Position numbers and translations under genes: made by a program. Source: Bacteroidota bacterium (GTDB lineage Bacteria; Bacteroidota; Bacteroidia; Bacteroidales; VadinHA17). Taken from it: a stretch of DNA of 64,000 nucleotides. Of the stretch, positions 1 through 64,000 are shown piece by piece; the first letter of the stretch is position 1, and each line of letters starts with the position of its first letter. The stretch covers positions 186,001-250,000 of the forward strand of contig JAKPDL010000227.1 of the NCBI GenBank assembly GCA_029552825.1, in the 5' to 3' direction. The notes under the pieces were generated by a model. That model did not search any database, had not been told where the DNA came from, and saw only the letters and a list, made by a program, of their open reading frames with translations.

Positions 1-722
1 ACCATTGATTCAGAGCCGATTCCGAAGAGTTTGCTTTCAACAGAATCCTTCAGATATTTTTTCGGATATTTTACTGAAAATATTTCATCGAGTGATTTCT
101 TAAGAATTTTACGAAGTGTGCTCCGGTCTACCGGAGTATCTTTCGAACCATCAGGTATCCAGATGTTATGAACTGCCGGTATTCCAAGCTGTTTACCCAT
201 GTCGGCAGCAATTTTCCGGCATCTTTTAACATGTTCTACCCAGAATTTTCTTATTTTCTCATTTCTGCTCGAAAGTGTATAACCATCGTCAGCGTAAGGG
301 TGCGAAAAACATGTACAGTTAAAATCGAGTCCTATCCCTTTCTTTTTGGCCCAGTCTATCCAGCCTTGAAAATGTTTTGTTTCAATCTGGTCCCTGTCAA
401 CCAGTTTTCCGCCGAATTCTCCATAAATTGCATGCAGGCTAAGCCTTAATTTGCCAGGAAGCAATGAAAACACTTTTTCGAGGTCCTGACGCATCTCCTG
501 AATAGTTCTGGCTTTACCCGGAAAATTACCGGTTACCTGGATACCTCCTCCACCAAGCTCTGCACCCGGTTTTTCAAAACCACCCACATCGTCTGTTTGC
601 CAGCAGTGTAGACTTATGGGAATATTTCTCATTTGTTCAATAACCTTATCGGTATCAACTCCCAGTGCAGCATACTGCTCTTTTGCTGCTTTATAGGCTC
701 TTTCGATATCAACTTTTTTCAT
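1..722 (-). CDS. rhaA: L-rhamnose isomerase, C-terminal part outside window
   Basis: The enzyme converts L-rhamnose to L-rhamnulose, the first intracellular step of rhamnose breakdown, in the cytoplasm with divalent metal. Translating the minus strand from the ATG at 722 gives 240 residues with no stop before the window edge. They read like RhaA throughout: HCWQ near residue 39, a GGGIQVTGN stretch, LDFNCTCFSHP, VHNIWIPDG, and SKLFGIGSE at the edge. The family is about 420 residues long, so roughly the last 40 percent, including several metal ligands, is not visible. It is the most downstream visible gene of the rhaT-rhaM-rhaA run and lies 68 bases after rhaM. Identity is near certain from motif order and neighbours. 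Confidence 0.95.
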   Translation of the reverse strand, partial: MKKVDIERAYKAAKEQYAALGVDTDKVIEQMRNIPISLHCWQTDDVGGFEKPGAELGGGGIQVTGNFPGKARTIQEMRQDLEKVFSLLPGKLRLSLHAIYGEFGGKLVDRDQIETKHFQGWIDWAKKKGIGLDFNCTCFSHPYADDGYTLSSRNEKIRKFWVEHVKRCRKIAADMGKQLGIPAVHNIWIPDGSKDTPVDRSTLRKILKKSLDEIFSVKYPKKYLKDSVESKLFGIGSESM

Positions 723-790
723 CTTTTATAATATTATTTATTTGTTATATTATCGGTGTTCTGTTAAAAATTTGTTCTTTGTTTCTTTAC

Positions 791-1105
791 TCATTCCATA
801 TAAAAGACCTGCTCGAGAGGAACAGAAACAGGTGAGTAATCGGGATTTGTTTCCATAATGTCTGCCATATACTTCCACCATTTCTGCACTATTTCGGTAT
901 TACCCAGATCCTGTGAAGAACTTTCGCCCGTCTGCTCCTGATATGCAAAAAGGGTATTTGTTTCTTCGTCAAAGAATATAGAATAATTACATATACCATT
1001 GTCTTTCAATAGCTTTACTAGCTCAGGCCATATAGCATCGTGGCGGCGTTTGTATTCCTCCCTGCAACCGGGGAGTAGTTTCATTTTAAAGCCGAACCTT
1101 TTCAT
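791..1105 (-). CDS. rhaM: L-rhamnose mutarotase
   Basis: It interconverts the alpha and beta anomers of L-rhamnose, so that sugar released by rhamnosidases enters RhaA in the right form. The 104 residues match the usual family length. The HDAIWPEL motif places His22 where the E. coli enzyme has its catalytic histidine, followed by the typical NYSIFFDEETNTLFAYQE segment and a WW pair near residue 76. It lies 11 bases after rhaT and upstream of rhaA, so it is almost certainly cotranscribed with them. Nothing is odd about it. Confidence 0.95.
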   Translation of the reverse strand: MKRFGFKMKLLPGCREEYKRRHDAIWPELVKLLKDNGICNYSIFFDEETNTLFAYQEQTGESSSQDLGNTEIVQKWWKYMADIMETNPDYSPVSVPLEQVFYME

Positions 1106-1116
1106 ATTTTTTTCAT

Positions 1117-2145
1117 TTATCCTAGTTTAACTATAAATGTTGAAAGTATCAGAATTACAATTCCAGTAACAAGAACAACAATTGTTTTTCTTCGTACGCC
1201 TTTCCATTCCTTCAGCAGGATACCCCAGATATTGCTTATAGCAATATTAAGGGCCATCAGTATACTCCATCCGAAGACAGCCATTCCTTCAGGTAGTTTG
1301 CTTGAACCCATACCAAAGAAATGGAACTGCAGGAACCAGAGAAGTCCGGCAAGAAAAGTGAAAAACAGGTTATTAAGAAATACTGACGGGGCAACGTTAA
1401 TGTAATCTTTCCAGGTTTTATTTTTTATATTGAGGAAGCCGCAATAAAAAAGATTGGTGATGAAGCCACCGAGTAATATAAATATAAGTGTCGGGTTTTT
1501 CTGAAAGAGAGGATTGGTGCCATGTTCAAGAGCTATTTTTTCAATAGGTTTTCCGGCTTCGAACCCGAAATTGAAACATGCACTCATCAATCCAGAAAAA
1601 ATTGCTATCAGAATTCCTTTCTTAAGAGCAAATTCTTTTACAGCTGCTTTTTTTTCTTCCTCCGACATTTCAGCACTTTTTAGCGAGCCGGCATAACCGA
1701 TTATTGCAATACCTGCAACTGTAATTGCAACTCCAATAACAGTTAGTATACCACTGGTTGTGGCAAACAGATTCTGACCTGCAACTATAGGGGGAATCAG
1801 TGTCCCGAATGCAGCACAGAGGCCAAGTGCAATGCTCTGTCCAAGAGCAATACCAAGATACCTTATACTGAGTCCGAATGTTAGACCCCCAAAACCCCAT
1901 AAGAGACCAAAGAAAGCAGCCATCAATTTGGCAGATGATGGAGCTTCTCTGATTATAGGCATCAGTTCACCACGGGGTATAAAAATAACAGCAAATATCC
2001 ATGGTATTATTATCCATGCGAAGAGACCCTGGGAAATCCAGTACGATTCCCACGCCCATGATTTAACCTTTTTGAAAGGCACATAGAAGCTGGCTGCACC
2101 TATGCTACCAAGCATTATCAGAAAAATACCTGCTATTGGATTCAT
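1117..2145 (-). CDS. rhaT: L-rhamnose/proton symporter
   Basis: This is a 342-residue inner-membrane protein with about ten hydrophobic helices. It begins with the RhaT-like segment GSIGAASFYVPFKKVKSWAW, and the length matches the E. coli symporter (344). It imports L-rhamnose with protons. It is the first gene of the rhaT-rhaM-rhaA run and diverges from the GH78 rhamnosidase gene across a 143-base spacer, which suggests shared control by rhamnose. The downstream gene follows at 11 bases. A basic cytoplasmic loop (EEEKKAAVKE) sits in the middle, as usual in the family. Confidence 0.93.
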   Translation of the reverse strand: MNPIAGIFLIMLGSIGAASFYVPFKKVKSWAWESYWISQGLFAWIIIPWIFAVIFIPRGELMPIIREAPSSAKLMAAFFGLLWGFGGLTFGLSIRYLGIALGQSIALGLCAAFGTLIPPIVAGQNLFATTSGILTVIGVAITVAGIAIIGYAGSLKSAEMSEEEKKAAVKEFALKKGILIAIFSGLMSACFNFGFEAGKPIEKIALEHGTNPLFQKNPTLIFILLGGFITNLFYCGFLNIKNKTWKDYINVAPSVFLNNLFFTFLAGLLWFLQFHFFGMGSSKLPEGMAVFGWSILMALNIAISNIWGILLKEWKGVRRKTIVVLVTGIVILILSTFIVKLG

Positions 2146-2231
2146 TTATAATCTTTTATTTTAACAATGGTTTATTTTTACGAAACTAAAAATAACTAAT
2201 TTATTTTTTATCTCAAGCATTAAGTTTTTTT

Positions 2232-2239
2232 TACATTTG
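2232..2239 (+). promoter_or_regulatory. -7 box of the rhamnosidase promoter
   Basis: TACATTTG matches the Bacteroidota -7 consensus TAnnTTTG exactly, 49 bases before the rhamnosidase ATG. The -33 element is poor: only a T-run lies 21-23 bases upstream. This would suit a promoter needing an activator, but no activator gene is visible here. Confidence 0.5.
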
Positions 2240-2288
2240 CTTATAGTAAAGCCTGAAAAAAAATTGAACTCTGAAAAACTTATCAGCT

Positions 2289-5024
2289 ATGAAAAAAATA
2301 ATTCTTTCATTAGTTTTTTCTGCATTCATTATTAATTCGTTATCAGCTCAGGAGTTATCAGTTTATGGACTGACATGTGAACACAAAGTTAATCCACTTG
2401 GAGTTGATACACAAAAACCAAGATTTTCATGGAAAATTTCTTCCACAGGTAAGAATGTGATGCAGACGGCATATTTCATTCAGGTATCAACCGATCCAAA
2501 ATTTTCCCCGGGAAAAATTGTATGGCAAACTGGACTGGTTCAATCAGATGAATCCGTATTGGTACCTTATGGAGGGTCCAGACTTGAACCGTGCAGAAGG
2601 TATTTCTGGAGAGTCAGGATTAAGGACAATTCAGGGAAGGAGTCAAAATGGAGTGAGACTGCATTTTTTGAAACAGGTTTAATGTCGCCTTCCGGGTGGA
2701 AAGCAAAATGGATTGAAAAGGAAGGAGATACGCTTCGCTATTCACCTTCACCTCATTTCAGGAAAGAATTTACAATCACAAAGCCTGTTGCAAAAGCGAC
2801 AGTTTATGTTACATCCCACGGTTTTTATGAATTGCATCTCAATGGCAGTAAAGTCGGTGACCAGGTGCTCACCCCCGGCTGGACGTCGTATGGAAAACGT
2901 CTTCAGTATCAGGTTTATGATGTAACCAACCAGATAATAAAGGGCAAAAATGCTGTTGGAGCAGTTTTAGGCGATGGTTGGTACCGCGGTACGCTGGCAT
3001 GGAGCAATAACTGGGCTATTTATGGGAAAACACTCGGTTTACTGATGCAACTCAGAATAGTCCATACCGACGGCACTGAAACCATGATTATTACTGATGA
3101 ATCATGGAAAGCAAACCAGGATGGCGCAATAAGAATGAATGATATATATAATGGTGAGATTTATGATGCTAGGAAAAGACTAAAAGGATGGAATCTTCCT
3201 GGCTATGATGAAAGCAACTGGGTAGCGGTGAAGGTGGCAAATTACGGTTATGATAACATTATAGCAACCGAAGGTGTTCCGGTAAGAAAGATTCAGGAGA
3301 TAAAACCAGTAAAAATACTACGCACACCAAAAGGTAGTCTGGTTGTTGATATGGGTCAGAATATGGTAGGATGGGTCAGGTTGAAGGTTAAAGGAGAACG
3401 GGGCACGGTAGTTGTATTAAGGCATGCAGAAGTGCTCGATAAATATGGAGAATTCTATACCGCAAACCTTAGAAGTGCAAAATGCCAGCTCACATATACT
3501 CTTTCAGGAGAAGGCGAAGAGGTTTATGAGCCGAGATTCACTTTTATGGGATTCAGGTATGTTGAAGTAAACGGTTTTCCGGGTGAACTAACCACAGATA
3601 ACATAACCGGGATAGTCGTGCATTCCGACATGCCTGTCACGGGAAGTTTCGAATGTTCAAATCCACTGGTCAATCAGTTACAGCACAATATTCAGTGGGG
3701 ACAAAAAGGCAATTTTGTAGATGTCCCGACCGATTGTCCGCAAAGGGATGAGCGTCTGGGCTGGACGGGTGATGCACAGGTCTTCTGCCGTACAGCTGCA
3801 TTTAATATGGACGTAGCTGCATTCTTCACCAAGTGGCTGAAGGATGTGGCAGCCGACCAGAAACCGGGCGGAGAGGTGCCGGATGTCATACCTGATGTAC
3901 TTAATCCACAGGGAGCTAAAACAGCAGCACCTTCGGCCGCATGGGGCGACGTGGCAGTAATCACACCCTGGACAATGTATCTGGTTTATGGTGATAAACA
4001 ACTGCTCGAAACGCAATATCCAAGTATGAAAGCATGGGTGGAATATATACGCAAAAAAGCTGGTGAAAGCTATATCTGGAAAGGAGGCAGCAAGTACGGC
4101 GACTGGCTTTTTTATCATCCACCTGTAAACAGGCATACTGAATTTGATGGACATACCGAACACGACTTTATCGCCACGGCAATGTATGCATATTCAACAA
4201 AACTGCTCTCTCTTGCAGCAAAAGAACTGGGCAAAGAAAATGATTTTAAATTCTACAACGAATTGTTTAATAAGATTAAAGAGGTTTTCATTCATGAATA
4301 TGTTACACCTGCCGGCCGTGTCGGGACATGTTCCCAAACCTCTCATGTCCTGGCATTGATGTTCGACCTTTTACCTGACAACCTGAGGCAAAATGCTGTG
4401 AAATTTCTGGTTGATGATATAAAAAGCCGGCGAAACAGACTTTCGACCGGATTTGTTGGAACATCCTACCTGTGCCATGTTCTGTCAAACATGGGATATA
4501 CCGATGTAGCCTATGATCTTTTGTTGCAGGAGGCATATCCTTCGTGGCTCTATCCTGTAAAGATGGGCGCAACTACAATTTGGGAAAGATGGGATGGCAT
4601 TAAGCCGGATACAACTTTCCAGGATCCCGGAATGAATTCATTCAATCATTATGCTTATGGTGCAATAGGTGATTGGATGTACAGGGTGTGTGCTGGCATT
4701 GAAGCTGGAAAACCCGGGTATAAACATATTATAATTCAACCCTCCCCCACTGAAAAGCTAACATATGCTAAAGCAACTTTAGAAAGCAGATACGGAACAA
4801 TTGCTTCTGGCTGGGAAAGGAGTGATAATAATATCACTGTAAGGGTAAAGGTTCCTGCAAATACCAGAGCTACCGTAATTCTGCCTGTTGATATGAAATC
4901 AAAGGTTACAGAAGGTAACAGGCCTCTGGATTCTGTTAAAGAATTCACAAATATCAGGGTGGTTAATAATAAAGTGACGTTTGAAGCTGGTTCAGGGGAA
5001 TATATGTTTGTAATAAAAATCTGA
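2289..5024 (+). CDS. Exported alpha-L-rhamnosidase, GH78
   Basis: It removes terminal alpha-L-rhamnose from plant or bacterial glycans, feeding the divergent rha genes. The 911 residues start with a signal peptide (about 1-20, ending NSLSAQ). Next come an Ig-like beta domain and the GH78 N-terminal beta domain around 165-330 (FYELHLNGSKVGDQVLTPGW). The (alpha/alpha)6 catalytic barrel runs from about 460 to 800, with a C-terminal beta domain after it. The barrel carries the GH78 hallmarks DCPQRDERLGWTGD, with Glu488 as expected general acid, and TTIWERWDG, with Glu766 as expected base. Length and domain order are normal for the family. Export to the periplasm is inferred from the signal peptide; no lipobox is evident. 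Confidence 0.92.
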   Translation: MKKIILSLVFSAFIINSLSAQELSVYGLTCEHKVNPLGVDTQKPRFSWKISSTGKNVMQTAYFIQVSTDPKFSPGKIVWQTGLVQSDESVLVPYGGSRLEPCRRYFWRVRIKDNSGKESKWSETAFFETGLMSPSGWKAKWIEKEGDTLRYSPSPHFRKEFTITKPVAKATVYVTSHGFYELHLNGSKVGDQVLTPGWTSYGKRLQYQVYDVTNQIIKGKNAVGAVLGDGWYRGTLAWSNNWAIYGKTLGLLMQLRIVHTDGTETMIITDESWKANQDGAIRMNDIYNGEIYDARKRLKGWNLPGYDESNWVAVKVANYGYDNIIATEGVPVRKIQEIKPVKILRTPKGSLVVDMGQNMVGWVRLKVKGERGTVVVLRHAEVLDKYGEFYTANLRSAKCQLTYTLSGEGEEVYEPRFTFMGFRYVEVNGFPGELTTDNITGIVVHSDMPVTGSFECSNPLVNQLQHNIQWGQKGNFVDVPTDCPQRDERLGWTGDAQVFCRTAAFNMDVAAFFTKWLKDVAADQKPGGEVPDVIPDVLNPQGAKTAAPSAAWGDVAVITPWTMYLVYGDKQLLETQYPSMKAWVEYIRKKAGESYIWKGGSKYGDWLFYHPPVNRHTEFDGHTEHDFIATAMYAYSTKLLSLAAKELGKENDFKFYNELFNKIKEVFIHEYVTPAGRVGTCSQTSHVLALMFDLLPDNLRQNAVKFLVDDIKSRRNRLSTGFVGTSYLCHVLSNMGYTDVAYDLLLQEAYPSWLYPVKMGATTIWERWDGIKPDTTFQDPGMNSFNHYAYGAIGDWMYRVCAGIEAGKPGYKHIIIQPSPTEKLTYAKATLESRYGTIASGWERSDNNITVRVKVPANTRATVILPVDMKSKVTEGNRPLDSVKEFTNIRVVNNKVTFEAGSGEYMFVIKI

Positions 5025-5047
5025 AGTATGGTATCAGGAGTTAATTA

Positions 5048-5761
5048 ATGAGAAATACTGATTTAGCTGCTTTTTCAGCAGTTATTATTGTTTACCTGGT
5101 ATTATTTTTAGCTACATCACATTACCCTTTCTTCTGGGATACTGTGCAACTGGCATCAAAACATGCAAGCTGGTTCTATCAAAACAGATTCAGAGATCTT
5201 TTGCTTCCAGTTGATTTTGACAGCGGGCATTTTCCTGTGCTGGGACTCTATAAAAATTTGACAGGTCATCGTTATTTACTTCCGGTTTACATATTGCTCG
5301 CTCTCACAGGTTGTTACTGCTTGTTTGAAATTACAGAAAAGCATATGATTAAAACTGTTTTTGCCACCCTGATGATTGCCGGACTTCTTTCCGGTAATTT
5401 TTGGGTATATCCCGACAAAATTTCCCAGGGGTGGGATGCTTCACTGGCTTACCTGCCATATCCACCCCTACGCAAGGAAATGATAAACTATATGAAAGAA
5501 AATTCTATTCCGTTTTCTGAAACAGGGAGTGGTTTCCCAAATCTCGCAGCATTGGATTACATTGACCTTAACGGTAGCAAAGAGTCGTTTGCAACGAAAA
5601 ATTTAAAGACAAACAAATATATATTCTGGTCAAATATTTTTAATGATTTTTCAGATGACGAAATAGACAGGCTTAAAAAAGAATGGATAATAATAATAGA
5701 AAATAAGTGTATGAATGTAAAAGTTGTACTTTATAAAAATCCGGAGTTGTCCCATAATTAA
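5048..5761 (+). pseudogene. Internally deleted GT-C membrane glycosyltransferase remnant
   Basis: The 237-residue frame looks like the two ends of a PMT/ArnT-type (GT39-like) membrane glycosyltransferase joined together. The first 65 residues have a helix, then FFWDTVQLASKHA and FDSGHFPVLG, typical of the first periplasmic loop with its catalytic Asp. Directly after this comes GHRYLLPVYILLAL, a signature normally found near the end of such proteins, then two helices and a soluble tail containing PDKISQGWDASLA. The many central helices are missing. The frame stays open, so the loss (near 5245-5265) was in frame or the reading frame survived by chance. It follows the rhamnosidase by 23 bases. 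A real short protein is possible, but catalytic function is unlikely. Confidence 0.6.
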
Positions 5762-5775
5762 AAGTGTTATTTTTG
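5746..5775 (+). promoter_or_regulatory. Probable promoter of the EamA transporter gene
   Basis: GTTG at 5746, an 18-base spacer and a perfect -7 box TATTTTTG at 5768-5775 lie just before the EamA gene. Expected initiation near 5782 leaves a leader of about 18 bases. The -33 element has one mismatch. Confidence 0.5.
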
Positions 5776-5799
5776 CATCCTTATCTGAAAAAATAAATT

Positions 5800-6708
5800 A
5801 TGTCATTTTTCCGCAGCCATCTTGGCGAATTTGCAGCGCTTCTGACAGCTTTCTCATGGACAATAACTGCTCTGGCAAATGAAAAAGCAAGCAAAAAAAT
5901 AGGTTCTCTTTCGCTTAACATTATCAGAATGTTTCTTGCCATATTTCTGCTTTCATTTTATAATCTTATTGCCAGAGGCCATTTTTTGCCCGTTGATGCA
6001 AACCTGCACAACTGGCTCTGGTTGTCACTTTCAGGTCTGGTGGGTTTTACTTTCGGGGATTATTTTCTATTCAGGGCGTATGCTGAGATAGGTTCAAGGT
6101 TTTCAATGCTTATCATGACTACTGTTCCTCTTTTTACAGCCTTTTTAGGATGGGTTTTTATCGGGGAGAAACTGAGGTTGCTGCACTTTGCTGGTATGAT
6201 GCTCACATTCATCGGAATTTCGCTGGCAATTTTCAGTCGTAACGGAAAGGGAGAAAAACTTACACTCAAGTTTGCCCCTATAGGTATATTGCTTGCTCTT
6301 GGGGGTGCACTGGGGCAGGCAACGGGTCTGATTCTAAGTAAAATAGGAATGGGAGGCACCTATGATCCTTTTGCTGCCACTCAAATAAGAGTAATTGCCG
6401 GAGGGTTTGGTTTTGCCCTGCTTGCGACATTTATTTCACACTGGCCAGAAGTTATTGAAGGAGCCAGAAACCGTAAAGCAGTTACTGCGGTCGCAATTGG
6501 TGCAGTTTTCGGACCATTTATTGGGGTATCATTTTCACTTATGGCTGTTAAATATACTCAGGCAGGGATTGCATCAACCATAATGGCTATTGTTCCTGTT
6601 CTGATTATACCGCCGTCAGTTTATCTGAACAAAGAAAAAGTTACACTGGCTGAAGTTGCAGGAGCAGTAATTTCAGTTGCAGGAGTGGCATTATTTTTTA
6701 CCGGGTGA
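5800..6708 (+). CDS. EamA/DMT-superfamily transporter
   Basis: The 302-residue inner-membrane protein has about ten helices arranged as two EamA repeats (about 10-145 and 160-298), the standard drug/metabolite transporter architecture. Pro and Gly patterns such as GFTFGDYFLFRAYAEIGSRFSML in the first half and AGIASTIMAIVPVLIIPPS in the second are family-typical. The substrate cannot be read from the sequence; members export amino acids, purines or other metabolites. It has its own promoter and is convergent with the AspT-type transporter 53 bases downstream, so it is probably a single-gene unit. Confidence 0.85.
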   Translation: MSFFRSHLGEFAALLTAFSWTITALANEKASKKIGSLSLNIIRMFLAIFLLSFYNLIARGHFLPVDANLHNWLWLSLSGLVGFTFGDYFLFRAYAEIGSRFSMLIMTTVPLFTAFLGWVFIGEKLRLLHFAGMMLTFIGISLAIFSRNGKGEKLTLKFAPIGILLALGGALGQATGLILSKIGMGGTYDPFAATQIRVIAGGFGFALLATFISHWPEVIEGARNRKAVTAVAIGAVFGPFIGVSFSLMAVKYTQAGIASTIMAIVPVLIIPPSVYLNKEKVTLAEVAGAVISVAGVALFFTG

Positions 6709-6761
6709 TCTTATATCTGAACTATATTCTTACGGCTTTAAAACATTGCCAGCTCTAACAA

Positions 6762-8432
6762 TTAAACAAACAGAAGGATTAGTAACTGGGCAATAAAAAT
6801 TCTGAGAAACATTACCAGTGGATAAACTGTTGCATAAGCTACTGCAGGTATCTCCGACTGTGCCAGGTTGCTTGCATATGCCAGGGCTGGAGGGTCAGTC
6901 ATGCTACCTGCCAGCAAGCCGCAAACTTCAAAATAATTATATTTCATCCATCTGATTGCCAAAATACCAGTAATAAATACCGGAAGCACTGTTATTATTG
7001 CTCCGTATCCCATCCAGATAAAGCCATCACCTGAAGTAAGAGAAGGGATAAATTTTTCTCCAGCCTTTAATCCTACACTTGCAAGAAAAAGAACTATACC
7101 TGTTTCCCGCAGCATAAGGTTAGCACTGGTTGTGGTATAGGGAACGAGGGAAAATCTGTATCCGAATTTGCTCAGCACCATAGCTACAATGAGGGAACCA
7201 CCTGCAAGTCCCAGTTTCACAGGATTTGATACACCAGGAATTTTAAGCGGGATACTTCCAAGCAGAATCCCAAGAATAATACCTACAAAGATCGGTATAA
7301 GATTTGGCTCGTAGAGTCTCCTTAGTGAATTACCCACCTCACGGGCAACATTTTCAATCGAACCTTCATCTCCCACTACAGTCATTCTATCACCCATCTG
7401 TAAAATCAAACCTGAACTTGCTACAAACTCAATTCCTGAGCGCTCTATTCTGGTGATATTTATATTGTAACGTGAACGTAGTTTAAGGGAACCAAGACTC
7501 TTACCAGCCACCGCAGGATTTGTTACAACTATCCTTCGTGAAACCATCTTACCCATACGTGTTGAAAGGTCAAGGTCGCTTTCAGTTCCAATGTAATCAA
7601 TAATAGCAGGGATACTTTTCTTTTCAGCTACAACAAGTATTATATCATTTTCTTCAATTACAGTGTCAGGCCCGGGAAGTAAAAGTTCCCCTTTGTGCAG
7701 CAGTCTGGATATTACCATTTTACCTGGAGAGTTCTTTACAATTTCATTTACGGACTTTCCGGCAATCTTTTTTGATTTCACCTGTATTGATACTTTTTCC
7801 GGTATCTCATCAGGATGGTGCAGTTTTTCTGAAATGACTTTTAATTCCTTATCAAGATTTATCCTGAACATTTTACGGATAAAAATCATTGAAAGGATAA
7901 CACCAACTACACCAAATGGGTATGCTACGGCATATCCAATCGAGGGATCAGGGAATTTTTCGGGATCCATTCCTGCAGTTATCTCACTCAGAGTCTGCTG
8001 AGCAGCGCCCAGTCCAGGTGTATTTGTAACAGCACCCGACATTATTCCGGTCATCAGAGACATTGGAACATTCGCAAGAAAATGGATAATAATAGTTATC
8101 AGGGCTCCTGTGAAAACGATTAACATTGCAAGTATATTCATTTTAAGCCCTGATTTGCGTAATGACGAAAAGAAGGCCGGGCCAACCTGCAACCCAATTG
8201 AAAACACAAAAAGTATGAGGCCAAAATCCCTTACAAATTCTATTACTTCATGTTTTGTAACAAAACCGAAATGGCCTGCAGCTATTCCTGCGAAAAGAAC
8301 AAAAGTAATTCCCAGGCTAACATTGAAAATTTTTACTTTTCCCAGTGCTACTCCTGTTGCAATTATAACGCAATAAACAAGAATTGCATGGGCTACTGAA
8401 TCGTTAATAATAAGATCAGTAAGCCAGTTCAT
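6762..8432 (-). CDS. AspT/YidE-family transporter with two RCK_C domains
   Basis: This is a membrane transporter of the aspartate:alanine exchanger family (TC 2.A.81). Two halves of five to six helices flank a cytoplasmic pair of TrkA_C/RCK_C domains. The first carries VSIQVKSKKIAGKSVNEIV and the second RRIVVTNPAVAGKSLGSLK, together about residues 190-370 of 556. The repeated GxxTNTPGLGAAQQ and GSMTDPPALAYASN motifs in the two halves are diagnostic. I place the start at the ATG at 8432 (MNWLTDLI). A longer frame exists upstream but would overlap the preceding gene and adds an atypical basic stretch. The substrate is unknown; members exchange amino or dicarboxylic acids. The upstream epimerase-like gene ends 22 bases before it. 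Confidence 0.88.
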   Translation of the reverse strand: MNWLTDLIINDSVAHAILVYCVIIATGVALGKVKIFNVSLGITFVLFAGIAAGHFGFVTKHEVIEFVRDFGLILFVFSIGLQVGPAFFSSLRKSGLKMNILAMLIVFTGALITIIIHFLANVPMSLMTGIMSGAVTNTPGLGAAQQTLSEITAGMDPEKFPDPSIGYAVAYPFGVVGVILSMIFIRKMFRINLDKELKVISEKLHHPDEIPEKVSIQVKSKKIAGKSVNEIVKNSPGKMVISRLLHKGELLLPGPDTVIEENDIILVVAEKKSIPAIIDYIGTESDLDLSTRMGKMVSRRIVVTNPAVAGKSLGSLKLRSRYNINITRIERSGIEFVASSGLILQMGDRMTVVGDEGSIENVAREVGNSLRRLYEPNLIPIFVGIILGILLGSIPLKIPGVSNPVKLGLAGGSLIVAMVLSKFGYRFSLVPYTTTSANLMLRETGIVLFLASVGLKAGEKFIPSLTSGDGFIWMGYGAIITVLPVFITGILAIRWMKYNYFEVCGLLAGSMTDPPALAYASNLAQSEIPAVAYATVYPLVMFLRIFIAQLLILLFV

Positions 8433-8454
8433 CCGGATTTCTATATCAGGCTGG

Positions 8455-9330
8455 TTATAGGTTAAGTAAATAGTCAGCTGTTTCTTTAAAAGTGTCAAAA
8501 CCCATTTCAACGAAAACATTTTTTACTCCTCCCGTATCGAGGGATGAGATCAGTTCTTTCCAGTCGACAACACCTTTTCCTGCAGGTGCCTCTCTTTTTG
8601 TTTCAGACGACCAATCGGCAAAATGTGCTGAAATAAACCTGCCCGGATATTTTCTGAAATAATCAACGGCCTTGTATCCTATGCTGATAACTGCAACCTG
8701 GAACTGCATTTTAATCAATGAAGGATCGAACCAGTTCATTAATTCTTCATAAATAAGCTTTCCTTCAAGCATTGCAAATTCAGTATGATGGTTATGGAAT
8801 CCCAGCTGAAGTCCGGCGTTTTTAACCTTCTCCCCTATTTTATTCAGTTCTTCGGCTGACTTCTGCCAGTCGGATAGTTTTGCATCGCGTGGTAAACCAA
8901 AACTTGAAAGTATCATCTGTGTCTGGCCAGAATCAATTGCAAATTTTATTCTTTCATCAAGATTGTTCCTGAGTTCATTCATGACATAATGTGAACTCGG
9001 GCAAGTGAGTCCTGCATCATTGATTATTTTTTTTATCTCCTGAGCGCTGTATTTTGTAAGTGGACCGAATCCTGCCGTTGCATATCCCGGAGGTGAGCAC
9101 ATTTCAATACAGCGGTATCCCATATCATACATAATTTTTAATGTACCTGGGAAATCTTTTGCAAGCATTTCCCTGATTGTCCATGCCTGAAAACCAAGAG
9201 GCAATTTAAGCATACCTTGAGCGTCAACAGGTGATAAATTATTTATCACCTTTGTGGCAAAAAGTGCACCGGTTGCAATGATGCCTGTTCTGCCTAAAAA
9301 TTCTCTTCTGTCAATTTTCTTCATAATCAT
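8455..9330 (-). CDS. Tat-type sugar phosphate isomerase/epimerase-like protein
   Basis: The 291-residue protein has a twin-arginine-like leader (IDRREFLGRTG, Arg8-Arg9, then a hydrophobic stretch), so it is probably exported folded. The mature part is an AP-endonuclease-2/xylose-isomerase-like TIM barrel: GFQAWTIRE at the first strand, MGYRCIEMCSP, LGFHNHHTEF with metal-binding-type His and Glu, and a C-terminal GKGVVDWKELI motif. This family often acts on inositols or keto sugars, but the substrate cannot be assigned. ATGs at 9330 and 9324 are both possible; the second gives the more usual MKK start. It may be cotranscribed with the downstream AspT-type transporter (22-base gap). Confidence 0.82.
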   Translation of the reverse strand: MIMKKIDRREFLGRTGIIATGALFATKVINNLSPVDAQGMLKLPLGFQAWTIREMLAKDFPGTLKIMYDMGYRCIEMCSPPGYATAGFGPLTKYSAQEIKKIINDAGLTCPSSHYVMNELRNNLDERIKFAIDSGQTQMILSSFGLPRDAKLSDWQKSAEELNKIGEKVKNAGLQLGFHNHHTEFAMLEGKLIYEELMNWFDPSLIKMQFQVAVISIGYKAVDYFRKYPGRFISAHFADWSSETKREAPAGKGVVDWKELISSLDTGGVKNVFVEMGFDTFKETADYLLNL

Positions 9331-9721
9331 AAAATTTCAGATATTAAAATTAAATATTATCGTAATAAATTAATTACTTTTCTTTTCAAGAATTAAATCT
9401 TTTTAAAAGTTATTGTCAACTTCAAAAAGTAAAATTCAATCCTTCATGATAAATAAATTCTATCTACTTATGAAAAGAATCAATCATTAAAATCTCAAAC
9501 TAAAAATTTAGATGAAAAAATTGGAAATTTTTATAGACGATATATTATTTTGTATATCAATTACATACGATTTTCAATTTTTAATAATGTTAATAAAATA
9601 ATTTTAATGTTGAAATTTTTTTTTCTGTTTATAGTACAATGAATTTACATTATGCATACTTTCGGCAAAATTTTAAACAAGAAACAGACAACTAAAAAAG
9701 GAGTGAAATTTTCACAACATC
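9331..9721. other. AT-rich divergent spacer upstream of the aminomutase operon
   Basis: These 391 bases separate the divergent epimerase-like and aminomutase genes and contain no credible ORF. A near-consensus -7 box, TACTTTCG at 9657-9664, could start the aminomutase operon, with no clear -33 element. A purine-rich AAAGGAG lies at 9697-9703, too far (18 bases) from the ATG for a normal Shine-Dalgarno contact. A perfect palindrome GTGAAATTTTCAC at 9703-9715 lies between the two, and folding it would bring AAAGGAG closer to the ATG. Confidence 0.55.
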
Positions 9722-10963
9722 ATGAATGCTAACAATAATGAGGCTTCAGCCTTCCATGGAGAAGGTCGCCTCAAAGGTTGCTCTTCTGATGAAGAGCCTG
9801 GCGCGAAAGCAGTAATACTTTCGCAGGTCGAAACGCCAGTACAAATAGTTAGCAACCGGAATGCGGACTTCATCCACCGCTACTTCCCTCTCGCAACTAA
9901 TGAACAATGGAACGACTGGAAATGGCAACTGAGGAATGCTATTACTACGCTGGAAGACCTCAGAAAAATAATGCCATTAACAGAGAAAGAGATTATGGCA
10001 ATCAAACATCTCAAAGGCAGATTGCCATTAAGAATTACGCCTTATTTCGCATCTCTTATCCACAACACCAAACCTGGCAATCCACTCAGGAGAATTGTAA
10101 TACCTGTAGTTGAAGAACTTATTCAACTGCCTGTTGAAAAGCCCGATCCACTGCACGAAGAAGCATATTCACCTGTAAAAGGAATTGTCCACAGATATCC
10201 CGACAGAGTCCTGTTTACTGTGACTCAGGTTTGCTCTGCCTATTGCAGGTACTGCACTCGCTCACATTCGGTAGGCAAACTCGACAAGCTGGGAAAGAAT
10301 GATTTTGAAAAAGCCTTTGATTATATCCGAAATCATACCGAGATTAGAGATGTTCTCGTAAGTGGAGGAGATCCACTTACTATGTCAGATGAAATGCTCG
10401 ATTATATTCTGAAGAATATTCGAAATATCCCCCATGTAGAGATTATCAGGATAGGTACAAGGGTGCCTGTGGTTCTGCCACAGAGAATAACGGATAAACT
10501 TATAGCCACCATGAGAAAATACCACCCACTCTATATCAGCCTGCATTTTTCACATCCGGATGAAATAACAGATGAGTGTGCACAGGCATGCAACAAACTG
10601 GCTGATGGTGGTTTTCCACTCGGCAGTCAGACTGTACTGCTTAAAGGCATAAATGATAATGTGGAAATTATGAAAAAACTCTTCCATAAATTGCTTATGA
10701 TAAGAGTGAGGCCTTATTATCTGTACCAGTGCGACCTTATTCCGGGTTCAGGACATTTCCGGACATCAATAAGGAAAGGACTGGAAATAATCAAAGGACT
10801 GAGAGGATATACAAGCGGTTATGCCATTCCACAATTTGTTGTGGATGCACCGGGTGGAGGAGGTAAAATACCACTCCTGCCCGATTATGTCGTAGCACAC
10901 ACAAAGGAAAAAATAGTTCTCCGCAACTATAAGGGTATGATTTGCGAATACCCTGAAATTTAA
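9722..10963 (+). CDS. kamA: Lysine 2,3-aminomutase family radical SAM enzyme
   Basis: The enzyme is a PLP- and SAM-dependent [4Fe-4S] mutase that would move the alpha-amino group of lysine to carbon 3, giving beta-lysine. The 413 residues contain the cluster motif Cys171-Cys175-Cys178 (CSAYCRYC) and the PLP motif APGGGGK with Lys382. Asp338 (QCDL) and Asp375 (VVDAPG) have the spacing of the two aspartates that bind the lysine side-chain amine in the clostridial enzyme. Glutamate mutases lack these, so lysine is the likelier substrate. Residues 1-48 form an extension before the usual start; their codons coincide with an RNA fold described separately. No alternative ATG, GTG or TTG lies in frame there. 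Two ATP-grasp genes follow at 6 bases. Confidence 0.88.
   Translation: MNANNNEASAFHGEGRLKGCSSDEEPGAKAVILSQVETPVQIVSNRNADFIHRYFPLATNEQWNDWKWQLRNAITTLEDLRKIMPLTEKEIMAIKHLKGRLPLRITPYFASLIHNTKPGNPLRRIVIPVVEELIQLPVEKPDPLHEEAYSPVKGIVHRYPDRVLFTVTQVCSAYCRYCTRSHSVGKLDKLGKNDFEKAFDYIRNHTEIRDVLVSGGDPLTMSDEMLDYILKNIRNIPHVEIIRIGTRVPVVLPQRITDKLIATMRKYHPLYISLHFSHPDEITDECAQACNKLADGGFPLGSQTVLLKGINDNVEIMKKLFHKLLMIRVRPYYLYQCDLIPGSGHFRTSIRKGLEIIKGLRGYTSGYAIPQFVVDAPGGGGKIPLLPDYVVAHTKEKIVLRNYKGMICEYPEI
9739..9857 (+). other. Multi-helix RNA fold embedded in the 5' coding region of kamA
   Basis: Hand folding finds dense pairing within codons 6-46. A helix 9739-9744/9768-9773 (6 bp) encloses 9750-9754/9761-9765 (5 bp). 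A perfect 7-bp hairpin 9780-9786/9791-9797 has the tetraloop TGAT. A helix 9798-9803/9834-9839 (6 bp) encloses 9804-9809/9818-9823 (6 bp). An outer helix 9776-9779/9854-9857 closes the last two, which abut without a gap as if coaxially stacked. About 53 percent G+C by hand count over 9739-9840 contrasts with the AT-rich leader. It could be a cis-regulatory RNA that is also translated, or a palindromic element inserted in frame. I recognise no known riboswitch class. Confidence 0.5.
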
Positions 10964-10969
10964 TTATTT

Positions 10970-11947
10970 ATGAAGGCCGGGATTACTTTTGACCTGCGTT
11001 CGTGGTATCTCGAACGCGGGTTTTCTATGGAAGATACTGCAGAATTTGATAAAGAAGCCACAATAAGCGCTATAAGAAATGTGCTTGAATCAATGGGTTT
11101 TGATACCGAAGAAGTTGGTAACGTCTTTCAACTTATTGAAGCCCTTGCATCAGGTAAAAGATGGGATATCGTCTTTAATATTGCCGAAGGATTGTATGGT
11201 GACGGACGGGAGTCAGTTGTTCCCGCCATACTCGATCAATACCGTATACCATATGTTTTCAGCGGACCGGTAGTACTTGGAGTTGCTCTAAATAAATATC
11301 TGGCAAAACTGGTAGCTTCATCAGCCGGTGTGCCGGTTAGTCCTGGCTTTCTGATTACCTCCCTTGACGATATTAAAAAGTGCGACCTTGAATACCCACT
11401 TTTTATCAAACCTGCCTCTGAAGGTACCGGTAAAGGCATAACAAATAAGAGTATCCTTAAAAAACCTGCAGAACTGAAAGAAGTGGCAGAATACCTGCTT
11501 AAACGGTACAATCAGCCGGCACTTGTTGAAGAATATCTTCCAGGCCGGGAATTCACAATTGGAATTCTTGGCACCGGGGACGAGGCGGTGGCAATAGGGG
11601 GAATGGAAGTAATCTGTAAAGATGAACTTCCATATTCAGTTGAATACAAGGAAAACTATCATTTATACTGTAATTACAAACCCCTTGACGATAGTGATAT
11701 TTCAAAGGAATCAAAAGATGTAGCCCTGAAAGCATGGAAAGCAATTGGCTGCGCCGATGGCGGACGGGTTGATGTAAAAGCTGACAGAAACGGCAGAATA
11801 TGTTTTATGGAAGTAAACCCCCTCGCAGGTCTTCATCCGGTTGATTCAGACCTGCCAATACTTGCACGGTTCTCAGGTATCGAATACAACGAACTGGTTG
11901 AAAGAATCATCAGGTCTGCATTAAAAAGACATAATCTGAAGTTATGA
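10970..11947 (+). CDS. D-Ala-D-Ala-ligase-like ATP-grasp enzyme 1
   Basis: The 325-residue cytoplasmic ligase has the Ddl-type ATP-grasp layout. An N-terminal preATP-grasp domain includes WDIVFNIAEGLYGDGRES. The central domain has LFIKPASEGTGKGI (ATP-binding Lys) and LVEEYLPGREFTIGIL. The C-terminal metal site has GGRVDVKADRNGRICFMEVNPL, with the Glu-x-Asn Mg ligands. Such enzymes join an amino acid carboxylate to an amine through an acyl phosphate. True Ddl proteins normally sit with cell-wall genes. This one is in a tight operon with an aminomutase and a second ligase (ATGA overlap), so a dedicated beta-amino-acid conjugate is the more likely product. Substrates are not readable from sequence. 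Confidence 0.85.
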   Translation: MKAGITFDLRSWYLERGFSMEDTAEFDKEATISAIRNVLESMGFDTEEVGNVFQLIEALASGKRWDIVFNIAEGLYGDGRESVVPAILDQYRIPYVFSGPVVLGVALNKYLAKLVASSAGVPVSPGFLITSLDDIKKCDLEYPLFIKPASEGTGKGITNKSILKKPAELKEVAEYLLKRYNQPALVEEYLPGREFTIGILGTGDEAVAIGGMEVICKDELPYSVEYKENYHLYCNYKPLDDSDISKESKDVALKAWKAIGCADGGRVDVKADRNGRICFMEVNPLAGLHPVDSDLPILARFSGIEYNELVERIIRSALKRHNLKL

Positions 11948-12903
11948 GATGCTGCATACTTTACAATCAGCCTCGCGAAAATGCTCTTGCCGACGAACTC
12001 GATATTCTCGACCAGGTTGAATGGGTCGAAACCAATCTTAAAAAAGCCGGAATTGAAACTTACAGAAAAGGTATCACGAATAATTTCATGAATGAAATAT
12101 CACTTCTGGCTGATGAGAAACCAGATTTTGTTTTTAATCTGGTTGAATCAATAAATAACAAAGGTGAGCTGCTCTATTTCATACCCGCCCTGCTTAACAT
12201 GCATTCAATACCCTATACAGGCAACCCGCTGGAGGCTCTGTTTATTACAACAAGTAAATTTCTTACAGTTAAACTACTTAAAAACGAAGGTATAAGAACA
12301 CCAGAATCTTTTCATATCTCGGAATATAGAAAATTTGAGCCTGGCAAAAGCTATATAATCAAACCTGTATGGGAGGACGGTTCTCTCGATATTACGCAGG
12401 ATTCAGTTTTTGTTTATCATCAAGGTTATGAGGAAAAGTTCATGAATCTGAGAGATTCCCACTGGATAATACAGGAATACATTGACGGAAGGGAATTTAA
12501 TATTAGCCTCCTCACATCGAATGGCAGACCTGAAGTTCTTCCACCTGCTGAAATAGTATTTGTGGATTATGAAGACAGGCCCAAAATTGTTGACTTCAAA
12601 GCAAAATGGGAAGAAAATAGTTTTGAATATAAAAACACTGTGAGAAGGTTTCCCGGAAAAGAACTCGAAGAATCACTCAGGAAGGAGATCGAAGTTACAG
12701 CAATTAAATGCTGGGATATTTTCTCCCTAAGGGGCTATGCCCGTATTGACATGAGAGTTGACAGTGAAAATAGAGTATATGTAATTGAAGTAAATGCAAA
12801 TCCCTGTATATCAAAGAACGGCGGTTTCGTTGCAGCAACTGAAAATGCAGGTTATGCGTTTACAGATGTAATTAAACGAATAATAAATGACTTAAACCGG
12901 TAA
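11944..12903 (+). CDS. D-Ala-D-Ala-ligase-like ATP-grasp enzyme 2
   Basis: A second ATP-grasp ligase of 319 residues starts in an ATGA overlap with the first. Visible motifs are PDFVFNLVESINNKGEL in the N-terminal lobe, YIIKPVWEDGSLDIT with the ATP-binding Lys, WIIQEYIDGREFNISLL, and ARIDMRVDSENRVYVIEVNANP with the metal-binding Glu and Asn. It differs from the first copy at many positions: the glycine-rich loop is EDGS rather than EGTGKG. They are therefore two distinct enzymes and not a recent duplication. The translational coupling suggests the two act in sequence or as a complex on the same product. Substrate unknown. Confidence 0.83.
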   Translation: MRCCILYNQPRENALADELDILDQVEWVETNLKKAGIETYRKGITNNFMNEISLLADEKPDFVFNLVESINNKGELLYFIPALLNMHSIPYTGNPLEALFITTSKFLTVKLLKNEGIRTPESFHISEYRKFEPGKSYIIKPVWEDGSLDITQDSVFVYHQGYEEKFMNLRDSHWIIQEYIDGREFNISLLTSNGRPEVLPPAEIVFVDYEDRPKIVDFKAKWEENSFEYKNTVRRFPGKELEESLRKEIEVTAIKCWDIFSLRGYARIDMRVDSENRVYVIEVNANPCISKNGGFVAATENAGYAFTDVIKRIINDLNR

Positions 12904-12907
12904 ACCT

Positions 12908-13276
12908 ATGAGAGGATTATATACAGTTCTGCTTTTGATTCTTTCAAATACATTCATGACTTTTGCATGGTACGGGCATTTAAAACTTAAAACAATGAGC
13001 AGGTTTGAAAATATGACTCTTCTTGCCGTGATATTAATGAGCTGGGGAATTGCATTGTTCGAATATTTCTTTCAGGTACCTGCCAATAGAATAGGTTTCA
13101 GAGGAAACGGAGGTCCATTCTCACTTGTTGAATTAAAAGTAATTCAGGAAGTTATCTCGATATCCGTTTTTACAATTTTTACACTTGTGGTTTTTAAAAC
13201 TGAACAGTTCAGAATAAACCATCTTATTGCATTCTTCTTCATCGTCCTGGCAATTTATTTCGTTTTCAAGAAATAG
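12908..13276 (+). CDS. DUF486 (DMT-like) small membrane protein
   Basis: The 122-residue protein has four hydrophobic helices and the family-typical PANRIGFRGNGGPFSLVELKVIQEVIS loop between helices two and three, which identifies DUF486 (a half-size drug/metabolite-transporter fold). It begins 4 bases after the second ATP-grasp gene and is the last gene of the operon. Members are usually lone housekeeping-type genes of unknown role. Being coupled to an aminomutase/ligase set suggests it moves the pathway product or precursor across the inner membrane, but this is inference from position only. It would probably work as a dimer, given the half-length fold. Confidence 0.8.
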   Translation: MRGLYTVLLLILSNTFMTFAWYGHLKLKTMSRFENMTLLAVILMSWGIALFEYFFQVPANRIGFRGNGGPFSLVELKVIQEVISISVFTIFTLVVFKTEQFRINHLIAFFFIVLAIYFVFKK

Positions 13277-13560
13277 CAGGTTACTATCAATAATTTTCCA
13301 AATTTCACCGTGTTAAAAGTGTTACTCACCTTAATGCAGAGTAACCTTTGCCAATAAATGTTCGTCACCCGCAAGGTGAAAAATATATTCAAAACAGGTG
13401 CATTCATCAAAATTTTTAATCCATTCGTGGAAATCTTAAAAAAAATAATACCTCAATCCATGCTATTTAGTAATTTTATATAAAGAATTAACCCAGGTAA
13501 CTTGAGCATTTGATTATGTAAAATATTAATAATCAATTATAAACTTAATCTGATCAGACT
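13277..13560. other. Spacer with overlapping inverted repeats
   Basis: These 284 bases lie between the aminomutase operon and the large surface protein gene. Several short perfect inverted repeats compete: AGGTTACT 13278-13285 with AGTAACCT 13340-13347; GTTACTC 13321-13327 with GAGTAAC 13339-13345; and TCACC/GGTGA around a CGCAA loop near 13365-13379. They could form the transcript end of the operon, but no clean T-run follows, so I do not call a terminator. No promoter with both boxes is visible before 13561. Confidence 0.4.
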
Positions 13561-16500
13561 ATGAAGAAAAATCTGTTGACTTTTTTGTTTTTTGCGGTAA
13601 GTAGCTTCTCTTTTGCACAGGTGCCACAGGGGATTAATTACCAGGCAATTGCAAGAGACAACAGTGGAAACCCTTTGCAAAATACCGCATTGCAGGTAAA
13701 ACTTGCCGTTAAGGCAGACTCTTCGTGGATAGGAACCGTAATATGGGAAGAAATTCATAATCCAGTTACTACCAATGATTTTGGTCTCTTCACTGTAGTA
13801 TTGGGAAAAGGTGCCCGACAGGCCTCCTCAACCGTAGCATCTTTTAATCTGATAGACTGGAATGTTACTCCAAAATTTCTCAGGACTGAAATCTATTATG
13901 GCGGAAGCTGGAAACAGATGGGGATTTCACGCCTTCAATCCGTGCCATATTCAATGTTTTCCGCAAAAGCTGAGTCTCTTACTCCAGGTGCCAAGGTTGT
14001 AAGTACAAATGATGCAACATCCGATGCACTTTTTGAAGTAAAAAGAAAAGATGGCCAGACGGTGTTTGCTGTCTATCCCGATGCTGTCAACATTTATGTT
14101 CCCTCAGGCAGCAAAGGTACCAAAGGCGGATTTGCAATAGGCGGGTTCGGGGATAAAGCGCCTTCGCAGGATTATTTCAGAGTAACCCCCGACAGTGTAA
14201 GGATATATATTGACAACTCTCCGAGCACCAAAGGGACAAAAGGAGGCTTTGCAATTGGAGGATTTGACGGAACGAAGGGTCTTCTGAAGAATTATTACAT
14301 GAATGTTTCGGGTACCAGCACTCTGGATACTGTGAAGGGCTCACCCCAGGTACTGTGGTTTCCTAACAGAAACGCTTTCCTGGCTGGCAATGTATGGATT
14401 GGTTCACCTGACAGCGTAGGTCTTTATTCGACAGCTCTTGGCTACAGGTCGGTTGCAATGGGCGATTATTCACAGGCATTTGGTTATAGGGCAAAAGCTT
14501 TAGGCAATTACTCTACAAGCATCGGGAAAAACTCAATTGCGGGAGCAGGAAAAACAACGGCTATGAATGCTTTTGCCTTCGGTAATGGAGCAAAAGCCAC
14601 CGGACCTGACTCGTATGCACTTGGTTCAGGGGCCACCGCTACCGGTGAAAGAGCCTTTGCTTTCGGTTCAGTAGGATTGAATGATTCGGGTGACCCCACT
14701 TCAACACCAACAACAGCAAGTGCATCATACACAGTTGCTATAGGAATGGGTGCCCAGGCAACAAACAAAGGTGCAATGGCTCTTGGTATCGGTTCAACTG
14801 CCTCAGGTTCAAGTTCATCTACTTTCGGATATTACAGCACTGCATCGAGTTCTTATGCAATGGCTCTTGGATATAAGTCGCAGGCAACACAAAGTTATAC
14901 TACAGCTGTTGGAGCATATGCAAGTGCAACCAGTAGCTACTCAAGCGCATTTGGGAGAAGTGCTACAGCTCAAGGAAATAGTTCTGTGGCAGTTGGTTAT
15001 GCAGCAACAACAGGCGCATTGGCGACAAATGCAAGTGCTTTCGGACGTGGAGCAAACGCAACAGGACCTTCGGCAATGGCACTTGGAGTGAGTGCAACCG
15101 CCTCCGGCGATACTTCTGTTGCAATAGGTTATCTCGCAAATGCTTCAAATAAATATGCTGTGGCTATCGGATATGCTTCAAAAGCCAGTGCAAAAAATTC
15201 GTTCTCGTTCGGTTACAATAGTGAGGCTGCCGCCGACAATTCATTTGCAATAGGCACATACGGGCTTAATGCCGACGGCTCCGTAAATACAAGCCGTCCA
15301 ACCAAAACTTCTGATACATATTCAGTTGCCATTGGTATGGGTGCTCAAACAAGCCTCAAAGGCGATATGGCAATGGGTGTAAATGCAACCGCTTCAGGAG
15401 GATACAGTACTGCAATAGGTTACCAGCCGCAATCTCTTGGAACCTATGCGACCGCATTAGGATATATGGTGCAGGCTAATGGCCCAAAATCAATATCAAT
15501 AGGAGCCTATTATAACTATACTGGCTTCAGACTTATTTATGATCCAATAACCAGAAGATTCAGATTAATTCCATATAATGTGACAAAATTTAACATAGCT
15601 AATGATGAGTTTTCAATAGCAATTGGTAACGGTAATACAGCCAGTAAAGGTGGAATGGCTTTTGGAACCAACAACTCTTCCCTTGCTTTCGGCTCCACAA
15701 CTCTTGGAATAAACAACAGAGCCGACAGTGCTTATTCTGTTGCCATTGGTTCGAATGCACAAGCTGTCGGAATAAATGCCATTGCATTAGGTGAAAGCGT
15801 AACCGCTGAAGCAAGCAATAGTATAGTAGTAGGTTATAATAACATTACCAATTCAGCATATAAAAGAGATGAATGGGAACCAACAGATCCATTGTTTGTA
15901 GTTGGAAACGGAGGCACCGGTACACCATCCAATGCCATGGTTGTGCAGAAAAACGGAAATACAACAATTTATGGCAACCTGACAGTTACAGGTAGTATTT
16001 CTTCATGGGTTGGTACAGGCGACAACCTTGGCAATCATACTGCCTCACAAAATATAAAACTCAATAACTACTGGCTTTCAAACGACGGAGGCAGCGAAGG
16101 TGTCTGGGTGAGTACTACCGGCCTTGTGGGTATTAACAGAAACAATCCGGCCTACAATCTTGATGTAAATGGCAATTTCAGGGCAACAAGCCATATGTAT
16201 GGAAACGGAAATCTCTACATGACTGGAAGCATTTATGGATCAACAATAAACCCTGACGGTGATGCCAATCTAACGGTTGATGCTGGAACATTGCATGTCG
16301 ATGGTACCAACAACAGAGTGGGGGTTAACAACACAGCTCCTGCCTATACGCTTGATATAAGCGGTTCATTAAATGCGACAAGCTCAGGACGTTTTGGAGG
16401 AGATGTAACAATTAGTAATACAAGTCCTGCACTTAACCTTACTGATTCAGATCTTAATGCGGATGATTTCAAAATAGAAGTAAATAATGATTTGCTTCAA

Positions 16501-16980
16501 TTTTCATCACTGGGTAAGACACCTGTTGTTGCACTTGCCATTAATGCAACCGGTAAAGTTGGAATGCCTAGTTTGAGCTCTGGTTCTGGTACAACACTAG
16601 TTATTAGTGCAGTGACTGGTGAAATTCTTAAACAATCAAGTTCAGCACGGTATAAAATGAATATTTCATTGCTTAATGATATTTCATGGCTGTACAAACT
16701 CAATCCTGTCACTTTCCTATACAAAGAAGATAAATCAAAAACTCTGCAATATGGATTGATAGCTGAAGAAGTTGAAAACATAAATCCCAGTCTTGTTGTG
16801 TACGATGCAGAAGGCAAACCTGACGCTGTGATTTACAACAACCTCATTTCAGTACTGATTAAGGCTGCCCAGGAGCAAAAAGAAGAAATTGAAATACTTA
16901 AGTCAGAAAATCAAACATTAAAAGAAAGATTGGAACGTCTTGAAAACATTGTTTTAACTCTGAAAGCAGTGCAGAAATAG
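13561..16980 (+). CDS. Large secreted YadA-like repeat protein with S74 chaperone tail
   Basis: The 1139-residue protein has a signal peptide (1-19, ending SSFSFAQ) followed by the Bacteroidota-specific QGINYQAIARDNSGNPL domain. Two copies of a TKGGFAIGGF segment occur around 186-240. From about 290 to 760 there are many degenerate 14-residue repeats of the type SxAxGxxAxAxGxxS, as in YadA head and trimeric adhesins. The C-terminus has SSARYKMNIS and YGLIAEEVENI of the S74 intramolecular chaperone domain, then a coiled coil of about 35 residues. It probably forms a trimeric fibre at the cell surface, with the tail folding and possibly cleaving itself. S74 domains also occur in phage tail spikes, but no phage genes are nearby. 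Confidence 0.8.
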   Translation: MKKNLLTFLFFAVSSFSFAQVPQGINYQAIARDNSGNPLQNTALQVKLAVKADSSWIGTVIWEEIHNPVTTNDFGLFTVVLGKGARQASSTVASFNLIDWNVTPKFLRTEIYYGGSWKQMGISRLQSVPYSMFSAKAESLTPGAKVVSTNDATSDALFEVKRKDGQTVFAVYPDAVNIYVPSGSKGTKGGFAIGGFGDKAPSQDYFRVTPDSVRIYIDNSPSTKGTKGGFAIGGFDGTKGLLKNYYMNVSGTSTLDTVKGSPQVLWFPNRNAFLAGNVWIGSPDSVGLYSTALGYRSVAMGDYSQAFGYRAKALGNYSTSIGKNSIAGAGKTTAMNAFAFGNGAKATGPDSYALGSGATATGERAFAFGSVGLNDSGDPTSTPTTASASYTVAIGMGAQATNKGAMALGIGSTASGSSSSTFGYYSTASSSYAMALGYKSQATQSYTTAVGAYASATSSYSSAFGRSATAQGNSSVAVGYAATTGALATNASAFGRGANATGPSAMALGVSATASGDTSVAIGYLANASNKYAVAIGYASKASAKNSFSFGYNSEAAADNSFAIGTYGLNADGSVNTSRPTKTSDTYSVAIGMGAQTSLKGDMAMGVNATASGGYSTAIGYQPQSLGTYATALGYMVQANGPKSISIGAYYNYTGFRLIYDPITRRFRLIPYNVTKFNIANDEFSIAIGNGNTASKGGMAFGTNNSSLAFGSTTLGINNRADSAYSVAIGSNAQAVGINAIALGESVTAEASNSIVVGYNNITNSAYKRDEWEPTDPLFVVGNGGTGTPSNAMVVQKNGNTTIYGNLTVTGSISSWVGTGDNLGNHTASQNIKLNNYWLSNDGGSEGVWVSTTGLVGINRNNPAYNLDVNGNFRATSHMYGNGNLYMTGSIYGSTINPDGDANLTVDAGTLHVDGTNNRVGVNNTAPAYTLDISGSLNATSSGRFGGDVTISNTSPALNLTDSDLNADDFKIEVNNDLLQFSSLGKTPVVALAINATGKVGMPSLSSGSGTTLVISAVTGEILKQSSSARYKMNISLLNDISWLYKLNPVTFLYKEDKSKTLQYGLIAEEVENINPSLVVYDAEGKPDAVIYNNLISVLIKAAQEQKEEIEILKSENQTLKERLERLENIVLTLKAVQK

Positions 16981-16997
16981 TATATTCTTTAAAAACA

Positions 16998-17025
16998 AAA
17001 AGCCGGTCTTGATGGACCGGCTTTT
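16998..17025 (+). terminator. Rho-independent terminator after the surface protein gene
   Basis: A perfect stem AGCCGGTC/GACCGGCT (8 bp, 17001-17008 with 17015-17022) is extended by AAA/TTT and closed by a TTGATG loop. It ends in a short T-run, 18 bases after the stop codon. The A-tract on the 5' side could let it work in both directions. Confidence 0.85.
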
Positions 17026-17357
17026 CTGTTTTATGCAACAAGATCATTTGGTTATTAAAAGATTAAATTTTTTCTATTCTTTATTTTGTTTCCTTCTACT
17101 GACCTTAAAGCATTGTTCCTTTGCTCAAAAACTTCAAAGGTTAATTACAACACAATTGCATGGGATTTTAGTATAATCCTGCGAAAAAACTTGAAGACTA
17201 AATAAACGAACTAAAAAAGAGATCTTAAATATTTGAAAAATAATTGCAAACTAGTAAACGAATTTAACCAGATCTTATATTATTTTATTCAAAATGTTGT
17301 GCTGTTATTGCCCATTGTTGTTATTTTTCATGAAAATATTTTTCAATATAATTAGAC
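17026..17357. other. AT-rich spacer, nothing recognised
   Basis: Between the terminator and the ung promoter I see no ORF with coding character, no strong hairpin and no repeat. Confidence 0.5.
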
Positions 17358-17365
17358 TATCTTTG
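17358..17365 (+). promoter_or_regulatory. -7 box of the ung promoter
   Basis: TATCTTTG is an exact TAnnTTTG match ending 17 bases before the ung ATG, giving a leader of about 10 bases. No TTTG is found at the expected 19-21 base spacing upstream. Confidence 0.4.
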
Positions 17366-17382
17366 AAAAATAGTGTGTTTTT

Positions 17383-18045
17383 ATGGATGTAAGAATAGAA
17401 GAAAGCTGGAAACAAAGACTTAAAGCAGAATTTGAAAAGGAATATTTTCTGAGGCTTGTTGATTTTGTTAAGGAAGAATACCGTACAAGAACTATTTATC
17501 CTCCCGGAAGTCTCATCTTTAACGCTTTCAATTTATGTCCTTTCGATAAGGTGAAAGCAGTTATTATCGGTCAGGATCCCTACCACGGTCCAGGCCAGGC
17601 ACATGGTTTATGCTTTTCCGTTAGGGATGGGGTCACTTTTCCCCCAAGCCTCGTAAATATTTTCAAAGAAATCCATGACGATCTTGGAATACCTGTGCCG
17701 AAATCAGGCAACCTTGAACGCTGGGCACGCCAGGGTGTGCTTCTCCTCAATGCTATCCTCACAGTAAGGGCAAACCAGGCTGGCTCACATCAGGGTAAAG
17801 GCTGGGAACAGTTTACCGATGCAGTGATCAAAATTCTTAACGAGGAAAAAAATAACCTGGTCTTCTTCCTCTGGGGTGCCTATGCACAAAATAAAGGGGC
17901 TGTAATTGACAAAACCAGACATCTGGTTCTTGAATCGGTTCACCCCTCCCCCCTATCAGCAGCTAAAGGTTTCTTCGGAAACAGACACTTCAGCAAATGC
18001 AACGAATATCTTGCCATGCACGGTATTGAACCGGTAAAATGGTAA
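17383..18045 (+). CDS. ung: Uracil-DNA glycosylase, family 1
   Basis: The enzyme removes uracil from DNA, starting base excision repair. The 220 residues match the bacterial family length. The water-activating motif GQDPYHGP carries catalytic Asp65, and the minor-groove loop HPSPLSA carries His187. VFFLWGAYAQNKG supplies the uracil-binding Asn. It stands alone after a terminator and a probable short-leader promoter and is convergent with the following small lipoprotein gene. Nothing is unusual. Confidence 0.97.
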   Translation: MDVRIEESWKQRLKAEFEKEYFLRLVDFVKEEYRTRTIYPPGSLIFNAFNLCPFDKVKAVIIGQDPYHGPGQAHGLCFSVRDGVTFPPSLVNIFKEIHDDLGIPVPKSGNLERWARQGVLLLNAILTVRANQAGSHQGKGWEQFTDAVIKILNEEKNNLVFFLWGAYAQNKGAVIDKTRHLVLESVHPSPLSAAKGFFGNRHFSKCNEYLAMHGIEPVKW

Positions 18046-18104
18046 TACTACATATCAAAGGCCAATTAAATAACTGAAATACTAAAAAACTTTCAGACAG
18101 TAAG

Positions 18105-18509
18105 TTATTTGATATCATCCAGGGCTGATTCCATTATCACATTTGAAATTTTCAGTTTTTTCAGAGTATGACTCTCAATAAAAATTTCATAAGTGGCTTT
18201 CACCTGCCCAAGATATTGCATATAATAATAGGTAGTGGTATCTGTTTTGTATTTTTCTCCGTTAATTATTGCTGAAATATTGGCTTTGGGATATGCTCTT
18301 TCAAAACGATGATAATCTGATGTCTCCTGGGCACCAAGGGTGCCATAGTTATATGTTCCCCCGCCTGTTTCCACAGTCAGCTCATTCATCGCCACATCCG
18401 AAAGATTTCTTATTCTTATGTCTGTCGGCCCGTAAGGTTCCTTTTCGAGCTTTTTGCAACCGCTCAAAGCAAGCAGTAAAATCGCTGCAAAAATGAGATG
18501 CCTTTTCAT
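18105..18509 (-). CDS. Small lipoprotein of unknown function
   Basis: The 134-residue protein has a lipoprotein signal peptide with lipobox LALSGC (Cys18), then a charged linker (KKLEKEPYGPTD). A small beta-rich domain follows (IRIRNLSDVAMNELTVETGGGTYNYG ... ATYEIFIESHTLKKLKI), perhaps an immunoglobulin-like fold. It would be anchored in a membrane facing the periplasm or surface. I do not recognise a family. It is convergent with ung and lies 60 bases before the start side of the Bat genes, transcribed in the same direction as them but after batE, so readthrough is possible. Confidence 0.7.
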   Translation of the reverse strand: MKRHLIFAAILLLALSGCKKLEKEPYGPTDIRIRNLSDVAMNELTVETGGGTYNYGTLGAQETSDYHRFERAYPKANISAIINGEKYKTDTTTYYYMQYLGQVKATYEIFIESHTLKKLKISNVIMESALDDIK

Positions 18510-18569
18510 TATTCTGTCAGCTTTTGTAATTAATTGACATGAAAGTTACAAAATAAGTTGCATGCATCA

Positions 18570-19340
18570 TTAAATTTTCTCCAGACTATTTACAGGAACC
18601 CATCCTTTATTCCCGTCAGGTAGTTTAATTTCATACCATTCTCCGAGAGCATCAGTAACTGTAACTTTTGTCCCTTCATGAATAAGAAAAAGATCTGTCC
18701 CACTGTTATCAGGTGCACTTTTCCCATTAACCTGAGGGCTGACAATTATTGCTTTGTCACTATTAAAAACAAGGTTCTTGTTTCTTATAGAAAAGCTGAG
18801 CGATGCAAGGCTTATTATCAACATAAAAATTGCCAGCCAGAAACCTGCAACCTTGTACCTGTATACTGAAGTTAACAAATAGACCAACATAAAAATCAGA
18901 CACATAACAAAGCTGATGATGCTAATATAAGCCCATTTATCAGATGAGAGTATCAATGAAATGAAATTATACCATGTAACGAAAAACAATTCAGGTATCT
19001 CGGTAAATCTGTCAACTACATAAGTTCTGGCTACCTGCAAGTTATATCTTATATCTTCATCGGTCGGCTTAAGAAGGTATGCCCTTTCATAAAAGAGTAT
19101 TGCATGTGGCACATCATTTATCTTGAAATATGCATTACCGATATTATAGCAGAGATTGGGTGTTCTGAATCCTGATTTATATATCGGCAGCCATACATCC
19201 AGAGCTTCCTGGTATTTGCCGGAAGTATATAATTCTATGCCCTTCCTGAAGTCATCTTCAGGAAAAACAGCCGCTCTGATTTCAGAATTGAAGTTAAATA
19301 GTGCCAGGATTATCAGTAGAATAATCTTTTTCATCTTCAC
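18570..19340 (-). CDS. batE: BatE, TPR and SH3 protein of the aerotolerance operon
   Basis: The 256-residue protein has a signal peptide (ending IRA), two to three TPR units (about 30-100, CYNIGNAYFKINDVPHAILFYERAYLL) and two membrane helices (about 130-185). A C-terminal bacterial SH3 domain (about 190-256) ends EWYEIKLPDGNKGWVPVNSLEKI. This TPR-TM-SH3 order is that of BatE. It is the last gene of the Bat operon; its start abuts the batD stop. The role is probably scaffolding of the membrane Bat complex in the periplasm; no catalytic activity is expected. Confidence 0.88.
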   Translation of the reverse strand: MKMKKIILLIILALFNFNSEIRAAVFPEDDFRKGIELYTSGKYQEALDVWLPIYKSGFRTPNLCYNIGNAYFKINDVPHAILFYERAYLLKPTDEDIRYNLQVARTYVVDRFTEIPELFFVTWYNFISLILSSDKWAYISIISFVMCLIFMLVYLLTSVYRYKVAGFWLAIFMLIISLASLSFSIRNKNLVFNSDKAIIVSPQVNGKSAPDNSGTDLFLIHEGTKVTVTDALGEWYEIKLPDGNKGWVPVNSLEKI

Positions 19341-21155
19341 TTAATCAAGTTTATTTTCAATATATCTGATAAACTGTGCAGCTCCCTCATACAATTCTTC
19401 TGCTTCTGAAGGAGCAGAAACCGGTGCAAACCTTGCATATTCACACCTTTCAATAATTGAAGAAATCTTTTCAATTATCTGATCATCAACATTTCTTTCT
19501 TTAAGTTTCTCAACAGCTTTTGTTCGTGTAAGTTCTGAAAGAGGTATTCCCAGTTTGTCACTCATGTAGCCCCATAATGCCTTTAGAAGTTCCTCATAGA
19601 ACTTTTCCTTCATGCCCGATTTAAGGCATTTATAGGCTACCGACAAACGTTTCTTTGCAACTTTCCCGGCTCTTCTGTTTCTTACTCTTGCAATATCAGC
19701 ATTACGCCTTACATGCTCACGTCTGAGTATAAGGACAGTTGCAAAAATCAGAAGTGCAAGGACATAATACCACATGAACATGCGGTTTGACAAAAGAAGT
19801 TTTTCTGGAATAATGATAATGCCCGGCAGTGATTTTATAAACCTTATATCTTTACCGAGATATTTTACATCCTCCCTGGTTACTCCTCCGAAAACAGTAA
19901 CCTCTCCGGACTGTTCATCGGTTTTCAAAGCATGAAATCTGAATTCTTTTGTTGACGCCGTTTCAAATTGCTTTGTTGCCGGGTTGAAATATGAGTATGT
20001 CACGGATGGTATTACAAAGTCACCATGGTGCCGTGGGATGAGAACGTATTCATACGTCCTCTGTCCAGTAATTCCGGAGGTACTGTTCCTAAGGTTATCG
20101 GTGATTTTAGGATCATAAATTTCAATATCTGGAGATAGTTTAATAACCGGTTTTGCAGCAAGCCTTAGATTACCGGTTCCTGATACAGTTATTTTAAAAT
20201 TGAGAGCATCATTAACCTTGACTGTATCTTTATTAAGTGATGCCGATATGTTTATTTTTCCGACAATTCCTGAAAAATCGGCAGGTTTATTTTCAGGCAG
20301 GGGTTTCACAGTTATTTTCAATGGTAATGTTGCCAGCACTCTGGGTACATTTGCAAACCGGGAAAAGAAGTCTCCAAAAAACGGGTCTGGTTCACCTATT
20401 CTTTGCTGAACCAGTGCAGTTACCTGAACCGGGTCAATAGTTATTTCTCCTGTTATCTGGGGGAATAAAAGAAACTGCTGAATAATTCCTGTTCCGTAAA
20501 TTACTCCATTAACGTTTTCCCGCTGCAGTGAAGTAAGCTGTGGCGTTTCGAGTTCTTCTTTCACGAACCCGCTGAAATCAGGATATTTAACTTCTTCCAG
20601 ACCTGCAAGGTCTACCCTTGTAAAAAGTTTCAACGACAATGTCAAAGGCTCCCCAACATATAATTCGGTGCGGTTCGGGATCAATCTTACAAACAATTCG
20701 CCTGATGGTTCAACAGCAGCGGGCTCTGTTGCTTGTTTTCGGGATGCAGAAGGTTGCATCTGACGCGCCCCCGGTGTACCTACTACTTCAATATATATTG
20801 AATCCGACCTGTATTCTTTTCCTTTAACCCTTATAAGAGCTGGAGGAATAACGAACTTACCTTCTTCAATAGCCTGTAAATAATATGTATAGGTGTATGA
20901 AGTCTCCTGTGATATTCTTCCGTTTATTATCTGCATACTCGAAGAATATGAAGTCTGGGGTCCCATCAGTTTGTAAAAACCTGTAAATGGTGGTGCACTG
21001 AACTCTCCACCTCCAGCGTTTATTGTCCAGCTAATTGAAAATTGTTCACCAACACTAACCACCCTCGGGTATTCGGTTTTGATAACTATCTCCTGTGCCA
21101 CAGCTACTGATGGCACTATTAGAATAAACAAATATTTGATTATTAACCGCCTCAT
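19341..21155 (-). CDS. batD: BatD, exported beta-domain membrane protein
   Basis: The 604-residue protein has a signal peptide (ending AVAQ) and several beta-sandwich domains (about 20-430) carrying BatD-type signatures: GEQFSISWTINAGG, SSSMQIINGRISQETSYTYTY, YVGEPLTLSLKLFT, YEYVLIPRHHGDFVIPSVTYSYF. A single membrane helix at about 460-477 precedes a basic cytoplasmic helical domain of about 120 residues. It is the large periplasmic component of the Bat complex. It lies 3 bases after batC and abuts batE, so translation is likely coupled. Function is inferred from family and operon. Confidence 0.9.
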   Translation of the reverse strand: MRRLIIKYLFILIVPSVAVAQEIVIKTEYPRVVSVGEQFSISWTINAGGGEFSAPPFTGFYKLMGPQTSYSSSMQIINGRISQETSYTYTYYLQAIEEGKFVIPPALIRVKGKEYRSDSIYIEVVGTPGARQMQPSASRKQATEPAAVEPSGELFVRLIPNRTELYVGEPLTLSLKLFTRVDLAGLEEVKYPDFSGFVKEELETPQLTSLQRENVNGVIYGTGIIQQFLLFPQITGEITIDPVQVTALVQQRIGEPDPFFGDFFSRFANVPRVLATLPLKITVKPLPENKPADFSGIVGKINISASLNKDTVKVNDALNFKITVSGTGNLRLAAKPVIKLSPDIEIYDPKITDNLRNSTSGITGQRTYEYVLIPRHHGDFVIPSVTYSYFNPATKQFETASTKEFRFHALKTDEQSGEVTVFGGVTREDVKYLGKDIRFIKSLPGIIIIPEKLLLSNRMFMWYYVLALLIFATVLILRREHVRRNADIARVRNRRAGKVAKKRLSVAYKCLKSGMKEKFYEELLKALWGYMSDKLGIPLSELTRTKAVEKLKERNVDDQIIEKISSIIERCEYARFAPVSAPSEAEELYEGAAQFIRYIENKLD

Positions 21156-21158
21156 AAA

Positions 21159-21902
21159 CTACCAGTTTTTCAATGTCCTCACTCTTTCCCTCAATGCATT
21201 GGCCTGTTTAACTTTTTCCTGCACCTTTTTCTCACCATTCTCAAGAGCACTCAAAATTCGTTCTGCATCTTCCTTTGAAATTCCCTGTTTCTGCTGCTGC
21301 ATCTGCTGTTGTTGCTGCTCCTGCTGATTCTGTTTGTTTTCGTCCTGATTCTGCTGCTGTTGTTGTTGCTGATCGCTTTTACCTTCTTTCTGATCCTGTT
21401 CCTTGTTCTGATTTTGCTCCTTTTGTTGTTGCTGCTGTTGTTGCTGCATTTTTTTCAGCAAATCCTGCGCATATGCCAGATTATATTTCGCTTCAAGACT
21501 TGATGGATTAAGACGCAGTGAATTTTTATATGCTTCAATACTCTCTTCGATTTTATTGCTTTTCAGTAAAGAATTCCCCAGATTATAAAAGCTTTCGGCC
21601 TTCTTAATCCTGTCTGCGCTCATATCAGCTGACAAAATGAACTGTTTCGATGCATCATCGAATTTATTCTGCCGGTAAAGTGCGTCACCAAGATTAAAAT
21701 TTCCTGCAGCAGAAGAGCGGTTCTCTTCAAGCGCCTTCCTGTATAATATTTCAGATTCAGAATAATTTCCATCAAAATACTTCGAATTTCCCTGACGCAG
21801 GTACCTCTTTTCACTCTGTCCTGAAACTGAAGAAAAGACAAACAACTGTAGAAATAGCGCTGCTAAAAATACCCGTAAATAATATTTATTTTTTTCAGTC
21901 AT
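21159..21902 (-). CDS. batC: BatC, TPR protein with a glutamine-rich tail
   Basis: The 247-residue protein has a signal peptide or N-terminal anchor (about 8-29) and three TPR units (about 34-145: GNFNLGDALYRQNKFDDASKQF, SFYNLGNSLLKSNKIEESIEAY). A striking glutamine-rich region runs from about 153 to 206, before a short charged helix (ISKEDAERILSALENGEKKVQEK). The TPR core and position between batB and batD identify BatC. The Q-rich linker is common in BatC-like proteins, but this one is nearly pure Gln with scattered Asn, Glu and Lys. It probably binds other Bat components through the TPRs. Confidence 0.87.
   Translation of the reverse strand: MTEKNKYYLRVFLAALFLQLFVFSSVSGQSEKRYLRQGNSKYFDGNYSESEILYRKALEENRSSAAGNFNLGDALYRQNKFDDASKQFILSADMSADRIKKAESFYNLGNSLLKSNKIEESIEAYKNSLRLNPSSLEAKYNLAYAQDLLKKMQQQQQQQQKEQNQNKEQDQKEGKSDQQQQQQQNQDENKQNQQEQQQQQMQQQKQGISKEDAERILSALENGEKKVQEKVKQANALRERVRTLKNW
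21288..21446 (-). repeat. CAG/CAA codon tract encoding the BatC Gln-rich linker
   Basis: About 53 consecutive codons are dominated by CAA and CAG with interspersed AAC/AAT, GAA and AAG. The tract is low complexity on both strands and is the reason long spurious reading frames appear on the opposite strand. Length changes by slippage are plausible. Confidence 0.8.
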
Positions 21903-21909
21903 AACCTTT

Positions 21910-22956
21910 TCATATTTTCAGTTTGAAAAGTTTAAGACCTGATAGTTTCCTGTTTTTCCTTTCCATGATAAGGAAGTCAATTAAAAGCAGAATCAGTGAA
22001 GCTCCAGCAAAAAACTGGAACTGGTCGTTGTACTCTGTAAATATTTTGCCTTCAAGTTCCTGTTTTTTCATTTTTCTTATCTCGGAAAATATCTGGTCGA
22101 TACCCAGATTAGTTGCTGTTGCCCTTACATATTTGCCGTTTGCAGTAATAGCTATCTCTTTAAGAATGTTTTCATTGAGTTTGGTTATAACGGTGTTGCC
22201 TTCATGGTCTTTCAGGTACTCCCTTCTGCCGTTTACATTCAGCATTATCGGAACTCCTTCGGGAGAACCGATTCCTATTGTATGGATAACTATTCCTGCA
22301 TCAGCTGCTTCCTTAGCTGCTTCAACAGGATCGTCCTCGTGATTTTCACCGTCAGTAATAATAATCATTGCACGGCTTTTGTCCTGCCCAGGAGAAAATG
22401 ATCTCATTCCGAGACGAATGGCTGCACCGATTGCAGTTCCCTGTTTAGGAACCATGTAAGGATTTATAGTTGAAAGAAACATTTTTGCTGATACATAATC
22501 GGTTGTTATAGGTAATTGTATATAGGCATCGCCGGCAAAAACAATAAGGCCAATCCTGTCATTTTCAAGAGTTTCAATAAGCCGTGAAAGAGCCTGCTTA
22601 GCCCTCTCCAGCCGGTTGGGTTGTATATCTTCAGCAAGCATTGAATTACTGACATCGAGTGCTATTATCACTTCAACGCCCTCTCTTTTTACCTCTTCAA
22701 TTTTTGATCCAAATTGTGGTCGTGCCAGCATCAGAGCAATCATTACAATAGCTAAAATCTGCAGTATAAGTTTAATTACTGGTCTGATGACAGACATATC
22801 AGGAATAAGTTGCCTGACAAGATTCGACTCACCGTATCTGACAATAGCCTTCTTTCTCCGGTAATTATTTACAGCCCATAAAATCAGTAATACTGGTATT
22901 GCCAGCAGAAGATATAGATATTCCGGATTTGCAAACCTGAACATACTCATATTCAA
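21910..22956 (-). CDS. batB: BatB, VWA-domain membrane protein
   Basis: The 348-residue protein has two N-terminal membrane helices (about 10-28, 58-78), a periplasmic von Willebrand A domain (about 90-290) and a last helix near 315-335. The MIDAS metal site is visible as DVSNSM (DxSxS), with a later TDGENHEDDP loop carrying the third metal-coordinating Asp. Bat A and B proteins are thought to form metal-dependent adhesive complexes in the periplasm; the family name comes from aerotolerance in Bacteroides. It follows batA by 4 bases. Confidence 0.92.
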   Translation of the reverse strand: MNMSMFRFANPEYLYLLLAIPVLLILWAVNNYRRKKAIVRYGESNLVRQLIPDMSVIRPVIKLILQILAIVMIALMLARPQFGSKIEEVKREGVEVIIALDVSNSMLAEDIQPNRLERAKQALSRLIETLENDRIGLIVFAGDAYIQLPITTDYVSAKMFLSTINPYMVPKQGTAIGAAIRLGMRSFSPGQDKSRAMIIITDGENHEDDPVEAAKEAADAGIVIHTIGIGSPEGVPIMLNVNGRREYLKDHEGNTVITKLNENILKEIAITANGKYVRATATNLGIDQIFSEIRKMKKQELEGKIFTEYNDQFQFFAGASLILLLIDFLIMERKNRKLSGLKLFKLKI

Positions 22957-22960
22957 TCGT

Positions 22961-23956
22961 TTATGTCAGACTTCTCATAACAGTGTTCCTTATCAATATT
23001 TCTGCAAGAAATAAAACCGAAGCCAGTAAAGCCGGCAGAAAATATTTTTCTTCCCGTATTCTGTACTGCCTTACGTCAATCTTCGACTTCTCCATTTTGT
23101 CGATCTCAGCATAAATCTGCACCAGTTTTTCATTATCAGTAGCTCTGAAATACTTACCCCCTGTCATATCTGCAATGGTTTTCAAAACATCTTCGTCAAT
23201 TTCGACAGGCATATTCTGGAACTGCACGCCGAATGGTGTCTGTACCGGATAAGGTGCAACACCTCTGGTTCCAACACCTATTGTATATACTCTTACACCA
23301 AAAGTTTTAGCAATTTCTGCGGCAGTAAGGGGAGCTATCATGCCTCTGTTGTTTACTCCATCAGTCAGCAGAATTATCACTTTACTTTTACCACCGGCGT
23401 CTTTTATTCTGTTTACGGCTGTTGCAAGTCCCTCGCCTATTGCTGTACCATCCTCAATCATCCCGCTTTTTATTTCTTTCATAAGATTTATTAACACTGC
23501 ATGGTCGGTAGTGAGAGGGCATTGAGTAAAACTTTCACCGCTGAAAACCACAAGTCCGATTCTGTCGTATGGTCTGCCCGAAATGAATTCCGTTGCCACA
23601 TTCTTTGATGCTTCAAGCCGGTCAGGTTTAAAATCTCTTGCCAGCATGCTTCCCGATATGTCTAAAGTCAATATAATATCTATACCTTCAGTCGATACAT
23701 CCTGATAGCTGTTCGTTGCCTGAGGTCTGGCAAGTACTATAATAAGCAACCCAGTTGCAGCAACTCTCATTCCGAAGAGGACATGCCTTAAAATATGCCT
23801 GAAGGTCTTGCCTGAATTATTAAAAGCTTCAGCTGATGAAACACGCAATGCAGCTGATGATTTATTGTACCTTATGACGTACAGGAAAATCATCAGTGGT
23901 AATAGTGCCAGCAAATAAAGGAACCCTGGCGAATAAAATACAATACCTCTAATCAT
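22961..23956 (-). CDS. batA: BatA, VWA-domain membrane protein
   Basis: The 331-residue paralogue of BatB has the same layout: helices at about 10-27 and 58-77, a VWA domain (about 88-290) with MIDAS motif DISGSM and TDGVNNRG, and a C-terminal helix near 305-325. The start overlaps the stop of the preceding gene by ATGA, indicating translational coupling. It likely pairs with BatB, as these two VWA proteins are nearly always adjacent. Confidence 0.92.
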   Translation of the reverse strand: MIRGIVFYSPGFLYLLALLPLMIFLYVIRYNKSSAALRVSSAEAFNNSGKTFRHILRHVLFGMRVAATGLLIIVLARPQATNSYQDVSTEGIDIILTLDISGSMLARDFKPDRLEASKNVATEFISGRPYDRIGLVVFSGESFTQCPLTTDHAVLINLMKEIKSGMIEDGTAIGEGLATAVNRIKDAGGKSKVIILLTDGVNNRGMIAPLTAAEIAKTFGVRVYTIGVGTRGVAPYPVQTPFGVQFQNMPVEIDEDVLKTIADMTGGKYFRATDNEKLVQIYAEIDKMEKSKIDVRQYRIREEKYFLPALLASVLFLAEILIRNTVMRSLT

Positions 23957-24933
23957 ATACCCTCCTTCACATTTTCAGCTTTCACCTCCTCTTCCGGTGG
24001 AGGGGAAACTATCATTGTCGATTTCACAAAATCCCATGCGTAGTCAAAATGTAACTCATTTTCAGTTGGCTCAGGCTGGTATCTGGCAAATTTTACAAGG
24101 TCCCCACCTGTTAGTATTGTTCGTAATTTCCTGAAAGTTTCGTCTTCTTCAATTCCTTTATTCCGTAAAGCATCCAGTGTTTCAACTGTAGTCATTTCAA
24201 GTGCAGGGATAGTAAACCTGTTCAAAAGGTATTGTCTTATTATTTCTGTAAGTCTCGAATAATAGAGTTTTATCTCACCTTTCTGCCACAGTTTCTCCTC
24301 TTTCAATTTTTCGAGTTCTCTGAATGCAATTACATGTGCAGGTTCTTTTGGTTTATTATCAACAATAGTTGTTTCAGGTTTTTTGAGGCGTTTCCATAAA
24401 TATAACAGAAGCCATATCAGAGCTCCGGCTGCCAGAATAGCCACTATCCATGGTATAATCTCATCAGCAGTTAATGGAACTTTTCCGGGGTCAACTATGT
24501 CAAATATTGCCGATGCAGTATCGGGTGGAGTAATGTTAACCCTCATAACCTTAAGCCATGAATAGTCTGAATAATAACGTTTTATACCCGACTCTGTTCT
24601 CATTTCTGCATATACCGGCGGAATCTGATAGAAGCCTGAATCGAAAGATGTAACGAGATATTCGTGCCTGATTCTTACAAATCTGTTATCAACGGATGTT
24701 GAATCAATAACCGGTCCTTTCAGTATTTCGATATTCTTAACCAGTGTATCTTTAAAAACAGGTATTGTCAATAAATAATCAAGAGGCTTATTGATAGTAA
24801 CCGTGTATTTTATCTGATCTCCTATAAAAATTGCTGATGTATCAAAACCAGCACTGATCTGGACTTCCTGGCCTTCGGAAACCTGGATAAAATTAAAAAT
24901 CAAAAAAGCCAGTATGTAATAGATTCTTTTCAT
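23953..24933 (-). CDS. Bat-operon membrane protein between DUF58 and BatA
   Basis: The 326-residue protein has a signal peptide (MKRIYYILAFLIFNF, ending SEGQ) and an exported beta domain (about 22-165, EVQISAGFDTSAIFIGDQIKYTVTI). One membrane helix follows (about 185-205), then a cytoplasmic helical tail (KELIAFRELEKL-like, about 225-326). I start it at the ATG at 24933: an AGAAGGAG motif lies directly upstream, overlapping the DUF58 stop, and the signal peptide begins there. A longer frame to 25014 would run through the DUF58 gene. Proteins at this position regularly accompany Bat operons and have a BatD-like beta domain. The role is unknown. Confidence 0.8.
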   Translation of the reverse strand: MKRIYYILAFLIFNFIQVSEGQEVQISAGFDTSAIFIGDQIKYTVTINKPLDYLLTIPVFKDTLVKNIEILKGPVIDSTSVDNRFVRIRHEYLVTSFDSGFYQIPPVYAEMRTESGIKRYYSDYSWLKVMRVNITPPDTASAIFDIVDPGKVPLTADEIIPWIVAILAAGALIWLLLYLWKRLKKPETTIVDNKPKEPAHVIAFRELEKLKEEKLWQKGEIKLYYSRLTEIIRQYLLNRFTIPALEMTTVETLDALRNKGIEEDETFRKLRTILTGGDLVKFARYQPEPTENELHFDYAWDFVKSTMIVSPPPEEEVKAENVKEGI

Positions 24934-24935
24934 CT

Positions 24936-25799
24936 CTATCTCCTTCTGAACAATCTGACAAGCGGAATGACGTAATCTTCTGATGTTGATATCCATGCTG
25001 AGTCCACTCCGCATCTACGGAATACATTTTCCAGGTTTTCGGAATGGTTTTTCCACCATCTGCTGTACTCATTCCGCATCCTGCCCGATGAAGTGTCAAT
25101 CCACATATCGTAACCTGTCTCAGGATCCTGTATCCTTACAAGCCCAATATCTGGTATTGAAGTTTCTGCCGGATCATAAATTTTCAGTGCCACAACATCG
25201 TGTTTATTTGCCGCAATCCTCAGAGACTCTTCAAAATCAGGTGCAATAAAGTCTGACAAAATGAATGCTGTACAACGTTTTCTTATTGCGTTTGTCAGAT
25301 ATCTTAGTGGCTCATTAAGATTTGTCAGATTACTTTCAGGTTTAAAATCGAGCAATTCCCTTATTATCCTGAGTATATGTTTTCTGCCTTTCTGGGGTCT
25401 GATAAATTTCTCAACTTTTCCCGAAAAGAATATTACTCCAATTTTATCGTTATTAAAAATTGCTGAGAAAGAAAGAACAGCTGCAATTTCAGTCATTACA
25501 TCCTTCTTAAATGCTTTAATTGTTCCGAAATTTCCCGAACTGCTAACATCAATAAGAAGCATTACGGTTAGTTCTCTTTCTTCCTCATATACTTTAACAT
25601 AGGGATGGTTAAATCTGGCCGTAACATTCCAGTCGATATTTCTTATATCATCTCCATACTGGTATTCACGCACCTCGCTAAAGGCAATACCCCTGCCCTT
25701 AAATGCACTATGATACTGACCGGCAAAAATATGCCGGCTCAGTCCTCTCGTTTTAATTTCAATCCTTCTTACTTTCTTTAATAGTTCAGCAGCTTCCAC
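24936..25799 (-). CDS. DUF58 protein of the MoxR/Bat operon
   Basis: The 287-residue cytoplasmic protein carries the DUF58 hallmark DIRNIDWNVTARFNHPYVKVYEEERE (split here: residues about 50-75), followed by a VWA-like domain with DVSSSG as a MIDAS-like site. DUF58 proteins are encoded next to MoxR ATPases and are thought to be their partner or substrate adaptor, feeding into the VWA membrane proteins. The next gene starts 2 bases after its stop. Identity is strong from motif and position; biochemical function is not established. Confidence 0.9.
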   Translation of the reverse strand: MEAAELLKKVRRIEIKTRGLSRHIFAGQYHSAFKGRGIAFSEVREYQYGDDIRNIDWNVTARFNHPYVKVYEEERELTVMLLIDVSSSGNFGTIKAFKKDVMTEIAAVLSFSAIFNNDKIGVIFFSGKVEKFIRPQKGRKHILRIIRELLDFKPESNLTNLNEPLRYLTNAIRKRCTAFILSDFIAPDFEESLRIAANKHDVVALKIYDPAETSIPDIGLVRIQDPETGYDMWIDTSSGRMRNEYSRWWKNHSENLENVFRRCGVDSAWISTSEDYVIPLVRLFRRR

Positions 25800-25810
25800 C
25801 TTTGCAAGTA

Positions 25811-26236
25811 CTATCTTACCGGTTTAATATTGATACTTATGTTAAAAGTCCATTCATCATCCTTGAGGTCAATAATATATTTCTGACCATCTTTTTCTTC
25901 TTCCCATTTATTTTCACCGACAGGTTTATACTTTGAATTAAGCTCAGCTATTTTCTGGCTCCTGAGCTCTTTGTCACAAACAAGCCGTACACTCCTGCAA
26001 ACAGAGTCAGCCGACAAAAAGAAAAAAAGCGTCTGAGTCTGTGCCCTGTCGACATATTTAAGATATCTGAATGTATTATTAAATGTTAAGTTTTGAAAAA
26101 CCATTGATTTCTGGTTTTCTTTCATGTATTTCTGTATATCCCTGATTTTATATCCGATCAGGTTCTGACTTCTGCTCTCATATGAATTTAACAGCAAGAG
26201 AAGCAACAATAAATAAATGGCTTTCATCGACTTCAT
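25811..26236 (-). CDS. Small secreted protein inside the MoxR/Bat operon
   Basis: The 141-residue protein has a signal peptide (about 1-23, ending YESRSQ) and a compact alpha/beta mature domain. The mature part is rich in Lys and aromatic residues (LIGYKIRDIQKYMKENQ, DRAQTQTLFFFLSADSVCRSVRLVCDKE). It has three cysteines, two spaced VCRSVRLVC, which could form a disulfide. I do not recognise the family. It lies 11 bases from both MoxR and DUF58, so it is part of the operon. This position is normally empty in textbook Bat operons. Confidence 0.72.
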   Translation of the reverse strand: MKSMKAIYLLLLLLLLNSYESRSQNLIGYKIRDIQKYMKENQKSMVFQNLTFNNTFRYLKYVDRAQTQTLFFFLSADSVCRSVRLVCDKELRSQKIAELNSKYKPVGENKWEEEKDGQKYIIDLKDDEWTFNISINIKPVR

Positions 26237-26247
26237 GTAAAAATTTT

Positions 26248-27243
26248 TTATGGAACTTCAATTGTATTAAGTATTTCAGTTATTATATAATCCTGATTTA
26301 TATTCTCTGCTTCGGCTTCATAGGTAAGGCCGATGCGATGTCTCATAACGTCAGCACATATTGCTCTGACATCCTCGGGTATAACATAACCCCTTCTCCT
26401 GATAAAAGCATAGGCTTTTGATGCAAGTGCCAGATATATTGACGCACGAGGGGAAGCTCCGTATGATATCATGTTTGAGAATTTCTGTAGATTAAACCTG
26501 GCTGGTTCACGTGTGGCAAAGACAATGTTAAGAATATAGTTTTCAATTTTTTCATCCATATAGACTTCGCGCACAACGTCGCGGGCTCTTATAATATCTG
26601 AAGTTTTCAGAACTGTATTGGGTTTGGGGAACTCTTTTGCAATGTTCTCCCGGATAATGTTTCTTTCCTCTTCCATTGAAGGATAGCCTATTAATACCTT
26701 AAGCATGAATCTGTCTACCTGAGCTTCAGGAAGAGGATAAGTTCCTTCCTGTTCTATAGGGTTTTGTGTGGCAAGAACCAGAAATGGTTCCTCAAGCTTA
26801 TATGTTGTTTCTCCGATTGTAACCTGTCTTTCCTGCATTGCTTCCAGAAGTGCACTCTGAACCTTGGCTGGCGACCTGTTTATCTCATCAGCCAGAATGA
26901 AATTGGCAAATATAGGTCCTTTCTTAACTAAAAATTCTTCTTTTTTCTGACTATAAATCATGGTTCCGATCAAATCGGCAGGAAGAAGATCTGGGGTAAA
27001 CTGAATGCGGCTGAATTTTGCATCTATAATTGATGCCAGAGATCTTATGGCGAGAGTTTTTGCCAGACCGGGAACACCCTCCAGCAGAATATGTCCGTTG
27101 GCAAGGAGCCCTATAAGCAAACTGTCGATAAGATGTCGCTGACCAATGATTACTTTACCGATTTCCATCCTGATTATGTCAACAAATGCGCTTTCCTTCT
27201 CAATTTTTTCATTAAGCAGTTTTATATCAACTGATTGTTCCAT
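26248..27243 (-). CDS. MoxR-family AAA+ ATPase
   Basis: The 331-residue cytoplasmic ATPase has Walker A (LEGVPGLAKT, about 55-64), Walker B (FILADEINRS, about 118-127), sensor residues in ATQNPIEQEGTYPLPEAQ, and an arginine-finger region with DRFMLKV. MoxR enzymes act as chaperones that activate VWA-domain partners, here BatA and BatB. It is the first gene of the operon moxR, small secreted gene, DUF58, then the Bat genes. No convincing two-box promoter was found in the 118 bases upstream. Confidence 0.95.
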   Translation of the reverse strand: MEQSVDIKLLNEKIEKESAFVDIIRMEIGKVIIGQRHLIDSLLIGLLANGHILLEGVPGLAKTLAIRSLASIIDAKFSRIQFTPDLLPADLIGTMIYSQKKEEFLVKKGPIFANFILADEINRSPAKVQSALLEAMQERQVTIGETTYKLEEPFLVLATQNPIEQEGTYPLPEAQVDRFMLKVLIGYPSMEEERNIIRENIAKEFPKPNTVLKTSDIIRARDVVREVYMDEKIENYILNIVFATREPARFNLQKFSNMISYGASPRASIYLALASKAYAFIRRRGYVIPEDVRAICADVMRHRIGLTYEAEAENINQDYIITEILNTIEVP

Positions 27244-27361
27244 ATAATTTTGGTTTAGTCAATAATCATATATGTTTTGTGTCTGTTAATTAGATTTTGC
27301 AAAAAAACCCTCTATTTCTGAAAGTTGATGTTAAGGTATGTTAAAATATTGTTAAATGGCT

Positions 27362-28555
27362 TTATCTCTTTATTTCTGAATTTTTTAATCCGAACGGATT
27401 CCATTTAAAATCTGAATAAACAGAACTTCTTAAGGCTAAAATAAGTGCTGCCGGAATAAAAGTACCATAAATCTTTGATGCAAAGATAATTACACCTATA
27501 ATGTATAAAACAGCAAGCCAGAATACCAGCCTGAACCAAATTGTACATTGTTTATTGAGCGACAGGCATATAAGACAAACGATAATAAAAGGATTAATCC
27601 ATATGAAATTTATATTCATTTTTGTTTCGGCATGTTCAGTAATAAAATTAAAGAACAGAAGGAACAAGGATAAAATTGAAAAAATTGTAAATATCAGAAT
27701 ATCAAAATATTTAATGTAAATCAAACTCCGAAATCTGACTGAAATTAATAGTATCAGAAAAAAAATCAGCCCCAGTACAAACATGGGATCTGAATAAAAT
27801 GAAGCCTTTATTTCAGGAGGTTCAAATTCGATGATTGTCTCCGTTTCTTGTAGCAAAGGGATAGTCTTGTCGCTTCTTTTAACGACTGAAGCCGATAGAT
27901 TTCGCTGCAGGTATTCAGGTAAAAACATCTGGTCGCGGAATGAAGCTTTCCTGTCAGCAGGCAATCCCAGAAGCAGATCCACACCAGCCTTTAACCATGG
28001 ATAATGACGTTGATACTCATTTATCTTATCTCTGAAGGTGGGCATATCTTTCTTTTCTTCAACAGGATAGACAAGTCTGTCAGAAAATATTTTTTCAAAT
28101 ATGTCGCGAATCCTCGTAGAGCAGTTATCATAAAAAAAGTCGTACCTGTAATAAATATTTTCAGGTCTTAGATTTTCCTCAAGAAGATACATCAAGTGAC
28201 TGATTTCTGAGCTTTCAAGATTTACCCTCTGAGAATAAACAGATCTTCTTTCCATGAAATAGTCTCTCAAAAAAAGGTCGTAAGGATAAACTCCCAGCAT
28301 ATAGTTAAGTCTTCCTCCGGCAAATTTCCAGACAAAATGGGGGGTATTGAAATCAAACACGCCCCAGTTATAAACCATGTCATACCCTGAAGAAGGAATT
28401 ACAACTCTGAGTGCACTATGCCCATAAATCGAATAAGTAGCTGTTCCTGGAGAACATGTGATTAGATATACAAGAGTATCATCAGGCTCCTGCGACTTTA
28501 TTCCGGTTGCAACAAATGACAGAATCGTAAACGTAAAAATCAGTTTTTTTACCAT
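27362..28555 (-). CDS. DUF4105 membrane protein
   Basis: The 397-residue protein has a signal peptide (ending GIKSQ) and a DUF4105/Lnb N-terminal periplasmic domain (about 25-200). Visible motifs are TCSPGTATYSIYGHSALRV, YNWGVFDF, and YDFFYDNCSTRIRDI, where a conserved Cys and the GHS His suggest a papain-like catalytic site. Five hydrophobic helices follow from about 255 to 385. Such proteins are common in Bacteroidota and probably act as periplasmic acyl- or peptide hydrolases; the substrate is unknown. It stands alone, divergent from the M50 protease gene across 269 bases in which I see no consensus promoter. Confidence 0.82.
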   Translation of the reverse strand: MVKKLIFTFTILSFVATGIKSQEPDDTLVYLITCSPGTATYSIYGHSALRVVIPSSGYDMVYNWGVFDFNTPHFVWKFAGGRLNYMLGVYPYDLFLRDYFMERRSVYSQRVNLESSEISHLMYLLEENLRPENIYYRYDFFYDNCSTRIRDIFEKIFSDRLVYPVEEKKDMPTFRDKINEYQRHYPWLKAGVDLLLGLPADRKASFRDQMFLPEYLQRNLSASVVKRSDKTIPLLQETETIIEFEPPEIKASFYSDPMFVLGLIFFLILLISVRFRSLIYIKYFDILIFTIFSILSLFLLFFNFITEHAETKMNINFIWINPFIIVCLICLSLNKQCTIWFRLVFWLAVLYIIGVIIFASKIYGTFIPAALILALRSSVYSDFKWNPFGLKNSEIKR

Positions 28556-28824
28556 ACTACATTTTAAATTAACCTGCGTATCATTTTGTTTATATCCTGT
28601 TTTTGCACAGTTACCTTATAAGTATTATATTCGGCCTATTGAACATTAATCAACATTTTCAGTTAACTGTAACAAAACAAATATATTTAATGATTGGAGA
28701 CTTTGAAATCATTTGTGAAATATATTCTCGACCTTTGTGTAATTTCAATTATGAAAATACTGTAATATAAGCATTTAAGAATTAAAAAATTGAAAAAAGT
28801 TTTATTGTAATCAGCAAGTTATTC

Positions 28825-29454
28825 ATGAGCATTGATATTATTCACAGTCTGAAACTTTTACCAGGTATTGTTGTTGGTCTGACAATTCACGAGTTCAGTC
28901 ATGCTTATATTGCCCATAGATGTGGTGATAATACATCGCGTGACCAGGGAAGGGTAACGTTAAATCCGCTTAAACATATTGATTTGCTGGGATTTTTAAT
29001 GTTGTTTTTCGCCGGATTTGGCTGGGCGAAACCTGTGCAGTTCAACGAAATGAATCTAAGGAATCCTAAAACTGACGTGCTTAAAATAGCTGTTGCAGGT
29101 CCTGTTTCCAATGCACTCACTGCCATACTTTTATCGGTAGTTTTAGTATTGATATTAAATAGCGTTTATATTGCAGATTTATTATGGGAGCTATTCATTT
29201 ATGCCATTTTCATAAATTGGGGTCTGTTTGTGTTTAATATGATACCTCTTCCACCGTTAGATGGTTCTCATCTGTTGTTTCACTTTTTCAAAAAGTACCC
29301 TGCAGTATATCAGGCTGCATACAAATACGGAGCAATGATTTTGTTCACACTCATTCTGATGACCTTTGTTTTTAAGGTAAATTTACTGCCAATCTGGCCG
29401 CTTATTGAATTCATAGGCAAGGGATTCTTAAGAATAATTGGATATAATTTTTAA
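28825..29454 (+). CDS. M50 site-2-protease-like membrane metallopeptidase
   Basis: The 209-residue polytopic protein has the zinc site HEFSH (His22, Glu23, His26) in the first helix and the third ligand in PPLDGSHLL (Asp146). GRVTLNPLKHID follows the active site, as in the small YwhC-type group of site-2 proteases that lack a PDZ domain. It cleaves substrates within the membrane; the target is unknown. The next gene, an exported PCMT, starts 55 bases later and has its own -7 box, so it need not be an operon. Confidence 0.9.
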   Translation: MSIDIIHSLKLLPGIVVGLTIHEFSHAYIAHRCGDNTSRDQGRVTLNPLKHIDLLGFLMLFFAGFGWAKPVQFNEMNLRNPKTDVLKIAVAGPVSNALTAILLSVVLVLILNSVYIADLLWELFIYAIFINWGLFVFNMIPLPPLDGSHLLFHFFKKYPAVYQAAYKYGAMILFTLILMTFVFKVNLLPIWPLIEFIGKGFLRIIGYNF

Positions 29455-29459
29455 CTTTG
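29452..29459 (+). promoter_or_regulatory. -7 box upstream of pcm
   Basis: TAACTTTG is an exact -7 match overlapping the stop codon of the M50 gene. Expected initiation near 29466 leaves a leader of about 44 bases. No TTTG at the right spacing. Confidence 0.4.
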
Positions 29460-29509
29460 AATAGCGTTAAAATTCTGAAACTTTTATTGAAATATGAGTC
29501 TGGGTTGAG

Positions 29510-30211
29510 ATGAGATTCTTACTTGTAACCGGTGTTTTTTTCATTTTTTTCGTTTCCTGCACTTTTTCGCAGGATGAAAGCAAATTTGCTGAGCTCCGTA
29601 AGGAAATGGTTAACAAGCAGATTATTGCCAATGGTATAAGAAATCCCCAGACAATTAAAGCCATGCTGAAAGTACCAAGGCATCTGTTTGTACCAAAAGA
29701 ATACATTCACAGGGCTTATGAGGATACGCCACTCCCGATAGGATATAACCAGACCATTTCCCAGCCCTTTATTGTGGCATACATGACAGAGCTGGCGCGG
29801 CCTTCGAAAAATAAAAAGGTGCTTGAAATAGGGACAGGTTCCGGCTATCAGGCGGCTGTTCTTGCTGAGATTGTAGATACTGTTTACACAATAGAGATTA
29901 TTCCTGAGCTTGCAAGGGAAGCAGAAGACAGACTTAAACGGCTGGGATACAAAAACATTATTGTAAAAACCGGCGACGGTTACAATGGCTGGAAAGAGCA
30001 TGCTCCCTATGATATAATAATGGTTACTGCAGCTACCGACCATATTCCACAACCATTGCTTGACCAGCTTGCAGAAAATGGAAGACTTATTATGCCTGTC
30101 GGACCGCAATGGTCAGCCCAGCGCCTGGTACTAGCAGTTAAAAAGAATGGCAAAATAGAACGGACACAGCTTGCTATGGTAAGGTTCGTCCCTCTCCTCA
30201 GGAGTCAGTGA
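29510..30211 (+). CDS. pcm: Exported protein-L-isoaspartate O-methyltransferase
   Basis: The 233-residue PCMT repairs isoaspartyl residues by SAM-dependent methylation. The SAM-binding motif VLEIGTGSGYQAAVLAEIV (split around 104-122) and the substrate motif YNQTISQPFIVAYMTEL are intact. Unusually, the first 20 residues are a signal peptide ending FFVSC, which resembles a lipobox, so the protein probably lies in the periplasm or is lipid-anchored. SAM supply there would be a puzzle. The methyltransferase part is of normal length after removal of the leader. A terminator follows 31 bases after the stop. Confidence 0.9.
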   Translation: MRFLLVTGVFFIFFVSCTFSQDESKFAELRKEMVNKQIIANGIRNPQTIKAMLKVPRHLFVPKEYIHRAYEDTPLPIGYNQTISQPFIVAYMTELARPSKNKKVLEIGTGSGYQAAVLAEIVDTVYTIEIIPELAREAEDRLKRLGYKNIIVKTGDGYNGWKEHAPYDIIMVTAATDHIPQPLLDQLAENGRLIMPVGPQWSAQRLVLAVKKNGKIERTQLAMVRFVPLLRSQ

Positions 30212-30241
30212 AAATCAAGATTAATCATTTCTAAAAATAAC

Positions 30242-30265
30242 AAGAGCAGCACATAGGCTGCTCTT
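30242..30265. terminator. Bidirectional terminator between pcm and tRNA-Arg
   Basis: A perfect 9-bp stem AAGAGCAGC/GCTGCTCTT with loop ACATAG is followed by T residues on the plus strand (after pcm) and by a T-rich tract on the minus strand (after the tRNA). Confidence 0.82.
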
Positions 30266-30268
30266 TTG

Positions 30269-30342
30269 TGATTCCGGAGCGATTCGAACGCTCGACCCAC
30301 AGCTTAGAAGGCTGTTGCTCTATCCAGCTGAGCTACGGAACC
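30269..30342 (-). tRNA. tRNA-Arg (anticodon TCT)
   Basis: The minus strand folds into a full cloverleaf. The acceptor GGTTCCG pairs with CGGAATC (one G-T wobble), followed by discriminator A. The D arm is GCTC/GAGC, the anticodon arm loop is CTTCTAA giving anticodon TCT, and the T arm is GAGCG/CGCTC around TTCGAAT. CCA is not encoded and must be added afterwards. The terminator just downstream would end its transcript. It reads AGA codons, which are common in this AT-rich genome. Confidence 0.97.
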
Positions 30343-30371
30343 ATCATATTAATTTTATTAACTCTTTACTG

Positions 30372-30410
30372 ACCCAACACTCATACCCAACCCTCATACC
30401 CAACCCTCCA
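30372..30410 (+). repeat. Three 13-base tandem repeats
   Basis: ACCCAACACTCAT, ACCCAACCCTCAT and ACCCAACCCTCCA follow one another directly, in the spacer between the tRNA and the C69 peptidase gene. Units one and two differ by one base. No coding role is seen. The surrounding 30343-30559 shows nothing else. Confidence 0.75.
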
Positions 30411-30559
30411 GATCCATAACTGTCAGATTGTTTCCTCGTATTTACGGAACAATCTTTTAATTAAAACCGAATGCAAAATTAATTCTTTTTTCAGTTTCTG
30501 CAAATAAGAATAGTTTGATAAATAAAGCTTCAGTTATATAAAAAAGAAAATTTCAACAA

Positions 30560-32035
30560 TTATTTCAGGCAATTATATTGCTTAAGAAATTTATTGTTTT
30601 CATCGATTGTCTTTTCAATAACTTCTTTTGTAAAATCATTAATCAATGCTGCTGCTTTCTGTGGTTGTTTCTTATAAATCGGCAGATACTCTTTTTCAAC
30701 CCTTGCTGCCATTTTTGCAAAAGTCTTTTGCAGATCTTCCTTTGTTCTTTTACGCTCAGGATATCGCTTTATGAAATCCTGGTCGGTACATTCAGCCACA
30801 GCCACAAAATTCCACCATGCCATTGGGCGTGTTCTGTCGTATATTGATTGATCCCTTTTAAAATGAAGCTCATAAGCAATTTCAGGGTTATCCATAGCCA
30901 TATTTGAGGGAAATTCAGTAACACCGAAAAATATTGGCATATATGCGTTTACGCAACCCCGTCTGGGAGCGAACCATATTCGTATTCCAATATCAAAAGG
31001 AAGGTTTTGTCGAAGTTCAGCAACAAATGAAAGTTGCTGATGTGAAGCACATATGTTTTGTGTCTTGTTTTCATGAGGGGATCCTTTAGTATAGTTTTTT
31101 GAATCGTCAAGATCTGTTCCCTCATAATGATTGGAAAGCAAATTAAAAATATCTTCCAATTCTATTTTTTTTCTGGGTTGAAACGAGAATGGGAAAGCAT
31201 CATCCTTTTTGTAACTCATACCCGAGAGAAGATTCACTGCCATCCACATTCTGCCTATATTTGACATGCTTGTAAGATTTCTTTCGGACGAGTAAACTTT
31301 TGCAAAATTGAATTTACCGTCTGTTTCCGGGTTATACCATCCTCTTCTTATAGCATATTTTATTAAATCTTTTGAGGCCAGACAGTTATCACTGTCGGTG
31401 GTATCCACATCAGTTATAGTGTAATAATTCGGAATAAATGCCACATGGTTATCTGGCACTCTTCGTGCCACCCAGTTTTTGCCTCTTACAACAGCAAAAA
31501 GCCAGGCCTCATTCTTATCGGCAATTATGTAAGTTCTTCCAGAGCCATTATATCCCCATTTTTCCACAAGATAAGCAGCTAATTCAATTCCAGTTCTTGC
31601 CGATAATGCTCTCAGAGCGATCAATCTTCTTAGTTCATAGCCAATTCCCCCATCCTTTATCTCTCCGTATAATTCTCTGGATGTACATGCATTTGAAGTA
31701 ATCAATACACCATGTTCGTTGACATACGTATCTGCAAAATCCTGGCCTGGCATTTCAAACCATAAGCATGTCCAGGAATGTGATCCCAATGGTTCTACTC
31801 CTCCTTCTTTGAATTTTATCACCTCTCCTTTTCTATTATCTTTCCCCGGTATTTTATAGAAATTAACAATCTGATTACCTCCATCATCTTCATTATGAGC
31901 TACAATAACAGATCCGGTAGCACTGGCTTCCCTACCTATTATTACAGTTGAACAATTGAAACCACTTTCATCCTGAAAAGCAAATAACAGGAAGGAATAA
32001 ACTATTAAAAATGAAAATATTAACAGTCTCTTCAT
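30560..32035 (-). CDS. Exported C69-family dipeptidase
   Basis: The 491-residue hydrolase of the Ntn superfamily is related to PepD-type dipeptidases. A signal peptide (about 1-20, ending LFAFQ) is followed shortly by FNCSTVIIGREASATGSV. Cys28 is expected to become the N-terminal nucleophile after processing, and VAHNEDDGG is the next conserved block. IADKNEAWLFAVVRGKNWVARRVPD and SYKKDDAFPFSF are also C69-like. It degrades dipeptides in the periplasm. The start is supported by a two-box promoter just upstream. The AraC-type gene upstream reads the same way but ends 70 bases before it. Confidence 0.88.
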   Translation of the reverse strand: MKRLLIFSFLIVYSFLLFAFQDESGFNCSTVIIGREASATGSVIVAHNEDDGGNQIVNFYKIPGKDNRKGEVIKFKEGGVEPLGSHSWTCLWFEMPGQDFADTYVNEHGVLITSNACTSRELYGEIKDGGIGYELRRLIALRALSARTGIELAAYLVEKWGYNGSGRTYIIADKNEAWLFAVVRGKNWVARRVPDNHVAFIPNYYTITDVDTTDSDNCLASKDLIKYAIRRGWYNPETDGKFNFAKVYSSERNLTSMSNIGRMWMAVNLLSGMSYKKDDAFPFSFQPRKKIELEDIFNLLSNHYEGTDLDDSKNYTKGSPHENKTQNICASHQQLSFVAELRQNLPFDIGIRIWFAPRRGCVNAYMPIFFGVTEFPSNMAMDNPEIAYELHFKRDQSIYDRTRPMAWWNFVAVAECTDQDFIKRYPERKRTKEDLQKTFAKMAARVEKEYLPIYKKQPQKAAALINDFTKEVIEKTIDENNKFLKQYNCLK

Positions 32036-32058
32036 TTAATTAATTTTAAATAAACCAA

Positions 32059-32090
32059 CAATATTAGAAATAACAAAAACAGGTGACAAA
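32059..32090 (-). promoter_or_regulatory. Promoter of the C69 peptidase gene
   Basis: On the minus strand TTTG (32090-32087), a 20-base spacer and TAATATTG (32066-32059, one mismatch to TAnnTTTG) lie before the gene. Initiation is expected near 32052, a leader of about 17 bases. Confidence 0.6.
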
Positions 32091-32105
32091 AATATAATAA
32101 TCCCA

Positions 32106-32969
32106 TTAAATATTCCTAAACTGAGCCCTGTATGACCTGGGTGATATCCCCATGATTTTTTTAAACTGCTTATTGAAATTCGAAACACTGAAAAAACCAC
32201 AATCTTTTGCTATATCATGAATTGCAGTATCTGTTTCCCTTAAAAGGTAACAGGCTCTGTTAGCCCTTACCTGATTTAAATATTCAATAAATCCTGTCCC
32301 TGTATATTTTTTAAAATACTTGCTGAATGAAAAGGGTTTCATGTCAGCGACATTGCTCACATCTTTAAGCGTCAGATGTTTATTATAGTTTTCTCTTATA
32401 AAGCTCAGTACTTTTGCAATAATTTTATTTGCCGGCCTTTCGAAGCCTATTTTATAGTTCTCGGTGCTTAGTTGCCTGCGATGTGTGGAATTACACATTA
32501 ATTTAAGCAGATGAAAAAAGTCCAGGATTTTATCAATTCCGCTGTGAGACACCATTGAAGTAAGTATTTTTTCAGCTGTTTTTGCATCCTGAACAGAAAA
32601 TGCCACTCCTTTTTCAGCTTCAGCGAACAACTCCCGCACCTTTACCATCTCATGCTGATTCAGGAATTCATTACCGAAAAAATTCAAAGGAAAATGAACT
32701 ACAATACTATGATTCTCGGGTAAGCTCTCCCCCGTTTTGTAATAGTTCCAGCAATGCGGCACATTGCCTGCAATCAAAACCATATCATATTCATCGAACA
32801 GCTCAACGTTATTACCAATTATTCTGGTGCCGTTGTTTTTCAGATTCAGCAGTATTTCATATTCGGGATGAAAATGCCATACGCCACCCTTATCATTCAG
32901 ATATTCAGCCACAAGCCCACTACTATCTTTTTTATAAACCTGCTCTAATTCAGCAATAAATGTTTTCAT
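32106..32969 (-). CDS. AraC-family transcriptional regulator with cupin domain
   Basis: The 287-residue protein has an N-terminal cupin-like sensory domain (about 20-110, GVWHFHPEYEILLNLKNNGTRIIG). The two C-terminal helix-turn-helix units of AraC proteins lie at about 185-285: LTLKDVSNVADMKPFSFSKYFKKYTG and IHDIAKDCGFFSVSNFNKQFKKIMGISP. The cupin His residues suggest a sugar or other small ligand. Neighbouring genes give no clear regulon; the C69 dipeptidase directly downstream is the nearest candidate. A perfect palindrome between its promoter and start codon may be an autoregulatory site. Confidence 0.9.
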   Translation of the reverse strand: MKTFIAELEQVYKKDSSGLVAEYLNDKGGVWHFHPEYEILLNLKNNGTRIIGNNVELFDEYDMVLIAGNVPHCWNYYKTGESLPENHSIVVHFPLNFFGNEFLNQHEMVKVRELFAEAEKGVAFSVQDAKTAEKILTSMVSHSGIDKILDFFHLLKLMCNSTHRRQLSTENYKIGFERPANKIIAKVLSFIRENYNKHLTLKDVSNVADMKPFSFSKYFKKYTGTGFIEYLNQVRANRACYLLRETDTAIHDIAKDCGFFSVSNFNKQFKKIMGISPRSYRAQFRNI

Positions 32970-32979
32970 AATATATCTA

Positions 32980-33003
32980 TAACAGAACTGTTAATCAAAT
33001 TTA
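32980..33003 (-). promoter_or_regulatory. -7 box and palindrome before the AraC-type gene
   Basis: On the minus strand TAAATTTG (33003-32996) is an exact -7 box. Immediately after it lies a perfect 14-base palindrome TAACAGAACTGTTA (32980-32993), covering the expected initiation point. The position suits a repressor or autoregulation site. No TTTG is found at -33. Confidence 0.45.
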
Positions 33004-33180
33004 TACATTTTTAATAAAATGCGTATTCGCGAAAAGAAGATTAAAATTTCGAGGTTAATCAGATTGTAGAAGTTAAAAAGGTAAAATCTTTCTTATGACC
33101 TTAATTGTTAACATAAGAATATTATAAAATCAGAAAGCAATAAAATAGTTTAAAAATTGAATTCCAATAAAAGAAAAAAT
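33004..33180. other. Spacer, nothing recognised
   Basis: AT-rich sequence between the AraC-type gene promoter and the 6S-like RNA promoter. No ORF, strong hairpin or repeat is seen. Confidence 0.5.
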
Positions 33181-33211
33181 TTTGATAATAATTTAATTAT
33201 TTTTATATTTG
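33181..33211 (+). promoter_or_regulatory. Consensus promoter of the 6S-like RNA
   Basis: TTTG (33181-33184), a 19-base spacer and TATATTTG (33204-33211) match both boxes of the Bacteroidota housekeeping promoter exactly. Initiation is expected near 33217-33220. No credible protein start follows, which fits a non-coding RNA. Confidence 0.75.
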
Positions 33212-33217
33212 ATTCGA

Positions 33218-33428
33218 TAGCATTATGCTATTAAGTTGGAGGAGTTAAAAGAGTTTGGTTGTGAAAATCAACAGGATTGTATTGCAGACATTGACTTTCA
33301 CATTTCAGGACCAGAGGCAAAGCGCCAGCTTGCCCTCGTACCTTCCTTTTATCAGACAGTAGACACGGGGACTATCTCAAAAAAGCCCGCTCCCAAACCA
33401 CAACCATCCCTTTTACTCCTCTTTTTTT
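33218..33428 (+). ncRNA. ssrS: Probable 6S RNA (long hairpin, about 190-210 nt)
   Basis: The transcript folds into one long rod. The ends pair as 33239-33245 with 33415-33421 (GAGGAGT/ACTCCTC), then 33247-33251 with 33410-33414, then, after a small internal loop, 33257-33263 with 33399-33405 (GGTTGTG/CACAACC). Less paired central sequence leads to an apical hairpin, GAGGCAA with TTGCC-CTC, around 33314-33334. The closing stem runs straight into a T-run (33420-33428), a built-in terminator. Length, rod shape, central bubble, strong promoter and terminator are those of 6S RNA, which holds sigma-70-type RNA polymerase. I cannot confirm the class without a covariance search; an unknown structured RNA remains possible. 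Confidence 0.5.
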
Positions 33429-33546
33429 ATTATAATCCTTTGTTTGTAAAAACAGGTTTTTTTTTGTTAATCTTTTATTTTAAACTTTTCCGTCATTACT
33501 TCTGATTCATCCAGAACAATTTCATTTAAAAAAATTATATTTACTA

Positions 33547-33554
33547 TATTTTTG
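33547..33554 (+). promoter_or_regulatory. -7 box upstream of bioG
   Basis: TATTTTTG is an exact -7 match with TTTA 18 bases upstream as a weak -33 element. Initiation near 33561 leaves a leader of about 56 bases. The rest of 33429-33616 shows nothing. Confidence 0.42.
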
Positions 33555-33616
33555 CCGAAATAGTTCCGGAAATTTAAAAACAGGGGAAAAGTAAGTTTTT
33601 GTACAATTTATTTTGA

Positions 33617-34327
33617 ATGAAAACATACATCAGGAGAAGGGAAAAAAATCAGGAGCTTGTAGTGTTGTACAGTGAATGGGGAATGGATGAAAATATTTTT
33701 ATACCACTGTGCAATGATGAATTTGATTTAATTCTGTTCTACGATTATTCATCTGCAGAACCACTTGTCCTTCCTGAGATGAAAACCTATACACGGATAG
33801 TTCTTATAGGTTGGTCACTTGGCGTATGGGCAGCAGGTATTTTATCAGAAAAAATGGGCATTAAACCTGATGTGAAAATTGCAGTTAATGGCACACCTTT
33901 ACCGGCTGATAAAAAATATGGGATAAGCAAAAAGGTCATTGAAGGAACATTGAAAAATCTCACTGAAAAAAATGTTAAAAAATTCTATCTGAGAGTTTTC
34001 GGTGATAAAAAAACACTTCTCAACTACCAGGATAGATTGCCCAGAAGAACTATTAAATCCCTCGAGGATGAACTGAGGTGGATGTACAATAAAATGCTTG
34101 AAGAAACTAAAACTGACTTTAAATGGAATTATGCTGTCATTTCAGAAGATGACAGAGTCTATCCTGCAAAAGCACAGCAAACATTCTGGAAAACTCAACC
34201 CGAAACAAAAACTGTTATACTTCCGGAGTCTCACTTTCCCTTCAATAAATGGAAAAATTTTCCGGATTTTATCAGCTATATTCTTTCATATAAAGAAGAA
34301 GAAAAAGGAAAGAAAAAAAGAAAATAA
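33617..34327 (+). CDS. bioG: BioG/DUF452 alpha/beta hydrolase, pimeloyl-ACP methyl esterase type
   Basis: The 236-residue hydrolase has nucleophile Ser67 in GWSLG, YSEWGMDENIF near the N-terminus (oxyanion region), a late acidic motif SEDDRVYP and the His-containing ESHFPF. This set is typical of DUF452 (BioG), which removes the methyl ester from pimeloyl-ACP and so ends the pimelate stage of biotin synthesis. No other biotin gene is in the window, so the function rests on family resemblance. It ends with a very lysine-rich tail. It is convergent with the YihY gene 17 bases away. Confidence 0.75.
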   Translation: MKTYIRRREKNQELVVLYSEWGMDENIFIPLCNDEFDLILFYDYSSAEPLVLPEMKTYTRIVLIGWSLGVWAAGILSEKMGIKPDVKIAVNGTPLPADKKYGISKKVIEGTLKNLTEKNVKKFYLRVFGDKKTLLNYQDRLPRRTIKSLEDELRWMYNKMLEETKTDFKWNYAVISEDDRVYPAKAQQTFWKTQPETKTVILPESHFPFNKWKNFPDFISYILSYKEEEKGKKKRK

Positions 34328-34344
34328 AATTACTCTGATTTATT

Positions 34345-35682
34345 TCAAAGTTCCCTTAACAGGATATTTGCACCCGATTTTGAGATCTGTTTATTAAATT
34401 TTTCAAGTATTGCAACTACTTTATCAAAATCTTTGTTCTTCTCCAGAATTTTCTGTTCAATTCCTTTTTTCTCAAGGCGGGAAAGAACGAAACTGATAGT
34501 GTAATTTTCGATATTCATTGCCGGCTGGTAGAGTCTCTCTTTGCTATCATCCTTCACAACACTTGATACAAGTCCTATTGTATTCAGATCCTGAACAATA
34601 TCCCTTACCAGCCTTACCGGTATCTTAAGTTCAGTTGAAATTGTATCAGCACTAACAGGTGGCTCACCATTCTCGAAATTTTTAATTATCAAACTCATAA
34701 TCATTATCGCAAGAGCCTTTTTATGATAGTAACTTATATTTTGAGCCTCGAATTCATATTCATATCTCGACACATTCTGATTGGCAAATGAGAGCTCAGC
34801 TCCAAGCAGAACCACAATCCAGCTCATCTGAAGCCAGATAATAAAGAGTGGAATTGCAGCAAAACTGCCATAAATTGAATTGAGACGGGTAATTCCAAAT
34901 TGTAAATCGATATAGAGCCACTGTAGTATCTGAAGTAAAGTACCTGCAATAATTCCTGCAATAAAAGCGGAAGAAAATCTGACTTTTGTGTTAGGTATTA
35001 CAATATATAAGATGGCAAGAATTAACCATGTAAGCAAAAAGGGTAAAAATTTGATAATGAACGAAACTACAGGTTTTAAAATCTCAAGCATACCCGATTG
35101 ACCAATAAATTCACTCAACCGGGTGTTTATAAACACTGTAATACTGCCTGAAAGAATGATGAATATTGGTGCTATTATCATAATTGTCAGGTAATCAGTA
35201 AATTTTCGGTACCACGGACGTGAACCCCTGATTTCCCATATGTGATTAAAAGCACTTTCGATACTGTCGAGGAGTGACATAACAGACCATAAGAGAACCA
35301 GAACGCCTACACCTGCCATATATCCCCCCTTTGTTGCATCAAGTGCATTTCTGGCATTTGTAAGAAGCCAGTCAAGTACCTCTTTCTGTGACTGGAAATT
35401 TTTCACTATCTCCTGTTCAAGATTCTGATCCAGTCCAAAACCTTTAGCAATTGCAAAAGCAATTGCAGCAAGAGGAACAACAGATAGAAGTGAATAAAAA
35501 GTAAGCGCTGAAGCCTGCACCTGAACCTTATTGTTAATAAATCCCCTGGCTGCAATTATAATTATTCTTAATTGCTTGACAAGAAATATTTTACGTCTTG
35601 TAAGTTCGGAAAGAGGTGTATGCCAGATAAGTTCATTTAAATCTTTTAGTTTATTGTAAAACCATGTAACAGGACTTCCCAT
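34345..35682 (-). CDS. YihY/BrkB-family membrane protein with winged-helix tail
   Basis: The 445-residue inner-membrane protein has six helices (about 35-325) carrying the family signatures ASALTFYSLLSVVPLAAI and SIYGSFAAIPLFIIWLQMSW. A cytoplasmic C-terminal domain from about 330 includes a winged-helix-like EISTELKIPVRLVRDIVQDLNTIGL segment. The family was once misnamed RNase BN; it is now regarded as a transporter or envelope protein of unknown role. I start at the ATG at 35682 (MGSPVTW). The longer frame begins with TTG at 35709, inside an exact -7 box (TATATTTG, 35714-35707), so transcription probably begins after it. Confidence 0.82.
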   Translation of the reverse strand: MGSPVTWFYNKLKDLNELIWHTPLSELTRRKIFLVKQLRIIIIAARGFINNKVQVQASALTFYSLLSVVPLAAIAFAIAKGFGLDQNLEQEIVKNFQSQKEVLDWLLTNARNALDATKGGYMAGVGVLVLLWSVMSLLDSIESAFNHIWEIRGSRPWYRKFTDYLTIMIIAPIFIILSGSITVFINTRLSEFIGQSGMLEILKPVVSFIIKFLPFLLTWLILAILYIVIPNTKVRFSSAFIAGIIAGTLLQILQWLYIDLQFGITRLNSIYGSFAAIPLFIIWLQMSWIVVLLGAELSFANQNVSRYEYEFEAQNISYYHKKALAIMIMSLIIKNFENGEPPVSADTISTELKIPVRLVRDIVQDLNTIGLVSSVVKDDSKERLYQPAMNIENYTISFVLSRLEKKGIEQKILEKNKDFDKVVAILEKFNKQISKSGANILLREL

Positions 35683-35765
35683 TTCTGAACATTTAACTAT
35701 CAGATTCAAATATATGAAATTACAATCATAAAATATTGTAACTTTCCAAGCTCTTTTTTTAAAAC

Positions 35766-36461
35766 ATGAAAATAAAAATTCTGGAATTTGTGGAAGGTGC
35801 CCAGAAGGCTGATGGTGTGACAGTTGTAATTGACGTATTCAGAGCATTTTCTGTTTCTTGTTATGCATTTTATGCAGGTGTCAGGGAAATCATTGTCACT
35901 GACAGCATTGATGAGGCATTCAGACTCAAGGAAAAATACAAAGAATCAGTACTGGCAGGTGAACGGGATGAGAAAAAAATTGCAGGCTTTGACCTAGGGA
36001 ATAGCCCTACAGAAATTCTTCTTAGTAATCTCAGTGGTAAAATTCTTATACAGACAACCACTGCAGGAACAAGGGGTCTGTTGAGTGCATCTTCATCAAC
36101 TGAACTTTTAACAGGCAGCCTTGTAAATGCCAGTGCTGTAGCACGATATATCAAAAAAATCAATCCCGAAACTGTTTCACTTGTAGCAATGGGATACCGT
36201 GGTAAAACAACAGCCGAAGAAGATATTCTGTGTGCTGAGTTCATTGCCGACAGAATCTCTGGAGGAACCAAAGATTTCTCGGAAAAGATATGCAACCTCT
36301 GCAACACTTCAGGAAAAAGGTTTTTTATACCTGAAAATTCTGATTTTTCCCCTCCAACCGATTTTTTCCTTTGTACAATGACTGACAGGTTTGATTTTGT
36401 TCTCAAAGCAATAAGAAGGCTCGACGGAAATATTAGCCTGGTAAAAACCGAAATAGAGTAA
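35766..36461 (+). CDS. comB: 2-phosphosulfolactate phosphatase-like protein (ComB)
   Basis: The 231-residue protein has the ComB signatures VTVVIDVFRAFSVSCYAF near the N-terminus, LAGERDEKKIAGFDLGNSPTEI, IQTTTAGTRGL and AEEDILCAEFIADRI. In archaea ComB makes sulfolactate for coenzyme M; bacterial homologues are common, with uncertain roles such as sulfonate metabolism. Two PLP- and deformylase-like genes follow in the same direction with 5- and 11-base gaps, so it heads a three-gene operon. The pathway linking the three is not apparent. Confidence 0.85.
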   Translation: MKIKILEFVEGAQKADGVTVVIDVFRAFSVSCYAFYAGVREIIVTDSIDEAFRLKEKYKESVLAGERDEKKIAGFDLGNSPTEILLSNLSGKILIQTTTAGTRGLLSASSSTELLTGSLVNASAVARYIKKINPETVSLVAMGYRGKTTAEEDILCAEFIADRISGGTKDFSEKICNLCNTSGKRFFIPENSDFSPPTDFFLCTMTDRFDFVLKAIRRLDGNISLVKTEIE

Positions 36462-36466
36462 AAGAA

Positions 36467-37570
36467 ATGCATATTGATAATATACACAAGCCCTCACTTG
36501 TGCTTGATGAAAATAAATGCAGGCGCAACATCAGATTTATGGCCCAAAAAGCCATGAATTCAAATGTATTGTTCAGACCCCATTTTAAAACTCACCAGTC
36601 GGCAACGATCGGTACCTGGTTTAAGGATGAAGGCATTCAGGCAATCACTGTGTCGTCAGTAACTATGGCATCTTTCTTTTCAATTCACGGCTGGCATGAC
36701 ATCACCATAGCCTTCCCCCTGAATTTCCGGGAAATTGATGAAGTGAAAAAACTTGCAGAAAAATCTCAAATCAACCTTCTTACAGCAAGTTATGAACATC
36801 TTGAGATTTTAACAAAAAAAGTAAAATTCGATGCAGGTTGTTTCATTGAAATAGATACCGGTTACAAACGCTCAGGAGTTGAATGGAATGATTATGAACA
36901 ATTAATGCGAATGATAGATATTATAAATAAAAATAATAACCTTCGCATTAAAGGATTCCTCTTTCATGCAGGCCATACATATTCTGCACAATCACCGGAA
37001 GAAATAATAAGTATCTACGTAGATTCTCTCTTAAAAATAAAAGAGATTAAAAAAAGAATAACATCTCCAGGGTTGATATTTTCAGCAGGTGATACTCCAT
37101 CGTGCAGTGTTGTGGAAGATCTGTCGGGTATTGATGAAATCAGACCTGGCAATTTTGTCTTTTACGATTTGATGCAGCATCAACTCGGCTCATGTAGAAA
37201 AGAAGATATATCTCTGGCTGTGTATTGCCCTGTAGTCGACATCAATTACAAACGAAATGAAGTTTTAGTATATGGCGGAGCGGTACACCTGTCAAAGGAA
37301 AGCATAACTATCGGCGATAATGGGAAAAAGATATTCGGAGAAGTGGCATTTCTGGCAGAAAACGGTTGGGTTTTCCCTGAAGAAAGGATTTTTGTAAAGT
37401 CCATTACGCAGGAACACGGTATTTTATCAGTTCCCGGAAAGCTTATCCGTAAACTCAAGAGAGGCGAACTTGTGGCTGTAATACCTGTACATTCATGCCT
37501 TACAGTGGATTTGCTCAGGGAGTATCATACTTTAGAAGGAAGAATAATAAATGACTTATCGCCAAAATAA
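36467..37570 (+). CDS. PLP-dependent D-serine dehydratase/D-threonine aldolase-like enzyme
   Basis: The 367-residue fold type III PLP enzyme has an alanine-racemase-like N-terminal barrel with the PLP lysine in RPHFKTHQS (Lys41). The C-terminal beta domain ends with VIPVHSCLTVDLL, where His342 and Cys344 match the zinc ligands of eukaryotic-type D-serine dehydratase. It likely acts on D-serine, D-threonine or a related hydroxy amino acid. It lies 5 bases after comB and 11 before the deformylase-like gene. Confidence 0.85.
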   Translation: MHIDNIHKPSLVLDENKCRRNIRFMAQKAMNSNVLFRPHFKTHQSATIGTWFKDEGIQAITVSSVTMASFFSIHGWHDITIAFPLNFREIDEVKKLAEKSQINLLTASYEHLEILTKKVKFDAGCFIEIDTGYKRSGVEWNDYEQLMRMIDIINKNNNLRIKGFLFHAGHTYSAQSPEEIISIYVDSLLKIKEIKKRITSPGLIFSAGDTPSCSVVEDLSGIDEIRPGNFVFYDLMQHQLGSCRKEDISLAVYCPVVDINYKRNEVLVYGGAVHLSKESITIGDNGKKIFGEVAFLAENGWVFPEERIFVKSITQEHGILSVPGKLIRKLKRGELVAVIPVHSCLTVDLLREYHTLEGRIINDLSPK

Positions 37571-37581
37571 ATCATAAAGCT

Positions 37582-38067
37582 GTGACACTTTCAGAAATAA
37601 AAAAACTAGGGGATCCTGTTTTACTGATGAAATCTGAAACAGTAAACCGTGATGAATTACCCGGACTATTACCGTATTTTGAAAAAATGTGGTCTCTTAT
37701 AATTGAATTCCGTCAGGTCTACGGACGCGGAAGAGCTATAGCTGCACCCCAGATTGGGTTACTTAAAAGGATTATATGTCTCAATATAGATACTCCATTA
37801 GCTCTAATAAACCCAACTATTGAAATGAAAAGTGAGGAACTTATAGAAGTGTGGGATGATTGTATGAGTTTCCCAAATCTGCTTGTCCTTGTTAAGCGGC
37901 ACAGGATGATAGACATATCATTTTATGACCTGCAGTGGAAGCGTCATGTGTGGAGCTTGAAAGATGATATGTCTGAACTGCTACAGCATGAATACGACCA
38001 TCTTGATGGCATTCTTGCAATTTCCAGAAATCCTGATGTAAGATACATGAAATGGGTAGACAAATAA
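37582..38067 (+). CDS. Divergent peptide-deformylase-like protein
   Basis: The 161-residue member of the deformylase family retains the metal ligands Cys94 (DDCMS), His136 and His140 (HEYDH) and catalytic Glu137. The first motif reads GRAIAAPQ (50-57), where the second Gly of GxGxAAxQ is Ala. The second motif is DDCMS instead of EGCLS. True Def proteins keep these, so this is probably a paralogue with altered substrate range or reduced activity. It starts with GTG. It ends an operon with comB and the PLP enzyme and abuts the convergent GT2 gene with no gap. Confidence 0.75.
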   Translation: MTLSEIKKLGDPVLLMKSETVNRDELPGLLPYFEKMWSLIIEFRQVYGRGRAIAAPQIGLLKRIICLNIDTPLALINPTIEMKSEELIEVWDDCMSFPNLLVLVKRHRMIDISFYDLQWKRHVWSLKDDMSELLQHEYDHLDGILAISRNPDVRYMKWVDK

Positions 38068-39003
38068 TCAGAGAACCGGCAATATTTGTTTTCTGACGTG
38101 TATAGCCCTGTATGTACAAAACATACTCAACTTGTAAAAAGTGAACAACCAGAGTGATACCTTGGCGGAATCGAGTTTTATTTCCATTCTTTCCCGGTAA
38201 CGGATGAATATACCTGAAAGTATTCCTGTTAATTTCAAAGCCTCAAGCCGGTTATATGTTCTCAAAATTTTTACCAGTTTTGAAAATGTTTTCTTATCGG
38301 TTACTTTGTCATAAAGCAGACTCAGATTTTCAATTCCAAGTTTTGTTTTATTAAGGAATTCCCTGTTTGATTCCAGTCCTTCATGCATTAAGCCATTATC
38401 AATATGGAAAATACTTATTCCGGCTTTTTTAAGCTGATAACCCAGAAGCGTATCTTCATGTCCATATTGTTTAAGTTCCTCGTTAAACCTGATTTTAATT
38501 ATAACTGATTTTTTAATCATGAAGTTAAATGTAGAAAATGACGCATGAGGATGTCTATTCCTTTCTGATGCTTTCTTCTGTTCCCTGTACCGTCCAAATT
38601 TCCATCTCAACATCAGATCGGGATTATCGGGCGGTATGCTGTGATACAATACTCCTCCACAAATTACTTCATGTTTTTCTATATATGGAAGCCATTTTCT
38701 GAGGTAAGCCTCAGCAGTCCCTGGAAGCATTGCATCTGCATCTATAAACAACAGGTAATCACCTACCGCTTCAAGTGCAAGCTTATTGCGAATAGCTGCT
38801 CTTCCAATGTTCTTTTCAGAAACTACAAGTTTGACTCCTTCCCCTTCGAGCTGCTTATACTTTTCCCGGTAATCAGCAGATGATCCATCATCACCAATTA
38901 GAATTTCACAGAATTCTGGAACTTTTGACATCCCATCCTTCATGCTGTGCACAAGCGCAACGATGTCGTAATTATTTACCGGAATTAGTATCGATATTTT
39001 CAC
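38068..39003 (-). CDS. Family 2 glycosyltransferase
   Basis: The 311-residue cytoplasmic GT-A enzyme starts ISILIPVNNYD, has IGDDGSSADYREKYKQL for nucleotide binding, LFIDADAML as the metal-binding DxD-type motif, and EELKQYGHEDTLLGYQL as the acceptor/catalytic region with ED. It transfers a sugar from a nucleotide donor; the acceptor is unknown. It starts with GTG, preceded by a GGGG-rich ribosome site. It is an isolated gene, divergent from the thioredoxin-fold protein and convergent with the deformylase-like gene. Confidence 0.88.
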   Translation of the reverse strand: MKISILIPVNNYDIVALVHSMKDGMSKVPEFCEILIGDDGSSADYREKYKQLEGEGVKLVVSEKNIGRAAIRNKLALEAVGDYLLFIDADAMLPGTAEAYLRKWLPYIEKHEVICGGVLYHSIPPDNPDLMLRWKFGRYREQKKASERNRHPHASFSTFNFMIKKSVIIKIRFNEELKQYGHEDTLLGYQLKKAGISIFHIDNGLMHEGLESNREFLNKTKLGIENLSLLYDKVTDKKTFSKLVKILRTYNRLEALKLTGILSGIFIRYRERMEIKLDSAKVSLWLFTFYKLSMFCTYRAIHVRKQILPVL

Positions 39004-39067
39004 CCTGTAACCCCTGAATTAACAATTCAAAAGTATAATATATTTCTAAATTCCCCAAAAATTAAGA

Positions 39068-39098
39068 TTTGGCAAAAAAATTGCTATTATTAATTTTG
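39068..39098 (+). promoter_or_regulatory. Consensus promoter of the thioredoxin-fold gene
   Basis: TTTG (39068-39071), a 19-base spacer and TAATTTTG (39091-39098) match both Bacteroidota boxes exactly. Initiation is expected near 39105, giving a leader of about 15 bases. Confidence 0.75.
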
Positions 39099-39119
39099 CT
39101 GTTCCAAGAATTATAAAAT

Positions 39120-40538
39120 ATGAGAATACCTCTGATAATTTTCTTGTTGGCCATAAATGTTTTCCTATTTTCTCAGTCAAAAAACGGCTATGAAATAAGT
39201 GTAAGGTTGACAGGGCTGGGTGATTCTACCCTTTATCTGGCTTATCACTACGGCGACAAGCAATATTTGAAAGATACACTTAAGCTTGATAAAACCGGAT
39301 ACGGAGTCTTTAAAGGGAAAGAATCCCTGCCGCAGGGTATATATCTTATTGTCCTGCCCGGCAAGAAATATTTTGAAATTCTTGTTCCTGATGACCAGGT
39401 TTTTGAAGTAAAATGTTCATACCCCGACTTCTTCAATACTCTTTCTTTTTCAGGCTCAGCTGAAAATTCAGCTTTTATTGAATACCAGAGAAACTGGATT
39501 AAGCTTCAGAGCAAATCCGCCGAACTAGCTGAAAGATACCAGAAAAACAAAAACAATAATGATTCTCTAAGGATTCTGCAGGAAGCACGGATTAAGCATG
39601 AAGAGAAAATGAAGGAATACCTGCTTGAAGTCGAGAACAAAAACAAAGGTTCTCTTCTGTCAATGCTTGTGAGAGCCATGATGCCTGTTGAAATACCAGA
39701 ATTTAATATCCCACAGGGCACAAAAAATCCCGATTCACTCCGGTACATGCTTGCCTATTATTACAATAAGGAGCATTTTTTCGACAATATAGATTTTTCC
39801 GATGAGAGAATACTACGCACTCCTATTTTCCATTCAAAACTTGATACATTTTTCAGGAATGTGGTGATTCAGCTTCCAGATTCGATTAACAAGGAAATAG
39901 ACAAGCTCTTTGCCAGAATTGGCAATAACTACAAAATGTTCCAGTATGCAGCAGTATACCTCTTTAATCATTTCCGGGAAAGCGAAATAATGGGACATGA
40001 TGCGGTAATTGTAAAACTTGCAGATGATATATATTTATCGGGCAAAGCAGACTGGACTACCCAGGAGTGGCGCGACAACCTGAGTAAAGAAGTGGACAGG
40101 ATAAGACCGAATCTTATAGGGGTTAAAGCCCACGACCTGATCATGAATACTTTCAATAATGTCTTTGTTTCCCTGAATGAAATAAAGAAAGATTTTGTAA
40201 TTCTTCTCTTCTGGGAACCCGACTGCGGTCACTGTAAAGAAGCTGTTCCAAAACTTAGAGATTACTACGAGAAGAATAAAGATAAGAGTATTGAAGTATT
40301 TGCGGTTTGTACACAACCCGACAGGGAGAAATGGGAAAAATTCATTCAGGAAAATAAGCTTTACTGGATCAACGGATGGGATCCAATGAGAACTACAAGA
40401 TACGACTATTATTATAATGTAACCTCAACACCTTTGATTTATATTCTCGACAAGGATAAAAAGATAATAGCAAAAAAGCTTCCGGTTGAATCGGTTGAAT
40501 CTTTCATTAATGATTACAGGAAATATAACATGAAGTAG
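39120..40538 (+). CDS. Exported thioredoxin-fold protein (DUF5106/TlpA type)
   Basis: The 472-residue protein has a signal peptide (about 1-18, ending FLFSQ), an N-terminal DUF4369-like beta domain (about 25-110) and a helical DUF5106-type middle part (about 120-320). The C-terminal thioredoxin domain has WEPDCGHCKEAVP, with redox pair Cys369 and Cys372, and the cis-Pro in NVTSTPLIYIL. It is probably a periplasmic thiol reductase for disulfides or cytochrome maturation. It is driven by a consensus promoter and is convergent with btuD only 4 bases away. Confidence 0.85.
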   Translation: MRIPLIIFLLAINVFLFSQSKNGYEISVRLTGLGDSTLYLAYHYGDKQYLKDTLKLDKTGYGVFKGKESLPQGIYLIVLPGKKYFEILVPDDQVFEVKCSYPDFFNTLSFSGSAENSAFIEYQRNWIKLQSKSAELAERYQKNKNNNDSLRILQEARIKHEEKMKEYLLEVENKNKGSLLSMLVRAMMPVEIPEFNIPQGTKNPDSLRYMLAYYYNKEHFFDNIDFSDERILRTPIFHSKLDTFFRNVVIQLPDSINKEIDKLFARIGNNYKMFQYAAVYLFNHFRESEIMGHDAVIVKLADDIYLSGKADWTTQEWRDNLSKEVDRIRPNLIGVKAHDLIMNTFNNVFVSLNEIKKDFVILLFWEPDCGHCKEAVPKLRDYYEKNKDKSIEVFAVCTQPDREKWEKFIQENKLYWINGWDPMRTTRYDYYYNVTSTPLIYILDKDKKIIAKKLPVESVESFINDYRKYNMK

Positions 40539-40542
40539 ACCT

Positions 40543-41571
40543 TCAGTCATTCTCTGGAACTCTTCTTATCCATTGTAATAGCGCATGAATTGTTCGTAAT
40601 TTTGGACTTTCTGCAATTTTAGATTTATAAATCCAGTAAAAACCATCAGCATCTTTGTCAACAGTTACTGAATCCGTTGTTTCATGGCTTACAGCTCTGA
40701 AACCACCCCTGTTAAGAGCTTTTATGGTCCAGAACTTGTAAATACCTTCACCGTTTATCTTTATATCAGCCAGGTATTCCCTCCGGGTACTGAAAGTGGC
40801 ATCACGCTCACTGAATTTAAAACTACTATCATCAAAAAGCTTGTTCATCAAACCGTTAAGTACCAGATCTTCAGGTGCGCCATCATATATTGTCCTATCA
40901 GCAATTAGCCAGATTCTGTCGCATTGTTCCATTATCAGCGTCAGGTCGTGCCCGGAAAAGATGATGGTTTTGTTTTGCTCATCTGAAAGTGACCTGAGAA
41001 GATGCATTATTTCATATTTGTTCTTAATATCAAGGAATGCTACAGGTTCGTCCATAATGAGGATATCAGTATCCTGAGCTATAACTCTGGCAATCATTGC
41101 TTTCTGCCTTTCACCGTCAGACAATTCATTTATAAACCGGTCACGAAGGTCAAGAATACCGGTTTTTTCCATGGCAAAGAATATTTTTTCCTGGTCGGTT
41201 TCTGACAACCTGCCTGTCCATGAAGTGTAGGGATATCTCCCCAGTTCTACAAGCTCTCCAACTTTCATACTATCGGCTCTAATCTGTTCAGTTGAAACAT
41301 ACGCTGTTTTTACTGCAAGTTCGTTGCGCCTGTATTCGGTGATTTTTTTCCTTTTAATAATTACATCTCCCTCAAGAGGTTTAAGTAAACCGGCTATTGT
41401 TTTAAGCAAAGTACTTTTGCCAATTCCGTTTCGGCCAATTATCGCAATAAATTCTCCACTTTGAGCAGATATATTTACTGGCCCAACAAGTGGGTATAGA
41501 GCACCTCTTTTTCTGTAGCCTGTTGTTAAAGATTTCAGTTCGATAACTGTATCTTTTTTATTGAAAATCAT
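40543..41571 (-). CDS. btuD: Cobalamin ABC transporter ATPase with C-terminal extension
   Basis: This is the ATPase of the inner-membrane B12 importer. It has Walker A GRNGIGKST (about 46-54), ABC signature LSDGERQ (about 150-156), Walker B ILIMDEP (about 170-176) and the switch His in SGHDLTL (about 208). The usual FecE/BtuD domain ends near 250, but the protein continues to 342. The extra about 90 residues (FSTRREYLADIKINGEGIY ... LLQWIRRVPEND) are beta-rich and resemble no domain I know. Last gene of the riboswitch-controlled operon; it lies 3 bases after btuC. Confidence 0.88.
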   Translation of the reverse strand: MIFNKKDTVIELKSLTTGYRKRGALYPLVGPVNISAQSGEFIAIIGRNGIGKSTLLKTIAGLLKPLEGDVIIKRKKITEYRRNELAVKTAYVSTEQIRADSMKVGELVELGRYPYTSWTGRLSETDQEKIFFAMEKTGILDLRDRFINELSDGERQKAMIARVIAQDTDILIMDEPVAFLDIKNKYEIMHLLRSLSDEQNKTIIFSGHDLTLIMEQCDRIWLIADRTIYDGAPEDLVLNGLMNKLFDDSSFKFSERDATFSTRREYLADIKINGEGIYKFWTIKALNRGGFRAVSHETTDSVTVDKDADGFYWIYKSKIAESPKLRTIHALLQWIRRVPEND

Positions 41572-41574
41572 CTG

Positions 41575-42624
41575 TCAGGCGTATTTTCTGGTTTTAAGAA
41601 TCACCCATATAACAACAGGTATTCCTATAAGTGAAGTGACAGCATTTACAGGAAGCACCCTTTCGGAACCTGGAAGCTGGGAAATTATATCACTTATAAG
41701 CATCAAAGAGGCACCTGCAAATATTACTGAAGGCAATAGAACCCGGTGGTCGGATGTTTTGAAAATCATCCTTGCAATATGAGGTACAGCTATACCGATA
41801 AATCCAACAGGACCGCAAAAGGCGGTAACAGTTCCGGCTAACAGACTGGTGGAAACAAAAACCAATATTCTTGCCTTTTTGATATTTACACCGAGTGTTT
41901 CTGCATAGGTCTCACCTAATAATATGGCATTCAGCATTTTTAATGAAAATATACTGATAATAAGTCCAGCTGCAATACATAATGCCATCACCTCTAATTG
42001 CTCCGACGAAACATTTCCAAGGCTTCCCATAGTCCAGATTACATACGATTTCAACATTGTTTCACTGCTGAAATACTGCATAATACTGACAATGGATGAG
42101 ATGCCTCCCGACAACATTATGCCAAGTATTAATATGGCAAGAATGTCTTTAATTTTTATGGAAATAAGCATAATAATTACCATAACTATTCCAGCTCCTG
42201 CCCATGAAGCTGCAGCAAGCGACCAGTTTCCAAGCAACTCAAGTGATTTAGCGGTAAAATAATCCGAAAAACCAAGTATCAGAACTGCAACTCCCAGACT
42301 CGCACCGGAACTAATACCAAGTACATAAGGGCCTGCCATTGGATTACGAAATATTGTTTGCATCTGTAAACCACTAACCGACAAAGAGACGCCTACAAGA
42401 AGAGCCGTAATAGCCTTGGGAATTCTGAATTTTACAATAACTGAATATATTTCAGAATCAGATTTATTCAGCAGAACATCAAAAATATCTTTCAGTTTTA
42501 TTGTCACTGAGCCAAGAATTATATCAAGCGAAAATAAGAGTGCTGTCAAAAGAAATATCGTTAAAAGAAGAATTTTTGTTCTATTTCTGCCAGATAATCT
42601 ATATTTCGCGTTTGTATTGACCAT
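41575..42624 (-). CDS. btuC: Cobalamin ABC transporter permease, FecCD family
   Basis: The 349-residue permease has about ten helices with FecCD/BtuC signatures: RIPKAITALLVGVSLSVSGLQMQTIFRNP, GPYVLGISSGASLGVA and FCGPVGFIGIAVPHIAR. Its cytoplasmic loop would contact BtuD. The family also includes iron-siderophore permeases, but the B12 riboswitch upstream of the operon makes cobalamin the substrate. It lies 18 bases after btuF and 3 before btuD. Confidence 0.9.
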   Translation of the reverse strand: MVNTNAKYRLSGRNRTKILLLTIFLLTALLFSLDIILGSVTIKLKDIFDVLLNKSDSEIYSVIVKFRIPKAITALLVGVSLSVSGLQMQTIFRNPMAGPYVLGISSGASLGVAVLILGFSDYFTAKSLELLGNWSLAAASWAGAGIVMVIIMLISIKIKDILAILILGIMLSGGISSIVSIMQYFSSETMLKSYVIWTMGSLGNVSSEQLEVMALCIAAGLIISIFSLKMLNAILLGETYAETLGVNIKKARILVFVSTSLLAGTVTAFCGPVGFIGIAVPHIARMIFKTSDHRVLLPSVIFAGASLMLISDIISQLPGSERVLPVNAVTSLIGIPVVIWVILKTRKYA

Positions 42625-42642
42625 AAGTATTTTTTCTGAAGC

Positions 42643-43815
42643 TCACTCAATCTTTCTGTAATAATACCATTCATAACCGGGAAACAATTCCGGATGGAGT
42701 ATCGATGCAATATCTTTAAGTATGCGCTGGGGATAAAGTGTGCCGCTTTCCCAGTAATCATTGCCGCCACCTTCTGAAACTCTCTTATTATTGTTGTACA
42801 CATTGCCTTTTCTGACCGGATTAATAAACCCAAGTCTTTTGTCAATAGAAACAATGGCTTTAATGCTGGTTGCATCTCCGGTATTAATCCAGAAATCAGC
42901 TTTCGACGCTTTTACAAATACATTTTCAATGCCAAGAGGAATAGAATAATCAGCCTTTGAATCTTTCCAAAGGTAATTGCCTCCGGCATCATCGATGATA
43001 ACGGATATATATGAATTACCTGGTGATATGAACCAGCTGTCCTTCCAGGGAAGGCCGAGCATTACATTAGGCCTGATTTTTACCCTTTCACTTATGAATG
43101 ATTTAATTTCGTTGTATTCTTTTTCAACAGCCCGGAAAACTGAGTCGGCTTCTTTTTCCCTGCAAAAAAGAGCTCCGAAAACTTTTATCCATTCGGCTCT
43201 GCCAAGGGGATTTTCTTCAAGATAATCAGCATTAAAAAGTATTTTTATTCCTGACTCTTCCAGTTTTCTCATGTTTCCTGCAGCTTCGCTTCCCACCCCA
43301 TAGGCAATAATCAGGTCGGGTGACAGTTTGAAAATGAGCTCTTTATTCAGATTTTCTTCATAACCAATATCAACAATCTTACCTTCTAAAATTTTCCCTC
43401 TTACTATTGTGTCGAATACAAAATTTACTCCGGAAATGCCTTTAACGGCCTCCCCTGCCCCTATCGCCATTACCATGGGAATATAGGTTGTTGACATAAG
43501 AACAACCTTTTCTACCGGAACTTTGATAATTTTTGAAGTATCAAAACCTGCAGGAGGTTCAATTCCTTTTTGCAACAAATAATATTCAAACTTCAATCCT
43601 GATGATTTCTGCCAGGGGTTAATTATTGATAGTCTGGTATATCCGTTTTCAGGTATAAGATCAAAATGCCGGGCATATTTTACAGAAACAGGCTGATATT
43701 CGGATGTTTTATCGGGTAATGCATTTTTGCACGAATTAAAAACGAAAATAATTATAACAGCATAAAATATTCCCTCAATCAGTTTATGGTATGTTGATGA
43801 TTTATTTTCAGGCAT
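42643..43815 (-). CDS. btuF: Cobalamin-binding ABC transporter lipoprotein
   Basis: The 390-residue substrate-binding protein of the helical-backbone class has a lipobox-like FNSC (Cys29) after a hydrophobic leader, so it is probably anchored to the inner membrane. Two lobes are joined by a long helix, with KVVLMSTTYIPMVMAIG and LSPDLIIAYGVGSEAAG in the first lobe and NVMLGLPWKDSWFISPGNSY in the second. It is longer than E. coli BtuF (266), as usual for Bacteroidota versions. It delivers cobalamin to BtuCD; 10 bases separate it from the propeller gene. Confidence 0.85.
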   Translation of the reverse strand: MPENKSSTYHKLIEGIFYAVIIIFVFNSCKNALPDKTSEYQPVSVKYARHFDLIPENGYTRLSIINPWQKSSGLKFEYYLLQKGIEPPAGFDTSKIIKVPVEKVVLMSTTYIPMVMAIGAGEAVKGISGVNFVFDTIVRGKILEGKIVDIGYEENLNKELIFKLSPDLIIAYGVGSEAAGNMRKLEESGIKILFNADYLEENPLGRAEWIKVFGALFCREKEADSVFRAVEKEYNEIKSFISERVKIRPNVMLGLPWKDSWFISPGNSYISVIIDDAGGNYLWKDSKADYSIPLGIENVFVKASKADFWINTGDATSIKAIVSIDKRLGFINPVRKGNVYNNNKRVSEGGGNDYWESGTLYPQRILKDIASILHPELFPGYEWYYYRKIE

Positions 43816-43825
43816 TATTTCATCC

Positions 43826-44869
43826 TTATTGTTTAAAACAAATATAACCCGGGATTATACCAACCTTAACTGAATCTGCTACTGTTCCGTCTCTGTTAAA
43901 AATCAACAGAAAACCCTTCTGCTGGTAATCAATAGCATTTGTTGCATAGAGCCTACCACTTTCCGGTTCAACTCCTATTTTATAAAAATTACGACCTGAA
44001 GCCCTGATAAACGGCTCGGCAGGTAATTGGCAGGATGTGACAGCCATCCTCCAGATAGATCTTTCGATAAAATAGACAGTATCTCCTGTACCATTTATTC
44101 TTAGACAGCAGGGATACATAAGTTTTGAACCGAATTGAAATTTCTTTTCAACACTATCTGTAACAGTATTAATCACAACAAGTTCCGGATAATATTCGCC
44201 GGTATAACTTCCTGAACAAAGGACCCATAATTTCCCATTTTGGTCAATGACCATGCTTTCAGGTTCATGGCCAACTTTTACTGAATCGATCACAGTATCA
44301 CTGGATGTATCAACAACCACCAGCTCATCCCCTCCCGACCAGCATGAAATGTAAGCCTTTCCTTCATAAAGGATCATTGATTCTGATGTTCTTCTTATAT
44401 CAATATATCTTTTAATTGTATAATTTTCAGGATTTATAACTATTATTTTAGTTGAATAAAGACTGGAAACATAGGCTTTGTTATTATTAATAAAAAGAAT
44501 CTGTCTTGGTGAGGTTAAACCCGGAATAACTGCAATTGATTTCATGGTTTGACAGGAAGTCACTTCAATTTTTCCTGAATTATTTACAACAATGAATGCT
44601 CTGTCACCTATAATGCCCATATGATTGGGCACATCACCAATGGGTCTCGAATTAGCATTACTGAAAATATCATTGTAAATCTTCATGGAGTCTGTTGAAT
44701 AGAATGACACAGAGCCATTACCCGCCATGAAATTTCCTTCGTTAAGAACAAATAACCCTTTTGAACTGAGAAAATTATCGTAAAATGGTTCAGGTGGATC
44801 ATCCTGCAGGGAACACGAAGTGAGCCAGATTAAGCTAAAAATCAGTATTTCTATTACTCTTTTACTCAT
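43826..44869 (-). CDS. btuG: BtuG-like surface beta-propeller lipoprotein (DUF5074/YncE type)
   Basis: The 347-residue lipoprotein (IWLTSC lipobox, Cys19) has a seven-bladed propeller built of repeats such as KIIVINPENYTIKRYID, ELVVVDTSSDTVIDSVKVG and ELVVINTVTDSVEKKFQFG. Bacteroides BtuG proteins have this fold, bind cobalamin very tightly on the cell surface and sit on BtuB. Position next to btuB under a B12 riboswitch makes that role likely here. Its start overlaps the btuB stop (ATGA), so the two are translationally coupled. Confidence 0.82.
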   Translation of the reverse strand: MSKRVIEILIFSLIWLTSCSLQDDPPEPFYDNFLSSKGLFVLNEGNFMAGNGSVSFYSTDSMKIYNDIFSNANSRPIGDVPNHMGIIGDRAFIVVNNSGKIEVTSCQTMKSIAVIPGLTSPRQILFINNNKAYVSSLYSTKIIVINPENYTIKRYIDIRRTSESMILYEGKAYISCWSGGDELVVVDTSSDTVIDSVKVGHEPESMVIDQNGKLWVLCSGSYTGEYYPELVVINTVTDSVEKKFQFGSKLMYPCCLRINGTGDTVYFIERSIWRMAVTSCQLPAEPFIRASGRNFYKIGVEPESGRLYATNAIDYQQKGFLLIFNRDGTVADSVKVGIIPGYICFKQ

Positions 44870-46779
44870 TTGCCATACCTGTAATTAACTGAAAACATAA
44901 ACCATCTTCCGGGCATTGGATAATAGGCAATCATTTCATATTCTGTGTTTAAAATATTTTCAACTCTGATTTTGAAACCGAAATTACTTTTAAGGAATTG
45001 TAAGTTTGTCCCAATTTCCGAGTTAACTATAAAATATCCCCTCAAAAATTTGCTGTTATCAACTGTTGTAAACCTTTTACCGGTGTATTCACCGTTCAGA
45101 GATGCATATGTTTTATTGTATTGAACCTTTATGTTTCCTCCTCCCTGACTAAATGGCACATATAGAAGCTGTTTACCCTTCATTTGCTCAGAGCTGGTCC
45201 CGTAAACTGATTTATTTAGTGTGTAGTGAATATGAATAAAATATTTCAAATTCTCTGTGCTGTAATTCATCTTAAAGTTTGTTTCACAGCCTGTTACATT
45301 TACAGAAAGAATATTTTCAGGTCTCCAGTAATTATTATCTCCTGGCAGCCATTGTATCATGTCCCGTATTCTATGTGAATAGAGAGATGCTTCACCTGAT
45401 ACAACGAAGTTTTTGTCAATTTGATGGTTAATGCCTCCGTTGATTTCGCCTGAAAAGCAATATTCATTCCTTATGTCCGGATTGCCTCCTGGATTCCAGT
45501 ACAAATCATTCATTGTAGGGATCCTGGAATTTCTTGAAAGATTTGCTTTTATAAATTTCCCGGTTTTTCCTTCAATATAATAGTCAAATCCTGCCGAGAA
45601 ATCAGGTAACAGTAATTTTTTACCGGAAATTATCTCCCCTACCAGTAAGGTTATGCCGCCGTTCTGAATTCTTTTTCTCGCAATACCAGTTACAGACAAG
45701 ATATTTCTTTGCTTCAGTCCATTATAATTTACTGATTTAACAATATTAAATTCCTCATTTAGAGCTAGTTTTACATTTAATCCTGATTGAAAACGTGTTT
45801 CCCATGCCCCTTTATTAATAAACGAAACTGATTGATTTAAAGAATTTATCATTGCCTGTTTATTGGTATAGTTCAGTTTATCATAAATCACAGCAGAAGT
45901 TAAATCAATGCTTGATTTGCTGTAATATTTTGAATGACTGAAAATTGTACGAATTGAAGCATCTTTCTGGCTTTCACCTGGAGCAGTTGCAGTCATAAGT
46001 ATATTGGGTGGCAGATTTCTGGTTGCAGCCTGGGCCCATACAGATAGGGACGAAACAGAATTTATTCCCCTGAAAAATATTTCATTCATAACTGCATGCT
46101 GGCTGAAGTCGGCATTTATTCTTCTCTCATATACAGGCTCTGGATAGCTTACAATATTAACATATCTGAAGTCGTTATCAGCCCTCCGGTAGAAAAGTCT
46201 TGTTACTGACTGAAACCTGTTATTTCCTGCCTCGGCTTTTAACGATCCGGACCATAAACCAAAACTACCCGTTCCAAAGTCGAAACCAGCTCTCAGTCCA
46301 TTACTCCATTCTGGTTTGGTTTTGAGATTTATCAATCCTCCGAAGGCCCCGTTTGTTCTGAACATTGAACTGCTTCCGCAATCAATAGTAATCTCATCAG
46401 CGAAAGCTGACGGGATTATAGACAAATCTATCTGGCCAAGCATGGGTGAATTTATCACAACCCCATTCCACGCCACCTGTGTATGAACCGCCCCGGTTCC
46501 TCGGAAAGAGACTGTGGAGAGGTTCCCCGGGCCATAAGTTTTGATATATAAGGGTACTGATTCCGTCATTATATCTGATAGACTCAGAAGTTTTTTACCT
46601 GAAAGTAACCCGGAATCAATTTCGATTTGTTTCCATGAGCCAGTTATACCATCAGTTATTTTTGCCTCTATTACTATTTCTTTTATATGAATAGTGTCAC
46701 CGATAGAATTTTTCTGAGCATCAGCCATAAGTGGTGATACGGCAGAAATAACCAGCAATATATTCCTTAACAGCTTCAT
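44866..46779 (-). CDS. btuB: TonB-dependent cobalamin receptor
   Basis: The 637-residue outer-membrane receptor has a signal peptide (ending LMADAQ), a TonB-box-like IKEIVIEAKI, a plug domain (about 50-160) with YGPGNLSTVSFRGTGAVHTQVAWNGV and CGSSSMFRTNGAFGG, and a 22-strand barrel ending in FSVNYRYGK. No carboxypeptidase-like N-terminal extension is present, which fits BtuB rather than SusC. The riboswitch and the neighbouring btuG/F/C/D set the substrate as cobalamin. Confidence 0.9.
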   Translation of the reverse strand: MKLLRNILLVISAVSPLMADAQKNSIGDTIHIKEIVIEAKITDGITGSWKQIEIDSGLLSGKKLLSLSDIMTESVPLYIKTYGPGNLSTVSFRGTGAVHTQVAWNGVVINSPMLGQIDLSIIPSAFADEITIDCGSSSMFRTNGAFGGLINLKTKPEWSNGLRAGFDFGTGSFGLWSGSLKAEAGNNRFQSVTRLFYRRADNDFRYVNIVSYPEPVYERRINADFSQHAVMNEIFFRGINSVSSLSVWAQAATRNLPPNILMTATAPGESQKDASIRTIFSHSKYYSKSSIDLTSAVIYDKLNYTNKQAMINSLNQSVSFINKGAWETRFQSGLNVKLALNEEFNIVKSVNYNGLKQRNILSVTGIARKRIQNGGITLLVGEIISGKKLLLPDFSAGFDYYIEGKTGKFIKANLSRNSRIPTMNDLYWNPGGNPDIRNEYCFSGEINGGINHQIDKNFVVSGEASLYSHRIRDMIQWLPGDNNYWRPENILSVNVTGCETNFKMNYSTENLKYFIHIHYTLNKSVYGTSSEQMKGKQLLYVPFSQGGGNIKVQYNKTYASLNGEYTGKRFTTVDNSKFLRGYFIVNSEIGTNLQFLKSNFGFKIRVENILNTEYEMIAYYPMPGRWFMFSVNYRYGK

Positions 46780-46780
46780 C

Positions 46781-47761
46781 CTAGTTTATTACAATTCGTG
46801 TAACATATCTGGTATTATTACCGATTATCTGAATAAAGTAAATGCCAGGTTTAAAGTTTTCAATATTGACAGCATTGACGTAATCACCTATGCGCTTTTT
46901 GCTAAGAATCTTACCTGTATTATCTGATATAAATACATCATGCATAGCTCTCCCCGGTAAATCAATATATATTTTTCCTGTTGAAGGATTAGGATAAATT
47001 TTAAAAGGCACTGAAGCTTCGGGAATGTTAATTTCTGTTACCTGTTTAAGTACAGCAACAGCATCAAGGTCAAATCCTGATTGCGGAAATGGGGTTGGCC
47101 AGGGGTCATTAATTTTGTTGCCAAGGGCATCATATGAAGCATATCTGTCATCAATACAACCTATAGCATCAATAATTCTAATATACTTAATGCTTGATAA
47201 ATCTATGCCTGCTGAATCTCTAAGTTCCTCAAGGTCAAAGGGAGTCCCATAAAATAACCTGTATTTTCCTGCAAGATTATAAATATTCTTCGCATCAGTC
47301 AAACCAAAAGTTCCTGTTTGAATATTGGTAGGTGTAAGTGATATGGATGGGAATCTGACCCATCTCATACTGTCGGAACTAACTTCCACAAAAGCGAGTT
47401 CAAGGAACTGACCATCAAAGGAATTTTCGAATACTGCAAAGTCATACCCGTCAATATTTCTAATCGGTTCACTGAAAGTAACAACCGCGATACCAGAATC
47501 GCCCAGGCTCACAGTTACATTATCTGCTTTACCGAGACAGGCAGTTTCTTCGCCTGCTGATGCCCTGCCCAGTTCCTTTTTATCAATCTGTATATACCCT
47601 CTTATAATCTTGCAAGCAGAAGCCCATTCTTTTATAGAAGGATCCTCGTAAAATATTGGGTGTTCCTTTAATAAAGAGATATTAATTATTTGAGAAAATC
47701 CATTCCTGCTAAGAACAGAAATAATAAACAGAGCCAATATTTTAAAGGTTGGCGACTTCAT
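46781..47761 (-). CDS. T9SS-sorted surface protein of the cobalamin operon
   Basis: The 326-residue protein has a signal peptide (about 1-23, ending NGFSQ) and a single beta-sandwich-like domain (about 70-235): GYDFAVFENSFDGQFLELA, DLSSIKYIRIIDAIGC, PQSGFDLDAVAVL. It ends with a type A C-terminal sorting domain (about 248-326, FKIYPNPSTGKIYIDLPG ... PGIYFIQI). It should be exported by type IX secretion and fixed on the surface. It sits 1 base before the DUF4465 gene and 1 base after btuB, so it belongs to the operon. No cobalamin-binding family is recognised; its placement suggests a capture or shuttle role. Confidence 0.78.
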   Translation of the reverse strand: MKSPTFKILALFIISVLSRNGFSQIINISLLKEHPIFYEDPSIKEWASACKIIRGYIQIDKKELGRASAGEETACLGKADNVTVSLGDSGIAVVTFSEPIRNIDGYDFAVFENSFDGQFLELAFVEVSSDSMRWVRFPSISLTPTNIQTGTFGLTDAKNIYNLAGKYRLFYGTPFDLEELRDSAGIDLSSIKYIRIIDAIGCIDDRYASYDALGNKINDPWPTPFPQSGFDLDAVAVLKQVTEINIPEASVPFKIYPNPSTGKIYIDLPGRAMHDVFISDNTGKILSKKRIGDYVNAVNIENFKPGIYFIQIIGNNTRYVTRIVIN

Positions 47762-48501
47762 TATTTATCCTTTGCAAGAATACCTTTAATGTTATCAATG
47801 CAGACATATGCCGGGGTGTTCATTCCCCATTCTCCCGAGTCGCTTGATGACATTTCAAATTTCAGCCGCTTGATAAATCCGAACTGACTGAGGTCTATAG
47901 ATGTCCATACATTCGATATATAATCGTATTTATTATCGGTGTATCTGAAATCAGCAAGATAAACATCAACATAACCCAGGGCAATACCTTCTTCACTGAT
48001 TGGAGTAAGTGTAACTTTCAGCCAATCAGGGTCGTTGCCCGAATCACCTCCGAACTTTTTGCTGAAAACCGTTCCATTTTTTACAGATTTGTAAGTAAAA
48101 GTTGTGTTACAGAGAGCTATATCTGTAACTTTTTCAGGTATTTCAAATACTATTGTGTCGGGCATGCCAGAAAAGTAAAAAACACCGTACTTCAATGAGT
48201 TATCAAAGCCTGACCCTGTTATTGAACTGTACTGATTGGTATAATCACCTGTTACAGTATCGCTATGATTAGTATACGCAAATCCGCTCCACGCCTGGTA
48301 CAGACTGTTGTAATGATTTATGAAAAAAACATTTCCCGATCTGAATCCTCCCGAACCGTCTGAACCGTTCCATACCCCTGAATCATCCAGAGGCAGTTCC
48401 TCAAAGTCCACTATGTCAGTTTCAACTTTCTCTTTCTGACATGATATAATTACAACTGCTGAAATAAGAAGTGTGGCGAATAAAAAAAACCTTGCATTCA
48501 T
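47761..48501 (-). CDS. DUF4465 lipoprotein, BtuH-like
   Basis: The 246-residue lipoprotein (AVVIISC lipobox, Cys21) has a beta-rich DUF4465 domain: VDFEELPLDDSGVWNGSDGSGGF, SFTYKSV-type strands, WTSIDLSQFGFIKRLKFEMSSSD and a final PAYVCIDNI. To my knowledge the surface B12-binding BtuH proteins of Bacteroides belong to this family; I hold that link with moderate confidence. It is the first gene after the riboswitch, consistent with a surface cobalamin scavenger. Its stop overlaps the start of the T9SS protein by one base. Confidence 0.78.
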   Translation of the reverse strand: MNARFFLFATLLISAVVIISCQKEKVETDIVDFEELPLDDSGVWNGSDGSGGFRSGNVFFINHYNSLYQAWSGFAYTNHSDTVTGDYTNQYSSITGSGFDNSLKYGVFYFSGMPDTIVFEIPEKVTDIALCNTTFTYKSVKNGTVFSKKFGGDSGNDPDWLKVTLTPISEEGIALGYVDVYLADFRYTDNKYDYISNVWTSIDLSQFGFIKRLKFEMSSSDSGEWGMNTPAYVCIDNIKGILAKDK

Positions 48502-48566
48502 AAGAATATATTTAAGATTAACATCAAAATCTCATCAATATTCTTAACTGCCAGGAAATTAAGTTG

Positions 48567-48585
48567 GAATCATTCTTGATGATTC
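48567..48585 (-). promoter_or_regulatory. Hairpin between riboswitch and first gene
   Basis: GAATCAT/ATGATTC (7 bp) with a 5-base loop lies 36 bases downstream of the riboswitch. No T-run follows, so it is not a simple terminator. It may be part of the expression platform. Confidence 0.35.
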
Positions 48586-48620
48586 TTCGCTTTTCTTCCC
48601 GAAAGCTTAGAACTATTGAA

Positions 48621-48802
48621 CTTGTATGGCAGGTCTTCTGACTTGTCCCGGTTTTTGAAGCCTTCCCATCCCGGTTTATCAGGACAGTGGCAGGTTATCA
48701 AAAACCATGATCGCTTTGCGACCAGGCATCACAGCAGCGGGCACTGTTACGGATTCTAACCGTATTCCCTTTTATTGCATATTAAAATGCAATACCATAC
48801 AA
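48621..48802 (-). promoter_or_regulatory. Cobalamin riboswitch
   Basis: Read on the minus strand, the element opens with a closing stem TTGTATGG (48802-48795) pairing with CCATACAA (48629-48622). Inside are the conserved AAAAGGGAA near 48775, GCCACTGTCC and GGGAAGGC in the core, and the B12 box AAGTCAGAAGACCTGCC ending next to the closing stem. These are the diagnostic adenosylcobalamin riboswitch blocks. It precedes the DUF4465-to-btuD operon by 120 bases and should shut it down when cobalamin is plentiful. Whether control is on transcription or translation is not clear. Confidence 0.95.
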
Positions 48803-48805
48803 ATG

Positions 48806-48813
48806 CAAATATA
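48806..48813 (-). promoter_or_regulatory. -7 box of the cobalamin operon promoter
   Basis: TATATTTG on the minus strand, an exact match, ends 4 bases before the riboswitch closing stem. Initiation near 48800 would start the RNA at or within that stem. No -33 TTTG is seen. The remaining bases to 48890 show nothing. Confidence 0.55.
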
Positions 48814-48890
48814 GGATTTTTGAAATATGAGTCCTGCTTTAAAATTCAGAATTTTTATAAACAATTGTTAATTAATTGAAAATAAAAGTT

Positions 48891-51071
48891 TTATTTTCTG
48901 ACAACAACTTCTAATCTGGTCGTTTCAACAGGATTAATTCTGAAAAATTTCATAGATACAAGAATTTTGTCATTCAAGGTTCTGTTGCCTGTTACAACCA
49001 TATAGTATCCGGAAGGTAATGGAATTTTATCTTCAAAATCACTGATCTTCATATCATAATCGAATTGAAGAGTATTATATCTTCCATTTTCAAACCTTGC
49101 TATTGTAAAGTTTTTGAAATATTCAGGAACCAAATCAGACTGCTCACAAACAAGCTTCAGAAGACCTTTTGTCCCGGGAGGGTTCTCTCCTGCAAAATAT
49201 ACATCGTTCCACTTTCCGTTAAAATAATATTGCGGACGCATTGTCCCTTTGTCAAGCCTTGCGGGAATACCACTGAGACGGCAAAGTGCAACGAGGTAAA
49301 TATTTCGTGAATGATTGTCGGCAACTCTTAAATTGTGTGTTCCCGATGGAGATAATGGTGTTCTGTAATAATTTTCTTCCTCTTTAATAATTATATTATC
49401 ATTCACATACTGTATAATTAATTCAGGATTCCGCAAAGCTTCACGGCGGAGTTTATCTGGAATTTTATCCTTAAGATAGCTTCTCCAGCTTCGGAGCATT
49501 TCATCTGCTATCCTCGGATTAAGTACATACGCATCGTAAGTATCTCTGTCATACCACATTAAAGAGCTGTCATATGGAATTGCATTTTGGAGATGATCAG
49601 CAAGAACTACAGCCCTTGTATCTCTGAGATCTTTTTCTGAAACAAGGTTCAGAATTTTAAGTTTTTTCTTCGTCGGAATATCTTTAAATTCTAATAGAAA
49701 TCTGATAATCTCTCTATAGTTGCCCTCAGATTTTCTTATAATGTCTACTACTTCTTCAGCAGGAATGTTAAGTGAAGCAGCAAGTGAAACGGCTTCGTTT
49801 TCCCCTATCCACGATTTAATATAGTTGTTCCTTATGCTATCCTCGTATGCCAGTCTCTTTTCGTTTTCATGTACAAGTTGCTCAGGTAGTGGTGGAAACG
49901 GTTTTTTTAAAGGAGGAGGATTGATGTCAATATGAATAATGCCTGAGTCTGATGGATTCTTTATGGGACAAAGAAACACTGTATCTTTATCAAAGGCTTT
50001 TACAAACCTGAAATCGAAAGTTTCTCCTTTATAGGCCCATACAAGAATATCTCCATATCCTGTTTCAAAACTGGCAGTGCCATTTTTGTCTGTTGAGAGT
50101 ACGATCAGAGGGTAGAATTCAGAAAAATTATAAATACAAAATTCAACGGTAGCATCCTCAACAGGTTTTCCAAATGAATCAGTCAATTTAACGTTCACTA
50201 TTCTTGTATCAGCATACATTGAAAGGTTATTAATAATGGAATAGTTTCTGAATTCAAGAACAGATTTTTCTTCATTTGAAGGAGCTCCGAATGATTTTGT
50301 ATGTACGAGCATTGCCCGCCTTGCTGGTTCGGTAAACCAGCCTCTGTCGAGCACGGGTTCCGGTTCACATGCTCCCATATAATGCCAATTGCCATTTATC
50401 CATACTTCCACCCATGCATGATTATCATCGGTATGAGCCCATCTCGGAACGTAAACCTGACGTGCAGGCAGGCATGCAGCTCTGAGGGCAGAGACTGTAA
50501 AGGTCGATTCTTCACCACACCGTCCTCTTGCTGAAAGTATGGTACTTAATGGACCGGAAGTCCGGATATCCGAGGGCTGGTATGCTACTTTTTCATGGCA
50601 CCAGTGATTAATCTCGAGAGCTGCTGATTCAGCATCCAGCCCTTTAATCCTGCTCATTATCTCATTATAATAAACTATTCTGAATGAATCGAGGTTTTCA
50701 TTGTTTACCCGGACAGGAAGCACATAATGCAGAAACAAGTTTTCTGGTATGGATTTTCCCCATGGAGTTTCGTTTCTTGCTTTCAGGACAATCTTCACGT
50801 TGTCATAGAAAAATTCACCATCGTAATCGGCCAGATCTGAAAGAGGCATATAGGCATAAAGAAATTTTAGTGCTTCGGCGGCAGGTAAATCAAGACCTGA
50901 TTTGAAAACAGCAAAAAGCTCTTCTTTTCTGCCAGCAGCAAGTTTCCTACGTTCTTTAAAATCGTTTTCTACTTTTTTTCTGTAGTCACGTGATGAAATA
51001 AGATGTTCTTCCCTGCATCCACCCGCAATTATTGACAACAGACAGAGCAGGGATAAGAATTTAACTCGCAT
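48891..51071 (-). CDS. Transglutaminase-like lipoprotein with a second, degenerate domain
   Basis: The 726-residue protein has lipobox IAGGC (Cys19), a helical N-terminal part and a transglutaminase-like papain fold (about 150-245). Cys185 (RGRCGEES), His218 (DDNHAWVEV) and an acidic residue in ACEPEP form the expected triad. An Ig-like carrier domain follows (about 285-360). Near 590-650 a second domain shows the same pattern (NHSRNIYLVALCRLSGIPARLD) but without the catalytic Cys. It probably binds or cleaves peptides or cell-wall material at the surface; the substrate is unknown. It lies 15 bases after the lacI-type gene, so it may be its target. Confidence 0.85.
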   Translation of the reverse strand: MRVKFLSLLCLLSIIAGGCREEHLISSRDYRKKVENDFKERRKLAAGRKEELFAVFKSGLDLPAAEALKFLYAYMPLSDLADYDGEFFYDNVKIVLKARNETPWGKSIPENLFLHYVLPVRVNNENLDSFRIVYYNEIMSRIKGLDAESAALEINHWCHEKVAYQPSDIRTSGPLSTILSARGRCGEESTFTVSALRAACLPARQVYVPRWAHTDDNHAWVEVWINGNWHYMGACEPEPVLDRGWFTEPARRAMLVHTKSFGAPSNEEKSVLEFRNYSIINNLSMYADTRIVNVKLTDSFGKPVEDATVEFCIYNFSEFYPLIVLSTDKNGTASFETGYGDILVWAYKGETFDFRFVKAFDKDTVFLCPIKNPSDSGIIHIDINPPPLKKPFPPLPEQLVHENEKRLAYEDSIRNNYIKSWIGENEAVSLAASLNIPAEEVVDIIRKSEGNYREIIRFLLEFKDIPTKKKLKILNLVSEKDLRDTRAVVLADHLQNAIPYDSSLMWYDRDTYDAYVLNPRIADEMLRSWRSYLKDKIPDKLRREALRNPELIIQYVNDNIIIKEEENYYRTPLSPSGTHNLRVADNHSRNIYLVALCRLSGIPARLDKGTMRPQYYFNGKWNDVYFAGENPPGTKGLLKLVCEQSDLVPEYFKNFTIARFENGRYNTLQFDYDMKISDFEDKIPLPSGYYMVVTGNRTLNDKILVSMKFFRINPVETTRLEVVVRK

Positions 51072-51086
51072 AATATAATGATTCGA

Positions 51087-52124
51087 TTAAAAATTTCCGC
51101 AGGACCTCCTTATTACAAGTTCCGGAGAGAGCTGTAACTGTCTTCTGTACTTACTCTTTCCGGCATTTTTAATCTCCGACCAGATCATATTAGAAGCTTT
51201 ATGCGCAAGTGCGGAGACAGGTTTTCTCAAAGAAGTAATCGGAGGATGGAGGAAGGCAAATCCGGGTCCTTCCTCAAAAGATATGAGTGCCACATCATAC
51301 GGTACCCTTATTTTTTTGTTTTCAAGTGCTGACAGCAGAGGATAGACAAGGGATGCGTTTATTGTTATAATAAGCTGAATACTGAGAGGTGGTTGCAAGT
51401 ATTTCCAAATCTGTTTAAAATCAAAATCCTCTTCTGCAACAGGCTCATTTACAAATTCAATGAGCGGCCGGCTAATGCCTCCAGGAATTCTATTCAGGGA
51501 ATTAACTAATTCTTTAATTATCTTTTCCTTCTCCCTGTGTCTTTTTTCACTGCAAAGTATTAGTATATTCCTGTAACCTTTCCTGCCTATATACTCAGTC
51601 AGCAAATTTATTCCCGCCATGACATCTGTCATAACTGTATTCAGCCTGTACTTTTCAGTTGTTTTTTCAAGCAGGACGAATGGATAATCATTGTCTCTTA
51701 AAGTGCTGATCGTTTTTTCATCGGCTGCTTCACCAACCAAAATCAACCCGCTGAAAAATTTTCTGAAAGCCGAAACAAATCTATTGAATCGGCCATCGTC
51801 AGGATCTTTTAGAATAACAGTAAATCCTAAACCAATGTTCGAAAATTCCTTCTGCAGATAAGGCGTGATGTCATACACAAACTGATCGGCCAGTGAAGGA
51901 ACAATTATTCCGACTATCCCGGGAGCAGTCTCCACCGGATACGGAGCTCTCTTTTCTTCCTTAACATCAAAGAAACCCATCTGCCTGGCAAGTGCCAGAA
52001 CTTTTTCCTGGGTCTCCTTTTTTATACCGTAAAGGTCAGCTTTATTGTTAAGTACTAATGATACCAGAGTAGGAGATACACCTAATCTGATAGCCAGATC
52101 TTTGTTTTTAACTTTTTTCCCCAT
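51087..52124 (-). CDS. LacI-family transcriptional regulator
   Basis: The 345-residue repressor has an N-terminal HTH (about 5-50, KDLAIRLGVSPTLVSLVLNNK) with the hinge KKETQEKVLALARQMGF, then a periplasmic-binding-protein-like ligand domain (GIIVPSLADQFVYDI, ... VPYDVALISFEEG, FLHPPITSLRKPV). The ligand is probably a sugar. It is transcribed ahead of the transglutaminase-like gene with a 15-base gap. Its promoter contains a palindrome between the two boxes, suggesting autoregulation. Confidence 0.92.
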   Translation of the reverse strand: MGKKVKNKDLAIRLGVSPTLVSLVLNNKADLYGIKKETQEKVLALARQMGFFDVKEEKRAPYPVETAPGIVGIIVPSLADQFVYDITPYLQKEFSNIGLGFTVILKDPDDGRFNRFVSAFRKFFSGLILVGEAADEKTISTLRDNDYPFVLLEKTTEKYRLNTVMTDVMAGINLLTEYIGRKGYRNILILCSEKRHREKEKIIKELVNSLNRIPGGISRPLIEFVNEPVAEEDFDFKQIWKYLQPPLSIQLIITINASLVYPLLSALENKKIRVPYDVALISFEEGPGFAFLHPPITSLRKPVSALAHKASNMIWSEIKNAGKSKYRRQLQLSPELVIRRSCGNF

Positions 52125-52149
52125 TCCCCTTTTATTAGAAATTTAGGTT

Positions 52150-52182
52150 TAAAAATAAGAATTATTTAAATTCTCATACAAA
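52150..52182 (-). promoter_or_regulatory. Promoter of the lacI-type gene with internal operator-like palindrome
   Basis: On the minus strand TTTG (52182-52179), a 21-base spacer and TATTTTTA (52157-52150, one mismatch) form a promoter with initiation near 52143. The spacer contains the inverted repeat AGAATT-TAAAT-AATTCT (52158-52174). A repressor bound there would block both boxes. Confidence 0.55.
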
Positions 52183-52295
52183 ATTTTTTAAAGAATATTA
52201 ATAATTGAACAGAATTATATTTGTCGGCTAAAGAGTTTTCGACAAAATGAATTATCCGGTCTAATTTTAAAAACCAATAATTGTTTAGCGATAGT

Positions 52296-54263
52296 TCATT
52301 TTTTAGGTGGATTTATTCCTCTGGCTTTTGCAGCTTCTTCAAGTCGCTGTTGCCATTTTGATTTTTTAAGAGGTTTTTTCTTGCTTTCTTCAATCTTTGC
52401 CAGTATCTCTTCCTGGTTAATGAAACGTTTTGAGACAAGATTCTGGATATAGGAAAGAACATTAGCCAGGAAATAATAATATGTAAGTCCTGCTGAAAAA
52501 TTGTTTAGTATCAGCATGAACATTACCGGCATCATGTACATCATTACTTTCATTCCAGGCTGGTCCTGACCTGACGTAGAGCCTGACATTTTCATCGTAA
52601 TAATGGTTGACGCCGTCATGAGCAAAGTAAAGAGGCTCACATGATCGCCGTAGAGAGGAATAGTAAAAGGCAGGTTGAGAATAGAATCGTATGTTGATAG
52701 ATCTTTTGCCCACAGGAATGGTTCCTGACGAAGTTCGATTGATGTGGGAAAGAAACGGAACATTGCATACAATATAGGGAACTGCAGGAGTGTAGGAAGG
52801 CAACCTCCAAGCGGATTAATCCCTGCCCTTTTGTAAAGCTCCATTGTGGCCTGCTGCCGTTTCATGGCATCCTCCTGTTTCGGATATTTCTTTGCTATCT
52901 CATCGACAAGAGGCTTCAATACCATCATTTTCGCCTGTGCCTGGTACGATTTGAAAGTAAGCGGGAAAAGAATTATCTTGATAATAATAGTTAATATTAA
53001 AATGATGATTCCGTAGTTCGAAATGTACCTGTTCAGCCAGTTAAAAATCGGGATAATGAGGTATTGATTTATCCACCGTGTAATGTTTTTGCCCAGTGTA
53101 ACTATCTGCTCAAGTTCGTAACCCTCTTTTTTAAGAGTAGAAAAGTGATTCGGCCCCAGATAGAATTTAAATTGAAGAGGTTCAGGGTTCGAAGGAACAA
53201 ACGGTACTCCAATTTCAGCAGTGAAATATTTTATGTATTTCTCTGATGCAGGAAGACGGGTTGATGAAAATGTGCCATTCTGAAAAAAACGATCTGTGAT
53301 AATAACAGAGGAAAAAAACTGATCCTTAAATGCCACCCAGCTTAACCTTGTAGGTATATCAACTTTTTCAATTTCATTTCTCGACCTTTCTTTTATACCA
53401 TCTACTTCATCCTGATAATATTTGTATTTGATGGTAGTATATGATTCTTCACTTTGCCTGCTTTTCTCTTTCTGTGAAATATACATTCTCCAATCGAGAG
53501 TTATTGTATTCTGGTTTTGTGCAACAACCCCGGACATTGACACGAAGTTGGCATTAAAGTCGACGGTATATTTTCCCGGGGAAAGAGTATATGTATACTC
53601 TATGTATTTATTACTATCGGCGTACAGGTAAAGCGAGACAGACTGAGGCTTGTCTGTAACAATAAAATGCCTTTCTTCCGAAGGGAATTTAAAGAAAAGG
53701 TCGTTAGTCTGAACAGGTTTATTATCGGCTGTAAAGAAATTAAAACCAAATACTGTAGAGTCGCCATCAAATAGTATTAAAGGCAATGAATCATAAGTTC
53801 TGTATTCTTTCAATCTTGCTGAATAAATTCTTCCGCCTTTAAGTGAAATTTTCAATTCAAGGAGGTTGTTTTCTAGAGTTATAAAATCGTTAGATCCAGA
53901 AGCTGAAGCAGAAAAAATTCCGTACGAAGCCGTTCCTCCTTCAGCCGGCTCAGATAAATCTGCTGCAGGCACTTTCTCAGGTTCCTGTTGTTCGACAATT
54001 TTATTCAGACTATCTGGCTGAACAAGACCAAGTTGCAGGTTAATATCATTAAGTTTAAGGATTATATCAGGCTGATTTGGTTTAATATTGAGTGCATTAA
54101 TATATTCAGTGCGTGCTTTTTCATAATTACCTGTTTTATATAATGAATCAGCCAGAGTAATTTTTTCATTATAAATTTTATTAAGCCTTGCGTTATTATA
54201 AATACTGAATCCGATAAAGATTAAGAAGATGAGTATCAGACCTGTTATGGTATTCTTATCCAT
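52296..54263 (-). CDS. yidC: Membrane protein insertase YidC
   Basis: The 655-residue insertase has a first helix (DKNTITGLILIFLIFIGFS), a short TPR-like segment (about 40-70) and a large periplasmic beta domain (about 125-360). The conserved five-helix core runs from about 390 to 600, with FPLTFKSYQAQAKM and NPLGGCLPTLLQFPILYAMF, then a basic tail that can touch ribosomes. It inserts proteins into the inner membrane with or without SecYEG. I choose the ATG at 54263: AGAGGA lies just upstream and the signal-anchor begins there, while the longer frame overlaps pyrG. It follows pyrG by 4 bases. Confidence 0.96.
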   Translation of the reverse strand: MDKNTITGLILIFLIFIGFSIYNNARLNKIYNEKITLADSLYKTGNYEKARTEYINALNIKPNQPDIILKLNDINLQLGLVQPDSLNKIVEQQEPEKVPAADLSEPAEGGTASYGIFSASASGSNDFITLENNLLELKISLKGGRIYSARLKEYRTYDSLPLILFDGDSTVFGFNFFTADNKPVQTNDLFFKFPSEERHFIVTDKPQSVSLYLYADSNKYIEYTYTLSPGKYTVDFNANFVSMSGVVAQNQNTITLDWRMYISQKEKSRQSEESYTTIKYKYYQDEVDGIKERSRNEIEKVDIPTRLSWVAFKDQFFSSVIITDRFFQNGTFSSTRLPASEKYIKYFTAEIGVPFVPSNPEPLQFKFYLGPNHFSTLKKEGYELEQIVTLGKNITRWINQYLIIPIFNWLNRYISNYGIIILILTIIIKIILFPLTFKSYQAQAKMMVLKPLVDEIAKKYPKQEDAMKRQQATMELYKRAGINPLGGCLPTLLQFPILYAMFRFFPTSIELRQEPFLWAKDLSTYDSILNLPFTIPLYGDHVSLFTLLMTASTIITMKMSGSTSGQDQPGMKVMMYMMPVMFMLILNNFSAGLTYYYFLANVLSYIQNLVSKRFINQEEILAKIEESKKKPLKKSKWQQRLEEAAKARGINPPKK

Positions 54264-54267
54264 TTTT

Positions 54268-55896
<1,629 letters not shown>

Positions 55897-55910
55897 CTAA
55901 ATTTTATTCC

Positions 55911-58109
55911 TTATAATTCCTCAACATTAATACGGTCAATAAGCTTAACTTTTTCCTCAAGCGTTTTTATTGTTTTCTTTGCATTCTTGATTTTTTCCTC
56001 GACTTCTTTGATCATTGTTTCTGCGTTGGGCGATTTTGCAAAGAAGCCAATGTTGTTCTCCCATAGAACAATATCATTTTCAAGTTGTTTGATTTTGGAT
56101 ATAAATTTTTCCCTTTCATTGCTGAGTTTACGCAGTGCCTTCGGATTTGACTTAAGGGTTTCAAGTTTTGTCTTGTATTTCAGGATGCTCTTGTCAACTT
56201 CGTCAATCTTCAATTTGTCAAATTGTTTGTTAAGAGCATTTCTATACCTGTTATTGATTTCCTCCTTACGATTGAAAGGCACAAAACCTATATCGGTCCA
56301 TCTTTTCTGGATTTCCTTAAGTTTATTGAAGGCTTCCTGCACATCATCACCCGGCTCAAAATTTTCAAGCTCGGCAATAATAGCCTCTTTAGCTTTCAGG
56401 TTTTCTTCATATGTTGAATCGAGGCTGGCGAAATATTCAGCCTTTCTGTTGAAGAAATGATCACAGGCTTTCCTGAATCTTTTCCATATTTTATCTGAAT
56501 ATTTTCTTGGAACAGGACCAATTTCTTTCCACTCTTTCTGAAGCCTAATAAGTGCTTCGGTCGTGGCTTTCCAGTCGGTACTTTCCTGTAATGCCTCAGC
56601 CTGAATGCAGAGATCCGTCTTACGCTGGAGGTTATTCATCTGCATCTCTTTACTGTCGGCATAAAAGTTCCTTTTCTTTTCAAAAAAAGCATCACATGCT
56701 TCCCTGAAACGCTGGTATATTTTATTGTTTTGCTTTTTCGGAGCAAAGCCTATGGTTCGCCACATCTTCTGAAGATTTATAACAATCTTCGCTTTTTCTT
56801 CAAAATCTTTAAAAGTTTTCAACTCTTCCCTGTTGATCTCCTCAACTTTTTCACAGAGGGCGATTTTGGCTTCAAGGTTTTTCTTCTGCTCCTCCTTCTG
56901 TTTTTCAAAAAACTCATGATGCCTTTTATTTATTTTGGCAGTAGCCTCCTTAAACCTTTCCCAAATCTCATTTTTCGACTCATGCGGCACAGGACCAATC
57001 TCCCTCCAAGCATTGTGAAGATCCTGTAACAATTTAAATGCTGTAACCGGGTTAGGTTCAAGCATTAATTCTTCAGCTTTTTCGCATAATCTTACTTTTG
57101 CCTCAAGATTTTTCTTAAGGTCAAGATCCCGGAGTTCCTTGTTGATTTTTATATAATCATAAAATATCTCAACTGCATGATGATAATTCTCCCACAGGTC
57201 TTTCAATGCACTTTGAGGAACAATCCCTACTGCATGCCATTCGTTCTGAAGAGCTCTGAATTCCTGAAATGTTTTATTTATTGATTCTTCCCTGTTAACC
57301 AGATCTTTAATTTTCTCAATTATCTCATATTTCTTTCTGAGATTCTCAAGTTTTTCAGCCTCCTGAATTTTCCCGTAATCACTCTTTTTCGATTTGTATT
57401 TTTCAAGAAGCTCTTTCACTTTAACCTCAAGAGGGTCAACAAGAACTCTGTAATCTTCAGCCTTACCTCCCTCTTCGAGAAACTTTTTTTTCCTTTCCTC
57501 GTTCTCTTTTCTTATCTTCTTGTAAAACAGACTCTTTATCCTTTCAACATCATTTTTTATCTCATTTGGAGGTCTGTTGTCAATAATCAATTCAAGTGTT
57601 TCAACCAGTTTTTCTTTTGAATAACCCGAATAATCAACAGGAGGTAGTTCAATATCCTTATAATCTTCAGGTATATCCCCCTGCCTCTCAGCTGCCAGGC
57701 TTGTTTCAGGAATAACGACTGGCGAAACAGATTTCTTTTCTCCGCTTTTCTTTCTTGGCCTTTTAGCTTTATCCTCGCCTGATATATGTTCACCCGAGTC
57801 AGGCAAGTCCTCACTGGCCTCAGCTGTTTCGGTTGACTGAACAACTGGCACACTTTCAGTTCCGGTGTTGATTTTTTCCTCGTTCTTTTTTTCCGAAACA
57901 GAAAATTCTGTCATGTCCACTTCCCCATCCCGGGTTTTTTTCTCATCAGACGTCAGGCTTTCCGGTTTTTCCGTTTCATTAACAGAAAAATCAACAGGAG
58001 GTTCAATATTACCTCCGGGCACATTCCCTGTACTTTCGCCAGCACCTTCAGTAGCTGCGAATTGTTCATTCAGAACAGGATTGTTTGGATCTTTCTCAAT
58101 CATTTTCAA
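55911..58109 (-). CDS. DUF349 repeat protein
   Basis: The 732-residue cytoplasmic protein has an acidic disordered N-terminus (about 1-150) and five to six DUF349 repeats of about 75 residues. Each is marked by a W-x-x-I/V-G-x-V-P element and a following RFR/KA motif: EWHAVGIVPQSALKDLWENYH, AWREIGPVPHESKNEIWERF, MWRTIGFAPKKQNNKIYQRF, EWKEIGPVPRKYSDKIWKRF, RWTDIGFVPFNRKEEINNRY. It ends in a coiled coil. Function is not settled; the repeats are strongly charged. The first ATG has AAAGGGG at good spacing and a promoter further upstream. It may be cotranscribed with pyrG and yidC. Confidence 0.9.
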   Translation of the reverse strand: MKMIEKDPNNPVLNEQFAATEGAGESTGNVPGGNIEPPVDFSVNETEKPESLTSDEKKTRDGEVDMTEFSVSEKKNEEKINTGTESVPVVQSTETAEASEDLPDSGEHISGEDKAKRPRKKSGEKKSVSPVVIPETSLAAERQGDIPEDYKDIELPPVDYSGYSKEKLVETLELIIDNRPPNEIKNDVERIKSLFYKKIRKENEERKKKFLEEGGKAEDYRVLVDPLEVKVKELLEKYKSKKSDYGKIQEAEKLENLRKKYEIIEKIKDLVNREESINKTFQEFRALQNEWHAVGIVPQSALKDLWENYHHAVEIFYDYIKINKELRDLDLKKNLEAKVRLCEKAEELMLEPNPVTAFKLLQDLHNAWREIGPVPHESKNEIWERFKEATAKINKRHHEFFEKQKEEQKKNLEAKIALCEKVEEINREELKTFKDFEEKAKIVINLQKMWRTIGFAPKKQNNKIYQRFREACDAFFEKKRNFYADSKEMQMNNLQRKTDLCIQAEALQESTDWKATTEALIRLQKEWKEIGPVPRKYSDKIWKRFRKACDHFFNRKAEYFASLDSTYEENLKAKEAIIAELENFEPGDDVQEAFNKLKEIQKRWTDIGFVPFNRKEEINNRYRNALNKQFDKLKIDEVDKSILKYKTKLETLKSNPKALRKLSNEREKFISKIKQLENDIVLWENNIGFFAKSPNAETMIKEVEEKIKNAKKTIKTLEEKVKLIDRINVEEL

Positions 58110-58170
58110 CCCCTTTCAAGTATTTTATTCACTAGCAAATTACATGGAAACCCATGAAATTTTTGAGACA

Positions 58171-58202
58171 CGAAAATATTGAATATTTTAATAAAACTCA
58201 AA
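58171..58202 (-). promoter_or_regulatory. Promoter of the DUF349-pyrG-yidC genes
   Basis: On the minus strand TTTG (58202-58199), a 20-base spacer and TATTTTCG (58178-58171, one mismatch) suggest initiation near 58165, about 56 bases before the DUF349 ATG. Confidence 0.55.
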
Positions 58203-58330
58203 GTTTTAATTCAAATAATGAAATTTAAATTTGAAGCTACTTGTTTATAGAATATAAAGCCGTTTAAAAAATCCTGTCGTAAATTCGCAACTTATTGATA
58301 TTTTTGAACTCTGAAAATTAAAATATCTCA

Positions 58331-58504
58331 ATGAAAGATCCGGTCTCAATTTTCATTACTGTTACAGTTTTTATTATAGTTGCAATAAGGCTTTATCTTC
58401 GTTACAAGGAGAAGTGTACATCAGGTGCAAATAAGGCAAAAAGCAAACAGGATTTAAGTTCTTCCCCGCAGGAAGAAGAATATGAACCTTATAAAAATAA
58501 ATAA
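58331..58504 (+). CDS. 57-residue single-helix membrane protein
   Basis: A short frame reads MKDPVSIFITVTVFIIVAIR, then a basic stretch (LYLRYKEKC) and a hydrophilic tail ending EEEYEPYKNK. This is a typical N-out, C-in bitopic small protein with one helix (about 6-22) and the positive-inside rule obeyed. An exact -7 box (TATTTTTG, 58299-58306) lies 24 bases upstream. It is convergent with the HlyD-type gene, with 7 bases between stops. No double-glycine leader is visible, so it is not an evident substrate of the adjacent exporter. Coding is likely but unproven; family unknown. Confidence 0.6.
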   Translation: MKDPVSIFITVTVFIIVAIRLYLRYKEKCTSGANKAKSKQDLSSSPQEEEYEPYKNK

Positions 58505-58511
58505 GGTTTTC

Positions 58512-59795
58512 TTATCTCTTGTTACGGGATATAAGATACCTGAATGGATAAATCATTTTCTCCAGAAGGCTTCTGTCGTCAGTAATTATCTCTGCCACAC
58601 CTGTCATATTCTGGGTAAACTCAAGAGTCCGGTTATATAATGTTGTAAGTCCGTTTTTAAGTTCCACCTCAATCAGATATGAATCACCGGCTGGAACAAG
58701 TGCTTTTGAGCGTATAACACCCTGTAGCATACCATATTCCATATAAGGATATCCGTTTAGTTTTATGTTCACTATTTGCCCTTCCCGTACCTTACCAGAT
58801 TTATACATTTTAAGATAGATTTTACCAATATAGTTCCCGGGATTATCAGGCACAACTGACATAACTGTTTCATCTTTCTTCACAAGCTGATTTACTGACC
58901 AGTACCTTGAAAAAGTAACCTGTCCTTCCACTGGAGACACGAGCAAATATGTATTTTCCCAGATGCTAAGCTCCGCCCTCAAGTTCTTCAATGCTTCACG
59001 AGCATTAGAATAAAGCTTATCAAGCTCTTCTGAACGTTTTATTGAATATTCTTCTATAAGTTGCCTTTTATTAATCATTTCGATATTCTTTGCTGAAATA
59101 TCCAGCCGTACTTTCTGTAATTCAATTTGTTGTCTGATTAATGCCTGTTTTGAGTTTTCATAATCTGCCGGAGCAATTGATTTACCTGCATTTAATGCTG
59201 AATCGCGCCTGAATTTATTAAGTTCAATAAGATAATTTTCATTATAGAATTTTTCATTTTCCTGTAAACGAGCAGTATATGTTTTCAGCTCCCTCAGTTC
59301 TTCATTCACAGCATTTATTCTGGCATTATAGTAGTCGTTCTTAATAAAATTATCAATATCTGATATACTCTTTCTGAATGTTTCATAGGGTGTTTGCAGT
59401 TCTCCAAGGTTGTAAAAATCTGGAATAGTCTCGATTTTTACATCACTTCTGAGGTTAAATGTATCAATAAAGTTTTTTAGTTTTCGAACCTCTTCAAATG
59501 ATGCCGGGTTTTCCATTACGGCAAGCACTTCACCAGCCTTCACCTGCTGTTTATCCGAAACCATCAGGTGCATTATGCGGCCTGTTGTTTTAGACATTAT
59601 GGAAGCAGGAGGGTTTTCGGTTGTTATTTCAACCTGAGCAGGAACAATATCAGGATATTTAATCAGCCATGCAAAAGAAATGAATAATACAAATATTGCG
59701 AATATAATCATGGTGCCCCATCTGAGGATTTTACCCGGAGGATTTCCCATTATCTCCCTCACAGGCTCAGAATATTGAATTTCGTGCTTTTTCAC
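58512..59795 (-). CDS. HlyD-family membrane-fusion protein
   Basis: The 427-residue adaptor has one N-terminal membrane helix (about 28-48, WGTMIIFAIFVLFISFAWLI), then a lipoyl-type half motif (SKTTGRIMHLMVSDKQQVKAGEVLAVMENP). A long alpha-hairpin coiled coil follows (about 100-280), then the second lipoyl half with VSPVEGQVTFSRYWSVNQLVKKDETVMSVVP and a beta-barrel domain. It links the C39-type ABC exporter, whose gene ends 26 bases upstream, to an outer-membrane channel that is not encoded here. Identity is clear; the exported substrate is unknown. Confidence 0.9.
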   Translation of the reverse strand: MKKHEIQYSEPVREIMGNPPGKILRWGTMIIFAIFVLFISFAWLIKYPDIVPAQVEITTENPPASIMSKTTGRIMHLMVSDKQQVKAGEVLAVMENPASFEEVRKLKNFIDTFNLRSDVKIETIPDFYNLGELQTPYETFRKSISDIDNFIKNDYYNARINAVNEELRELKTYTARLQENEKFYNENYLIELNKFRRDSALNAGKSIAPADYENSKQALIRQQIELQKVRLDISAKNIEMINKRQLIEEYSIKRSEELDKLYSNAREALKNLRAELSIWENTYLLVSPVEGQVTFSRYWSVNQLVKKDETVMSVVPDNPGNYIGKIYLKMYKSGKVREGQIVNIKLNGYPYMEYGMLQGVIRSKALVPAGDSYLIEVELKNGLTTLYNRTLEFTQNMTGVAEIITDDRSLLEKMIYPFRYLISRNKR

Positions 59796-59821
59796 CCTTA
59801 TGCGCTTTATCAGAGTATTAT

Positions 59822-62008
59822 TCAGTTACCGAGTTCAAGCTGATTTTTTATAAGATTAAAGTAAGCCCCCTGCCTTTCAATAAGTTCATTGTGTGTACCT
59901 GACTCAACAATTCGTCCGTTATCGAGTACTACAATCTTATCTGCATCCCTTACCGTGCTTAGCCTGTGAGCAACAATTATTACAGTCTTGTTTTTGAAAA
60001 AGCTTTTAAGATTTTCAACTATTACCTTTTCACTTCCTGCATCGAGTGAATTTGTTGCTTCATCAAATATAATTATCTCAGGATCTTTATACACTACCCG
60101 TGCTATAAGAAGTCTTTGTTTCTGACCTTCACTTAAACCATGCCCATTCATCCCAACTTTTGTATTATAGCTTAATGGCAGCGACTCAATGAAACCTCTT
60201 ATGTTGGCAATCTCGGCTGCTCTGTAAAGCCTCTCCTCATCTATTGTTTCAACCCCCGGAGCAATGTTAGATGCAATTGTATCGGCAAAGATGTAACCGT
60301 CCTGCATAACCGCACCTACCTTTTTCCTCCATGTTTTGAGACTAATATTTTCCAGTTTTGTATCTCCTACAACTATTTCTCCTGTAACTGGTTTATAAAA
60401 ACCAAGTATCATCTTAAGCAGGGTTGTTTTGCCGCTTCCACTGGCACCAACAATTGCCGTTACATTATTTTCTTTAATCACAAGATCAATATCTTTAAGT
60501 ACAAAGGGAGATCTTGGTCCCTCGTATTGATATGAAAGATTATTGATATAAATATCTTTCCTCTCGGGCATTTTCTTCACTTTGGCTTCGGGCTCAGGTT
60601 CCTCGTCATCCATTGAATGAACTTCAGATAATCTATCAAGACTAAGTTTTGCATCCTGCGACACTCTGAAGAAATAAATTATCTGATTAACAGGTAAGTT
60701 TAACTGACCGATAATAAATTGAATCGCAAGCATCATACCGAGTGTCATTTCGCCCTTAATAACCGTTGTTGCCGAAACAAGTGTAATCAAAATATTAGTG
60801 ACCTCATGAATCAATGTAGCTCCGGCCGACTGATGCTGCAGGAGGTTCAACCCTTTAACCCTCAAATGAAAAAGACCTGCCTGAAGGTTTTCCCATTCCC
60901 ACCTTCGCGCAAGTTCACTCTGAGTGAGTTTAATTTCCTGCATGCCATTGACCATCTGAATGAGTTTGCTGTTTGTTGTTGACATCTGTCTGAACCTCTG
61001 GGCATCAAGAATAGCGCGGGATTTCATGAAAAGAGATACCCAGCCAATATATGCCAGAGTACCGGCAAGAAAAATCAAAAGAATCTTTAAATTGAAAATA
61101 GCCAGAACTATTCCAAAAACAATCAGGTTGAAAAATGAAAACATTATGCTCAGAGATGCTGAGGTGAGAAATTCTTCTATCCTGTTGTTGTCATCTATTC
61201 TCTGCAGTATGTCGCCTGTTAATTTTGTATCAAAGAATGAGACAGGCAGAGCCATCAGTTTGTGCAGAAAACCTGATACCACTGCAACATTTATTCTTGC
61301 ACCTATATGAAGCAATAGCCAGTTACGTATATACTCAACAGAAAACCTTCCTGCCACAAGTGCAAGTTGAGCAAAAAGAATAAGATAGATAAAGCCTATA
61401 TCGCTATTATTGATACCTATATCTATAACTGACTGGGTAATAAAAGGAATAACCAGCTGAATAAGACTGCCGAGGAAAAGTCCGAGGAATAACTGATAAA
61501 AATACTTTTTGTATAATCTAAAATACTTCCAGAGAAACAGGAAACCTTTTTTTTGTTCCTTCTCCTCTTCAGTTTCATAAAATGCCGGAGTAGGTTCCAT
61601 TATCAGAACCAGTCCCACTGGCTCTCCGTTAATAACTGTTCCTGACCAATTATTAATGAATTCCTGATGGCTGTATTTAAGCAGACCCAGTGCCGGATCG
61701 GCAACCCATATATACTTCGGTGAAACTCTGTATACAACAATGAAGTGTCTTTGTTTCCAGTGAACTATACAGGGCAATGGGACATTTTTGATAAATGTAC
61801 TGAAAGGTATTTTCACTCCTATGGTCCTAAAACCCAGAGTATCTGCTGCTTCCGACAGACCAAGAAATGACACACCCTCCCTGGTAATGTAGCATCTTTT
61901 ACGGAGAGATTCAAGTGAAAAATTCTTTCCATAAAAACCTGCTATCATCTTAAGGCAGGCAGGTCCACAATCCATTGCATCTGGTTGCCTGACAAACGGA
62001 AATGACAT
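59822..62008 (-). CDS. ABC exporter with N-terminal C39 peptidase domain
   Basis: The 728-residue protein combines three parts. A C39 cysteine peptidase (about 1-135) has Gln8, Cys14 (DCGPACLK), His88 (RHFIVVY) and Asp104 as an intact active site. A six-helix ABC membrane domain spans about 165-450. The nucleotide-binding domain (about 485-728) has Walker A GASGSGKTT, signature LSEGQKQRLLIAR, Walker B IIIFDEATNSLD and the switch His in IVAHRLS. Such exporters cut double-glycine leaders and secrete peptides. No precursor gene with a GG leader is found nearby. It starts 26 bases before the HlyD-type partner and is divergent from the ECF sigma gene. Confidence 0.93.
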   Translation of the reverse strand: MSFPFVRQPDAMDCGPACLKMIAGFYGKNFSLESLRKRCYITREGVSFLGLSEAADTLGFRTIGVKIPFSTFIKNVPLPCIVHWKQRHFIVVYRVSPKYIWVADPALGLLKYSHQEFINNWSGTVINGEPVGLVLIMEPTPAFYETEEEKEQKKGFLFLWKYFRLYKKYFYQLFLGLFLGSLIQLVIPFITQSVIDIGINNSDIGFIYLILFAQLALVAGRFSVEYIRNWLLLHIGARINVAVVSGFLHKLMALPVSFFDTKLTGDILQRIDDNNRIEEFLTSASLSIMFSFFNLIVFGIVLAIFNLKILLIFLAGTLAYIGWVSLFMKSRAILDAQRFRQMSTTNSKLIQMVNGMQEIKLTQSELARRWEWENLQAGLFHLRVKGLNLLQHQSAGATLIHEVTNILITLVSATTVIKGEMTLGMMLAIQFIIGQLNLPVNQIIYFFRVSQDAKLSLDRLSEVHSMDDEEPEPEAKVKKMPERKDIYINNLSYQYEGPRSPFVLKDIDLVIKENNVTAIVGASGSGKTTLLKMILGFYKPVTGEIVVGDTKLENISLKTWRKKVGAVMQDGYIFADTIASNIAPGVETIDEERLYRAAEIANIRGFIESLPLSYNTKVGMNGHGLSEGQKQRLLIARVVYKDPEIIIFDEATNSLDAGSEKVIVENLKSFFKNKTVIIVAHRLSTVRDADKIVVLDNGRIVESGTHNELIERQGAYFNLIKNQLELGN

Positions 62009-62118
62009 TACTCAAATACAGATAGTTTTTTAGTTAGGGTAAAGATATTTATTTTTGACAATGTAAAATTTCAATATTTTATAAAAACTATAATCAGTGT
62101 AACAAATTTACTGTGGAT

Positions 62119-62141
62119 TACCTTTGGAAATAGTATATTTG
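62119..62141 (+). promoter_or_regulatory. Two -7 boxes before the ECF sigma gene
   Basis: TACCTTTG (62119-62126) and TATATTTG (62134-62141) both match TAnnTTTG exactly and are 15 bases apart. Neither has a TTTG at the right distance upstream. The second would give a leader of about 20 bases. The promoter may be weak or activator-dependent. Confidence 0.42.
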
Positions 62142-62168
62142 TCAATCAATTAAGGTATCAACAGGGGA

Positions 62169-62735
62169 TTGTTGGGGAAATTATCAGATAAGGATATAAT
62201 AGAAGGTGTTCGCCATCAGGACGAAAAGGTTCTCAATTATTTGTACGACAACTATTTTAAGCTGGTTAAAAATCATGTAATTAAGAATAACGGTACTGAA
62301 GACGATGCTTCAGATGTTTTTCAGGAAACTATCATTCTTCTCTATCAGAAAATATGTGAAAACAATCTGGAACTGACCAGTGACCTGAGGGGGTTTTTCT
62401 TTGGTATCGCACGAAATGTATGGAATAATCTTTTCCGACAGAAGTCCAAAACCGAAGAGCTTCATAATATTGATATTGTTGAAGAAAATGATGAAGAAGT
62501 ATCAGATCAGCTTTTTATGAAGATCATGACAAGAGCATTTAATAAACTTAAACCTGAGTGCCAGGAAGTATTAAAAATGTTTTATGATGGACTCTCATTT
62601 GAAGAAATAGCTCAGAAAATGAATTATAAAAATGAAACATATGCTCGCAGAAAAAAATATCTGTGCAAGGAAGCTTTGATTGAAATCATAAAATCTGATC
62701 CAGAATACATTGAATATCAACGCTTTTTAAAATAG
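62169..62735 (+). CDS. ECF-type RNA polymerase sigma factor
   Basis: The 188-residue factor has region 2 (about 18-85, NYLYDNYFKLVKNHV, DDASDVFQETIILLYQ) and region 4 (about 120-180, KLKPECQEVLKMFYDGLSFEEIAQKMNYKNETYARRKKYLCKEAL). No ATG is in frame between the upstream stop and the conserved region, so translation must begin at one of two adjacent TTG codons (62169 or 62172). AGGGG just upstream has better spacing to the second. A TTG start would keep expression low. No anti-sigma gene is adjacent. Its end overlaps the convergent CHAT gene by 19 bases. Confidence 0.87.
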   Translation: MLGKLSDKDIIEGVRHQDEKVLNYLYDNYFKLVKNHVIKNNGTEDDASDVFQETIILLYQKICENNLELTSDLRGFFFGIARNVWNNLFRQKSKTEELHNIDIVEENDEEVSDQLFMKIMTRAFNKLKPECQEVLKMFYDGLSFEEIAQKMNYKNETYARRKKYLCKEALIEIIKSDPEYIEYQRFLK

Positions 62736-64000
62736 CGAATAGTGATAATCAGGACCAGGGACAGAACAACAAGGAGTACTGTTTTAATATACCATGAGAT
62801 ATAAAGTGGGGAATCGTCGCCATATATAACAAGTGTTGACCAATAATATGGATGGGATAATCGCATATCTGCTCTTTCCAGATAATCCATTCTGGCCTTT
62901 TTAAGTGCCCGACTCTTTCTCATTCCCGATTTAAGGTTTTTGTAATACGATTTTATTATCGAGGCACCAGCCATATCGTCTATCTCCCATAGAGACATCA
63001 CTACTGATTTACTTCCAGATACTATAAAGCCTCTTGCCAGACTGAGCACTCCTTCGCCTGCATAGAGAGTTCCTGTTCCGGTAAAACAGGAACTTAAAAC
63101 AACCATTTTTGCATTCAAAGGTATTCCGTAAACTTCGTAGGGCTTAAGATAAACATCTTCAGCCGAATCCACAGTAGCATTATAAAATATCATTCCTGAA
63201 TTTGCAGGTGATGCCCCGTCGACTATGGTATGCATGGCAAGGTGCACAACATCAAACTTTCCGGCCTCTGCTTTATAATTCTCCAAAGTAGCTTTCTCAT
63301 TCATAAAAAGCTTACCAGGTATTAATTTAGACACGTAAGATGCTTCTTGCTGGGCATATACAAGAGGTGGTAAATCATTGTAATTTTCAGACCGAAAAAC
63401 TGAATCAACAATTAAATTGTCGTATGAAGGTGCAAAAGTGACTGCATTATTAAAAAAAGAAGGCATTCTTCTTCTGGTTTCCGATAGAAGCGTTGCAGAA
63501 TAAGTATAGGATATATCGTATTTTTTTGTGACATAGTCAAGAATATTATAATAAAGGCTTGTATCTCTTTTTTCTGACATTATCATTATGTCGAACGGGA
63601 AAAAGGACAGCTTACCATCGGGTGAAATCACCAGATATTCAGAAATAAGATATTCTTCAACCGGCTTAAGCAGAAACGAATATAGTCTGAATCCATTTTC
63701 CTGAAATTGCAGAAATGCATCTTTTGCATTTCTCTCTTTAACAGGATCGGAAAGCAATTGCCTGAAAGTGTTAACAGTATTGAAAAAACTATCATCAATT
63801 TTAAGAGTTTTAATTTTCAAATATTTATTATTTACAACTATGATATGAAGCAATGTATCATTAACAATATAGCTCAGATAATTTGCTTTCTTTCCGGTAA
63901 GCTCTGGAATAATTTCAGGTGAAACAACCCTGGTATCGTACTTCATTTTATAATAATCAGGGAAATCTTTTTCAAATACTTTAAGCAGAGAATCTTTCCT
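62717..64000 (-). CDS. CHAT-domain cysteine protease, membrane-anchored, N-terminus outside window
   Basis: The frame stays open to the window edge. The 18 codons before the first internal ATG read like the usual run-up to a CHAT domain (LLKVFEKDFPDYYKMKYD), so the gene continues upstream, probably with TPR repeats. The caspase-like domain has catalytic His (HLAMHT) and Cys (LSSCFTGTG), which are 239 and 287 counted from the Met at 63946. A WEIDD motif and HPYYWSTLVIYGD close it. A final helix (about 383-403 on that count) and RYFKKR tail anchor it in the membrane, with the catalytic side probably periplasmic or cytoplasmic depending on the unseen N-terminus. It is convergent with the sigma gene. 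Confidence 0.88.
   Translation of the reverse strand, partial: RKDSLLKVFEKDFPDYYKMKYDTRVVSPEIIPELTGKKANYLSYIVNDTLLHIIVVNNKYLKIKTLKIDDSFFNTVNTFRQLLSDPVKERNAKDAFLQFQENGFRLYSFLLKPVEEYLISEYLVISPDGKLSFFPFDIMIMSEKRDTSLYYNILDYVTKKYDISYTYSATLLSETRRRMPSFFNNAVTFAPSYDNLIVDSVFRSENYNDLPPLVYAQQEASYVSKLIPGKLFMNEKATLENYKAEAGKFDVVHLAMHTIVDGASPANSGMIFYNATVDSAEDVYLKPYEVYGIPLNAKMVVLSSCFTGTGTLYAGEGVLSLARGFIVSGSKSVVMSLWEIDDMAGASIIKSYYKNLKSGMRKSRALKKARMDYLERADMRLSHPYYWSTLVIYGDDSPLYISWYIKTVLLVVLSLVLIITIRYFKKR

Follow-up and report, generated by a model that had tools for sequence, protein, structure and literature searches.

Structured RNA that shares its bases with a protein-coding sequence is known from several bacterial systems. 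In the rpoH (sigma-32) and cspA mRNAs of enterobacteria, the start region is folded together with coding sequence, while the bacterial SECIS element of fdhF is a conserved hairpin within the coding sequence, located after an in-frame UGA. Rickettsia palindromic elements form hairpins and lie in frame in protein genes, and they are multicopy and mobile.

We analyzed a 64,000-nucleotide stretch of Bacteroidota DNA (the window), in which codons 3 to 44 of a kamA-family gene form a structured RNA, probably of the sense strand, that is kept by selection. This element resembles each of the above systems in part. As in the rpoH and cspA mRNAs, its structure consists mostly of coding bases around the start codon and would set the initiation rate, but those mRNAs sense heat or cold and belong to unrelated genes. 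Like the fdhF SECIS, it is a conserved hairpin structure inside a bacterial coding sequence, although no in-frame stop is present at the kamA element. Like the Rickettsia elements, it is palindromic, hairpin forming, and in frame in a protein gene, yet it occurs as one copy per genome and in one place. With translational riboswitches it shares a multibranched fold of about 125 nt, conserved unpaired bases, and a position adjoining the start codon of a metabolic gene; however, it lies inside the coding sequence rather than in a 5' UTR, was found with a single gene, and corresponds to no Rfam 15 family. In the window, no family reached its gathering score at the element, and the only matches at an E value of ≤10 were two snoRNAs, one at 19.9 bits (cut-off, 65) and one at 14 bits (cut-off, 40); at an E value of ≤1, none was obtained in 7 loci carrying the element. 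This agrees with an earlier note, made from the sequence alone, which had recognized no known riboswitch class. We found no description of the element in the open-licence papers searched, including PMC2864571, PMC3669281, PMC11109978, and PMC13104619. The window also harbors an ordinary cobalamin riboswitch (48611 to 48814, minus strand, 107 bits).

The gene concerned (9722 to 10963, plus strand) starts with ATG and encodes a radical SAM aminomutase of 413 codons. Its product scored 376.5 against the broader KamA family TIGR00238 (cut-off, 199.2) but reached 507.2 bits against the cut-off of 525.4 for the lysine 2,3-aminomutase equivalog TIGR03820, falling 18 bits short. The gene belongs to the KamA family, and the more specific name lysine 2,3-aminomutase, used in the earlier note, is likely without being certain. 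Because of this shortfall, lysine or beta-lysine as a ligand would be a guess. Two ATP-grasp ligase genes follow kamA in the window, in a relative from the same genus (L037), and in a fold-less relative (L039), where, as in L037, they were recognized by sequence likeness rather than by a scan. kamA and the two ATP-grasp genes likely form an operon with the element at its start. The relatives named L036 to L038 are metagenome-assembled Bacteroidales genomes. Within 9722 to 12903 of the window, both ATP-grasp proteins are D-Ala-D-Ala-ligase-like and far below the ligase cut-offs, and the three genes might perhaps serve to make a small beta-amino acid derivative, either an amide or a dipeptide.

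The elaborate RNA fold previously described in the first 46 codons of kamA proved to be real and stronger than first described. Folded at 37°C, positions 9722 to 9870 gave −52.6 kcal/mol (z = −3.67), and none of 200 dinucleotide shuffles was equally stable. Since the sequence is coding, nulls that preserve codons weigh more. Codons 1 to 46 (GC content, 0.48) folded at −49.3 kcal/mol, compared to −30.9 ± 4.7 in synonymous redraws and −33.6 ± 3.2 when the same codons were permuted, and none of 500 sequences was as stable in either case; this comparison had been named beforehand as one that could refute the fold. The other 46-codon tiles of the gene (n = 15, overlapping) had z scores of −2.0 to 0, and the kamA start-region fold ranked first among the 47 window ORFs of at least 120 codons. 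The second strongest start-region fold of this set belongs to 18573 to 19334 on the minus strand (z = −3.0).

The best fold of the window comprises an outer helix (9727-9733/9848-9854), nested helices (9739-9744/9768-9773 and 9749-9754/9761-9766), a perfect 7-bp hairpin with a 4-base loop (9780-9786/9791-9797), and a helix (9803-9809/9818-9824) that stacks on 9798-9802/9835-9839. The nested helices and the 7-bp hairpin had been described as such and are present. An outer helix exists as well, but it starts 11 to 12 bases before the range of 9739 to 9857 claimed for the fold. The outer helix meant there was probably 9776-9782/9851-9857, which ends at 9857 and is a competing pairing, 9.8 kcal/mol worse in the window.

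We then asked where the element occurs. A protein search gave matches starting at residue 1 in 51 of 58 genomes of the genus, two being short pieces at contig ends. By covariance model, the element was found in 78 of 117 genomes of the family, in 3 of 15 genera, with one copy per positive genome; in the window's own genus, 55 of 62 genomes were positive. Among the seven that were not, five had a kamA match missing its start, one had no match, and one had a distant KamA only; in the two start-less matches that were fetched, a contig end was confirmed. A second model run on 393 genomes of the order recovered the own genome, two other members of the genus, and one new family (G188). Although the RNA model alone was used for the search, the G188 match (E = 3.9e-5) lies exactly at the start of kamA. 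The G188 element fits the model (36.5 bits) but has a poor closing helix P1, and it is not unusually stable (z = −0.47). In 395 genomes of the class, the search, whose filters lose some weak matches, returned the own copy and two chance-level matches only. Every copy with enough sequence to tell is located at the start of kamA. Since the RNA was seen with one gene only, its distribution gives no guilt-by-association hint of a ligand. Four model matches outside kamA, L197 and L198 (E = 0.049 and 0.059) and L251 and L252 (E = 0.023 and 0.028), were rejected: their translations are not KamA-like, and because the E values are rough and calculated per genome, several such chance-level matches are expected over about 400 genomes.

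The number 78 stands for three different counts, namely, the positive genomes, the copies behind the alignment called A3 below, and a sequence set with the G188 copy (L196) and without L189, which was used for the counts of P0, open frames, and start codons. At L199, L200, L135, and L189 (genomes G006, G041, G042, and G022), a contig starts or ends inside the element, and the element block is nearly identical between species, as if it were breaking metagenome assembly. L133 belongs to a genome (G040) placed in the window's genus, while its kamA groups with the sister genus, by either gene transfer or a mixed bin.

Compensatory change was scored in two alignments, both without the G188 copy. 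A1 holds 48 of the 50 genus copies (L030, identical to another, and L135, at a contig end, were dropped), and these 48 distinct complete elements align without any indel. A3 holds 71 of 78 copies from three genera (L030, L135 and L189, which are cut, and L170 to L173, which have the same element as L169, were dropped). In the gapless A1, 96.3% of cells were paired, with two-sided changes at 12 of 37 pairs. In A3, which was fitted to the structure, 94.2% of cells over the 37 pairs were paired in 71 distinct sequences, with two-sided changes at 14 pairs (135 cells). None of 500 shuffles of A3 reached any of five measures, and sliding the partner strand lowered pairing from 94% to at most 57%. 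Because such shuffles ignore kinship, we mapped the changes on a tree of the downstream sequence, using the 72 tips with enough of it. This gave 28 simultaneous compensatory events against 2.2 ± 1.3 expected, with a maximum of 6 in 300 matched controls, and 53 pair breaks against a control minimum of 68. A stricter tree-null test over all pairs, in the style of R-scape, found none of 14,028 pairs at an E value of ≤0.05; when only the 37 proposed pairs were tested, 6 or 7 were significant. The alignment of homologues that had been proposed as a check thus reveals stems with compensatory changes and pairing that is kept along with the reading frame.

In the consensus, the element spans 9728 to 9853 on the plus strand (element nucleotides 7 to 132, where nucleotide n is window position 9721 + n). 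P1 closes it and starts at +7 of the gene, with 9728-9733 pairing with 9848-9853, and it is one pair longer in the window. In A3, 96.7% of its cells are paired with zero two-sided changes, so that P1 is conserved and probably forms, short of proof by covariation. L116 has a broken P1, and L121 and L127 have a weakened one. P2 and P2a form a single long bulged hairpin (9739 to 9773) with the consensus pairs 9740-9744/9768-9772 and 9748-9754/9761-9767, formed in the window as the nested helices given above. Six of their 12 consensus pairs have two-sided changes, for example, 9749/9766 (GC in 38 sequences, AU in 26). P3 (9780 to 9797) is the 7-bp hairpin, whose 3' strand encodes a conserved E-E and the first base of the following P codon; 99.6% of its cells are paired, and 2 of 7 pairs have two-sided changes. 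P4 (9803 to 9824, formed by 9803-9809/9818-9824, with G-C as last pair in the window) has them at 3 of 7 pairs, two of these in 21 and 19 sequences. Most of the genus carries an AAAA/TTTT type of P4, and the sister genus has GCGGG/CCCGC. Compensatory change is most strongly supported in P2a, P3, and P4.

P5 joins the GGG region at 9775 to 9779 with 9832 to 9837, a CCC region in relatives, where it encloses P3 and P4. It is paired in 91.5% of cells and has two-sided changes at 3 of 5 pairs. It appears in the consensus fold and in few single-sequence folds, and it is missing from the best fold of the window, where 9798-9802 pairs with 9835-9839 instead. A pairing of element nucleotides 78-80/115-117 competes with P5; among the 48 genus sequences, 96% of its cells are paired and a single two-sided change occurs. 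Its longer form (77-81/114-118) is the one used by the window's own fold. A local hairpin of nucleotides 105-109/116-120 looked good in a few relatives but was rejected, as at least 4 of its 5 pairs could form in only 5 of 73 sequences.

Synonymous sites are conserved over the same region. Same-codon identity exceeded the expectation by 0.34 to 0.54 in 15-codon blocks of codons 1 to 60 and by 0.03 to 0.19 in codons 61 to 405 (50 sequences, 46 of them full length). The constraint may therefore extend about 15 codons past the element. This stretch could form a sixth helix: nucleotides 137-141/161-165 are 81 to 100% paired per position, with little two-sided change. Fixation also extends to some 4-fold sites to which the model assigns no partner (CCT in 50 of 50 and ACC in 48 of 48 sequences with the respective amino acid). 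The excess of G·U over A·C cells (96 versus 49) modestly favors the mRNA strand as the folding one. Overall, the claim that a structured RNA lies within the reading frame is backed by the compensatory changes, by the constraint on synonymous sites, and by the nulls that preserve codons.

The same codons encode an N-terminal protein tail. The start ATG is present and codons 1 to 45 are open in all 78 sequences, one of which is cut by a contig end. In an AlphaFold2 model built on a thin alignment of 16 sequences, residues 1 to 43 had pLDDT values below 50 and the first helix began at residue 45, so the RNA is predicted to coincide with a tail that looks disordered. The earlier note had described a 48-residue extension missing in the clostridial enzyme; in the clostridial-type copies inspected by eye, it is indeed short or absent, but it is common in other Bacteroidales. 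The note had also seen no other in-frame start codon, which is true for codons 2 to 60 of the window, but codon 18 could serve as a start (ATG, GTG, or TTG) in 69 of the 78 sequences. Among 16 KamA proteins, one of them RNA-less, Met1 and Pro26 are invariant and Glu24 and Glu25 nearly so. The tail motif SDEEPGAK (codons 22 to 29, positions 9785 to 9808) aligns with an acidic-Pro-Pro motif of RNA-less relatives, the automatic alignment placing DEPPS of L039 over DEEPG of the window. A [DE]x?PP motif is found in the tails of 37 of 39 order-level loci (G188 set aside) and, within the window's own family, in 2 of 4 loci of other genera; it is missing from four KamA tails of the G188 family.

Order-level loci with a tail show no general excess of folding. 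Their mean z score was −0.56 (n = 40, G188 included at −0.47), with five at or below −2. In this set, L215 was analyzed with a wrong start, and the starts used for L239, L242, and L243 lie a few codons too far upstream. A model search of 48 relative loci matched only that of G188. In a tree rooted by midpoint only and built from 69 KamA proteins, of which many are partial, the 14 RNA-bearing rows form one group (support, 96/87), while G188 sits on a long branch with a less sure placement. Given a correct midpoint root, the RNA is probably no older than the tail and would have one origin or one surviving lineage. That an RNA was absorbed into the reading frame, as had been suggested, is thus doubtful, since relatives have the tail and its own conserved motif without the RNA.

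The location of the element suggests how it might act. A short hairpin, P0 (9703 to 9715, stem 9703-9707/9711-9715), ends 6 bases before the AUG in the window; in 68 of the 78 sequences, the best hairpin ends 4 to 7 bases before the ATG, with none by this rule in L017. By plain count, its stem changes while remaining paired, with forms such as GGTGAA/TTCATC, GATGAA/TTCATC, GGTAAA/TTTACC, and TTGATT/AATCAA. From the framing of the AUG by P0 and P1 where the ribosome lands, we infer translational control. We consider it probable that the element controls translation of its own kamA mRNA in cis as an RNA kept by selection within coding codons 3 to 44; cis action, initiation as the controlled step, and the direction of the effect are all read from this arrangement. 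The AUG lies in the short gap between P0 and P1, which begins at +7, inside the ribosome landing site, and initiation would be slow as long as the element is folded. Opening of P1, whether through temperature, the binding of a metabolite, a protein, or alternative pairing of its 3' strand, would let the ribosome load, and the loaded ribosome would then unfold the rest of the element during translation. The predicted pairing of the start itself varies, with an unpaired probability of the AUG of 0.20 to 0.87 in 8 sequences. This variation counts against the proposed control, as do the all-pairs tree-null result, the lack of two-sided change in P1, on which the mechanism depends most, the absence of P5 from the best fold of the window, and the poor P1 and ordinary stability of the G188 element.

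As for what might open P1, the element has a conserved fold with covariation near the start of a putatively regulated gene, as a riboswitch would. It may, tentatively, represent a new metabolite-sensing class lying wholly in the ORF, an aptamer that doubles as a disordered tail, in which the 3' strand of P1 would swap between P1 (off) and the alternative helix 9776-9782/9851-9857 (on), although we regard this as unlikely. The alternative helix can form only in place of P1 and the base of P3. In 68 of 74 sequences, six or more of its 7 pairs could form, but other constraints already act on both of its strands, and two-sided changes occur in one sequence only, the most divergent L133, with two compensated pairs. 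Compared with the P1 state, the alternative lies 4.9 to 15.4 kcal/mol higher in 7 of the 8 sequences tried and 2.6 kcal/mol higher in the eighth. In L133, P1 is missing from the best fold, and forcing it costs 5.2 kcal/mol. A two-state switch of this kind is possible.

An mRNA-level device that is no switch, slowing early elongation or shielding the 5' end from nucleases, is a less probable alternative; it would set a suitable pace of enzyme synthesis or prolong the life of the operon mRNA. Stability far beyond the codon nulls, a place at the start of the likely operon, and the lack of any second gene found to carry the element would all suit it. A plain roadblock, however, should tolerate drift, whereas some unpaired 4-fold sites are fixed and the 48 genus elements are without indel; moreover, L039 has the tail and the same two neighbors yet no model match. 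A trans-acting RNA, cut from or started near the 5' end of kamA, would likewise be compact, conserved, single copy, and probably on the mRNA strand. We hold this to be improbable, as every copy with enough sequence remains at the start of kamA and no credible match away from it was found in the 393 order and 395 class genomes, within the limits of filters that lose some weak matches.

The fold is hairpin rich and in frame, as a mobile palindromic element inserted in the gene would be, but this origin, raised in the earlier note, is already contradicted and has next to no chance of being right. Each of the 78 positive genomes among the 117 searched has a single copy, at an orthologous position, and a fold-less relative has a tail of similar length. 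The proposed search for further copies in the own genome gave only four other matches of 14 to 27 bases (E = 1.5 to 5.3), which is chance level, and the element had no match in plasmid or phage records. We give equally little credence to an overlapping reading frame, in another frame or on the other strand, as the constraint on these bases. One antisense frame is open over codons 1 to 45 in 38 of 78 sequences, but no other frame exceeds this count, compared to 78 of 78 for the coding frame, which already contradicts the idea, and an overlapping frame would not yield compensatory pairs. Finally, the peptide tail could be the selected thing and the RNA pairing a by-product, a reading that the invariant and nearly invariant residues of the 16 proteins and the widespread [DE]x?PP motif might seem to favor. 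It is very improbable: synonymous sites are conserved, codon-preserving nulls fall short of the observed stability, and two-sided changes fall in the proposed pairs. The motif itself needs no fold, as seen from the mean z score over the 40 loci, and the four tails from G188's family are without the motif. As a full explanation, selection on the tail alone is refuted; it can at most be an additional layer of selection.

It thus appears that one stretch of DNA simultaneously encodes a protein tail and carries an RNA device. Since relatives have the tail without the fold, the locus offers a clean case for how one stretch serves both together. Even a structured RNA of such size and clarity could escape attention within coding bases, so that other coding sequences may hold more.

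The acidic-Pro-Pro N-terminal tail is itself found on KamA proteins across many Bacteroidales families (L206, L208 to L243, L201, and L202), and its motif may be a docking motif.
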